A DNA stretch of 39,037 bases, taken from Clostridia bacterium. Lineage in GTDB: Bacteria > Bacillota > Clostridia > Oscillospirales > Acutalibacteraceae. Positions 1-39,037 of this stretch are shown one piece after another. The stretch lies in contig JAFSGB010000007.1 in the NCBI GenBank assembly GCA_017434895.1, positions 1-39,037 on the forward strand. The letters run 5' to 3'. The translations under genes and the position numbers were made by a program. Below the pieces are notes generated by a model, which searched no databases, was not told the DNA's origin, and saw only the letters and a list, made by a program, of their open reading frames with translations. Position 1 is the first letter of the stretch. Each line of letters begins with the position of its first letter.

Positions 1-2
1 CT

Positions 3-248
3 CTTCACTCATATCACAGGAAAAGAGTCGCCGATGAAGACAGACTTCCTTTAGGAAAAAAGGTTGGTCTTGGAATGATAATTATAGGCATCTCCTTAAT
101 CATATTTGGTGGTCTCTCCCTTGTAACCGAGTTATTAGAAATCGAAATTTTTCGAATAATGGGTTGTGTACTTTTGATTGTTGGTATGGTGATAGGTCTG
201 GTCATAAGTTTATCTGCCATCATAAAATACAATAAAGGTCTCTTTTGA
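3..248 (+). CDS. 3' end of a small membrane protein (partial, starts before the window)
   Basis: A reading frame is open from the first bases and ends at TGA 246-248, giving about 81 residues of a C-terminal part. It begins with a His-Ser-Tyr-His-x-x-Arg-Val stretch and an acidic patch (ADEDR). Two long hydrophobic segments follow (about residues 24-45 and 53-75), then a short basic tail ending KYNKGLF. The motif plus two membrane helices recalls small two-to-three helix membrane proteins of unknown function in Firmicutes (DUF3784-like), but this is a resemblance from memory only. The opposite strand also has an open frame here, but its peptide is low in complexity and looks like a shadow. 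No function is proposed. Confidence 0.6.
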   Translation, partial: LHSYHRKRVADEDRLPLGKKVGLGMIIIGISLIIFGGLSLVTELLEIEIFRIMGCVLLIVGMVIGLVISLSAIIKYNKGLF

Positions 249-286
249 AAAACCACTATTATCAACATCGTTTAAAAATATGTAGG

Positions 287-345
287 GGTTCGAACACATA
301 GGTCAAAAATTCAAAGGGGTTCGAATTTGTGCTCCCTTTCCAAAG
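287..345 (+). repeat. TTCGAA-box module, copy 1
   Basis: The sequence opens with GGTTCGAACACATAGGT, continues through AAAAATTCAAAGG, and ends with a second TTCGAA box and CCTTTCCAAA. The first 31 bases recur at 568-598 with a single difference. The later part recurs more loosely (AATTTGT, then CCTTTCC). Each copy is followed by a strong hairpin. The GGTTCGAA core resembles a tRNA T-arm, but no tRNA fold surrounds it. Confidence 0.7.
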
Positions 346-379
346 AAAGCGACAAGTTTCGACGGAAACTTGTCGCTTT
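346..379. repeat. Perfect 15-bp inverted repeat
   Basis: AAAGCGACAAGTTTC at 346-360 is the exact complement of GAAACTTGTCGCTTT at 365-379, with loop GACG. No T-run follows on either strand, so a classical terminator is not clearly indicated. It links TTCGAA module 1 to the hairpin array that starts two bases later. Confidence 0.8.
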
Positions 380-380
380 C

Positions 381-555
381 AGTTATATTCGCCTTTGGCG
401 AGTTATATTGCTACGCAGTGATATTTTGACTTCGTCAAAGTGATATTCGCTTCGCGAGTTTTAGCGGCGAATATAATATCGCTTCTGCCAACGGCAGAAA
501 TATCACTATGCCGAAAGGCATAATATCACTCTGTTCGTCAGAACGGAATATCACT
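381..555. repeat. Quasi-palindromic array of small hairpins with AGTGATATT/AATATCACT joints
   Basis: Nine-base joints alternate with short self-complementary segments. On the left the joints are AGTTATATT (381-389, 401-409) and AGTGATATT (417-425, 439-447). On the right they are the reverse complement, AATATCACT (499-507, 522-530, 547-555). The segments between them are each their own hairpin with a different sequence: CGCC/GGCG, GC-TAC-GC, TTGAC/GTCAA, CGC/GCG, TCTGCC/GGCAGA, ATGCC/GGCAT and GTTC/GAAC. The centre pairs ATATTCGC with GCGAATAT. The left half can therefore pair with the right half while hairpins stick out at each step. No coding capacity is apparent. A single unit recurs at 35469. 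Confidence 0.85.
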
Positions 556-567
556 AAAAACAGTAGT

Positions 568-628
568 GGTTCGAACACATAGGTGAAAAATTCAAAGGAC
601 ATCAAATTTGTCCTACCTTTCCAAAAAA
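568..628 (+). repeat. TTCGAA-box module, copy 2
   Basis: The first 31 bases match 287-317 with one substitution (G for C after AGGT). The second half is diverged but keeps AATTTGT and CCTTTCCAAA. Together with copy 1 it brackets the hairpin array, as target or unit repeats would. Confidence 0.7.
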
Positions 629-629
629 G

Positions 630-665
630 AAAAGTGTATCCGTAAGGATATGCTTTTTATTTTTG
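630..665 (+). terminator. Rho-independent terminator-like hairpin
   Basis: AAAAGTGTATCC pairs with GGATATGCTTTT (12 pairs, two G-T) around loop GTAA. The run TTTATTTTT follows on the + strand. It ends TTCGAA module 2 and would stop transcripts coming from upstream. Confidence 0.7.
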
Positions 666-748
666 TTTAACTTTATGAAAGATCCAAACGATGTTGCTTT
701 TTCAAGTTAAAATGGGCGGTTGAGCGCTGTCTAACCTTATCGCCAACC

Positions 749-777
749 TTGACTTTTTAAATTTTAGGAATTATACT
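749..777 (+). promoter_or_regulatory. Sigma-A promoter for the radical SAM gene
   Basis: TTGACT (749-754) and TATACT (772-777) are separated by exactly 17 bases. This predicts a transcript starting near 784 with a leader of about 100 bases before the ATG at 884. Confidence 0.75.
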
Positions 778-883
778 ACCTTTGACTTCATTAATGTTGA
801 AATTCGCAAACAATTACCAACGGTAATCGAACATATTTATTATTATATGGTACAGCATTGAAAGGAATAACAAGAGTGTAACC

Positions 884-1879
884 ATGCAAAATATTAAAAA
901 ATTATATATAGAGCCGTCTTCGTTTTGCAACTTAAACTGCAAAATGTGTTTTCGAAATAATTGGTTTGACGAGACAAAGAGTATTATGTCTGAAGAAACG
1001 GTGTCTAAAGTTTTACAGTTACTTAATGACGGCAATTATGACAGCGTTTTTTTCGGCGGTATGGGAGAGCCTTTAGTTCATAAGGATATATTCTCAATGA
1101 TTGAGTCGGCTGCTTCGCAGGGCAAAAAGGCAGAGCTTATTACGAATGCCACACTTTTGAATGAGGAAACCGCTCAGCATTTAATAAACAGTAAATTGGA
1201 TGTTCTTTGGGTATCCATGGACGGATTTTCTGAGGAAAGCTATGAGAGTGTAAGGCGTGGCAGTATATATAACAAAATTATAGAAAATCTGGAGTATTTT
1301 AATAAAGTAAGAGGCAATGTAAAACTTGGATTTACCTTTGTAATGATGAATGAAAATTTGTGCGAGCTTGATAAAATAAATAATTTTGCCGACCGCTTTA
1401 ATGCTGAGTATATAAATTTAAGCCATGTAGTACCTGCCGACGCACTAAAAGAAAATGAAGCGGTATACGAGCTGCCGTATCGCGTTGGGAAAATGCATCG
1501 GTTTGATAAAAGTGAGAATTTTAAAAAGCAAGCAGATTATTGCCCGTTTGTACATGACGAATGTTGTTTTATCCGTCATGACGGAGAGGTTACGGCTTGT
1601 ATGCAGCTTCTTCATAATTCTTATACTTATCTGTTTGAGGAAAAGCGTAAGATTTTTTCTCATTCATTCGGCAACATAAACACAACGCCATTGAAGGATA
1701 TTTGGGAGAGTGAGGAATATAGTGCTTTTAGAGAACGGGTTTTAAATTTCGAATTCCCGTGCTGTACAATATGCTTAGGCTGTGATTACAGGCAAGAGAA
1801 TATTAAGGATTGTATGTATAATGATGCTCCTACCTGCGGGGCGTGTCTTTGGGCACAGGGGTTCATACGTTGTCCTTAA
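884..1879 (+). CDS. Radical SAM/SPASM-type maturase, tungsten-cofactor oxidoreductase family
   Basis: This 331-residue protein carries the radical SAM cluster motif C15-x3-C19-x2-C22 followed by F-R, and a GGMGEP motif at residues 58-63 for SAM binding. The C-terminal third is rich in cysteine (CPF at about 225, CC at about 234, then many from 290 on) and ends PTCGACLWAQGFIRCP, typical of extra iron-sulfur clusters in a SPASM-like domain. The MCFR start and GACLWAQG ending match my memory of the family described as radical SAM maturases for tungsten-cofactor (aldehyde ferredoxin oxidoreductase-type) enzymes. Such genes usually lie beside the oxidoreductase gene, but none is visible here. It has its own promoter and terminator. 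The ribosome binding site is weak (AAGGA is 17 bases upstream; GAG is closer). The radical SAM assignment is firm and the subfamily probable. Confidence 0.85.
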   Translation: MQNIKKLYIEPSSFCNLNCKMCFRNNWFDETKSIMSEETVSKVLQLLNDGNYDSVFFGGMGEPLVHKDIFSMIESAASQGKKAELITNATLLNEETAQHLINSKLDVLWVSMDGFSEESYESVRRGSIYNKIIENLEYFNKVRGNVKLGFTFVMMNENLCELDKINNFADRFNAEYINLSHVVPADALKENEAVYELPYRVGKMHRFDKSENFKKQADYCPFVHDECCFIRHDGEVTACMQLLHNSYTYLFEEKRKIFSHSFGNINTTPLKDIWESEEYSAFRERVLNFEFPCCTICLGCDYRQENIKDCMYNDAPTCGACLWAQGFIRCP

Positions 1880-1901
1880 TTAATAACCATAATGACATTT
1901 T

Positions 1902-1940
1902 AAAACTTCGCTGACCTGTGTCGGCGGAGTTTTATTTATT
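1902..1940 (+). terminator. Rho-independent terminator after the radical SAM gene
   Basis: AAAACTTCGCTGAC pairs with GTCGGCGGAGTTTT (14 pairs, two G-T) around loop CTGT and is followed by ATTTATT. It separates the radical SAM transcript from the yicC operon. Confidence 0.85.
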
Positions 1941-1989
1941 CGCTTATATTATAATGTATGCCATTTGGTGATGTGAAACTGTAAAAATA

Positions 1990-2019
1990 TTGACAAAATG
2001 CAGAGTTGTTTGGTATAAT
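1990..2019 (+). promoter_or_regulatory. Strong sigma-A promoter for the yicC operon
   Basis: Perfect consensus hexamers TTGACA (1990-1995) and TATAAT (2014-2019) with 18 bases between them. It lies about 36 bases before the start codon of yicC, which has a good GGAGG site. No terminator is seen between here and 13709, so one promoter may serve the whole operon. Confidence 0.85.
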
Positions 2020-2055
2020 AATATGAATTATTATCTTCTATAAGGAGGGATTAAA

Positions 2056-2934
2056 ATGGTTAGAAGTATGACCGGTTTCGGCAGAGCGGTGGAAAGTATT
2101 AACGGACTTAACATTACTGTGGAGATTAAATCGGTTAACCATAGATATTTTGAGTTTAACTCCCGTTTGTCCCGAGCTTACCAGTTTGCCGAGGATGCTT
2201 TGAAGTCACTTTGTGCAGAAAAAATCACAAGAGGAAAAATTGAACTTTCGGTTTTTGTTGAGGACAATACTGAAAAGGGCACTACAATCGAAATTAACCG
2301 CCAGTATGCCGGCGCTTACATTAGCGCTTTAAGAAGCCTTGCCAAGGAGTACAAAATCAAGGATGATTTAAAGCTTTCGGCATTAGTCGGTAATCCCGAG
2401 CTTTTAACGGTTAGAAAAACCGCATTAGAGGACGAGGTTGTAATAGAAGCTCTTAAAACCGTTACATTAAGCGCACTTGAAAGCTACAACACAATGAGGG
2501 AGACCGAGGGTGAAAAGCTTAAGGCAGATGTTTTATCACGGGCCGAGACAATACTTTCCAAAGTGGAATTTGTGGAAAGCCGTTCCCCTGAAACAGTTAA
2601 GGCGTACCGCGAGAGAATTGAGGAAAAAATGCGTGAGCTTTTGGGCAGTGCCACTGTTGACCAGCAGAGACTGATAACCGAAACCGCAATTTTCGCCGAC
2701 AAGGTGGCTGTAGACGAGGAAACCGTAAGACTGAGAAGTCATATCAGTCAGCTTAAAGCAATGTTGGAAAGTGACACTGCAACGGGCAAAAAGCTGGATT
2801 TCCTAATCCAAGAAATGAACCGCGAGGCTAATACTATTGGCTCCAAATCTCAAAATGTGGAAATTGCCCACACTGTTGTGGACATTAAGGCAGAGATTGA
2901 AAAGATTAGAGAGCAAATTCAAAATATAGAGTAG
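2056..2934 (+). CDS. yicC: YicC/YloC family endoribonuclease
   Basis: A 292-residue protein with the family's N-terminal signature ([10 protein letters not shown]) and the conserved C-terminal block rich in Glu, Asn and Lys ([16 protein letters not shown]). Family members are metal-dependent endoribonucleases that take part in RNA decay in E. coli and Bacillus. Length is normal for the family. A GGAGG site precedes the ATG. It is the first gene of the operon and is followed seven bases later by remA, the usual Firmicutes neighbour. Confidence 0.92.
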
Positions 2935-2941
2935 GTGTCTT

Positions 2942-3205
2942 ATGAAACTTGTAAATATAGGCTTTGGTAATATGGTTAGCGCTAACCGAATTGTCACCAT
3001 TGTAAGCCCCGAATCAGCGCCTATTAAAAGAATAATTGGTGATGCCAAGGAGCGTGGCACCTTAATTGATGCTACCCACGGCAGAAGAACAAGGGCGGTT
3101 ATTATTACCGACAGTGAGCATATAATTTTAACCTATCTGCAGGCGGAAACCTTAGCAAACCGTATTGAGGAGAACGAAGAGGACGAGGAGGATGACGATG
3201 AGTAA
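2942..3205 (+). CDS. remA: RemA family DNA-binding regulator (DUF370)
   Basis: An 87-residue protein with the RemA signature [23 protein letters not shown] near the start and [11 protein letters not shown] in the middle. In Bacillus, RemA is a DNA-binding activator of extracellular-matrix and osmoprotection genes, but its targets here are unknown. The C-terminus carries a run of acidic residues (about 76-87, [12 protein letters not shown]). The acidic codons include the AGGAGG that serves as ribosome binding site for gmk. The stop overlaps the gmk start by eight bases. Confidence 0.92.
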
Positions 3206-3812
3206 GGGCTCGGTTTTCATAATTTCTGGTCCCTCCGGCTCGGGTAAGGATACCTTACTTGGCGAGCTTTTTAAAAAATATCCAGAAATTCTTTTTTCCA
3301 TTTCGTCTGTCACCAGAAATATGCGCGAGGGCGAAAAAGAGGGGGAAAAGTACAACTTTATAACAAGAGAAAAGTTTGAAAGTATGATTAAAGAGGATAA
3401 GCTCCTTGAATACAATCTTTATGTTGACAATTACTACGGAACCCCGCGGGAGCCGGTTGAAAAGGCAGTTAGCGAAAATAAAGACATATTCATTGAGGTG
3501 GACGTTAACGGAGCTAAAAGTATTCGTGAGAAGCTGCCAGAGGCTATCAGCATTTTCGTAATGCCCCCTTCTTTTGAGGAACTAAAACGCCGACTTTCCT
3601 CCCGTGGCACCGAAACCGAAGAGGTTGTTAACCTTAGAATGGCGGCGGCTCTCGGTGAAATTAAAAGAGCTCAAGAATACGATTACATCGTGGTAAACGA
3701 TGATTTATCAACTGCAGTTGAGGATATAATTGCTATAATGAAGGGAAGCAAATTTTCCCTTAAAAAACAAAACTATATTATTAATGAGGTGCTTAAAAAT
3801 GTTAAATCCTAA
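3198..3812 (+). CDS. gmk: Guanylate kinase
   Basis: Phosphorylates GMP (and dGMP) to GDP with ATP. The start at 3198 is preferred over an in-frame ATG at 3165 because AGGAGG sits six bases before it and the protein then begins, as usual, just before the P-loop. It is 204 residues long. The P-loop GPSGSGKDT lies at residues 11-19. GMP-binding elements [18 protein letters not shown] and EVDVNGA follow, then the lid region [11 protein letters not shown]. The P-loop has Asp where Gly is more common (GKGT). It overlaps remA by 8 bases and rpoZ by 14. Confidence 0.95.
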
Positions 3813-3972
3813 CATCGGAAAATTAATCAAGGAGAACGACAACAGATATCGCTTAGTACTTGATATCGCAAAAACTGCAAGAGAAATCTCCGGCGAGGCA
3901 GAGGAAAAGGGCGAAATTATTATTGAAAAGCCCGTTAGCATCGCTATCGATAAGCTTGCAAATAAGATTTAA
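3799..3972 (+). CDS. rpoZ: DNA-directed RNA polymerase omega subunit
   Basis: A 57-residue protein starting [19 protein letters not shown], with the conserved N-R-Y and the later KPVSIAIDKLANKI. Omega helps assembly and stability of the RNA polymerase core. The ATG at 3799 is preferred over one at 3784 because GAGGTG precedes it at a suitable distance and family members begin close to this point. It lies inside the end of gmk (14-base overlap), suggesting translational coupling. In Bacillus, coaBC follows, but here the next gene is priA. Confidence 0.9.
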   Translation: MLNPNIGKLIKENDNRYRLVLDIAKTAREISGEAEEKGEIIIEKPVSIAIDKLANKI

Positions 3973-4001
3973 GGAATTTTAAAATACGGGGAGGGTGAGG
4001 T

Positions 4002-6416
4002 ATGAACTGCAAACTGGCTTTGGTCGCCTTAGAGGGTGCAACCTTTAGCTTTGACAAGCTTTATACCTATATTTTGCCTCCCGACCTTTTGGCTAATGCT
4101 AAAGAGGGGTGCCGAGTGTTAGTGCCCTTCGGCAGAGGAAACACAAAGCGTCAGGGTATGATTTTCGGTATATCGGACGGTGACGGCAAGGGTCTTAAAA
4201 GCGTTTTTTCGCTTATTGACCGTGAGCCTGTTTTATCGGGCGAAGCTTTAAGTGTTTGTGAATTTTTGTGCGAGCGTACCTTTTGCACCTACTATGATGC
4301 AATTCACGCTTTACTTCCCGCAGGTCTTACCCACCGCCTTGTAAATTACTATTCGGCAAACAAAGAATTTGCAGATGTTTCCTTACTTAGCGACAGTGAA
4401 AAGGATATTTATTTGTATCTCAGTAATAACACCGAAAAGTCGGACAGTGATATTGTTAAAATTTTCGGTGTACTACCCGAGCTGCTTCAAAAAATGGCGG
4501 AAAAGGGTGCAGTGCTTAAAAATCTTGATACCAAGCAGAAAATTAAGGACGCCACCCAAAAATGGGTAAGAGTATCCGATGATTTTGACCCCGATCAAAA
4601 GCTTACACCCCGACAAAAAGAGGTTATGGATTTGGTGGGGGAGGTCGGTTCTGCTGCTGTTAAGGAAATTTGCTACTTTACGGGGGTTACGACTTCGGTC
4701 GTTGAGGGACTAATCCGAAAAGGAATACTGATTTCCTTTGAAAAAGAGGTTTACCGCAGTGTAAAAACGGTAAGTAAACCGCAAAATACCGAAATTATTT
4801 TAACCGACGAGCAACAAACCGCTTTTGAGGGATTGCTCAGTGAATTTAAGAGTGAAGCTCCGAAAACTGCCTTGCTTTATGGTATTACAGGCTCGGGAAA
4901 AACTCAAGTCTTTTTAAAGCTTGTTGACGAGGCGGTAAGGGAGAACAAGGGCGTTATTGTAATGGTGCCCGAAATTTCGCTGACCCCACAGCTACTTGGT
5001 ATTTTTTCCTCGCGTTATGGGGATAAAATTGCCGTTTTTCACAGTGCAATGTCACTGGGGAAGCGAATGGACGAATGGAAGCGAATTAAGGAGGGTAAAG
5101 CTTTAATTGCTCTTGGTACCCGCAGCGCAGTGTTTGCTCCAATGGAAAATTTGGGACTTGTTATAATGGACGAGGAGCAGGAGCATACCTACAAGTCGGA
5201 ACAGTCTCCCCGCTTTCACGCAAGGGATGTTGCCGCTTTCAGAATTAAACGCTCGGGCGGGCTTTTGGTATTGGCGTCGGCAACACCAAGTCTTGAAAGT
5301 TTTACTAAAGCAAAGAAAGGTAAAATTTCTCTTTACACCCTTAAAAACCGTTACGGAAATGCGGTTTTACCCAAGGTGGAAACTGTGGACACCCGCGCAG
5401 AGCTTAAGGACGGCAACCGCGGAATTATAAGCCGTCGGCTTTATGAGAACCTGTATGAAACCTTTGAAAAGGGTGAGCAGGCAATTTTACTGCTTAACCG
5501 CCGTGGGCACGATACCTACATTTCCTGTCCCCAGTGCGGAAACGTGGCAGTTTGTCCTAATTGCAGTATCAGTCTTACCTACCACTCGGCCAATAATCGG
5601 CTTATGTGTCACTATTGCGGTTATTCCGAAGCGGTGACGAAAAAGTGCAGTGAATGTGGTGGTGACCACATTAAATTTTCGGGCTTTGGCACCCAAAAGG
5701 CTGAGGAGGAGCTTAAGACCTTATTCCCGAAAGCAAGGATTTTGCGTCTTGATGCCGACTCTACTATAGCTCGCGACTCCTACGCTAATTATCTCAAACG
5801 CTTTGGCGAAGGGGATTACGATATAATGCTCGGCACACAAATGGTGGCAAAGGGACTTGATTTCCCAAATGTTACCTTGGTGGGTGTTCTGTCGGCGGAC
5901 AATGCAATGTACAGTGAGGATTTTAAAAGCTTTGAACGCACCTTCTCGCTTTTGACCCAAGTTATAGGCCGTGCGGGCAGAGGGGAAAGTGCGGGCAGTG
6001 CCATAATCCAGACTTCCGACCCAGAAAATGATATAATTGAGCTTGCAAAGGCTCAAGATTACGACAGCTTTTATGAAAGTGAAATTTTAAACCGCAAAAT
6101 GATGATTTATCCCCCTTATTGTGACATTTGTGTGGTTTCCACCCGCAGTGTATCAAGGGAAAATGCCGAAAAATCAATTAATTTGATTTTTGCGGAAATT
6201 AAAAAGGAAATAGAAAATAACAGTAGAGTTAAGGTGATTATTTTAGGTCCCTCGCCCGCAAGTATTCCGAGGGTTAACAACCGTTACCGCTACCGAATGA
6301 TTATAAAGTGTAAAAATAATAAAGATTTCAGAAATATGCTAAAAAAGGCAATTAGTGTTAAGTTACCCGCCGATAGTACGGTTGCGGTGGACTTTAACCC
6401 CGAAAATATTATATAG
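4002..6416 (+). CDS. priA: Primosomal replication restart helicase PriA
   Basis: An 804-residue superfamily 2 DNA helicase that reloads the replisome at stalled forks. The N-terminal part is the fork-binding domain. Walker A GITGSGKT lies near residues 294-301 and the Walker B DEEQ near 389. A zinc-binding region at about 508-556 has four CxxC pairs (CPQC, CPNC, CHYC, CSEC). The helicase C-terminal motif QVIGRAGR is near 650. Length and all motifs look intact. GGGAGG precedes the start. The following def gene starts nine bases after the stop. Confidence 0.96.
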   Translation: MNCKLALVALEGATFSFDKLYTYILPPDLLANAKEGCRVLVPFGRGNTKRQGMIFGISDGDGKGLKSVFSLIDREPVLSGEALSVCEFLCERTFCTYYDAIHALLPAGLTHRLVNYYSANKEFADVSLLSDSEKDIYLYLSNNTEKSDSDIVKIFGVLPELLQKMAEKGAVLKNLDTKQKIKDATQKWVRVSDDFDPDQKLTPRQKEVMDLVGEVGSAAVKEICYFTGVTTSVVEGLIRKGILISFEKEVYRSVKTVSKPQNTEIILTDEQQTAFEGLLSEFKSEAPKTALLYGITGSGKTQVFLKLVDEAVRENKGVIVMVPEISLTPQLLGIFSSRYGDKIAVFHSAMSLGKRMDEWKRIKEGKALIALGTRSAVFAPMENLGLVIMDEEQEHTYKSEQSPRFHARDVAAFRIKRSGGLLVLASATPSLESFTKAKKGKISLYTLKNRYGNAVLPKVETVDTRAELKDGNRGIISRRLYENLYETFEKGEQAILLLNRRGHDTYISCPQCGNVAVCPNCSISLTYHSANNRLMCHYCGYSEAVTKKCSECGGDHIKFSGFGTQKAEEELKTLFPKARILRLDADSTIARDSYANYLKRFGEGDYDIMLGTQMVAKGLDFPNVTLVGVLSADNAMYSEDFKSFERTFSLLTQVIGRAGRGESAGSAIIQTSDPENDIIELAKAQDYDSFYESEILNRKMMIYPPYCDICVVSTRSVSRENAEKSINLIFAEIKKEIENNSRVKVIILGPSPASIPRVNNRYRYRMIIKCKNNKDFRNMLKKAISVKLPADSTVAVDFNPENII

Positions 6417-6424
6417 GTGATAAA

Positions 6425-6859
6425 ATGGCATTAAGAAATATTGTAAAGGTGGGGGACGATGTGCTCCGTAAGGTGTGCAGAACCCAAATGACCTTTGACG
6501 AAAAGCTGTGGAGCCTTTTAGATGATATGGCGGACACAATGTACAAGGCAGAGGGTGTGGGACTTGCCGCCCCTCAAGTAGGAATTTTAAGACGTGTTTG
6601 CGTTGTGGACATAGGAGAAGGCTTAATCGAGCTTGTAAACCCCGTTATAACCGAAAAAAGTGGCTTCCAAAAGGGAAACGAGGGGTGCCTTTCGGTGCCT
6701 GACCGCTTTGAAGAAGTTGTAAGACCTATGAAGGTTACTGTCCGCGCTCAAAACCGTAAGGGTGAAAATATTGAAATTAAGGGCGATGGCTTTTTAGCAA
6801 GGGCGCTCTGCCATGAGATCGACCACCTTGACGGAATACTTTATATTGATAAAATTTAG
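6425..6859 (+). CDS. def: Peptide deformylase
   Basis: Removes the formyl group from the N-terminal methionine of new proteins. The three active-site motifs are intact: GVGLAAPQVG (residues 44-53), EGCLS (86-90, metal-ligand Cys) and HEIDH (130-134, two His ligands and the catalytic Glu). At 144 residues it is a compact type. It is followed ten bases later by fmt, its functional partner, as in most bacteria. Confidence 0.96.
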   Translation: MALRNIVKVGDDVLRKVCRTQMTFDEKLWSLLDDMADTMYKAEGVGLAAPQVGILRRVCVVDIGEGLIELVNPVITEKSGFQKGNEGCLSVPDRFEEVVRPMKVTVRAQNRKGENIEIKGDGFLARALCHEIDHLDGILYIDKI

Positions 6860-6868
6860 GGTGGAAAT

Positions 6869-7792
6869 ATGAGAATTATGTTTATGGGTACCCCTGATTA
6901 TGCGGCGGTAACTTTAGAAAAATTAATAAAAAGCAACCACGAAATTGTAGGTGTTTTTGCTCAACCCGATAAAAAGGTTGGCAGAAAGCAGATTTTAACT
7001 CCACCCCCCGTAAAGGTAGTGGCAGAAGAAAACGGCATTCCTGTTTTTCAGCCTAATACACTTCGTGACGGGTCCGCATTTGAAATTTTAAAGGATTTAA
7101 ACCCAGATATAATTGTCGTTGTGGCATATGGCAAAATTTTACCCGAGGAAATTTTAAATTTACCCAAATTCGGTTGTGTTAACGGTCACGCTTCCTTGCT
7201 TCCTAAGTACCGAGGAGCCTCACCCATTCAGTGGTGCATTGTTTGCGGTGAAAACAAAACGGGCATTACCGTTATGAAAATGGACAAGGGTATGGATACG
7301 GGTGATATTTTAAGTCAGTGTGAGGTTATTATTGGTGAAAAGGAAACTGCCGAGGAGCTTTTTGACCGTTTGGCGGTTATCAGCGCTGATTTAATGCTTG
7401 AGACCATCGAAAACATAGAAAATATTACCCCCGTAAAGCAGAACGAGGCGGAGGCGACCTACGCCCCAATAATTCGAAAAGAAATGGCACTTTTAGATTT
7501 TTCGAAATCTTCCAAAGAGCTTTATAATGCGGTTAGGGGCTACTACTCTTGGCCTTGTGCTTATTTCTTTTTAAACGGCAAGCGAATCAAGGTAATTGAA
7601 GCTGAGGTTGGGGGAAAAACCAACCAAAAAGCGGGTACGGTGGTAGGAAACACCGACTGTTTGGAAATTGCTTGCGGTGACGGGGTAATTTTAAAGCTTT
7701 TAACGGTTCAGCCCGAGGGCAAGGGACAAATGACTTCGAAACAAATGCTTTGCGGAACCAAGGTTGAGAAAGGCACAGTTTTAAATGGCTAA
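6869..7792 (+). CDS. fmt: Methionyl-tRNA formyltransferase
   Basis: Formylates initiator Met-tRNA using 10-formyl-tetrahydrofolate. The 307-residue protein shows the N-terminal MFMGTPDYA, the catalytic region NGHASLLPKYRGASPIQW (about 103-120) and KMDKGMDTGD. A smaller C-terminal OB-fold-like domain binds tRNA. GTGG lies before the start. The last eight bases overlap rsmB, so the two are probably translated together. Confidence 0.96.
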   Translation: MRIMFMGTPDYAAVTLEKLIKSNHEIVGVFAQPDKKVGRKQILTPPPVKVVAEENGIPVFQPNTLRDGSAFEILKDLNPDIIVVVAYGKILPEEILNLPKFGCVNGHASLLPKYRGASPIQWCIVCGENKTGITVMKMDKGMDTGDILSQCEVIIGEKETAEELFDRLAVISADLMLETIENIENITPVKQNEAEATYAPIIRKEMALLDFSKSSKELYNAVRGYYSWPCAYFFLNGKRIKVIEAEVGGKTNQKAGTVVGNTDCLEIACGDGVILKLLTVQPEGKGQMTSKQMLCGTKVEKGTVLNG

Positions 7793-9029
7793 CGCTAGAA
7801 AAGTTGCAGTAAAGGTCTTAGTGAAAATTGAAAAAGAAGGCGCATACTCAAATTTAGCAGTAGCAGATGCCCTTAAAAACGGCGAGCTTAATCCCCAAGA
7901 TAAGGCTCTTGCAACTGCCCTAATTTACGGTGTGCTGGACAGAAAAATAACCCTTGATTATATTTTGTCGCAGTTCCTTAAAAATCCCGTTTCAAAGACC
8001 GAGGTATTTACCCTTAATGTTTTGAGAACGGCTCTTTATCAAATTAAATATATGGATAAAATCCCGACAAGTGCAGCGGTTAATGAGGCGGTAAAAATAA
8101 TGAAGTCCTCAAAATTTAGCCGAAATTCGGGCTTTGTAAATGGTGTTTTGCGGTCGGTTTTGCGAACGGAAGTGAATTTACCGCAGGGCGATAGTGCAAC
8201 TGATTTGAGCATTAGATTTTCTTGTCCTTTGTGGGTTGTGGAAAGCTTTTTAAAGGACTACGGACTTGACGCTACTAAGGCACTTTTAGAGGACAGTTTA
8301 AAACCAGCCCCGACGGTGCTTAGAATTAACACCGCCAAAGCCAATATAAATGAAATAAATAAGGATTACGAAGTTAAAAACAACTCCATTGAGCTTAAAA
8401 GAGGTATGGATATAACCGAAAATGAGCTTTACAAAAAGGGTCTTGTTTTCGTCCAAGATTATGCAAGCCAAAAAGCAGTGGAAACTCTTAATCCTAAAAA
8501 GGGAGATAGGGTGCTTGACCTTTGCGCCGCTCCAGGCGGAAAAAGCTTTACAATGGCTTGTCTTATGGAAAACGAGGGGGAAATTATTGCCTGTGACCTT
8601 TACCGCCACAGGGTTGAATTAATTGAAAAATCTGCCCGACGTTTAGGGCTTGACATAATTAAAACAAGGGTTGCAGATGCCACTGTTTTTGACGAAAATC
8701 TAGGTCAGTTTGACTGTGTGCTTTGCGATGTTCCGTGCTCGGGACTGGGTGTAATCAGACGAAAGCCAGAGATTAAATATACCAAAACAGAGGATTTGGA
8801 TGGGCTTGAGCAAACCCAAAAAGCTATTTTGAAAACTGCTGTAAAATACCTCAAAAAGGGCGGACGGCTTCTTTATTCCACATGCACGCTAAGGCGCGCG
8901 GAAAACGAAAACCTTGTAATTTGGCTTAAAAAGGAGTATAATGAACTTTACCATATAAGTGAACACGCCTTTATGCCCTATAAGGACGGCACAGACGGAT
9001 TCTTCTGTGCGCTGTTCGAAAAGAGATAA
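7785..9029 (+). CDS. rsmB: 16S rRNA cytosine-967 C5-methyltransferase
   Basis: A 414-residue protein. Residues 1-140 form a NusB-like RNA-binding domain. The rest is a SAM-dependent methyltransferase with LDLCAAPGGK (about 242-251). The two catalytic cysteines lie in VPCSGLG (about 316) and YSTCTL (about 364). It uses Cys-adduct chemistry to methylate C5 of a cytosine in 16S rRNA. Overlap with fmt and the order fmt-rsmB-rlmN match the Firmicutes arrangement. Confidence 0.94.
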   Translation: MANARKVAVKVLVKIEKEGAYSNLAVADALKNGELNPQDKALATALIYGVLDRKITLDYILSQFLKNPVSKTEVFTLNVLRTALYQIKYMDKIPTSAAVNEAVKIMKSSKFSRNSGFVNGVLRSVLRTEVNLPQGDSATDLSIRFSCPLWVVESFLKDYGLDATKALLEDSLKPAPTVLRINTAKANINEINKDYEVKNNSIELKRGMDITENELYKKGLVFVQDYASQKAVETLNPKKGDRVLDLCAAPGGKSFTMACLMENEGEIIACDLYRHRVELIEKSARRLGLDIIKTRVADATVFDENLGQFDCVLCDVPCSGLGVIRRKPEIKYTKTEDLDGLEQTQKAILKTAVKYLKKGGRLLYSTCTLRRAENENLVIWLKKEYNELYHISEHAFMPYKDGTDGFFCALFEKR

Positions 9030-9049
9030 AAGAGGAGTGAAACTAAGGC

Positions 9050-10087
9050 TTGACCGATATAAAATCTCTTGATTTAAGCGAAATCGAAAATTTAATAACT
9101 GAAATGGGTGAGCCTAAATTTCGCGCTACTCAAATTTTCAAATGGTTGCATTTAGGGGTGGACTCCTTTGATGAAATGACCGATATTTCTTTAAAGCTTC
9201 GCGAGAGGCTGAAAGAAAGCTGTTATATTGCTTCCCTTAAAATTGTGAGACGGCTTATCTCCCGAATTGACGGCACTGTGAAATATCTTTACGAGCTGAG
9301 GGACGGCGAGACTATCGAGTCGGTGCTTATGAAATACGAGCACGGCTATTCCCTTTGCATTTCCACGCAGGTCGGCTGCCGAATGGGTTGCGGCTTTTGT
9401 GCTACGGGATTGGGCGGTCTTGTTCGTGACCTTACACCCTCCGAAATGCTAGCTCAAATAACAACCGCACAAAAAGACCAAAATGTCAGAATTTCCAATG
9501 TTGTTATGATGGGTATGGGCGAGCCGTTAGATAATTTTGAGGCTTCTGTTAAGTTTTTACAGCTAGTCTCCCACCCCAAGGGACTAAATATCGGGCTAAG
9601 ACATATTTCGCTTTCCACCAGCGGTGTGGTAACGGGAATTGAGAAGCTTAGTGATTACGGTTTTCCGATTACGCTTTCGGTGTCACTTCACTCCCCCTTT
9701 GATAATATCAGAACAGATATGATGCCGGTCAATAAAAAGTGGAATATTGATGCTCTTTTAAGCGCCTGCAAGACTTATCAAAAGAAAACTACAAGGAGAA
9801 TTTCCTTTGAATATGCCTTAATCGAGGGCAAAAATGACACTAAGGAATGCGCCGAGGAGTTAGCGCACAAATTAAAAGGCATAATGTGTCATATAAATTT
9901 AATACCCGTAAATCCGGTTAAGGAAAACGACAACCGTTCGCCGGATAAAAATAAAATCCTAAAATTCAAAAATTGGCTTACCGATTTAGGGTTAAACGCC
10001 ACCGTAAGGCGTACCTTGGGAGCGGATATTAACGCTTCCTGCGGTCAGCTAAGACGCAGAGAAGGAGGGAAAAGCAGTGATAGTTAA
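9050..10087 (+). CDS. rlmN: Dual-specificity 23S rRNA/tRNA adenine C2-methyltransferase
   Basis: A 345-residue radical SAM methyltransferase that makes m2A in 23S rRNA and some tRNAs. The cluster motif is CRMGCGFC (about residues 111-118), with GMGEP about 45 residues later and the C-terminal catalytic Cys in ASCGQLRR. The start is TTG at 9050: AGGAG lies 12 bases upstream and the translated N-terminus (LTDIKSLDLSEIENLI) aligns with family members. The next ATG, at residue 17, would cut conserved sequence. It overlaps the phosphatase gene by 11 bases. Confidence 0.94.
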   Translation: MTDIKSLDLSEIENLITEMGEPKFRATQIFKWLHLGVDSFDEMTDISLKLRERLKESCYIASLKIVRRLISRIDGTVKYLYELRDGETIESVLMKYEHGYSLCISTQVGCRMGCGFCATGLGGLVRDLTPSEMLAQITTAQKDQNVRISNVVMMGMGEPLDNFEASVKFLQLVSHPKGLNIGLRHISLSTSGVVTGIEKLSDYGFPITLSVSLHSPFDNIRTDMMPVNKKWNIDALLSACKTYQKKTTRRISFEYALIEGKNDTKECAEELAHKLKGIMCHINLIPVNPVKENDNRSPDKNKILKFKNWLTDLGLNATVRRTLGADINASCGQLRRREGGKSSDS

Positions 10088-10802
10088 AGCTAAAACTGAC
10101 ATTGGCATTAAAAGGCATACTAATCAAGACGATTTTGCTATTTTGGAATTGTCAGACGACGCTTGCCTTGCCGTTGTTTGTGACGGTATGGGAGGAGCCA
10201 ATGCGGGAAATGTTGCCAGCAAGAAAGCTTGCGAAGCTATAACATCCTTTGTGGAGCGTTCCTTTAGGCGTGGACTTGACGTAGGCGGTGTTACCGCACT
10301 GCTTCAAAGCGCAATTATTTCGGCAAATATTGAGATATACGAAATGGCGCAAAAAAATGATGACTTACGGGGAATGGGAACTACTGTTGTTGCCACATTT
10401 GTATCAAAGGAATTTACTGTTGTTTCCCATGTGGGCGACAGTCGCGCTTATATTGTGGGAGAGGATGTCCTTCAGATTACACGCGACCATTCGGTGGTGC
10501 AAAGCTTGATTGAAAGCGGAAAACTTACTCCCGACGAGGCCCGCATTCACCCAAGACGAAATATTATAACCCGTGCTTTGGGTATTGAAGCAGAAATTTT
10601 AGTGGACAGTGACGAGTATCACCTAAAAGAGGGCGAAAGCCTGTTGCTTTGCTCTGACGGTCTTTCGAACTTTGTAAACGATATTGAAATTAAGGAAATT
10701 TTCAGTAGCACCGAAACGGAAAAAATAGCCGAAAAGCTAATAGATACAGCCAACCAAAACGGCGGTGGCGACAATATTACCGTAGTTACGGTTACAATGT
10801 AG
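10077..10802 (+). CDS. stp: PP2C-family Ser/Thr protein phosphatase
   Basis: A 241-residue metal-dependent phosphatase, the usual partner that reverses PrkC phosphorylation. Metal and catalytic motifs are present: NQDDF near 18, VCDGMGGANAG near 34-44, GDSRAYI near 120, RDHSVV, CSDGLSNFV near 192 and GGGDNITVV near the end. The start is GTG at 10077, preceded by GGAGGG, and lies inside the end of rlmN. It is cytoplasmic, with no membrane segment. Confidence 0.94.
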   Translation: MIVKAKTDIGIKRHTNQDDFAILELSDDACLAVVCDGMGGANAGNVASKKACEAITSFVERSFRRGLDVGGVTALLQSAIISANIEIYEMAQKNDDLRGMGTTVVATFVSKEFTVVSHVGDSRAYIVGEDVLQITRDHSVVQSLIESGKLTPDEARIHPRRNIITRALGIEAEILVDSDEYHLKEGESLLLCSDGLSNFVNDIEIKEIFSSTETEKIAEKLIDTANQNGGGDNITVVTVTM

Positions 10803-10818
10803 TGAAGGGATGGAAATT

Positions 10819-12825
10819 ATGGAAAGATATTTAAGAAAACGCCTTGACGGCAGATATGAAATTCAGGAAATTATCGGTGTCGGCGGAATGGCGGTAGTTT
10901 ACAAGGCACACGACATCCAAGAAAACCGCACCGTTGCGGTTAAGATTTTAAAGTCGGAGTTTGTTTCAAATCAGGAATTCTTACGCCGATTCAAGAATGA
11001 ATCAAAGGCTATTGCAATGCTTTCTCACCCAAACATCGTAAAGGTTTACGACGTTTCCTTCGGTGATCTTATTCAGTACATTGTAATGGAGTATATTGAG
11101 GGTATCACCCTTAAGGAGTATATTGAAAGACAGGGAAGTCTCCGTTGGAAGGATGCTGTTCATTTCACCATTCAAATACTTCGAGCACTCCAACACGCTC
11201 ACGACAAGGGTATTGTTCACCGCGATGTTAAGCCTCAAAATATTATGGTATTGCCCGACGGCGGGGTTAAGGTAACCGACTTCGGTATCGCCCGTTTTGC
11301 CCGCAGTGACCAGAGAACCATTACCGACAAGGCTATCGGCTCGGTACATTATATAAGCCCCGAGCAGGCAAGGGGAGAAAAGACCGACGAAAAGTCTGAT
11401 ATTTATTCCGTTGGCGTTATGCTTTACGAAATGATTACGGGACAAATGCCCTTCCAAGCAGAATCGGCAGTGTCGGTTGCCATTATGCAGCTTCAAAGAG
11501 AACCTAAAAATCCCAGCGAGATTAACGGCTCTATCCCAGAAGGCCTTGAGCAGATTACAATGCACGCAATGCAAAAAACTCCCGAGCGTCGTTATCAGTC
11601 CTCGGCAGAAATGCTGTGTGATTTAGATGCCTTCCGTAAGGATCCTGCCATCACTTTCGGCTACACATATTTTGTAGATGATTCGCCAACAAAATTTGTT
11701 GGTACTGTTCCGGATAAAGCGGAGATTGTTACCGAGGAACCCGAGGAACAGGAAAAGGGCAGTATTATCCCCATTTTAACCGGTGTTGCGGTTACTTTTG
11801 TGCTGGCACTTGTTGTTTTGGGCATTATCTTTATTCCAAAATTTTTAAACGGCTCCACCGCCGAAATTCCTTGCCCTAATTTTGTAGGTATGAGATATGA
11901 CGAAATTCTCGGCAATAAGGAATATACCGACAATTTCAAGTTCGAGGACGAGTGGGACCACAGCAGCGAATACGAGAAAAACTATGTTTTCGAGCAATCT
12001 GAAAAAGAGGGCGAAAAGCTTAAAAAGGGTGCTAAGATTACCCTTTATATCAGTATGGGTGAAAGCAGTAAGCAGGTGCCGGATGTTCACAACATGAGTG
12101 AGTCTGCTGCTGTTTCAGAACTGAAAAATAACGGATTTAAAAACTTCAAGGTAATTGAAACTCCGGATGAGGATGTAGAAAAGGGTCTTGTAATTAAAAC
12201 CGACCCTCTGCGTTCAACTGTTGTTGAGGCCGATACAAATATTACCGTTACAATTTATATTAGCAGCGGAAAACCCGAGAAAAAGGTTGCTGTTCCTGAT
12301 GTTGTAGGCATGACCGAGGCTGACGCCAAGAAAAAGCTTGAGAGTGAAAATCTTAAGGTTAAGGTTATGGAAACTCAGCTTACTAAGAACGATAAATTCT
12401 ATCCCGTAGGCACTGTTGCAATGCAAAGCCCCGATAATTCCAAAAAGGATGCTTTAGAGGGCGACGAAATTACAATCTACGTTTGCAGCGGTTATAAGTT
12501 TAATTTGTCGGTAGATCTGCCTATGGATTACACCGATACATTCTATTTGGCTCTTTATGAGGACGGCGTTCTCTTTAAAGAGGGCGACAAGGTTGATAAA
12601 ACTGTGCTTATGACCTATGTATTTAAGGATTTGGTTTCTAAGAAAGAGGTTTGCGAACTTACTGTTAAGATTTCTGACAACGGTAAGGAATGGTTTAATC
12701 TTTATGACGTAACCGTTAACAATAAAACAGGCAGAGAACCGCAGTTCGAGGATCCCGCTACAGGCAAATATACACCTGCGGGCAATGAAGAATCCAGTGT
12801 TCCGATTATTGGTGAAGTTGAATAA
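10819..12825 (+). CDS. prkC: PASTA-domain Ser/Thr protein kinase PrkC
   Basis: A membrane kinase of about 668 residues. The N-terminal kinase domain has the Gly-rich loop GVGGMAVVYKAHD, VAVKIL (catalytic Lys), HRDVKPQN (near 134) and DFGIAR (near 154). One membrane helix lies at about 318-342. Outside the cell are three PASTA repeats (about 350-545), which in this family sense peptidoglycan fragments. A C-terminal beta-rich domain of unknown role follows. ATG 10819 is preferred over 10810, because AAGGG abuts the latter; both give the same frame. The stop shares an A with the ATG of rsgA. Confidence 0.95.
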   Translation: MERYLRKRLDGRYEIQEIIGVGGMAVVYKAHDIQENRTVAVKILKSEFVSNQEFLRRFKNESKAIAMLSHPNIVKVYDVSFGDLIQYIVMEYIEGITLKEYIERQGSLRWKDAVHFTIQILRALQHAHDKGIVHRDVKPQNIMVLPDGGVKVTDFGIARFARSDQRTITDKAIGSVHYISPEQARGEKTDEKSDIYSVGVMLYEMITGQMPFQAESAVSVAIMQLQREPKNPSEINGSIPEGLEQITMHAMQKTPERRYQSSAEMLCDLDAFRKDPAITFGYTYFVDDSPTKFVGTVPDKAEIVTEEPEEQEKGSIIPILTGVAVTFVLALVVLGIIFIPKFLNGSTAEIPCPNFVGMRYDEILGNKEYTDNFKFEDEWDHSSEYEKNYVFEQSEKEGEKLKKGAKITLYISMGESSKQVPDVHNMSESAAVSELKNNGFKNFKVIETPDEDVEKGLVIKTDPLRSTVVEADTNITVTIYISSGKPEKKVAVPDVVGMTEADAKKKLESENLKVKVMETQLTKNDKFYPVGTVAMQSPDNSKKDALEGDEITIYVCSGYKFNLSVDLPMDYTDTFYLALYEDGVLFKEGDKVDKTVLMTYVFKDLVSKKEVCELTVKISDNGKEWFNLYDVTVNNKTGREPQFEDPATGKYTPAGNEESSVPIIGEVE

Positions 12826-13709
12826 TGACAGGTATTATTATTAAAGCCTTATCGGGATTTTACTATGTAGAAACCGAGAAAAAAATATATACCTGCAAGG
12901 CAAGGGGGAACTTCCGCAAAAGCGGAGTTTCCCCTTTGGTGGGAGATAGAGTTGAAATCAGTATTAATGACGGGCAAAACGGCACCATTGAGCAAATATT
13001 GCCCCGAAAAAACCGACTTAAGAGACCGCCGGTTGCTAATATTGACAAGCTTTTTATACTGTCATCCTTTGACAATCCAACCCCTAATACACTTATAATT
13101 GACAAGCTGACTGTCCTTGCAAGGCACGAGGGTATCGAACCGATTATCGCTTTCAATAAAAGCGATATGGGGGATTTTTCCGAGTTTGAAAAAATTTATA
13201 AAAATGCCGGCTTTAAAACTTATGTGCTGTCGGCCTTAAGCGGTGAGGGTCTTGAGGAGTTAAAGATGGAGCTTAAGGATAGCGTCAGTGCCTTTACGGG
13301 AAATTCGGGTGTCGGAAAATCAAGCGTGCTTAATGCACTGCTAGGTGAAAATGCAATCGCTACGGGTGAGGTTAGTGAAAAGCTGGGTCGTGGCAGACAT
13401 ACTACCCGTCATACCGAGTTTTATCCCTTGTCATTTGGCGGTTTTGTTGCAGATACGGCAGGCTTTGCGGCTATTGAGGTAGGCGACGACTATTCCTTAA
13501 AAGAAAACCTTGTTAATTGCTTCGAGGATTTTGCTGATTTTATTTGTGACTGCCGCTTTGCCACCTGTTCTCATACCAAGGAAAAGGGCTGTGGTGTAAT
13601 TGAAGCGGTAGAAAACGGAAAAATTCAAAAAACACGCCACGAGTCATACATTTCGCTATTTGACGAGCTGAAAGACCTTAAGGAGTGGCAGTTCAAAGGA
13701 AAAAAGTAA
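12825..13709 (+). CDS. rsgA: Ribosome small-subunit GTPase RsgA (CpgA)
   Basis: A circularly permuted GTPase that acts late in 30S assembly. The 294-residue protein has an N-terminal OB fold. The GTPase motifs come in permuted order: NKSD (G4), GNSGVGKSS (G1, about 159-167) and DTAGFA (G3, about 210). A C-terminal zinc site reads CDCRFATCSHTKEKGC. The start overlaps prkC in TAATG, implying translational coupling. In Bacillus, rpe and thiN follow; here they are absent and two tiny genes including spoVM come next. Confidence 0.95.
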   Translation: MTGIIIKALSGFYYVETEKKIYTCKARGNFRKSGVSPLVGDRVEISINDGQNGTIEQILPRKNRLKRPPVANIDKLFILSSFDNPTPNTLIIDKLTVLARHEGIEPIIAFNKSDMGDFSEFEKIYKNAGFKTYVLSALSGEGLEELKMELKDSVSAFTGNSGVGKSSVLNALLGENAIATGEVSEKLGRGRHTTRHTEFYPLSFGGFVADTAGFAAIEVGDDYSLKENLVNCFEDFADFICDCRFATCSHTKEKGCGVIEAVENGKIQKTRHESYISLFDELKDLKEWQFKGKK

Positions 13710-13726
13710 CAAATAAACAATCCTTC

Positions 13727-13734
13727 CATATACT
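13727..13734 (+). promoter_or_regulatory. Possible sporulation-type -10 element before the 49-aa gene
   Basis: CATATACT resembles the CATA-type -10 of mother-cell sigma factors. I cannot see a convincing -35 partner. Its support is mainly the downstream spoVM, which is sigma-E dependent in Bacillus. Confidence 0.25.
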
Positions 13735-13764
13735 GTAATGTAAGTCACCAAGGGAGGAAATCTT

Positions 13765-13914
13765 ATGAGACGGCACTGCAATAACGGTAAGGCGACTATT
13801 GCCCTTACCTTTGCTATCGGGCTTTTAATAAGTTGTTTTTGTCCTCCCAGATTTTTGGTGGCAGTACTATGCATCTGGGTTATAATCTTAGCCCTTACCA
13901 AAAACCGTTGCTAG
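13765..13914 (+). CDS. 49-residue membrane peptide upstream of spoVM, unknown function
   Basis: ATG at 13765 has a strong GGGAGG seven bases ahead. The 49-residue product starts basic (MRRHCNNGK). It then has two hydrophobic stretches (about residues 10-27 and 31-44) broken by CFCPPR, and ends KNRC. It contains five cysteines, a high share for its size. The stop TAG overlaps the AGGAGG of spoVM, so the two are almost certainly one transcript and translationally coupled. I do not recognise the family. Position suggests a sporulation role, but that is inference. Confidence 0.75.
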   Translation: MRRHCNNGKATIALTFAIGLLISCFCPPRFLVAVLCIWVIILALTKNRC

Positions 13915-13926
13915 GAGGAAAGGTTT

Positions 13927-14016
13927 ATGAAGGTTGTAGTTGTGAAAAGTCCAAAGTTGTTGGGTTCTTTGCTCAGAATGATTTTTGGAATAAAAAAGCA
14001 AACGGAAAATACATAA
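13927..14016 (+). CDS. spoVM: Stage V sporulation protein M (29 residues)
   Basis: The peptide MKVVVVKSPKLLGSLLR continues with MIFGIKKQTENT. It aligns without gaps to Bacillus SpoVM (MKFYTIKLPKFLGGIVRA...). It keeps the KxPKxLG core with Pro at position 9, and an amphipathic helix ending in basic residues. SpoVM recognises the curved forespore membrane and anchors the spore-coat base layer. AGGAGG lies eight bases before the ATG. Location downstream of prkC-rsgA matches Bacillus, where spoVM lies a few genes after rsgA. It is easily missed because it is so short. A terminator follows directly. Confidence 0.88.
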   Translation: MKVVVVKSPKLLGSLLRMIFGIKKQTENT

Positions 14017-14031
14017 ACCAAGAAAAAAAGC

Positions 14032-14074
14032 AAAAAATAAGCAGAGGCAAAATGCTATCTCTGCTTATTTTTTA
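14032..14074 (+). terminator. Rho-independent terminator after spoVM
   Basis: AAAAAATAAGCAGAG pairs perfectly with CTCTGCTTATTTTTT (15 pairs) around a 12-base loop and ends in a T-run. It closes the transcript that contains spoVM, and probably the whole long operon. Confidence 0.92.
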
Positions 14075-14092
14075 TGAAATAATATTTTTTTG

Positions 14093-14120
14093 TTGACATT
14101 TAAAAAGTTTGTGATATAAT
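14093..14120 (+). promoter_or_regulatory. Promoter for tRNA-Lys
   Basis: TTGACA (14093-14098) and TATAAT (14115-14120), both perfect, with 16 bases between. The tRNA begins 18 bases after the -10 box. Confidence 0.88.
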
Positions 14121-14137
14121 GATATGGCTATGCAAAA

Positions 14138-14213
14138 GATTCATTAGCTCAGTTGGCAGAGCACTTGACTTTTAATCAAGGTGTCCGGGGTTCGAATCCC
14201 CGATGGATCACCA
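14138..14213 (+). tRNA. tRNA-Lys (anticodon TTT)
   Basis: A 76-base cloverleaf including an encoded CCA end. The acceptor GATTCAT pairs with ATGGATC (one G-T). The D arm is AGCTCAGTTGGCAGAGC. The anticodon stem CTTGA/TCAAG encloses loop CTTTTAA with anticodon TTT at 14171-14173. The T arm is CCGGGGTTCGAATCCCCG. It reads both lysine codons AAA and AAG. A strong promoter lies upstream and a terminator directly downstream, so it is an independent unit. Confidence 0.97.
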
Positions 14214-14219
14214 AAACGA

Positions 14220-14257
14220 AAATCCTGTCGTTTATTGTCGGCAGGATTTTTGTTTTG
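14220..14257 (+). terminator. Terminator after tRNA-Lys
   Basis: AAAATCCTGTCG pairs with CGGCAGGATTTT (12 pairs, one G-T), followed by TTGTTTTG. It directly follows the CCA end. Confidence 0.85.
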
Positions 14258-14324
14258 TATTATTCATTTTTTATTATTCAATATTCATCATTAATTAAAC
14301 GGATTTTCGTAATGAATAATGAAG

Positions 14325-14375
14325 TCGCTTACGCTGATGAATAATGAATAATTTCGGTGTGCCTACGGCACGAAT
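14325..14375 (+). repeat. AT-rich TAATGAATAATGA repeat ending in a GTGTGCC hairpin, copy 1
   Basis: Short ATGAATA-like tandem units lead into TAATTTCGGTGTGCCT and the small hairpin GTGCC-TAC-GGCAC. A second copy lies in inverse orientation at 30195-30240, where the complement reads TAATTTTGGTGTGCCT after similar AT-rich units. It is a dispersed intergenic repeat. Confidence 0.65.
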
Positions 14376-14442
14376 ATAAAAATCAAAGGTTCAAATTCTA
14401 AAATGAATGTTAAGTTTTCATCTTTTTTGTAGCCGCTTCACC

Positions 14443-14483
14443 AAAAACCGAGATGCCTTTTACGGTATTTCGGTTTTTCTTTT
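14443..14483 (+). terminator. Terminator-like hairpin
   Basis: AAAAACCGA pairs with TCGGTTTTT, and the inner ATGCC pairs with GGTAT. The following bases are CTTTTAG. No gene precedes it directly, so it is either a relic or a second stop after tRNA-Lys. Confidence 0.6.
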
Positions 14484-14484
14484 A

Positions 14485-14545
14485 GTAGGAGGGGATTCGA
14501 ACCCTGAGAGGGTGAGGAGCGTGAAGAAAACAATCCAGTGGATTT
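14485..14545. repeat. Truncated TTCGAA-type intergenic repeat
   Basis: AGGAGGGGATTCGAACCCT is followed by GAGAGGGTGAGGAGCGTGAAG and AACAATCC-AGT-GGATT. I recall this type of sequence as a common intergenic repeat in gut Clostridia. There, as I remember it, the last inverted repeat continues further (GGATTGTTTTC). Here it stops at GGATT and runs into the promoter of the polysaccharide locus, suggesting truncation by a rearrangement. Confidence 0.5.
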
Positions 14546-14548
14546 AAA

Positions 14549-14577
14549 TTGACATATAACATGGTTTGTGATAAAAT
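14549..14577 (+). promoter_or_regulatory. Promoter of the polysaccharide locus
   Basis: TTGACA (14549-14554) and TAAAAT (14572-14577) are separated by 17 bases. Transcription would start near 14584, inside a 16-base near-palindrome, AAGTATAATTGTACTT (14582-14597), a possible operator. Confidence 0.78.
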
Positions 14578-14581
14578 ATAC

Positions 14582-14597
14582 AAGTATAATTGTACTT
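14582..14597. promoter_or_regulatory. Near-palindrome at the start site of the polysaccharide locus
   Basis: AAGTATAA and TTGTACTT are complementary except for one pair. Placement over the predicted start site fits a repressor operator, but no cognate regulator can be named. Confidence 0.35.
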
Positions 14598-14612
14598 ATA
14601 AGGATTGGTTGA

Positions 14613-15251
14613 ATGTATAAAAATCACATAAAACGGCTTTTAGACATTTTATCTGCTCTTGGGGCGATAATCGTCTTTGGTTGGATTTACATAATCATTG
14701 CAATTTTAGTTAGAATTAAGCTGGGAAGTCCCGTGATTTTCAAACAAGCAAGACCCGGTAAAAACGAAAAAATCTTTAATCTTTATAAATTTCGTACTAT
14801 GACCGACGCCAAAGACCAAAACGGTGAGCTTTTACCCGATGAGCAAAGGCTTACAAGATTTGGAAAATTTTTGCGTTCCACCAGTTTAGACGAGTTGCCG
14901 GAGTTTTTCAACATTTTAAAAGGTGAAATGAGTGTCGTAGGGCCCAGACCGCTTTTGGTGGAGTATTTACCTTACTACAACGAGGAGGAACGCTCAAGGC
15001 ATAGTATACGCCCCGGTCTTACAGGGTTGGCGCAGGTAAACGGCAGAAATGCTATTTCGTGGGAAGATAAATTCAAACTTGATATAGAATATGTAAACAA
15101 CATTACTTTTTGGGGTGATGTGAAAATAATCATTGCTACGGCAAAGGTTGTTTTAAAATGCGAAGGTATCAGTTCTGATACATCTGTAACAATGGAAAAA
15201 TTCAAGGGAACTGAAAAAAGAGCCGGAATGGAAGCGGTGAGCCATGAATAA
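14613..15251 (+). CDS. Initiating sugar-phosphate transferase (PglC/WcaJ-type monotopic PGT)
   Basis: Transfers a sugar-1-phosphate from a UDP-sugar to undecaprenyl phosphate, the first step of repeat-unit assembly on the inner membrane face. The 212-residue protein is of the minimal PglC type. It has an N-terminal hydrophobic re-entrant helix (about 8-33), KFRTM (59-63), the catalytic Asp-Glu pair in SLDELPE (D93-E94), SVVGPRPLL and RPGLTGLAQVNGR. Specificity cannot be read directly. The neighbouring NeuD-type acetyltransferase overlaps its end by eight bases, as in loci starting with a diacetamido sugar. Confidence 0.9.
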   Translation: MYKNHIKRLLDILSALGAIIVFGWIYIIIAILVRIKLGSPVIFKQARPGKNEKIFNLYKFRTMTDAKDQNGELLPDEQRLTRFGKFLRSTSLDELPEFFNILKGEMSVVGPRPLLVEYLPYYNEEERSRHSIRPGLTGLAQVNGRNAISWEDKFKLDIEYVNNITFWGDVKIIIATAKVVLKCEGISSDTSVTMEKFKGTEKRAGMEAVSHE

Positions 15252-15885
15252 TTTGGTGATAATAGGAGCAAGCGGTCACGGAAAGGTGATTGCGGATATT
15301 GCAGAAAAAGTCGGATATACCGACATTGTTTTTTTAGATGATAACCCTGCGGTTGAATCATGCGGAAGTTATAAGGTTGTTGGAGGATGTAAAGAAGCAT
15401 TATCATACAAAAGTGCTGATTTCATTGTAGCAATCGGAAATGCGAAAATTCGCCGTAAGATTCAGTCCCAACTTGTTGAGGCGGGATTGCATATTGTTTC
15501 ATTGGTTCATCCCGCAGCCGTGATTGCTACTAATGTGAAAATTGGGATTGGTACAGTAGTGATGGCAGGCGCAGTGATAAATCCTTATACAGAAATTGGA
15601 CAGGGGTGTATTATCAATACTTGTTCATCAGTTGACCACGACTGTCAAATTGGAGATTATGTTCACATTTCAGTTGGTGCCCATGTGGCTGGAACGGTAA
15701 CAATTAAAGAGAATACATGGGTTGGCGCAGGCGCTACAATTAGTAATAATATTGAGATTGTGAAGGATTGTATGATAGGAGCAGGCGCAGTTGTTGTAAA
15801 AAATATAGAGGAAAGTTCAACGCAAATTGGAATACCCGCCCGAAAATTAGGTAATGGACAACTCGTAGGTGGCTCACATTTATGA
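15244..15885 (+). CDS. PglD/NeuD-family sugar O/N-acyltransferase
   Basis: A 213-residue protein with an N-terminal nucleotide-sugar-binding Rossmann-like part (VIIGASGHGKVIADI). A left-handed beta-helix of hexapeptide repeats follows (about 95-200), including the catalytic-type His in SSVDHDCQIGD. Such enzymes acetylate an amino group on a UDP-sugar (PglD) or a hydroxyl on sialic acid (NeuD). An aminotransferase gene in the same locus (24325) favours the amino-sugar role, but this is inference. The start lies inside the end of the initiating transferase gene. Confidence 0.88.
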   Translation: MNNLVIIGASGHGKVIADIAEKVGYTDIVFLDDNPAVESCGSYKVVGGCKEALSYKSADFIVAIGNAKIRRKIQSQLVEAGLHIVSLVHPAAVIATNVKIGIGTVVMAGAVINPYTEIGQGCIINTCSSVDHDCQIGDYVHISVGAHVAGTVTIKENTWVGAGATISNNIEIVKDCMIGAGAVVVKNIEESSTQIGIPARKLGNGQLVGGSHL

Positions 15886-16979
15886 AAATTTTATATGTTA
15901 TGACAATTTCGGCTAGTTTAACATTTTTCCCCGAGCATTTTAAATTGCTTAAAGATATGGGTTATACGATTGAGGTGGCTGCTAATTTTGACGGCGGCAT
16001 ACCGGATTGCTGTAATGAAATTGAATTTAAAATACATCATATTCCCTTTTCCCGTTCGCCCCTTTCTAAAATGAATTTGACGGCATTTAAAGAGCTTAAG
16101 AAGCTTGTTAAGGACGGCGGTTATGATATTGTTCACACCCACACCCCGAATGCATCAATTATCACAAGGCTTGCGTGTACACGACTTAGAAAAAAAGGCT
16201 TAAAGGTTTTTTATACCGCCCATGGCTTTCATTTCTATAAAGGCGCGCCTTTAAAAAATTGGATTTTATTCTATTCTGCGGAATGGCTTTGCTCCTTTTT
16301 CACTGACAAGCTAATTACAATGAACGCAGAAGATTATGAGCGCGCAAAAACAAAATTTCACGCTAAAGAAACCTGTTATGTTAATGGAGTTGGTATAGAT
16401 TTAAACAGGTTTAAAGGTTGTACGGTATCAAAGACCGAAAAACGATTAGAATTGGGATTGCCTGAAGATGCCACGGTTCTGCTATCTGTTGGAGAGTTGA
16501 ATAAAAACAAGAACCATCAAATGATTATTAGAGTCTTGGCAAGGCTTAACAACCCTAATATTCATTACGCTATTGCAGGTGTTGGCGAAAAGAGCGAGTA
16601 TTTGCTTAATCTTGCTAAAGAGCTTGGCGTGGCTGAAAAGGTACATTTGCTGGGATATAGAAAGGATATATCTGAGATTAATTATACGGCCGATGTATTT
16701 TGTTTTCCGTCAATGCGTGAGGGGCTTCCGGTATCACTAATGGAAGCTATGGCTTGCGGACTGCCGTGCGCTGTAAGTAAAATTCGCGGTAATACTGATT
16801 TAATTGACCAAAATGGCGGAAGAATATTTGACCCTCACAGTGTTGAAGAGTGCGAAAATGCAGTTCGCGAGTTGATAAACGGTGACAAAGCTTCTTTGGG
16901 AGAATACAATATTTGTAAGGTTGAAAAGTATTCTAATGAAAATGTAATTAAGCAAATGAAAGAAATTTATCAGGAGTAA
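15882..16979 (+). CDS. Glycosyltransferase family 4 (EpsD-like)
   Basis: A 365-residue GT-B glycosyltransferase. It has HTHTPNASI in the N-terminal domain, then YTAHGFHFYKGAP. The C-terminal GT4 domain has SVGELNKNKNHQ and the E-x7-E region FPSMREGLPVSLMEAMACG. It should add the second or a later sugar to the lipid-linked repeat unit in the cytoplasm. It overlaps the previous gene by four bases (ATGA). Donor and acceptor are not predictable from sequence. Confidence 0.9.
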   Translation: MKILYVMTISASLTFFPEHFKLLKDMGYTIEVAANFDGGIPDCCNEIEFKIHHIPFSRSPLSKMNLTAFKELKKLVKDGGYDIVHTHTPNASIITRLACTRLRKKGLKVFYTAHGFHFYKGAPLKNWILFYSAEWLCSFFTDKLITMNAEDYERAKTKFHAKETCYVNGVGIDLNRFKGCTVSKTEKRLELGLPEDATVLLSVGELNKNKNHQMIIRVLARLNNPNIHYAIAGVGEKSEYLLNLAKELGVAEKVHLLGYRKDISEINYTADVFCFPSMREGLPVSLMEAMACGLPCAVSKIRGNTDLIDQNGGRIFDPHSVEECENAVRELINGDKASLGEYNICKVEKYSNENVIKQMKEIYQE

Positions 16980-16984
16980 TTTGT

Positions 16985-17498
16985 GTGCAAAGATTACGGT
17001 ATTATTTCGCAAAAATTAAAAGCAAGCTATTGAAAAATCACGAGATAATGGTCGATTATTATCGTGCGGGGGGTAAAAATCGGTAGCGGCTGTATGGTTT
17101 GCTCTAATTTAATGACAAAAGAGCCTTTTTTAATTGAGATAGGCAACGACACGGTAATTTCAACTCGGGTTTCTTTTGTTACGCATGATAACAGCGCAAA
17201 ACTGATTTTTGGCGACCGCGGTGATTTATTCGGTAAAATTTAAATAGGCAACAATTGTTTTATAGGGCAAAATTCTGTAATTTTATACGGAGTAACTCTT
17301 GCTGACAATATCATTGTTGCGGCAGGTTCTGTTGTTACAAAATCCTTTGACCAATCTGGTGTTATAATAGGCGGAAATCCAGCAAGGGTTATAAGCAACT
17401 GGGAAAATTACCGAAACAAATATGAAAGCAATGCAATCAGAAGAAGCGATATGATGAAGCGAATAGAGAAGGATAACGCATTTCTCGTTAAAAGATAG
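16985..17498 (+). pseudogene. Broken hexapeptide-repeat acyltransferase (maltose O-acetyltransferase-like)
   Basis: Two frames together encode an acyltransferase of about 170 residues. The first starts at GTG 16985 (VQRLRYYFAKIKSKLL) and runs to YYRAGG. Six G's at about 17068-17073 shift the frame, and five would continue into VKIGSGCMVCSNL. The second frame is then cut by an in-frame TAA (about 17241) between FGKI and IGNNCFIGQN, where homologues have a Lys or similar. The tail reads GNPARVISNWENY, typical of the family. One indel plus one nonsense change makes a true pseudogene likelier than a sequencing slip. Its loss would remove one acetyl decoration of the polysaccharide. Confidence 0.85.
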
Positions 17499-17508
17499 GA
17501 TGATATTG

Positions 17509-18432
17509 ATGGCAGAAAAAGCCCTTGTGTCTGTTGTAATTCCAACCTACAAACGCCCTACGGCGCTAAAGAGGGCAATAGAGTCGGTTTTAAGTCAGAC
17601 CTATAAAAACACAGAAATTTTCGTGGTGGATGATAATGACCCCGACACCGATTTTCGGCGTGACACCGAGACGGTAATGAGTGAATATGCCGACTGTTTA
17701 AATATTACATACCTAAAGCACGAAAAAAACCGTGGAGGGTCGGCGGCTAGGAATACGGGCTGGCAAAACGCTACGGGCAAGTACATAACCTTTTTGGATG
17801 ATGACGATGAAATTTCCCCGAACAAGCTTTTAAAACAGGTGGAATGCCTTGAAAAGGCTGATGGGTCTTACGGGGCTTGCTATACGGCATATAAACGGGT
17901 ACAGAACGGTAGAGACAGTCAAATTTCTGCCGAAAACCGTGAGGGGTGGCTTTACATTCCCGCGCTTATGAGGACTCTTTATATGGGTTCAGGCTCCAAT
18001 CTGCTTTTAAAAAAGTCGGTTGTGGACGAAATAGGCGGTTATGATGAGAGCTTTGTAAGAAACCAAGATATTGAATTTTTAGCAAGGGTACTGGAAAACT
18101 ATAAGCTTGCCTTTGTGGACGAAATTCTTTTGGTAATTCATCAAGATGCAGCGCGGTTTAACCGATCCTTTGAGGAATTTGACGGCTATTCTAAATACTA
18201 TCTTGAAAGGTTTGCCGATAGAATAGGAAGACTTCCAAAAAAAGACCAAAAGAGAATTTACAGTGTTGTTTCCCTTGAACGTTCAAGGGTGGCGGTGAAT
18301 TTTAAAGAATATAGGGCGGCTTTCAAAATTCTACATGAGAACCGCGTTAGTATAGTTTCTGTTATTAAATATGTTATTTATTTAGCTAAAAGAGTTATTA
18401 CACATAGCTCTTACGGGTTTAATTTAAAATAG
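17509..18432 (+). CDS. Glycosyltransferase family 2
   Basis: A GT-A fold glycosyltransferase of 307 residues beginning VSVVIPTYKRPTALKRAIESVLSQTY. It has VVDDNDPD and the metal-binding FLDDDDEIS, followed by an acceptor-side domain with GGYDESFVRNQDIEFLAR. ATG 17509 is preferred over 17500 because AGGA lies eight bases ahead of it. It probably adds a sugar to the lipid-linked unit at the inner membrane face. The pseudogene ends only ten bases upstream. Confidence 0.9.
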   Translation: MAEKALVSVVIPTYKRPTALKRAIESVLSQTYKNTEIFVVDDNDPDTDFRRDTETVMSEYADCLNITYLKHEKNRGGSAARNTGWQNATGKYITFLDDDDEISPNKLLKQVECLEKADGSYGACYTAYKRVQNGRDSQISAENREGWLYIPALMRTLYMGSGSNLLLKKSVVDEIGGYDESFVRNQDIEFLARVLENYKLAFVDEILLVIHQDAARFNRSFEEFDGYSKYYLERFADRIGRLPKKDQKRIYSVVSLERSRVAVNFKEYRAAFKILHENRVSIVSVIKYVIYLAKRVITHSSYGFNLK

Positions 18433-18448
18433 ATGGGATAATGCAAAA

Positions 18449-19711
18449 ATGGTAAAAGAATTTAAAAACGATACTTTTAAGCTCATAAGCTTATTTATCT
18501 TTATTACTTACGCCGCGTTATATGATATTTTTTCCGCATTTTTCGGCGGAACCGTAATACGCTTAGGACTAATTGCTCTTTGCTACGGCTCATTTTTATT
18601 TATATTTGTATTTGGAAAGGAGAGAATATATTCGGCGTATTTGGTTTTTTTGTCGATTTTTGGCGGTGTTATAATATTTTATTCTGTTTTGAACGGAAAA
18701 AATAACTTTTTATTTGAGGAATACGCATTACCCACCAGCGTGACACTTTTTAGCGGTGTAGTAGGATTTTATTTTATGGCAATTCAAAGAGATGCCAAAG
18801 GTCTTAATAATATGCTGAAAATAACCACACTGATTTTAACTGCTTATTATTATCTTTACTCCTTTGATATTGTAAATTCAGAAGAATATGAATTTGGTTA
18901 CAGCATGGGATTTGGTTTCAGAGTACTTTTACCCTGTATTTTGAGTCTCCATTTTGCATTCGAAAAAAGGGAGAAGAAAAAAATATTATCTTTAATTTGG
19001 TTTTTACCATTTGCACTATGTATGTTTTTGATATTAACATATGGATCTCGCGGACCGATTATAGGTGTGTTAGCTTATTTAATATTAAGGTTTGGTCTGG
19101 TATTTTTGCTTGATAAAAAGGTATCCTTTGCAAAGAAAATGGCAATGCTCTTATTAATAATTTTAGGGTCAATGGCGGTTTACACTTTCTTTGGATATTT
19201 TGTTGAGGTGTTTGCGGATTATTTAGATGATTTAGGAATAACCTCACGAACCATAACAAGAATTCTAAATCAAACTATTGCTGATGATAACGGAAGAGAT
19301 TTCTTTTTTAAAAAAGCGCTTTCAAAGATTACAGTTGCCGGACTCGGACCCTTTTCTGACCAATATATGTGGGGTAGGGGCAACTACTGCCATAACTTCT
19401 TTCTTGAAGTTTTATTAGATTTCGGTTTTGTAATAGGTATGGGAATTATAATTCTTGTAATAGTTTTAATATGCAAAATAATAGGTCGTTCTGAGGATAA
19501 TCCGTGGTTTTCGCTGTTTGTTGTTTTTCTAAGCTATTGCTTGGGACGATTAATGTTTAGTGGTACGTTTTGGTCGGAAACTATGTTTTGGATGACTCTG
19601 GGGCTTGGTTGGATTTGCCTTAAAAGACCCGATTTACAAACGGAGGAAAAAGAGAATGATCAAAAAAATCCTAAGAAAAATCAGAAAATTAGGATACAAA
19701 AAAACATTTAA
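18449..19711 (+). CDS. Wzy-like polysaccharide polymerase
   Basis: A 420-residue integral membrane protein with about ten hydrophobic helices. A larger loop of about 70 residues (RTITRILNQ to YCHNFFLEVLLDFG) contains GPFSDQYMWGRGNYCHNFFLE, the H-N-x-x-L type signature seen in O-antigen polymerase/ligase family members. Such proteins join repeat units outside the membrane. The C-terminus is Lys- and Asn-rich. Its last 56 bases overlap the next gene. Family assignment rests on topology and the loop motif; a ligase role is less likely in a Gram-positive. Confidence 0.78.
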   Translation: MVKEFKNDTFKLISLFIFITYAALYDIFSAFFGGTVIRLGLIALCYGSFLFIFVFGKERIYSAYLVFLSIFGGVIIFYSVLNGKNNFLFEEYALPTSVTLFSGVVGFYFMAIQRDAKGLNNMLKITTLILTAYYYLYSFDIVNSEEYEFGYSMGFGFRVLLPCILSLHFAFEKREKKKILSLIWFLPFALCMFLILTYGSRGPIIGVLAYLILRFGLVFLLDKKVSFAKKMAMLLLIILGSMAVYTFFGYFVEVFADYLDDLGITSRTITRILNQTIADDNGRDFFFKKALSKITVAGLGPFSDQYMWGRGNYCHNFFLEVLLDFGFVIGMGIIILVIVLICKIIGRSEDNPWFSLFVVFLSYCLGRLMFSGTFWSETMFWMTLGLGWICLKRPDLQTEEKENDQKNPKKNQKIRIQKNI

Positions 19712-20591
19712 AATAGTCTTAAGTAAAATTAAAGGTCCCTTTGTACCTCTTATTCACAGCCTTCGTTGGAGCTTATTTTTAAAAGCTAAAAAAAGCGGTA
19801 TTACTGAATGTGAATACCAAAAGCCTTTAATCATTTCTCTTACAACCTACCCTGCAAGGATACATACGGTACATTTGGTAATAGAGTCGCTTCTTATGCA
19901 AACTTTAAAGCCTAATAAAATTATTTTATGGCTTGCAAACGAACAGTTCCCAATGGGCGAAGAGGATTTGCCCCAGAGCCTTTTAAAGCTTAAGGATTTC
20001 GGACTGACTATTGAATGGTGCGAGGATATCCGTTCCTACAAAAAGCTGATTCCTACCTTAAGGCAGTACCCTGACTCCTTAATAATTACGGCTGATGACG
20101 ATTTATTTTACAATCGTAATATGGTAAAAAAACTATATAATGCATATCTTAAGGAGCCTGATTTAATCCATTGTCACAGAGTGACTAAATTTGAACGAAA
20201 TAACGGTCAGTGGGATGTTATTGCAGGCGGTTATGATGTGTATTCAAAGCCTACCTTCTTGCATAAACTCACTGGTGGTTCGGGAGCATTGTACCCCATA
20301 AATTCTCTTTTTGGGGATATTACAAATGCTGATTTATTTATGACATTAGCTCCCTCCAATGACGATATTTGGTTTTGGCTTATGGCAGTGCTTAATGCCA
20401 AAAAATGTAATGTTTTAGAAAACGGGCATCCCGAACTTTATTTCACCAAAGGCAGTCAAGCCACAGCGCTTTGTAATGTTAATGATAACGGCGAAAAGCT
20501 TTTTTGGAAGCAACTTAATAATATCTTTGAATATTATCCGCAAATTGAAAAGATTTTGATAGACGAATGGGAAAGGGTGAGTAATTCATAA
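19656..20591 (+). CDS. GT-A fold glycosyltransferase
   Basis: A 311-residue protein starting MIKKILRKIRKLG, with GGAGG about 10 bases before ATG 19656; an in-frame ATG at 19605 lacks such a site. Motifs are LIISLTTYPARIHTVHLVIES (substrate-binding strand), ITADDDLFYN (metal-binding DDD, about 137-143) and a later NDDIWFW. This matches a GT2-like group common in capsule loci. The start lies inside the wzy-like gene, and the stop shares one base with the next start. Donor and linkage are unknown. Confidence 0.8.
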   Translation: MIKKILRKIRKLGYKKTFKIVLSKIKGPFVPLIHSLRWSLFLKAKKSGITECEYQKPLIISLTTYPARIHTVHLVIESLLMQTLKPNKIILWLANEQFPMGEEDLPQSLLKLKDFGLTIEWCEDIRSYKKLIPTLRQYPDSLIITADDDLFYNRNMVKKLYNAYLKEPDLIHCHRVTKFERNNGQWDVIAGGYDVYSKPTFLHKLTGGSGALYPINSLFGDITNADLFMTLAPSNDDIWFWLMAVLNAKKCNVLENGHPELYFTKGSQATALCNVNDNGEKLFWKQLNNIFEYYPQIEKILIDEWERVSNS

Positions 20592-21568
20592 TGAATAAAC
20601 CCCTTGTAAAAAGACGGATTAGGCAGTTTTTCGCCAGAGTAAATTATTACGGAATAGGTTACATTTTTGATTATCTCGGCGCTTATGTGGGATTTAAAAG
20701 AAAAGAAACCGCAGTAGAAAGAAAAATGAAGCTATATCCCACCCTAGAGGGTAAAGAAATGGAAAGAGAACTTGGAAAATTGTACCATGCCACAACGGGT
20801 GACAAGGTAGATTTTAAAGCTCCAAAAACCTTCACCCAAAAAATCCAGTGGAGCAAGCTTTATGACCGTGACCCTTTAAGGACAACCCTTTCGGACAAGC
20901 TTGCGGTAAGGCAGTGGGTTGCCGATAAAATCGGCGAAAAGTATTTAACCCCTATAATCGGTGTTTGGGAAAGCTTTGACGATATTGATTTTACTGATTT
21001 TCCGCAAAAATTTGCGCTTAAATGCACCCACGGAACAGCCTGTAACATTATCGTAGAGGACAAAGAAAAATTTAATGTTTTGACGGCAAAGGAAAAAATT
21101 GATAAATGGATGAATACTAATTATGCCTACTTTTCTTTTGAGTTACAGTATAAGGACATTAAGCCCAGAATTATTGCCGAGGAATATATGGAAAACGCCG
21201 GTAAGGATTTGTACGATTACAAATTCTATTGCTACGGCGGAAAGGCTAAATATATACAATTTTTAAGTGACCGAAAAAGAGAACTTAGAATGGCGTATTT
21301 TGATACCAATTGGAATAAGCTTCCTTTTGTTCACGACCATCCAATGATTACCGAGAATTTGCCAAGGCCTGATAATTTGGATGAAATGATTATGGTTGCC
21401 GAAACTCTCTCTGTTGGCTTCCCTTATGTAAGGGTGGACTTGTACCGACTGGATGACGGTACAATCCGCTTCGGTGAAATGACCTTTACCCCAGCCGGTG
21501 GCGGACAGAATTTCACTCCCCCCTTTGCAGATATGCTTTTGGGTGAGGATTATATTATAAATAGGTGA
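20591..21568 (+). CDS. TupA-like ATP-grasp protein
   Basis: A 325-residue protein matching the TupA-like ATP-grasp family. It has KIQWSKLYDRDPLRTTLSDKL near residue 80, FALKCTHGT (nucleotide-binding lobe), EEYMEN, DYKFYCYGGK and a final VRVDLYRLDDGTIRFGEMTF. TupA was described in teichuronopeptide synthesis, and the fold makes amide or ester bonds with ATP. Here it may attach an amino acid or peptide to a carboxyl-bearing sugar of the polysaccharide. That role is inference, but the uronate-forming Ugd in the same locus fits it. No signal peptide is seen. Confidence 0.82.
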   Translation: MNKPLVKRRIRQFFARVNYYGIGYIFDYLGAYVGFKRKETAVERKMKLYPTLEGKEMERELGKLYHATTGDKVDFKAPKTFTQKIQWSKLYDRDPLRTTLSDKLAVRQWVADKIGEKYLTPIIGVWESFDDIDFTDFPQKFALKCTHGTACNIIVEDKEKFNVLTAKEKIDKWMNTNYAYFSFELQYKDIKPRIIAEEYMENAGKDLYDYKFYCYGGKAKYIQFLSDRKRELRMAYFDTNWNKLPFVHDHPMITENLPRPDNLDEMIMVAETLSVGFPYVRVDLYRLDDGTIRFGEMTFTPAGGGQNFTPPFADMLLGEDYIINR

Positions 21569-21572
21569 CAGA

Positions 21573-22766
21573 ATGAATGTACTATTAATTGCGCCCTACT
21601 TCGCGCCCAGCAGTGAGGTGCCTTCGGTTAGAATGGTAAGTCTTTCAAGACATTTAGTATCAATGGGTCATAAGGTTACGGTGCTTTGCTATTCAAGAGA
21701 AATGCTCCTTACAATGTATAAGGAGGCTGAGCTTAGCAGTACGGTGCCGAAGGGTGTTAAGGTTATAGGCTTTAGCTGTAAGTCGAAAAGACTACCCTTT
21801 ATTTCGGATATTTTGGACGGTATTCAGTTTAAACGGGATTTACCAAAGCTTTTAAAGGGCGAAAGTTTTGATATTGCCCTTACTACCTGCGGGCCTTACT
21901 TTACCCTTAAAGCAATGCCTATGCTGAAATCAAAACTTAAAATTCCCTATGTCCTTGATTTTAGAGATTTGGGCGCTCTTAATTACCGACCCCGCCTCGG
22001 AAATGAGGAAAAGCCGGTTTTTTGGAAGGAAATAATTAAAAATATCTATAAGGGAATTATTTTAAGAAGAGAAAAAAATGCGGTATTAGAGGCAGAACAT
22101 ATAATATGTATCAGTGAAATTGACCGCGAAAAGATGCAGAGTGCTTATGGTTTAAAAGATGAGAAGCTTGCTGTTGCGACTAACGGCTACGATGAGGTAA
22201 AGCTCAACGGAATGCTTCCCGCCGAAAAAACACAGGGCATTAAGGGAGCGGTTTTCGGCAAGTTTATGTATTACAGCCGCGAGCGTGCTTCTGCACTGCT
22301 TTTGGCTATGGATTCTCTTAGAAAAGACGGTATTAATATAAGCCTTATACACATTGGAATTACCTACCCCTGTATTTTGGATTGTATTAAGGAAAATGAC
22401 CTTGACAGTGGAGTTTATGACCCGAAAGGGCTTAAAGAATATTCCGAAGGAATGAAGCTTCTTGGAAGCGCAGACTTTTTTGTGGTAGAGGACACAAGCC
22501 CCGATGATGTGGGCACTAAAATTTACGATTACATATTTTGGAATAAGCCTATTGTGGCGGTAACACCTGAGGATATACCGTTGGCAAAGCTCATAAAAAG
22601 TTTTAAAAATGGTTATGTTTGCCAAACCAAGGCAGAAGTGGAGTCGGCAATAAAGGATATAATCGATCGCGGTCTTACAGTGTTAGACCCAAATATTAAC
22701 ACCGATAAATATGCACGGAAATACCAAAATGAAAAAATAGAAAAGATTTTATTAAAAAGCAGATAA
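21573..22766 (+). CDS. Glycosyltransferase (GT4-like, GT-B fold)
   Basis: A 397-residue protein beginning VLLIAPYFAPSSEVPSVRMVSLSRHLVSMGHKVTV, a standard GT-B N-terminus. It has IPYVLDFRDLG in the acceptor domain and AVATNGYDEVKL at the domain junction. The C-terminal part carries ADFFVVEDTSPDDVGTKIYDYIFWNKPIVAV, in place of the usual E-x7-E region. It resembles glycosyltransferases of capsule loci but its specificity is unknown. It follows the ATP-grasp gene by four bases. Confidence 0.82.
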   Translation: MNVLLIAPYFAPSSEVPSVRMVSLSRHLVSMGHKVTVLCYSREMLLTMYKEAELSSTVPKGVKVIGFSCKSKRLPFISDILDGIQFKRDLPKLLKGESFDIALTTCGPYFTLKAMPMLKSKLKIPYVLDFRDLGALNYRPRLGNEEKPVFWKEIIKNIYKGIILRREKNAVLEAEHIICISEIDREKMQSAYGLKDEKLAVATNGYDEVKLNGMLPAEKTQGIKGAVFGKFMYYSRERASALLLAMDSLRKDGINISLIHIGITYPCILDCIKENDLDSGVYDPKGLKEYSEGMKLLGSADFFVVEDTSPDDVGTKIYDYIFWNKPIVAVTPEDIPLAKLIKSFKNGYVCQTKAEVESAIKDIIDRGLTVLDPNINTDKYARKYQNEKIEKILLKSR

Positions 22767-22776
22767 AGGAACAGCT

Positions 22777-24312
22777 ATGCCTAAATCAAGAACAGTAAAC
22801 TCAGTCAGAAATATAATATGGGCATGTATTCAAAAGATTGTAATGATAGTTTTCCCTTTTATTGTCAGAAGCGTTATGATAATGAAGCTAGGGGAGGAAT
22901 ACACAGGTCTTAGCAGTCTTTTTACATCCATACTCTCAATTTTGTCTTTGGCAGAATTGGGCTTTGGCTTTGCTATGGTTTACTGTATGTACGAGCCTAT
23001 AAATAAGGGCGATAACCAACAAATTTGCGCACTTTTGAACCTTTACAAAAAGATTTATTCACTTATCGGCGCAGTGATTTTAGGTGTAGGACTTTGTCTT
23101 TTGCCCTTTTTGGAGCATTTCATTAAGGGCGCAGTGCCTAATGGTATAAATATTTATACTTTGTATCTTATATACCTGAGCAATACGGTTGTAAGCTACT
23201 TTATGTTTGCCTACAAATCATCCCTAATGACGGCTTATCAGCGAAGCGACATTATAAGCCAAATTATGACTGTTACCAATATTCTGCTTTACGCCTTGCA
23301 AATAGGGGTGATGGTGGTTTTTGAAAGCTTTTATCTTTATGCGGTTTTGATTCCTGCAACCACCCTTTTAATGAATATAAGCTATGAGATAATTTCCCGT
23401 AAGCTTTACCCAGAAATTACTCCTAGGGGTACGGTTTCAAAGGATGTTAAGGATAAGATTAAAAAGCGTGTTATCGGCATTATGCTTTACAAATTTTCCA
23501 GTACCACGCGTTCCTCCTTTAACAGTCTTATAATCTCTATGTTCTTAGGGTTAGTTCTCCTTACAAGATATCAAAACTATTTTATGATTATAAGCTCGGT
23601 TTTGGGTGTGCTTGCAATAATTCATTCCTCGGTTACCGCCAGTGTGGGTGACAGTATTATTGAAAAAGACCCTGAGGCCAATTACAAGGATTTTAACAAA
23701 TTTGTATTTTTATATATGTGGTTATCTGCCTTTTGCACGGTGTGTATCACCTGTCTTATTCAACCCTTTATGACCTTGTGGTTGGGTAAAGAGTCGCTGC
23801 TTCCTTTCGGAATTGTGGCGGTAATGTCGTTGTATTTTTATGCGCAAACAATGGGTGATATGGTCTATCTTTACAGAACCGCCGCCGGTCTTTGGTGGGA
23901 GGATAGGGTGAGACCTATTGTTGAAGCGGCGGCAAACATTATTTTAAATATTTTATTAGTTAAGATTTTCGGACTTTACGGCGCAGTTTTGGCAACGGTG
24001 CTTACATTGATTTTCATAAACTTTTACTGGGGCGGAAAAATTCTATTTAAATTTTATTTTAAACGCTCTATGAGAGAGTATATTTTAAAACAGATATTTA
24101 GCGCATTGGTAACACTGACAGTTACCTCTATTACCTATGGCATTTGCTCATTTATTAATTTTAGTCCGATTTTAACCTTGATTGCAAGACTGCCTATTTG
24201 TGTTATAGTGCCGAATTTAATAATTTGGCTTTGCTACCGAAAAACAGATGCCTTTAATGAGGCAAAGAAATTTACAGTTAACGCGGTTAAAATGTTGATA
24301 AAAAACTGCTAG
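22777..24312 (+). CDS. Wzx-like polysaccharide flippase (MATE/MVF-type)
   Basis: A 511-residue membrane protein with about twelve to fourteen hydrophobic helices and no soluble domain. The N-terminus (SVRNIIWACIQKIVMIVFPFIVRSVMI) and GEEYTGLSSLFTSILSILSLAELGFGFAM are typical of Wzx flippases that move lipid-linked repeat units across the membrane. It pairs with the polymerase at 18449. AAAGGA precedes the start. Confidence 0.88.
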   Translation: MPKSRTVNSVRNIIWACIQKIVMIVFPFIVRSVMIMKLGEEYTGLSSLFTSILSILSLAELGFGFAMVYCMYEPINKGDNQQICALLNLYKKIYSLIGAVILGVGLCLLPFLEHFIKGAVPNGINIYTLYLIYLSNTVVSYFMFAYKSSLMTAYQRSDIISQIMTVTNILLYALQIGVMVVFESFYLYAVLIPATTLLMNISYEIISRKLYPEITPRGTVSKDVKDKIKKRVIGIMLYKFSSTTRSSFNSLIISMFLGLVLLTRYQNYFMIISSVLGVLAIIHSSVTASVGDSIIEKDPEANYKDFNKFVFLYMWLSAFCTVCITCLIQPFMTLWLGKESLLPFGIVAVMSLYFYAQTMGDMVYLYRTAAGLWWEDRVRPIVEAAANIILNILLVKIFGLYGAVLATVLTLIFINFYWGGKILFKFYFKRSMREYILKQIFSALVTLTVTSITYGICSFINFSPILTLIARLPICVIVPNLIIWLCYRKTDAFNEAKKFTVNAVKMLIKNC

Positions 24313-24324
24313 AGGAGAAGCTTT

Positions 24325-25452
24325 ATGGAATTTATAAATTTAAAGGCACAGTATAATGCTCTTAAGCCTATGATTGACAAGATGCTTGAGGAAATTATGA
24401 CTGACGCCAGATTTATCGGTGGCAAAGAGGTGGGCGAGCTTGAAAATAAGCTTGCGCAGTTTGTGGGCAGAAAATACTGTGTTTCTTGCGCTAACGGCAC
24501 AGATGCGTTAATGCTCGCTTTTCTTGCCTACGGTGTAGGGGAGGGGGACGCTGTATTTTGTCCCGATATGACCTTTATTGCTTCTATCGAGCCGGCCTGT
24601 ATGTTGGGCGCCACCCCTATTTTTTGCGATATTGACCGCGAAACCTACAATATCGACCCCGTTTGCCTTGAAAATGCGATTGAAAAAACCATTGCCGAGG
24701 GCAAGCTTAACCCTAAAGCGGTTGTTATGGTGGACTTTTTGGGCAACCCCGCCGATGTGGAGGAAATTACCCGAATTTGTAGTAAATACGGTCTCGTTTT
24801 AATTGAGGATGCGGCTCAAGGCATAGGCGCTGTGTATAAGGGTAAAAGGTGCGGAAGCTTCGGTGATATTTCAACTACCAGCTTTTTCCCCTCAAAGCCT
24901 CTTGGCTGTTATGGTGACGGCGGCGCCGTTTTTACCGACAGTGAGGAAATAGCCAAGCTTTTAAGTTCCCTTAAAACCCACGGTAAGGGAAGCAGTAAGT
25001 ACGATAATGTAAGAATTGGTATGAATTCCCGTTTAGATACTGTTCAAGCGGGTGTTCTGCTTGCTAAAATGACGGTGCTTGAAAAAGAAATGGACAAGCG
25101 TCAAATAATAGCGCAAAGATACAACGAGGCTTTAAAGGATGTTTTGGAAGTTCCTAAAATTGAAGAAAACTGCAAAAGTGCTTATGCGCAGTATGTCCTT
25201 TTAGCTGAAAGCTGTGAACAACGGGATGGTATTATAAAGGCGCTCAAAAATAATGATATTCCGTCACTTATATATTACCCCAAGGAAATGCACAAAATGG
25301 ATGTGTTTGAAGCTTACAATAATGAAAACTTCCCCAATGCCACAAAATATGCCCAGTGTAACTTTGGGATACCATTTTCACCATACCTTACCGATAAGGA
25401 GCAGGAAAAGGTAATAGAAACAATATTAAATTACTTCCAAAAAGAGGGTTAA
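24325..25452 (+). CDS. DegT/DnrJ/EryC1/StrS-family sugar aminotransferase
   Basis: A PLP-dependent enzyme of 375 residues that transaminates a keto sugar nucleotide. Family features are CANGTDAL (PLP phosphate site, about 56), EDAAQGIGAVYKGK (PLP-contacting Asp) and SFFPSKPLGCYGDGG, whose Lys (about 190) forms the Schiff base. It lies directly before a Gfo/Idh oxidoreductase (4-base gap), a pairing seen in 3-amino-sugar pathways (Wlb/Wbp type). The product would be an amino sugar which the NeuD-type enzyme at 15244 could acetylate. Confidence 0.93.
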   Translation: MEFINLKAQYNALKPMIDKMLEEIMTDARFIGGKEVGELENKLAQFVGRKYCVSCANGTDALMLAFLAYGVGEGDAVFCPDMTFIASIEPACMLGATPIFCDIDRETYNIDPVCLENAIEKTIAEGKLNPKAVVMVDFLGNPADVEEITRICSKYGLVLIEDAAQGIGAVYKGKRCGSFGDISTTSFFPSKPLGCYGDGGAVFTDSEEIAKLLSSLKTHGKGSSKYDNVRIGMNSRLDTVQAGVLLAKMTVLEKEMDKRQIIAQRYNEALKDVLEVPKIEENCKSAYAQYVLLAESCEQRDGIIKALKNNDIPSLIYYPKEMHKMDVFEAYNNENFPNATKYAQCNFGIPFSPYLTDKEQEKVIETILNYFQKEG

Positions 25453-25456
25453 ACAA

Positions 25457-26536
25457 ATGAAATATGCACTTATAGGCTGCGGCAGAATTTCTACAAATCA
25501 TATAACAGCTGCTAAAAATAACGGCTTAGAGTTAGTGGCGGTTTGCGATATCGTACCCGAGAATATGGAGAAGCTTTTGGCAAAGCATTCCCTTGAAAAT
25601 AACACCGAAATTAAAAGATACACCGATTATAAGCAGATGGTAAGAGATAACGATTTGGAGCTTGTGAGTATTGCTACCGAAAGCGGTGTTCACGCTGAAA
25701 TCGCCCTTTACTGCATAAAGAACAGGATCAATTTGATTATTGAAAAGCCTATTGCTATGAGCATTAAGGATGCTAATTTAATTATTGAAAAGGCAAAGGA
25801 ATACGGTGTTAAGGTGTCTGCTTGCCACCAAAACCGATTTAATATTGCCGTTCAGGAGACAAGAAAGGCTTTGGAGGCTGACCGCTTTGGAGTTTTGTCC
25901 CACGGGACAATTCACGTTAGATGGAACCGCAATAGGGATTACTACGACCAAGCGCCTTGGCGTGGCAAGTGGGCATCAGACGGCGGTGCGCTTATGAACC
26001 AGTGCATACACGGAATAGATTTACTTCGTTGGATGTTAGGTGACGAGGTTGAGGAGGTTTACGGAGTAACCGCCCAGCAGTTCCACGATTATTTAGAAGC
26101 AGAGGATTTAGGCACCGCAATCCTAAAGTTTAAAAACGGCGCTATTGGTACGGTTGAGGGAACTGTTAATGTGTATCCCAAAAATTTGGAGGAAACCCTT
26201 TACATTTTCGGCGAGACAGGAACCGTAAAGCTTGGCGGAAAGTCGACAAATAACATTGATGTTTGGCAGTTCGCCGACGAGGACACTGCCGACGGCGAAA
26301 GGCAAGGACTTAAAGAAGCAACAAGCAATGTTTACGGCAACGGCCACACAAGTCTTTTTGCCGATGTGATTGATGCTATTAAAACCGACCGTGAGCCTTA
26401 TGTTAATGCGGTTGCCGGCAGAAATGCGGTGGAGACGGTTTTAGCAATCTACAAGAGTCAAAAAACCGGCAAACCCGTTAAGTTACCATTAAAAGATTTT
26501 GCGTCTATTGATATGATGGGTGAGTTTGATAAATAG
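25457..26536 (+). CDS. Gfo/Idh/MocA-family oxidoreductase, WlbA/WbpB-like
   Basis: A 359-residue NAD-dependent sugar dehydrogenase. The N-terminal Rossmann motif is IGCGRISTNHI. The EKP signature lies at NLIIEKPIAM, and ACHQNRFN follows. The substrate domain has HVRWNRNRDYYDQAPWRGKWASDGGALMNQCIHGIDLLRW, which closely recalls WlbA/WbpB enzymes that oxidise C3 of UDP-N-acetylglucosaminuronate. With the aminotransferase next to it, this would install a 3-amino group. Substrate identity is inferred from resemblance, and a dedicated UDP-GlcNAc 6-dehydrogenase is not seen in the window. Confidence 0.9.
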   Translation: MKYALIGCGRISTNHITAAKNNGLELVAVCDIVPENMEKLLAKHSLENNTEIKRYTDYKQMVRDNDLELVSIATESGVHAEIALYCIKNRINLIIEKPIAMSIKDANLIIEKAKEYGVKVSACHQNRFNIAVQETRKALEADRFGVLSHGTIHVRWNRNRDYYDQAPWRGKWASDGGALMNQCIHGIDLLRWMLGDEVEEVYGVTAQQFHDYLEAEDLGTAILKFKNGAIGTVEGTVNVYPKNLEETLYIFGETGTVKLGGKSTNNIDVWQFADEDTADGERQGLKEATSNVYGNGHTSLFADVIDAIKTDREPYVNAVAGRNAVETVLAIYKSQKTGKPVKLPLKDFASIDMMGEFDK

Positions 26537-26563
26537 ATTTATCCTAAAATGGGAGGTAGTTTT

Positions 26564-27811
26564 ATGAAAACCTATAAAATTGCAGTAGCAGGAACGGGTT
26601 ATGTTGGTCTTTCCATTGCGGTGTTGCTTTCTCAACATCACAAAGTAACCGCGGTTGACATAGTCCCAGAAAAGGTGGAGCTAATAAACAGGAGAAAGTC
26701 CCCTATTCAAGATGAATATATTGAAAAATATCTTTCTGAAAAGGAGCTTGACCTTACTGCTACTCTTAACGGCGAGTCGGCTTACAGTGACGCCGATTTT
26801 GTGGTTATTGCCGCTCCTACAAATTATGACAGTATAAAAAATTTCTTTGATACCTCAGCAGTTGAAAATGTAATCGAAACGGTGCTCAAGGTTAATCCCA
26901 ATGCAATTATAGTTATAAAATCTACCATTCCCGTAGGCTATACTGCATCGGTCAGAGAAAAGTACAATACTGCAAATATTATTTTTAGCCCCGAATTTTT
27001 GCGGGAGTCAAAGGCGCTTTACGACAATCTTTACCCCTCAAGAATTATTGTGGGCACAGATATGGCAGACCAAAAATTAGTTGAAGCGGCTCATATTTTT
27101 GCCGACCTTTTAAAGGAGGGCGCCGAAAAAGAGGAGATTGATACTCTTTTTATGGGCTTTACCGAGGCGGAGGCAGTAAAGCTTTTTGCCAACACCTACC
27201 TAGCTCTTAGAGTAAGCTATTTTAACGAGCTTGACACCTATGCTGAAATGAAAGGTCTTGACACCAAGGCTATAATTGACGGGGTTTGTCTTGACCCGAG
27301 AATCGGCTCTCATTACAACAATCCGTCTTTTGGATATGGCGGTTACTGTCTTCCTAAGGACACTAAGCAGTTGCTTGCAAACTATGCAGATGTGCCTCAA
27401 AATATGATGTCGGCTATTGTGGAAAGCAACCGAACCCGAAAAGATTTCATTGCCGACAGAGTGTTAAGCCAAGCGGGTTATTATTCCTACGAGGATGCCA
27501 ACACCTACGATATGGCAAGGGAAAAGAATGTTACAATCGGCGTTTACAGACTTACTATGAAGTCAAATTCTGACAATTTCCGTCAAAGCTCCATTCAAGG
27601 GGTTATGAAGCGAATTAAGGCAAAGGGCGCTACGGTTGTAATTTATGAACCCACCCTTAAGAATGGAGAGACCTTTTTCGGCAGTGAAATTGTGAACGAT
27701 TTGGATAAATTTAAAACAATGTGCGACGCTATTATTGCAAATCGGTATGATATTTGTCTTGACGATGTTAGTGATAAGGTTTATACCAGAGATATTTTTA
27801 GGAGAGATTAG
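26564..27811 (+). CDS. ugd: UDP-glucose 6-dehydrogenase
   Basis: A 415-residue enzyme that oxidises UDP-glucose to UDP-glucuronate with NAD. The Rossmann motif [10 protein letters not shown] is followed by [29 protein letters not shown] and the catalytic-Cys region [16 protein letters not shown]. These blocks read very much like streptococcal capsule dehydrogenases (HasB/Cap3A type) from memory. ATG 26564 is chosen because GGGAGG precedes it at seven bases. An ATG at 26549 contains that very site. It supplies an acidic sugar for the polysaccharide, and possibly the acceptor for the TupA-like enzyme. Confidence 0.93.
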
Positions 27812-27817
27812 GCTTTT

Positions 27818-28966
27818 GTGGAAAAAAAATTAATGTTAGCGTTAAGCTCGGGGGTCAATGGCACCGCCCTTGATTTAGAGCTGACCCAGAATGATTTAAT
27901 TTCCCTTTTCGAAATTTCAAGTAAGCACGATTTAACCCACCTTGTGGGTTATGCTTTGCAAAAAAACAAGCTTTTACCCGAAACTAAAATTGGCAAAAGC
28001 TTTGAAAACTCTGTTTTTATGGCGGTTTACCGCTACGAGCAGATAAATTATGAGCTAAAAAGAGTGTGCGAGGCTTTAGAAAGAGCTGAAATTCATTTTA
28101 TTCCTCTTAAGGGTTCGGTTTTAAGGGCTTATTATCCCGAGGCTTGGATGAGGACAAGCTGTGATATTGATGTTTTTGTGGAAAAAACGGATTTGGAAAA
28201 GGCTTGCGAGGTTTTCGAAACCGACCTAGGTTTTGATAGGGGCTCTTACAGTTCTCACGACGTTTCCTTTAAAACAAAATCGGGACTCCATATCGAGCTT
28301 CATTTTGATTTGATCGAGGACTACCGCTTCCCGAAAATTAACAGTGTGCTTAAAAATATTTGGGATAATACCCTTTTAAAGGAAGGTACAAGCTTTCATC
28401 ACATAATGACCGATGAAATGTTTTATTTTTACCACATCGCCCATATGGTAAAGCATTTTAAAAACGGCGGGTGCGGGGTAAGAACCTTTTTGGATTTGTG
28501 GATACTGAATAACAGAATTTCCTTTGTTAGGGAAAAACGAGAAAAGCTGTTAAAAGAGGGCGGAGTTTATAAGTTTGCCAAGCTATCCGAAAAAATGTCG
28601 GAGGTTTGGTTCGGCGACGGTGAACACCAAGAGGAAACCCGACTTTTATCGGAATTTATACTTTTCGGAGGCGTTTACGGAAATATTGTCAACAGGGCGG
28701 CTGTAAACGGCGCCGCCGAAGGCAATGCAGGTGTATTTAACTTTAAAAAACTGTGGAAGCCTTACCGCGAGCTTAAATTCTGGTATCCCGCCTTGGAAAA
28801 GTACAAAATTTTATTGCCTTTTTATGAGGTAAGACGGTGGTTTGACATTGCCTTTGGCGGAACAATGGAACGAAAGCTTAAGGAAAAAAGCTTAACTGCC
28901 AATGTAGAGCACGAAAAGGCAGAAAAAACCAAAAAGCTTTACGATGCTTTGAATATAGATAATTAA
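27818..28966 (+). CDS. Nucleotidyltransferase-fold family protein (NTP_transf_5-like)
   Basis: A 382-residue protein with a polymerase-beta-type nucleotidyltransferase core. It has LKGSVLRAYYPEAWMRTSCDIDVFVE (about 93-120) with GS and D-x-D metal ligands, a further HIELHFDLIE, and a helical C-terminal half. Such uncharacterised proteins occur in polysaccharide and some peptide-natural-product loci, and their substrate is unknown. The start is GTG 27818, with AGGAGA about twelve bases upstream. It is the last gene of the locus and is followed by a terminator. Confidence 0.78.
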   Translation: MEKKLMLALSSGVNGTALDLELTQNDLISLFEISSKHDLTHLVGYALQKNKLLPETKIGKSFENSVFMAVYRYEQINYELKRVCEALERAEIHFIPLKGSVLRAYYPEAWMRTSCDIDVFVEKTDLEKACEVFETDLGFDRGSYSSHDVSFKTKSGLHIELHFDLIEDYRFPKINSVLKNIWDNTLLKEGTSFHHIMTDEMFYFYHIAHMVKHFKNGGCGVRTFLDLWILNNRISFVREKREKLLKEGGVYKFAKLSEKMSEVWFGDGEHQEETRLLSEFILFGGVYGNIVNRAAVNGAAEGNAGVFNFKKLWKPYRELKFWYPALEKYKILLPFYEVRRWFDIAFGGTMERKLKEKSLTANVEHEKAEKTKKLYDALNIDN

Positions 28967-28979
28967 AAGATGTTATATT

Positions 28980-29014
28980 GGAGACGCTTCGTAAAGAGGT
29001 TGTCTCCGTTTTTT
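28980..29014 (+). terminator. Terminator of the polysaccharide locus
   Basis: GGAGAC pairs with GTCTCC, and an inner CTT pairs with AAG. A run of six T's follows. The sequence GGAGACGCTTCGTAAAGAG is closely related to the complement of the hairpin at 35584-35617. Confidence 0.82.
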
Positions 29015-29121
29015 ATGTAAAGAAAAAACATTGTATTATATAACGGCAAAACAGAATCATTCGCCGTAAGGGAAACATAAATAGGATGCCTCTTTAAAAA
29101 ATTTTTAAAAAATAAAGGTAT

Positions 29122-29128
29122 TTCGACA
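29122..29128 (-). promoter_or_regulatory. Exact Spo0A box upstream of dgt-dnaG-rpoD
   Basis: TTCGACA on the + strand is the exact complement of the Spo0A target TGTCGAA, and the wider context reads TTTTGTCGAAAT on the minus strand. It lies 36 bases before dgt. No good sigma-A promoter could be found nearby, so how it would act is open. A 7-base match can occur by chance. Confidence 0.4.
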
Positions 29129-29163
29129 AAAAAGACTAATATATTAATTGAGGAGGGTGAAAA

Positions 29164-30162
29164 ATGGCAAGTATAAGAGAAATCACGGAACAAAATGAGC
29201 GACTTATACTGTCGGCGAATGCCTGCTTTTCGGCAGATACTCTCGGCAGGGCAGTACCTGAGGAAAAATGTCCTCTGCGTACTGACTTTCAGCGTGACCG
29301 CGACCGTATTATTCATTGCCGTGCCTTCAGACGCTTAAAGCATAAGACTCAGGTTTTTTTGTCTCCCGAGCTTGACCATTACCGTACCCGCTTGACCCAC
29401 ACACTTGAGGTGTCACAAATTGCCCGCACAGTGGCAAGGGCGCTAAGACTCAACGAGGATTTGACCGAGGCAATATCCTTGGGACATGATTTGGGTCATA
29501 CCCCATTTGGACACGCAGGGGAAAGGGCAATCAACAGTCTTTATGAGGGTGGCTTTACACACTTTGAACAAAGTGTCCGCGTTTGCGAAAGATTGGAAAA
29601 GAACGGCGAGGGTCTTAATCTTACTGCCGAGGTGCTTGACGGTATTAAATGCCACACCAAGGACGAATGGGCAAAAACCTTAGAGGGCAGAATTGTACGC
29701 TTTGCCGACAGAATAGCCTATATAAATCACGATATAGATGATGCAGTCCGCGGAGGAATTATAAGCTACCGTGACATTCCAAAGGAAATTTGCGATAATC
29801 TGGGTAACAGCAAAAGTGCCAGAATTACAAGTCTTGTTAATTCCTTGGTGCAAAACAGCTACAACGATATTTTAATGGATGCCGAAACCGAGAAGTACTA
29901 CGAAATGCTTCACAAGTTTTTGTTCGCGGCGGTTTACAAAAATCCCAAAGCCAAGTCTGAGGAATCCAAGGTTTTAGGTATTATCGAGGGTCTTTACAGA
30001 TACTTTTTGCAAAACCCCGAAAAAATGGGCAGCGAGTTTAAAACTGTTTTGGAAAACGAGGGAAAAGAACGGGCTGTTGTGGATTATATCGCCGGTATGA
30101 CTGACCACTACGCTATGACGGTTTATTCCGATATCTATATCCCAAAATCGTGGGGAATTTAG
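29164..30162 (+). CDS. dgt: dGTP triphosphohydrolase (HD domain)
   Basis: Splits dGTP or other dNTPs into nucleoside and triphosphate, limiting the dNTP pool. The 332-residue protein has FRRLKHKTQVF (about 56-66), RTRLTHTLEVSQIAR (first metal His, about 79) and ISLGHDLGHTPFGHAGE (HD pair and following His, about 109-122). GAGGAGGG precedes the ATG. It heads a dgt-dnaG-rpoD operon, as in other Clostridia, linking nucleotide pool, priming and transcription. Confidence 0.94.
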   Translation: MASIREITEQNERLILSANACFSADTLGRAVPEEKCPLRTDFQRDRDRIIHCRAFRRLKHKTQVFLSPELDHYRTRLTHTLEVSQIARTVARALRLNEDLTEAISLGHDLGHTPFGHAGERAINSLYEGGFTHFEQSVRVCERLEKNGEGLNLTAEVLDGIKCHTKDEWAKTLEGRIVRFADRIAYINHDIDDAVRGGIISYRDIPKEICDNLGNSKSARITSLVNSLVQNSYNDILMDAETEKYYEMLHKFLFAAVYKNPKAKSEESKVLGIIEGLYRYFLQNPEKMGSEFKTVLENEGKERAVVDYIAGMTDHYAMTVYSDIYIPKSWGI

Positions 30163-30194
30163 ATATTAGATTGTATATTTTAGATGTTAGAAGG

Positions 30195-30240
30195 CAGTGT
30201 CGCAAGGCACACCAAAATTACGCATTACGAATTACGAAAA
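30195..30240 (-). repeat. AT-rich repeat with GTGTGCC hairpin, copy 2 (between dgt and dnaG)
   Basis: Read on the minus strand, CGTAATTCGTAATGCGTAATT leads into TTGGTGTGCCTTGCGACAC. This is the same arrangement as 14325-14375 in the opposite orientation. It lies inside an operon, between the dgt stop and the dnaG ribosome binding site. Confidence 0.65.
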
Positions 30241-30253
30241 GGGAGGGTGAAAA

Positions 30254-32026
30254 ATGGCAATACCCGAGGATGTTTTAAATGAAATCAGATACCGTAACGA
30301 TATTGAAACGGTTATTTCTCAATATGTAACGCTAAATCGCAGAGGGAAAAATCTCGTAGGGCTTTGTCCTTTTCACGGAGAAAAGACCCCTTCATTTACG
30401 GTTTACCCCGAAACGTCTTCCTTTTACTGCTTCGGTTGCGGTGTGGGCGGTGATGTTTTTACCTTTACCGGACTTATAGAAAATTTAAATTATATAGAGT
30501 CCGTTAAGCTTTTGGCTGAAAAATCGGGAATCAGCTTACCGGACAACGGTTATGATGATTCAATGCAACGCCTTAAAAACCGCATTTACGATATAAACAG
30601 AGAAACGGGAAGATTTTATCATGAATATTTAATGAGTGACGCCGGTGCTTGGGCAAGAAACTACCTTTTAGGCAGGGGTCTTAGCCTTTCTACTATTAAA
30701 AAGTTTGGTCTCGGTGCCGCACCTGACAGTTGGGATGCACTTATTAATCACCTAAAAGCCAAGGGTTATTCGATTGATGAAATGCTTACCGCCAATGTTA
30801 TCGCCAAAAGCAACCGTGGAAGCTACTATGACCGCTTTAGAAAGCGTGTTATGTTCCCAATTATTAATATTAGGGGAAATGTGGTTGGCTTTAGCGGACG
30901 GGCAATGCCGGGGGAGGACAAGCAGGGCGGAAAGTATGTTAACACCTCGGATACACCGGTTTATAAAAAAAGCATAAATCTTTTTGGTATTAACATTGCC
31001 AAAAACCACTGCGCCGAACGTATGATTTTGGTTGAAGGCAATATGGATGTTATTTCGCTTCACCAAGCGGGCTTCCCCAATACTGTAGCACCTATGGGTA
31101 CCGCCTTTACCGAGGAGCAGGCATCATTGCTTTCCCGCTACACCAAGGAAATAATACTTACAATGGATGCCGACGAGGCGGGTCAAAAGGCGATAAAAAG
31201 AGCCGCAGGCATACTTGAAAAAACGGGGCTTAAGGTAAGGGTTATCAGCATACCCAACGGCAAGGACCCTGACGAATTTATTAAAAAGAATGGTCCAGAC
31301 CGTTTTAGAGCTTTGCTTGACGGTGCGGTTAGTGATATTGAATATAAGCTTTTAATGGCGGCAAAGGGTATTGACCTTGATGCCGACGACGGTAAGCTTA
31401 AATATCTCGCCGCCGCTGCCGAAATTATCGCCGAGCAAAACGATGTTATGATTAGAGATATTTATATCGGCAGACTTTGTGACAAGTACGGAGTTTCCCG
31501 AACCGCCCTTAATACAAAGGTAGAGGAGCTACGGCGAAAATTTGTAAGGGTTAAAGAAAAAAAGGAAATTGCGGACATAATAAGACCAAAGTATAATAAG
31601 GACGATGTTAATCCCGAAAGACGAAATTCCATTAAAGGAACCGCCGCCGAGGAAAGTCTTATTGCGGTTCTCTTGCAACATCCCGATTTCTGTAAGTGGG
31701 CAGTGGAAAAGCTACCGCCCGAAAATATGATAACCTCACTTAATCGCCGAATTTACGAAATAATCGTAAAGGCAGTTGAGGAGGACAGGGCGCTTGATGT
31801 ATCACTTTTTGCTCAAAAGCTTTTGCCGGCAGAATTGGGGCTTTTAGTTTCGCTTCAAAACGGCAATAAGGCGGGTCAAAATCCCAAGCGTGTATTAAAT
31901 GACTGCATAAATGTAATATTGGGTGAAAAACAAAGACTCGAAATGTCCCGAAACACCGACGCTTCTGTTGAGGAATGGGCAAAGGGACTCCAAAACATTA
32001 TAGATAAAAAACAAAAGGGGAATTAA
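30254..32026 (+). CDS. dnaG: DNA primase
   Basis: Makes RNA primers for lagging-strand synthesis. The 590-residue protein has the N-terminal CHC2 zinc site (C38, H41, C59, C62 in CPFHGEKTPSF and FYCFGCGVGG). The RNA polymerase core includes VGFSGRAMP. The Toprim motif is LVEGNMDVISL (about 257) with DADEAG (about 304). A C-terminal helicase-binding part starts near 460. GGGAGGG precedes the ATG and rpoD starts three bases after the stop. Confidence 0.96.
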   Translation: MAIPEDVLNEIRYRNDIETVISQYVTLNRRGKNLVGLCPFHGEKTPSFTVYPETSSFYCFGCGVGGDVFTFTGLIENLNYIESVKLLAEKSGISLPDNGYDDSMQRLKNRIYDINRETGRFYHEYLMSDAGAWARNYLLGRGLSLSTIKKFGLGAAPDSWDALINHLKAKGYSIDEMLTANVIAKSNRGSYYDRFRKRVMFPIINIRGNVVGFSGRAMPGEDKQGGKYVNTSDTPVYKKSINLFGINIAKNHCAERMILVEGNMDVISLHQAGFPNTVAPMGTAFTEEQASLLSRYTKEIILTMDADEAGQKAIKRAAGILEKTGLKVRVISIPNGKDPDEFIKKNGPDRFRALLDGAVSDIEYKLLMAAKGIDLDADDGKLKYLAAAAEIIAEQNDVMIRDIYIGRLCDKYGVSRTALNTKVEELRRKFVRVKEKKEIADIIRPKYNKDDVNPERRNSIKGTAAEESLIAVLLQHPDFCKWAVEKLPPENMITSLNRRIYEIIVKAVEEDRALDVSLFAQKLLPAELGLLVSLQNGNKAGQNPKRVLNDCINVILGEKQRLEMSRNTDASVEEWAKGLQNIIDKKQKGN

Positions 32027-32029
32027 ATT

Positions 32030-33091
32030 ATGAGTGAAAACGATAAAAAGGATATTATAGAGGAAGTAACAGTTCAGCCCGCAGAGACAGAGGAGGAAAA
32101 AGGCGAGAGCATTGACGATATTGAAAATGCACCCGAGGATTTGGACGAGCTTTTTGCAGAGCCTCCCGCTTTGGAGCTTGATTTCGATGAGGAACCTACA
32201 GATGATGAACTAAAGCTCGAGGAAATGGACGTTGATAAGCTGAGCGAGGATATGAGCTTCGAAAATATTTCGCTCGATGACCCCGTTAAGGTTTATCTTC
32301 GTGAAATCGGACGTGTACCTCTCCTTTCTGGTGACGAGGAGGTTGAGCTTGCAATTAAAATTACCGAAGGTGACGAATATGCAAAGAAAAGGCTGACCGA
32401 GGCGAATTTGCGTTTAGTTGTAAGTATTGCTAAAAAATATGTCGGTAGAGGAATGTATTTCCTTGACCTTATTCAAGAGGGTAATGTAGGTCTTATTAAG
32501 GCGGTTGACAAGTTTGACCATACAAAGGGATTTAAGTTTTCTACCTATGCTACATGGTGGATTAGGCAGGCAATTACCCGTGCTATTGCCGACCAAGCGA
32601 GAACTATTCGTATACCGGTTCACATGGTTGAAACCATTAACAGACTTAAGAAAATCCAGAGTCAGCTGCTACACGAAAACGGAATGGATCCCAGTGAGGA
32701 ACTGATTGCTGAAAAAATGGATTTACCTGTTGAGCGTGTTCGCGAAATTATGAGAGTGGCTCAAGAGCCGGTTTCAATGGAAACGCCAATCGGCCCAGAG
32801 GAGGATTCCAAGCTTATGGACTTTATCCGTGACGAGGATGCTCTTTCCCCTGACGAAGCTGCACTTAAGTCCATTACCAATGAGGATATCGACAGTGTGC
32901 TTAAAACTCTTACCCCAAGGGAGGAGGCGGTTATCCGTCTGCGCTTTGGACTAAAGGACGGCAGATGCCATACTCTTGAAGAGGTTGGTATGGAGTTTAA
33001 TGTAACCCGTGAGCGTATCCGTCAGATTGAGGCAAAGGCACTTCGTAAGCTTCGTCACCCTGTTCGTTCCAACAAATTTAAGGATAGATAG
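32030..33091 (+). CDS. rpoD: Primary sigma factor RpoD (SigA)
   Basis: A 353-residue housekeeping sigma factor. Residues 1-80 are strongly acidic and variable. Region 1.2 ([17 protein letters not shown]) follows. Region 2 carries [24 protein letters not shown] and [14 protein letters not shown], the -10-recognition helix. Region 3 is next. Region 4 has [15 protein letters not shown] and the -35-reading helix [20 protein letters not shown]. The many TTGACA/TATAAT promoters in this window fit its expected specificity. Confidence 0.97.
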
Positions 33092-33102
33092 GAATATTTT
33101 AA

Positions 33103-33342
33103 ATGGAAATCACATATAAAACTAAAGGAGTCTGCTCAAGGCAGATTAATATAGAGGTGGAGGACGGCATCGTTAAAAAGGTTAAGTTTGACGGTGGCTG
33201 TAACGGTAACACAAAGGGTATTTCCGTACTGGTTGAGGGAATGCGTGTAGAGGATGTTATTCAAAAATTAAAGGATATAAAGTGCGGATTTAAAAATACC
33301 TCTTGCCCCGCTCAACTTGCCGAGGCATTAAAGGAGCTTTAA
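33103..33342 (+). CDS. TSCPD-domain small protein (TIGR03905-like)
   Basis: A 79-residue protein with the family's four cysteines: TKGVCSRQI, DGGCNGNTKGI, IKCGFKNTSCPAQLAEAL. The TSCPD domain also occurs at the end of B12-dependent ribonucleotide reductases, where it may bind metal. The stand-alone version is common in Clostridia but its role is not known to me. Eleven bases separate it from rpoD, so it is probably co-transcribed. Confidence 0.88.
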   Translation: MEITYKTKGVCSRQINIEVEDGIVKKVKFDGGCNGNTKGISVLVEGMRVEDVIQKLKDIKCGFKNTSCPAQLAEALKEL

Positions 33343-33373
33343 TCGCATATAATTGCTTTAAAGAGGTGAGAAA

Positions 33374-33919
33374 ATGTATTCGGATAATGATATTAAAATT
33401 GCGGGGGACAGGCCCTCTGCAAGTGTAATACAGAATAGCTTTAAGTCCGATGATGAAAAAAAGCTTTCAAGAGAAGAAATCACCGTGGCAAAACGTTGGG
33501 GTGAAGCTGTGGCGCAAAAGTTTATAAAGGATATTGTGAAGTCAGAAATGGGAGAACGGGAGTCAAACCTCGAAATGCTTTCTCAAAGACGAATGCTTTT
33601 ATCCTTTGCGGCGTCGGTTGGGTTTGAGACCCTTTGCGAAAATGACAGTGTCGGCGGTCTTGCCCAAAAAAGCTTTTTGGACACAGTAAAGAAAAATGAC
33701 CCTAAGCATTATGTAACTGCACAGGATAACGGTGCATTTTCCTTTTACTACTTAGCTTTCCGCCGTGGCAGTGAGGTTGAGCGACGTATAGGTCAAACCT
33801 TTGCAATGCTTTGTTCACACGACGGCGACCCCATTTACCAAGAGCTGGGAGAGGCACTCTACTGCTGGTTCTTATCGGTGGTAAAAGACGAAGCTCAAGC
33901 TTTAGGTATTATAAATTAA
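33374..33919 (+). CDS. Conserved-looking hypothetical protein, 181 residues
   Basis: The product is hydrophilic and helical, with no membrane segment or signal peptide. It begins MYSDNDIKIAGDRPSAS. It contains many Lys/Glu pairs and a central SQRRMLLSFAASVGFETLCENDSVGG. Later come DNGAFSFYYLAFRRG and CSHDGDPIYQELGEALYCWF. GAGGTGAG precedes the ATG. It is the last gene of the dgt-rpoD operon. I do not recognise the family and no catalytic motif stands out. Confidence 0.8.
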   Translation: MYSDNDIKIAGDRPSASVIQNSFKSDDEKKLSREEITVAKRWGEAVAQKFIKDIVKSEMGERESNLEMLSQRRMLLSFAASVGFETLCENDSVGGLAQKSFLDTVKKNDPKHYVTAQDNGAFSFYYLAFRRGSEVERRIGQTFAMLCSHDGDPIYQELGEALYCWFLSVVKDEAQALGIIN

Positions 33920-33922
33920 CAT

Positions 33923-33965
33923 AAATCACCCAAAAGCCTCATAAGGTTTAATGGGTGATTTTTTT
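33923..33965 (+). terminator. Terminator ending the dgt-rpoD operon, abutting the amidase start
   Basis: AAATCACCC pairs with GGGTGATTT, and an inner AAGCCT pairs with AGGTTT around CATA. A T-run (33959-33965) ends directly before the ATG at 33966. The 3' arm also contains GGGTGA, the only candidate ribosome binding site for that ATG. Confidence 0.85.
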
Positions 33966-34691
33966 ATGCCGATTATTTATTTAAGTCCCTCAACACAAGA
34001 ATTTAACCCCTATGCGGGTGGGGGCAACGAGGAACAGTATATGAACTTAATTGCAGATGCAATGGAACCGTATTTGGCGGCAAGCGGAATAAGGTTTGTC
34101 CGCAATACCCCTGATATGACGGCGGCAAGCTCTATCGCACAGTCAAACCAAGGAAATTACGATTTACATTTTGCGCTTCATTCTAACGCTTCAAGCACGG
34201 GTAACGCTCGGGGAGTGGAGGCGTACTATTACCCACAAAGTGTTAACGGCAAACGCTTTGCCGAGATTGTGGCAAGAAATTTACAGCTTATTTATCCCTT
34301 GCCAAATGCAACGAAAATCGTGCCAACCACCTCTTTAGGTGAAGTACGGCGGACTAAGGCGCCGAGCGTTCTTGTGGAAATCGGCTACCACGACAATCCA
34401 CTGGATGCGCAGTGGATTAGAAGTAATGTAAATGCCATTGCGGAAAACTTGGTGCTTTCCCTTACCGAGTATTTCGGTATCCCCTTCAACTATCCCCAAC
34501 CTATATATGTAGCCAATGTTGCGACGAGCGGGTCTAATCTCAATGTTAGATATAATCCTTCAACCTCGGCGGCAATTGTGGGCAGTATCCCCAACGGTAG
34601 TGAGGTTACTGTCTATGCTAATCTCCCCGACTGGTCACTTGTCGGCTACAATCAAACGGTTGGGTATGTTAGAAATATATTTTTGCAGTAG
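33966..34691 (+). CDS. N-acetylmuramoyl-L-alanine amidase (Amidase_3) with C-terminal SH3b domain
   Basis: Probably cleaves the amide between MurNAc and the stem peptide. The amidase domain spans residues 1-175, with HFALHSNAS (zinc His) and SVLVEIGYHDNPLDAQW (catalytic Glu). The usual N-terminal DPGHGG motif is replaced by LSPSTQE, as in a recognised clostridial subgroup. A bacterial SH3 domain follows (about 178-241, NLNVRYNPSTSAAIVGSIPNG). No signal peptide or membrane segment is seen, so export is unclear; release by lysis or a role inside the sporangium are options. ATG 33966 matches the family N-terminus. ATG 33951 lies in the terminator stem. Confidence 0.85.
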   Translation: MPIIYLSPSTQEFNPYAGGGNEEQYMNLIADAMEPYLAASGIRFVRNTPDMTAASSIAQSNQGNYDLHFALHSNASSTGNARGVEAYYYPQSVNGKRFAEIVARNLQLIYPLPNATKIVPTTSLGEVRRTKAPSVLVEIGYHDNPLDAQWIRSNVNAIAENLVLSLTEYFGIPFNYPQPIYVANVATSGSNLNVRYNPSTSAAIVGSIPNGSEVTVYANLPDWSLVGYNQTVGYVRNIFLQ

Positions 34692-34828
34692 CTAATTCAA
34701 ATATTTGTCAATAAATGCTTTAGGATACTGTGCATAGGTTAACATTAATATTAAATCGCACATAGCAGAAAAAAGCGGTTGCGTTTTTCGTGTTTTTTCT
34801 TCCTGATATGCTTTAATTTTTTAGATAC

Positions 34829-34857
34829 TTTACAATTTATAAAATTCGTGTTATAAT
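34829..34857 (+). promoter_or_regulatory. Promoter of the structured RNA
   Basis: TTTACA (34829-34834) and TATAAT (34852-34857) are 17 bases apart. The predicted start (about 34864, an A) coincides with the first base of a long stem, ACCACATAAAACTC. Confidence 0.85.
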
Positions 34858-34863
34858 GTGTTC

Positions 34864-35037
34864 ACCACATAAAACTCTAAAATGTATTTTCCCACACAGA
34901 AGAGGGCATTTTACTTTGGTAAAAGTGCTGACTTCTTATTTCGCATTTCTGTGTGGAGTGTGGAGTTTTGTGTGGTAGCAAATCGGAGTCAAGCATTTTT
35001 CGGTGTGTGTAGCTTCGGTTGCACACACTTTTTTAAT
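34864..35037 (+). ncRNA. Structured RNA of about 170 nt with own promoter and terminator
   Basis: The predicted start opens a 14-bp stem: ACCACATAAAACTC (34864-34877) pairs with GAGTTTTGTGTGGT (ending about 34977) with one G-T. Inside it, CCACACAGAA pairs perfectly with TTCTGTGTGG. A tip hairpin, GCATTTTAC/GTAAAAGTGC, has one bulge. The 13-base versus 5-base asymmetric internal loop gives a rod with a bubble. After a 25-base linker comes a terminator (GTGTGTGTAGC-TTCG-GTTGCACACAC, then TTTTTT). It could be a free small RNA or an attenuating leader of the XRE gene 15 bases further on. A 6S-like shape is possible, but the closing stem does not enclose the whole RNA. I cannot name a family. Confidence 0.7.
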
Positions 35038-35039
35038 TT
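35008..35039 (+). terminator. Terminator of the structured RNA, before the XRE gene
   Basis: GTGTGTGTAGC pairs with GTTGCACACAC (two G-T) around TTCG, followed by six T's. Read-through is needed for this promoter to express the following gene. Confidence 0.88.
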
Positions 35040-35051
35040 TGAGGGGTATAA

Positions 35052-35438
35052 ATGCTAAATCGTGATTTTGCTATAAATAAAAGAATAAGAATGAGGAGAA
35101 GTTAACTGGGTTTTAACCAATCCCGCGTAGCTGAAAGTTTGGGGATAAAAACCAGCACCTATTCTCAAATGGAGAGAAAGGGCTATATCACATGCGAAAC
35201 CTTGAAATTTTTGTCTGGGATTTTGAATATTAGTACAGAGTATCTTCTGTACGGAATGAAAACCGAAAAAGATGTTGAGGTAATACCACCGGACACAAAA
35301 AGATATGAATTTTTAGAGAATATATCTGATGCAGAGCTTAAAATCCTTAGGCGAACTTTATTTTATCTCAAAAGAGAAAAAAGAAATATGGTATATCGCT
35401 ATGCTATTGAAATGATAAATAACAAAAAGACTACTTAA
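35052..35438 (+). pseudogene. XRE-family HTH regulator interrupted by a stop codon
   Basis: From ATG 35052 (GAGGGG site just ahead) the frame reads MLNRDFAINKRIRMRRS, then TAA at 35103-35105, then LGFNQSRVAESLGIKTSTYSQMERKG. Relatives have Glu or another residue at the stop position inside the first helix of the HTH domain, so one base change (GAA to TAA) explains it. The rest of the frame is intact to 35438, with the dimer-region motif LNISTEYLLYGM. No good start follows the stop, and a TTG at 35139 lacks a ribosome binding site and would lose half the HTH. A recent pseudogene is the simplest reading. Confidence 0.82.
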
Positions 35439-35468
35439 AGAGATGCACTCTGTAAGGAAGTGCGCCTC

Positions 35469-35497
35469 AGTTATATTCGCCAGAGGCGAGTTATATT
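35469..35497. repeat. Solo unit of the hairpin-array repeat
   Basis: AGTTATATT-CGCC-AGA-GGCG-AGTTATATT is identical to 381-409 except that all three loop bases differ (TTT there). Stem and joints are conserved exactly. The preceding CGCCTC can also pair with GAGGCG, giving an alternative fold. Confidence 0.8.
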
Positions 35498-35538
35498 ATC
35501 TTTGAGATGGGTATAAAATCAAAGTATGTAACCCACTA

Positions 35539-35570
35539 TGACACTTTCAAGTTGAAAGTGTCAATTTTTA
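35539..35570 (+). terminator. Terminator after the XRE pseudogene
   Basis: TGACACTTTCAA and TTGAAAGTGTCA are perfect complements around a single G, so the real loop takes a few pairs. ATTTTTAT follows. Confidence 0.85.
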
Positions 35571-35583
35571 TATAAAAAGAAAA

Positions 35584-35617
35584 TTGGGAGAACACTTCTT
35601 TACGAAGTGTCTCCCAA
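35584..35617. repeat. Hairpin related to the one at 28980
   Basis: TTGGGAG pairs with CTCCCAA, and ACACTTC pairs with GAAGTGT, with one bulged A. Its minus-strand reading GGGAGACACTTCGTAAAGA matches GGAGACGCTTCGTAAAGA at 28980 with one difference. It may end a transcript converging from the right or be a repeat. Confidence 0.7.
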
Positions 35618-35799
35618 AAGTAGCCTTTTGTTTTGCTTGTTGCTCTTTTTTGAGTATCTTCTCTGTCACCTTATCCCCCTTAAACGACAATTATCTTGTC
35701 CTTGACCTGTTTAGGGGCGGATTTTTTGTGTCTGAAAATAGAGAACATCCCTATATATTGTATGATGAAAAGATTTTTGAAATTTCTGCAAAAAAATGC
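35618..35799. other. Stretch without a recognisable gene before the S10 promoter
   Basis: A + strand frame starting TTG in the hairpin at 35584 runs to 35946, but it lacks a ribosome binding site, crosses the S10 promoter and leader, and has an odd composition. I do not call it. Nothing else is seen apart from T-rich runs. Confidence 0.6.
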
Positions 35800-35828
35800 T
35801 TGCAATTGGGAATGGAATGTGTTATCAT
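35800..35828 (+). promoter_or_regulatory. Promoter of the S10 operon
   Basis: TTGCAA (35800-35805) and TATCAT (35823-35828) with 17 bases between. The transcript would start near 35835, giving a 270-base leader before rpsJ. Confidence 0.7.
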
Positions 35829-35834
35829 ACCAAG

Positions 35835-36108
35835 GTACGCTGTGAAAGTATGGCGTAAAACATGCGTTGATGTGGGAGGTGGCCCGTCTAGAACGGGGAA
35901 ATTTCCACGGAGTATGTCCGATTTTAAACCGGGCGAAAGAACTTAGGAGTGTGAGGAGTACTTGCGAACTCTGAGCACAACGGCCAAGCGATTGGCTGTC
36001 CGGAATTGACTGTGACCCCAGCCAGTACCGGTTTTATAATGGACCCAAATGAAACACGCGGTTCGTTGTAAGTTTTGCCCGCCAACTACTTAAGGAGGCG
36101 AAATTCAC
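35835..36108 (+). promoter_or_regulatory. Long structured 5' leader of the S10 operon
   Basis: About 270 bases separate the promoter from rpsJ. A stem TGTGG/CCACG encloses a perfect CCCGT-CTAGA-ACGGG hairpin (about 35883-35898). A second hairpin, GCCAA-GCGA-TTGGC, lies near 35982-35996. Segments such as GATGTGGGAGG and GGAAATTTCCACGGAGTATGTCC recall a conserved leader upstream of rpsJ in Clostridia. By analogy with other ribosomal operons it may bind a product of the operon (often L4) for feedback, but the ligand is inference. Confidence 0.65.
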
Positions 36109-36420
36109 ATGGCAGTGAAAGAAAAAATCCGCATCAGAATCAAGGGTTACGACCACGCACTTGTAGACCAGTCCGCTGAAAAAATAGTGGAAACCGCTAA
36201 ACGTACAGGCGCTAGAGTATCCGGTCCAGTACCGCTACCTACTGAAAAAGAGGTTGTTACAATCCTTCGTGCTGTTCACAAGTATAAGGACAGCCGCGAG
36301 CAGTTCGAGATGAGGACACACAAAAGGCTTATTGACGTAATCAGACCTTCCAACAAAACTGTTGAAGCTTTGACCGGTCTTGAGCTTCCCGCCGGTGTTG
36401 AAATCGAGATTAAACTCTAA
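36109..36420 (+). CDS. rpsJ: 30S ribosomal protein S10
   Basis: A 103-residue protein of normal length with [39 protein letters not shown] and the conserved [10 protein letters not shown]. It is a 30S head protein and also NusE in antitermination. AAGGAGGCG precedes the ATG. It is the first gene of the S10 operon. Confidence 0.98.
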
Positions 36421-36472
36421 TATATAATAATGTGCGGACAGTCGAGGGCGCCTGTCCCTACGATATATATTA
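36418..36472. mobile_element. 55-bp miniature inverted-repeat element between rpsJ and rplC
   Basis: TAATATATA (36418-36426, sharing the rpsJ stop TAA) is the perfect complement of TATATATTA (36464-36472). Inside is a GC-rich hairpin, GGACAG (36436-36441) with CTGTCC (36452-36457). The inner core GCGGACAGTCGAGGGCGCCT resembles a GTAGGGACAGGCG-type intergenic repeat I remember from gut Firmicutes. No transposase is present. Confidence 0.6.
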
Positions 36473-36540
36473 AGGTGTCCGATTCACACTTACGGTCATG
36501 TTGGGAAATCCCAACCAATAACCAATAGGAGGAAAAGAAA

Positions 36541-37173
36541 ATGCAAAAAGGCATCGTTGGCAAGAAGCTTGGTATGACCCAGCTTTTTGACGCAAACGGA
36601 AATGTTGTTCCGGTTACTGTTATTGAAGCAGGCCCCTGTGTTATTGCACAGAAGAAAACAACCGAGAATGACGGTTATGAAGCAGTACAAATCGGCTACG
36701 GCGATTTAAAGGCTTCAAAGGTAAACAAGCCCCAGAAGGGTCACTTTGCAAAGGGCGACGTTGCTCCCAAAAAGGTACTCAGAGAGTTCCGTTTTGAGGA
36801 TACAAGCGCTATGAATGTTGGCGATATTATTAAGGCTGATGTTTTTGCAGAGGGTGACGCTGTTGACGTAAGAGGTACTTCCAAGGGTAAAGGCTATGCC
36901 GGTACCATTAAGCGTTGGAACTTTGGCAGACTTAAAGAGTCTCACGGTACAGGTCCTGTTCACCGCCACGGCGGTTCACTTGGCGCCTGCTCCAGCCCGT
37001 CAAGAGTTTTCAAGGGCAAGAAAATGGCAGGACATCTCGGTAATGAACGCGTAACCGTTCAAAACCTGAGTGTAGTTAAGGTTGACGCAGAAAAGAATCT
37101 AATCGCTGTTAAGGGCGCCGTTCCCGGTCCCAAGGGCGGTATCGTAGTTCTTTTCGATAGCGTTAAAGCTTAA
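36541..37173 (+). CDS. rplC: 50S ribosomal protein L3
   Basis: A 210-residue protein with GKKLGMTQLFDANGNVVPVTVIEAGPC at the start and the loop GTGPVHRHGGSLGACSSPSRVFKGKKMAGHLG that reaches the peptidyl-transferase centre. AGGAGG precedes the ATG. A GTTGGG-AAAT-CCCAAC hairpin lies just before that site (about 36508-36523). Confidence 0.98.
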   Translation: MQKGIVGKKLGMTQLFDANGNVVPVTVIEAGPCVIAQKKTTENDGYEAVQIGYGDLKASKVNKPQKGHFAKGDVAPKKVLREFRFEDTSAMNVGDIIKADVFAEGDAVDVRGTSKGKGYAGTIKRWNFGRLKESHGTGPVHRHGGSLGACSSPSRVFKGKKMAGHLGNERVTVQNLSVVKVDAEKNLIAVKGAVPGPKGGIVVLFDSVKA

Positions 37174-37193
37174 GGGAAGGAGTGTTTTGAATT

Positions 37194-37817
37194 ATGCCTA
37201 ATATAGCAGTACTCGATATGGCAGGCAAAAATGTGGGCGAAATCACATTAAGCGATGCTATCTTCGGAATTAAGCCTAATGCTGCAGTTATGCACATGGC
37301 AGTTGTTAACTACCTTGCAAATCAGCGTCAAGGCACACAATCCACTCTCACCCGTACAGAGGTTTCCGGCGGCGGTAAAAAGCCTTGGAGACAAAAGGGT
37401 ACAGGCCACGCAAGACAGGGCTCTACAAGAGCGCCTCAGTGGAGACACGGTGGTATTGTTCACGCACCCAAGCCGAGAGATTATTCTTACTCTCTCAACA
37501 AAAAGGTTCGCAAGTTAGCACTTCTTTCTGCTTTGTCTGACAAGGTGCTTGAGAACAATTTGATTGTTCTTGACGAGTTAAAGCTCGATAACTTCAAGAC
37601 CAAGACTGTTGCAGATTGCTTAAAGGCAATCGGCGCCGGCAAAAAGGCACTTATCGTTCTTGAGGACAACAACGCTTTCGCAGTTAAGTCCATTGCAAAC
37701 ATCAAGGGCGTTAAATCTGCTCAGGTTAACACCATTAACACCTATGACATAATCAATGCTGATACATTGGTAATCGTTAAGGGAGCAGTAGCAAAACTTG
37801 AGGAGGTATATGCATAA
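37194..37817 (+). CDS. rplD: 50S ribosomal protein L4
   Basis: A 207-residue protein with the exit-tunnel loop TRTEVSGGGKKPWRQKGTGHARQGSTRAPQWRHGG. In many bacteria L4 also controls its own operon, so it is the first candidate ligand of the S10 leader. The stop TAATG shares a base with the rplW start. Confidence 0.98.
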   Translation: MPNIAVLDMAGKNVGEITLSDAIFGIKPNAAVMHMAVVNYLANQRQGTQSTLTRTEVSGGGKKPWRQKGTGHARQGSTRAPQWRHGGIVHAPKPRDYSYSLNKKVRKLALLSALSDKVLENNLIVLDELKLDNFKTKTVADCLKAIGAGKKALIVLEDNNAFAVKSIANIKGVKSAQVNTINTYDIINADTLVIVKGAVAKLEEVYA

Positions 37818-38110
37818 TGAAAACCGCACAGGATATCATTCTTGCTCCTGTTATTACAGAAAAGAGCATGTCAGGCATTGCCGACAAGAAATACACCTTT
37901 AAGGTAGCTAAGGACGCTAACAAAATCGAGATTGCCGAGGCTGTAGCTAAGCTTTTCAAGGTTGAGGTAGCTAAGGTAAATACCATCAGCGTTCGCGGCA
38001 AAGAAAAGCGTATGGGTCGTTACAGCGGCTACACCGCTTCGTGGAAGAAAGCAATTGTTACTCTAAAGGCTGATTCCAAGCCCATCGAATTCTTTGACGG
38101 TCTAATCTAA
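37817..38110 (+). CDS. rplW: 50S ribosomal protein L23
   Basis: A 97-residue protein starting KTAQDIILAPVITEKS, with KYTFKVAKDANKIEIAEAVAKLFKVEV. L23 lies at the tunnel exit and docks signal recognition particle and trigger factor. Its start overlaps the rplD stop by one base. Confidence 0.97.
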   Translation: MKTAQDIILAPVITEKSMSGIADKKYTFKVAKDANKIEIAEAVAKLFKVEVAKVNTISVRGKEKRMGRYSGYTASWKKAIVTLKADSKPIEFFDGLI

Positions 38111-38123
38111 GAACCCGTCTGTT

Positions 38124-38168
38124 GGAAATCTAAGATTTCCGGTGATGTATGAAACTCAAAGGAGTTTC
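38124..38168 (+). promoter_or_regulatory. Two tandem hairpins between rplW and rplB
   Basis: GGAAATCT-A-AGATTTCC (38124-38140) and GAAACTC-AAAG-GAGTTTC (38151-38168) are perfect inverted repeats in the 89-base gap. No T-run follows either, so they are more likely RNA stability, processing or control elements than terminators. Confidence 0.6.
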
Positions 38169-38199
38169 GCTAAGCCAAAATAGGAGAGTGAAATTAGAA

Positions 38200-39027
38200 A
38201 TGGCTATTAAACATTATAAGCCGACTACTAACGGTCGCCGTAATATGACCACTATGGACTACTCCGTGTTGTCAAAGGTTGCGCCCGAAAGAAGTTTGCT
38301 TACAGCTATTAAGAAAAATGCCGGTAGAAACAGCTACGGCAGAATCACCGTTCGTCACAGAGGCGGCGGTAACCGCAGAAAGTACAGAATTATCGACTTT
38401 AAGAGAGAGCGTTTCGGCATCCCCGCAACTGTTCTTACTCTAGAGTACGACCCCAACCGTTCTGCTTTCATTGCCCTCGTTCAGTACGAGGACGGCGAGA
38501 AGCGTTACATTATCGCTCCTCAAGAATTAAAGGTTGGAGATACAGTAGTTTCCGGTCCCGATGCAGATATTAAGCCCGGTAATGCATTACCTTTGGTTAA
38601 TATCCCCGTTGGTACCTTCCTACACAATATTGAGCTTTATCCCGGTAAGGGTGCTCAGCTTGCCCGCAGCGCCGGTAACATGGCACAGCTTATGGCTAAG
38701 GAAAACGGTATGGCGCTTCTTCGTCTTCCTTCCGGTGAGCTTCGCAATGTTCCTGCTAAGTGCATGGCAACAGTTGGTACTGTTTCTAACCCCGAGCACG
38801 CTAACATCAACTACGGTAAAGCCGGTCGTAAACGCCACATGGGTTGGAGACCCACAGTTCGCGGTTCTGTAATGAACCCCTGTGACCACCCTCATGGTGG
38901 TGGTGAGGGTAAATCCCCCATCGGCCGTCCCGGTCCTGTTACCCCATGGGGTAAACCCACCCTCGGTTACAAGACCCGTCAGAAGCATAAGGCTAGCGAT
39001 AAGTATATCGTTAAGCGTCGCAAGTAA
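38200..39027 (+). CDS. rplB: 50S ribosomal protein L2
   Basis: A 275-residue protein starting [17 protein letters not shown], with [17 protein letters not shown], the peptidyl-transferase-proximal RNA-binding loop and the C-terminal [31 protein letters not shown] 38200 is the normal family start. An in-frame ATG at 38149 would add 17 unrelated residues and lies at the hairpin pair. AGGAGAG precedes 38200 at a rather long 13 bases. The stop is complete, and ten bases remain to the window end, where rpsS is expected. Confidence 0.97.
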
Positions 39028-39037
39028 GTCAGCGAAA

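Follow-up and report, generated by a model that had tools for sequence, protein, structure and literature searches.

A two-armed, seven-hairpin array in a Clostridia genome as the probable structured module of IVS-like mobile elements inserting at RNA hairpins

The window analysed in this study, the whole of a 39,037-nucleotide stretch of DNA from a Clostridia bacterium, carries at positions 381-555 an array of hairpins that is probably a structured module of small mobile elements which are kin to the intervening sequences (IVSs) of 23S rRNA genes and insert at RNA hairpins. Copies of the module occupy hairpins at which transcripts end, namely tRNA-like CCA ends, some of them behind tRNA or tmRNA genes, or the loops of Rho-independent terminators. 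According to our proposal, a complete element would comprise, in this order, a hairpin that we call H0, the ladder of seven hairpins and a short gene encoding a PF05635 four-helix-bundle protein, and copies that lack the gene, the window's included, would be non-autonomous derivatives. Once the strand, which may be RNA or one strand of DNA, has folded, the protein would bind its repeated, unpaired joints, and the protein-bound strand would be the particle that is inserted at hairpins, the gene-less copies using protein supplied by other copies. Insertion at the tops or bases of hairpins would leave the stem of the host transcript or terminator intact. We infer both the transposition and the protein binding.

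Anatomy of the array

Direct reading of positions 381-555 gives eight 9-nt joints around seven hairpins, none of them alike, in the order J1-h1-J2-h2-J3-h3-J4-h4-centre-J5-h5-J6-h6-J7-h7-J8, all coordinates being those of the plus strand. The joints that start at 381, 401, 417 and 439 are of the type AGTKATATT, and J5-J8, which start at 475, 499, 522 and 547, are in the reverse complement, of the type AATATCRCT. The initial annotation had described seven different hairpins joined by joints of two orientations, those of the two arms being reverse-complementary, and on both points the direct reading agrees with it. In the left arm, J1 (AGTTATATT, 381-389), which together with the 5′ arm of h1 pairs to the centre as helix P1, is followed by h1 (CGCC-TTT-GGCG, 390-400), J2 (AGTTATATT, 401-409), h2 (GCTACGC, 410-416), J3 (AGTGATATT, 417-425), h3 (TTGACTTCGTCAA, 426-438), J4 (AGTGATATT, 439-447) and h4 (CGCTTCGCG, 448-456), the last of which was left out of the structure counted below. 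The TNC triloop of h2 recurs in 56 of the 58 copies with a detected stem among the 61 copies examined. The centre (GGCGAATATAA, 466-476) is the partner of 383-393 in P1 and contains a position that covaries as A-T, T-A or C-G across copies. The right arm begins with J5 (AATATCGCT, 475-483), the first joint of the reverse-complement type, whose first two bases lie within P1, and continues with h5 (TCTGCCAACGGCAGA, 484-498), J6 (AATATCACT, 499-507), h6 (ATGCCGAAAGGCAT, 508-521), J7 (AATATCACT, 522-530), h7 (CTGTTCGTCAGAACGG, 531-546) and J8 (AATATCACT, 547-555). In three copies (L031, L067 and L099) h6 is extended by about 22-27 nt and includes an internal inverted segment, ATATCTCGCC..GGCGAGGTAT, which gives the impression of a hairpin unit inserted within another one.

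The structural unit exceeds 381-555. The perfect 16-bp hairpin H0 (345-380), of the AT type, adjoins the array on its 5′ side and is identical to the H0 that stands behind a tRNA-Arg gene in another genome (locus L070). Outside lie two 73-nt direct repeats, at 275-347 and 556-628, which are 84% alike. The first ends in ...CCCTTTCCAAAG, at the place taken in other copies by the 3′ end (CCA) of a tRNA, and it is a candidate tRNA remnant. The second is a candidate tail of the element, and similar sequence follows J8 in a few copies; the tail motif TTCGAACACATA was rejected as a general mark, since it was found in 3 of 115 copies versus 5 in shuffled tails. T-loop-like GGTTCGAA motifs are present in both repeats.

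A second, internally deleted copy lies at 35440-35585 of the plus strand and comprises an H0-like hairpin, J1-h1-J2 and a tail that resembles the tail of a full copy on another contig (L021 on C14). The R1 covariance model matches it at 35469-35585 with 45.3 bits. Read by eye, the two flanks of the copy (35421-35436 and 35618-35632) come close to being complementary and the 3′ side is rich in T, so that this copy may sit in a terminator-like hairpin or loop. Two further observations concern the window's genome. An array of like design with other joints, ATGATATAC / GTATATCAT, lies near a copy of the 73-nt repeat (L023, G000:C29, about 640-800), and an apparent ladder of the ACATCAT joint type is found at about 570-730 of contig G000:C28 (L024), which also holds a Y1-transposase fragment at G000:C28:6-164.

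Hairpins stand between the joints and the repeat inverts at the centre, which sets the array apart from CRISPR. At gathering scores, an Rfam scan of the window returned a tRNA and the S10 leader only, and the array does not lie within a 23S rRNA gene.

A family of arrays

The joint-hairpin-joint pattern occurs 11 times in the window's genome, where the reversed control pattern occurs 0 times. Among 200 genomes of the bacterial family the pattern was present in 50 and the reversed control in 6, once in each, and a few of the pattern matches across the 200 genomes are visibly not hairpins. Homologous arrays elsewhere, which the initial annotation had anticipated, were recovered by a covariance model of the whole array, which finds copies in 67 of the 200 genomes and at least 13 copies in each of six; copy numbers are lower bounds, because no more than 13 candidates in any genome were scored in the R1 covariance-model search. 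Among the matches listed, the named records that contain part of the pattern are Clostridia, Oscillospiraceae and similar metagenome-assembled genomes (MAGs), mostly from the ruminant gut.

With joints allowed one mismatch at most, 143 distinct arrays of at least four joints were called, and the 122 with at least five joints and a turn from plus to minus were kept. The exact 4+4 plan, ++++----, is the commonest, accounting for 61 of these 122, which are related arrays found in Clostridia MAGs; copies from related genomes are not independent. The number of hairpins thus does vary, as had been predicted, but less than the prediction implied.

Selection on single hairpins and helix P1

As RNA, the array of the window folds with -60.5 kcal/mol (z -5.4), and 0 of 200 shuffles folded equally well; the fold of the minus strand is also strong (z -5.06). 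The claim that pairing is kept while the sequence varies, and hence that structure is selected, is upheld by comparison of copies. In an alignment (A1) of 39 copies, hand-chosen from 58 candidates, a structure made up of P1 together with h2, h3 and h5-h7 has 97.3% of its cells paired versus 80.6% after shuffling, and 221 double-change cells versus 65.3, with compensatory change at 25 of its 39 pairs. In P1, the segment made up of J1 and the 5′ arm of h1 (383-393) pairs with the centre (466-476), and the most variable pair of this helix is A-U in 19 of the 39 copies, U-A in 15, C-G in 4 and G-U in 1. Since the 5′ arm of h1 is common to both, h1 and P1 are mutually exclusive. Among 61 canonical copies, the stems of h3, h5, h6 and h7 average 3.9-5.4 bp versus 1.4-2.7 bp when their 3′ halves are swapped among copies, and they are kept despite 13-19 different 5′ starts, while h1 and h2 are nearly invariant and carry little information on pairing. 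The module is thus selected for its single hairpins and for helix P1, which connects the 5′ end of the module with the centre.

The initial annotation had further supposed that the joints of both arms form one long stem from which a hairpin leaves on either side at every rung, and here the comparison went the other way. The joints are indeed reverse-complementary, and the unconstrained fold of the window's sequence pairs some of them at -60.5 kcal/mol, versus -39.7 kcal/mol for the counted pairs of the P1 structure. Since the window's sequence of the array, taken alone, folds more stably with joint pairing, the argument for P1 depends on comparing the copies. Across the 39 copies, however, cross-arm joint pairing fills 88.6% of cells versus 87.8% in shuffled copies, compensatory changes are few (14 double-change cells versus 8.3), and mismatches at variable positions occur in up to 32 of the 39. 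What positive signal there is is weak, comes from few joint pairs and keeps to no single register, and the long stem is incompatible with the covarying helix P1. Comparison of copies gives no support for pairing of joints J2-J8, and we regard a stem across the arms as highly improbable.

Insertion at terminator loops and CCA ends

In 20 copies from three genomes, inspected by eye, the sequence 5′ of H0 often recurs as its reverse complement after the tail, and these inverted flanks are bordered on the outside by an A-run at one end and a T-run at the opposite end. Because inverted flanks with an outer A-run and T-run are the two halves of a Rho-independent terminator, such an element lies in the terminator's loop. 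The flanks were compared systematically in 86 of the 142 copies listed, those dropped having no H0, short flanks or exact repeats; the 25 nt before H0 were matched against the region 20-700 nt downstream of J8. Exact inverted flanks of at least 11 nt were found in 27 of the 86 copies versus 1.07 expected from mismatched pairs, and in 24 of the 27 no more than 6 nt separate the end of the inverted match from H0. Of the terminator-loop copies, 29 have open reading frames on both sides, which are convergent in 20, ++ in 5, -+ in 3 and -- in 1; the tandem cases are too few to judge.

The two kinds of address go with two types of H0. Inverted flanks of at least 11 nt accompany 27 of the 66 testable copies with a GC-type H0 (39 of the 66 are without such a flank) and 0 of the 20 with an AT-type H0. 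A CCA at the 5′ foot of H0, on the other hand, is present in 18 of 21 AT-type copies, the window's included, versus 12 of 76 GC-type copies, and a recognised tRNA ends at most 60 nt from J1 in 7 of 21 versus 1 of 76. By the rule used, 34 of 131 copies have no H0. The copy in the window is of the CCA type and sits behind the CCA-ending repeat, at a spot where the Rfam scan recognised no tRNA.

The PF05635 protein and its joints

In 9 of the 122 ladders of the window's joint type, a gene for a PF05635 (23S_rRNA_IVP) protein starts 17-48 nt after J8. Starting from the genes, an automatic rule finds an inverted joint array at most 340 nt upstream of 52 of 110 PF05635 genes from the bacterial family; downstream it finds one for 1 of the 110, and in shuffled upstream sequence for 0-1. 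The 110 genes consist of 30 loci and 80 hand-picked among the matches listed, and the detector gave 53 or, by another split rule, 52 of them. Because an identical 6-mer in the two arms is a requirement of the detector, agreement between the joints of the two arms is not independent evidence, and the informative figure is the fraction of genes that pass. By hand count, 56 of the 110 genes are ladder-linked: five of the 52 (L201, L205, L222, L262 and L280) were relabelled as plain inverted repeats and nine missed ladders were added, and the 56 include two loci (L193 and L204) with the left arm alone before the gene. At the level of genomes, PF05635 is present in 56 of the 67 in which the ladder model finds copies versus 39 of the 133 others (OR 12.3, p 2.6e-13).

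The joints of PF05635-linked ladders differ and include GTKATAT, TGAAAT, TGAAG, TGATG, ACATCAT, AGCTRAA and TGATATAC. In a tree of 113 PF05635 proteins (the 110 and three further ones), 59 of 59 ladder-labelled rows fall in one clade of 61 rows with an SH-aLRT of 99, and ten context labels require 22 changes versus 72.5 when shuffled, the joint types clustering in subclades; the tree is a quick one, built on few alignment columns, and 53 of its forks are open. The joint sequence thus differs by subfamily, in step with the clade of the protein beside it, an agreement that is also to be expected from joint inheritance alone. In the group that neighbours the ladder clade, short tandem units form inverted repeats upstream of the gene, and for most of the other proteins inverted repeats flank the gene on either side. 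By eye, the PF05635 genes of four loci (L201, L234, L235 and L239) lie behind an H0-like hairpin whose 3′ strand is apparently repeated before the gene; these loci have short tandem units in the inverted repeat and are a possible forerunner of the ladder.

A same-strand tRNA ends 100-400 nt upstream of 30 of the 56 ladder-linked PF05635 genes, and a same-strand upstream tRNA accompanies 9 of 13 PF05635 genes with upstream inverted repeats and 0 of 32 with flanking repeats. Antisense tRNAs number 0 in these three groups and 1 of 9 in the unclassified rest, and a tmRNA is found in three of the 110 stretches.

Near the window's own copy no PF05635 gene or remnant was detected, the best match having an E-value of 0.02 and overlapping another predicted ORF, and the PF05635 profile has no match in the window's genome, which is 83% complete. 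By sequence, the solved structure nearest to the PF05635 protein is 2rld (E 1.7e-29). A review connects PF05635 with Avd, a protein of diversity-generating retroelements, and cites by title a relative that is composed of five four-helix bundles. A search for the protein in 50,697 phage records found two matches, both on unverified faecal contigs that are possibly bacterial. Each has an array directly upstream, with model scores of 121.8 and 31.4 bits, and in the first of these a tRNA end and an H0 of the AT type, both recognised by eye, precede the array.

A location upstream of the PF05635 gene and downstream of tRNAs is also what would be expected of a cis-regulatory element, either a terminator modulator or a leader, that serves the PF05635 gene or the tRNA or protein gene upstream. 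Such a role seems to us quite unlikely, since only the nine ladders mentioned above, out of the 122 of the window's joint type, have the gene. In addition, several gene-bearing copies have promoter-like sequence between J8 and the start codon, and for that reason the ladder would lie outside the PF05635 mRNA; as a general mark, a promoter after J8 is weak, occurring in 20 of 115 copies versus 12.0 when shuffled.

Gut-1 RNA as one arm of the element

The Rfam model Gut-1 (RF01706) matches positions 380-451 of the plus strand with 47.2 bits (E 1.5e-8), under its gathering score of 50, and it also weakly matches the other arm on the minus strand. Another copy of the array in the window's genome scores 52 bits, over the threshold. 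Apart from Gut-1, near-matches of Rfam models at the array have E-values of 0.12 or worse. Across the order, 295 genomes were scanned with RF01706; 115 have it at E-values up to 1e-6, 103 of these over threshold, and 0 of 14 control genomes have it. The four loci that match Gut-1 best belong to other families of the order, and each has a tRNA end, an H0 and the left arm. The tRNA was recognised by ARAGORN in three of them and by eye in the fourth, and both loci with long enough sequence also have an inverted right arm with four ATTTCAC joints. Because its best loci show H0, the left arm and the inverted right arm, we take Gut-1 to be the left arm of a two-armed element. The left arm of the window resembles Gut-1 in its three small hairpins parted by a repeated 7-nt joint, the joint being GUGAAAU in Gut-1 and GTKATAT in the window's array. 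The Rfam model covers one arm (77 positions) and contains neither the right arm nor P1 nor H0. The suggestion that the array is an undescribed repeat family was therefore half right: one arm is already catalogued as Gut-1, but the two-armed, protein-linked element is new in the literature searched.

Gut-1 was first read as a probable ncRNA, and the array might likewise be a stand-alone structured RNA whose dispersed copies are paralogous RNA genes, with nothing mobile about them. Such a reading would account for the strong structural covariation and for the fact that copies without a gene outnumber those linked to one. It accords poorly with copies that lie in terminator loops with differing flanks, with the high copy number in the six genomes already noted, and with the presence of a ladder beside about half of the PF05635 genes examined. 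We consider a stand-alone ncRNA improbable, and mobile elements with a PF05635 partner remain our preferred explanation.

Mobility and candidate movers

Two copies in one genome (L290 and L291) are 90% identical over 367 nt (-32 to +163) and have different flanks and terminators. No exact empty sites were found in congeneric genomes, nor was any transposition or excision. The nearest to an empty site is an orthologous gene in a congeneric genome, which has an intact, element-free terminator of other sequence.

Group IIC introns prefer transcription-terminator hairpins, a preference that they have in common with the ladder elements. No group II intron matched at the array, RVT_1 (reverse transcriptase) is not associated with ladder genomes (OR 1.2, p 0.63), and it was not found in the copy-rich genome G180; a reverse transcriptase was accordingly rejected as the mover for want of a genome-level association. 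REP/BIME sequences, which are linked to RAYT transposases, are dispersed intergenic palindromic units that form arrays of opposite orientation. The ladder likewise consists of dispersed palindromic units with opposite orientation within an array; unlike REP/BIME, its hairpins differ within one array while the joints are constant. An array of the REP/BIME kind would be moved by a linked Y1 transposase; for the ladder, the association with Y1 is weak at the genome level (OR 1.86, p 0.051). Neither Y1 nor RVT_1 was found in two genomes with at least 13 copies each (G004 and G168), and a Y1 transposase seems an unlikely mover too.

A related alternative is that the element acts at the level of DNA, its palindromic arms forming hairpins in single-stranded DNA or cruciforms for an unrelated single-strand transposase. 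Both strands fold, and the loops, among which GNRA- and GNYA-like loops are both present and TNC and GNA triloops are common, are often closed by C-G, as TNC or TNNC in the left arm and GNA or GNNA in the right arm. GCGNAGC is an unusually stable DNA mini-hairpin, and the complement of h2 is GCGNAGC. The loop types are suggestive of DNA rather than RNA and are not decisive. The weak association with Y1, and its not being found in the two genomes just named, count against this alternative. A DNA-level element would also need an asymmetric target, because in the ladder and upstream-repeat groups together 39 tRNAs are placed on the same strand and 0 antisense. We see an element moved by an unrelated single-strand transposase as a possibility to be kept in mind, though a rather unlikely one.

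Relation to rRNA intervening sequences

Mobile elements that insert at RNA hairpins, as we interpret the ladders, have a known counterpart in the IVSs of 23S rRNA, which share with relatives of the window's copy the same protein family, PF05635 or S23. The IVSs have been viewed as selfish elements (PMC4990558). According to a study of CPR bacteria (PMC11270868), most insertions in rRNA genes, of which some carry PF05635 genes, are located at a stem-loop, either at its top or at its base. The ladder elements and the CPR rRNA insertions have the same pair of addresses. The differences are that IVSs target rRNA whereas ladder elements target terminators and the 3′ ends of tRNA and tmRNA; that an IVS has a simple terminal stem in place of the seven-hairpin module; and that gene-less copies are numerous in the ladder family, unlike among IVSs.

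We suggest tentatively that these elements may represent a new class of hairpin-seeking elements, in which a four-helix-bundle protein acts on single-stranded joints spaced by hairpins and the element spreads into the loops or bases of RNA hairpins that end transcripts, with neither a transposase nor a reverse transcriptase in the element itself. The 23S rRNA IVSs would then be the best-known corner of this class, and Gut-1 half of the body of one of its members. A search of the open-access literature, beyond which most subscription journals and preprints lie, found no description of a link between Gut-1, the IVS protein and insertion at terminators and tRNA ends.

The finding joins an orphan Rfam RNA, Gut-1, to the rRNA-IVS protein and to a preference for insertion in terminator loops and at tRNA ends. 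In a 2024 paper the rRNA intervening-sequence protein is still described as functionally uncharacterized. The old question of how IVSs spread becomes testable, as copies outside rRNA are numerous and many have clear boundaries, and the pairs of protein and joint are ready-made for tests of binding.
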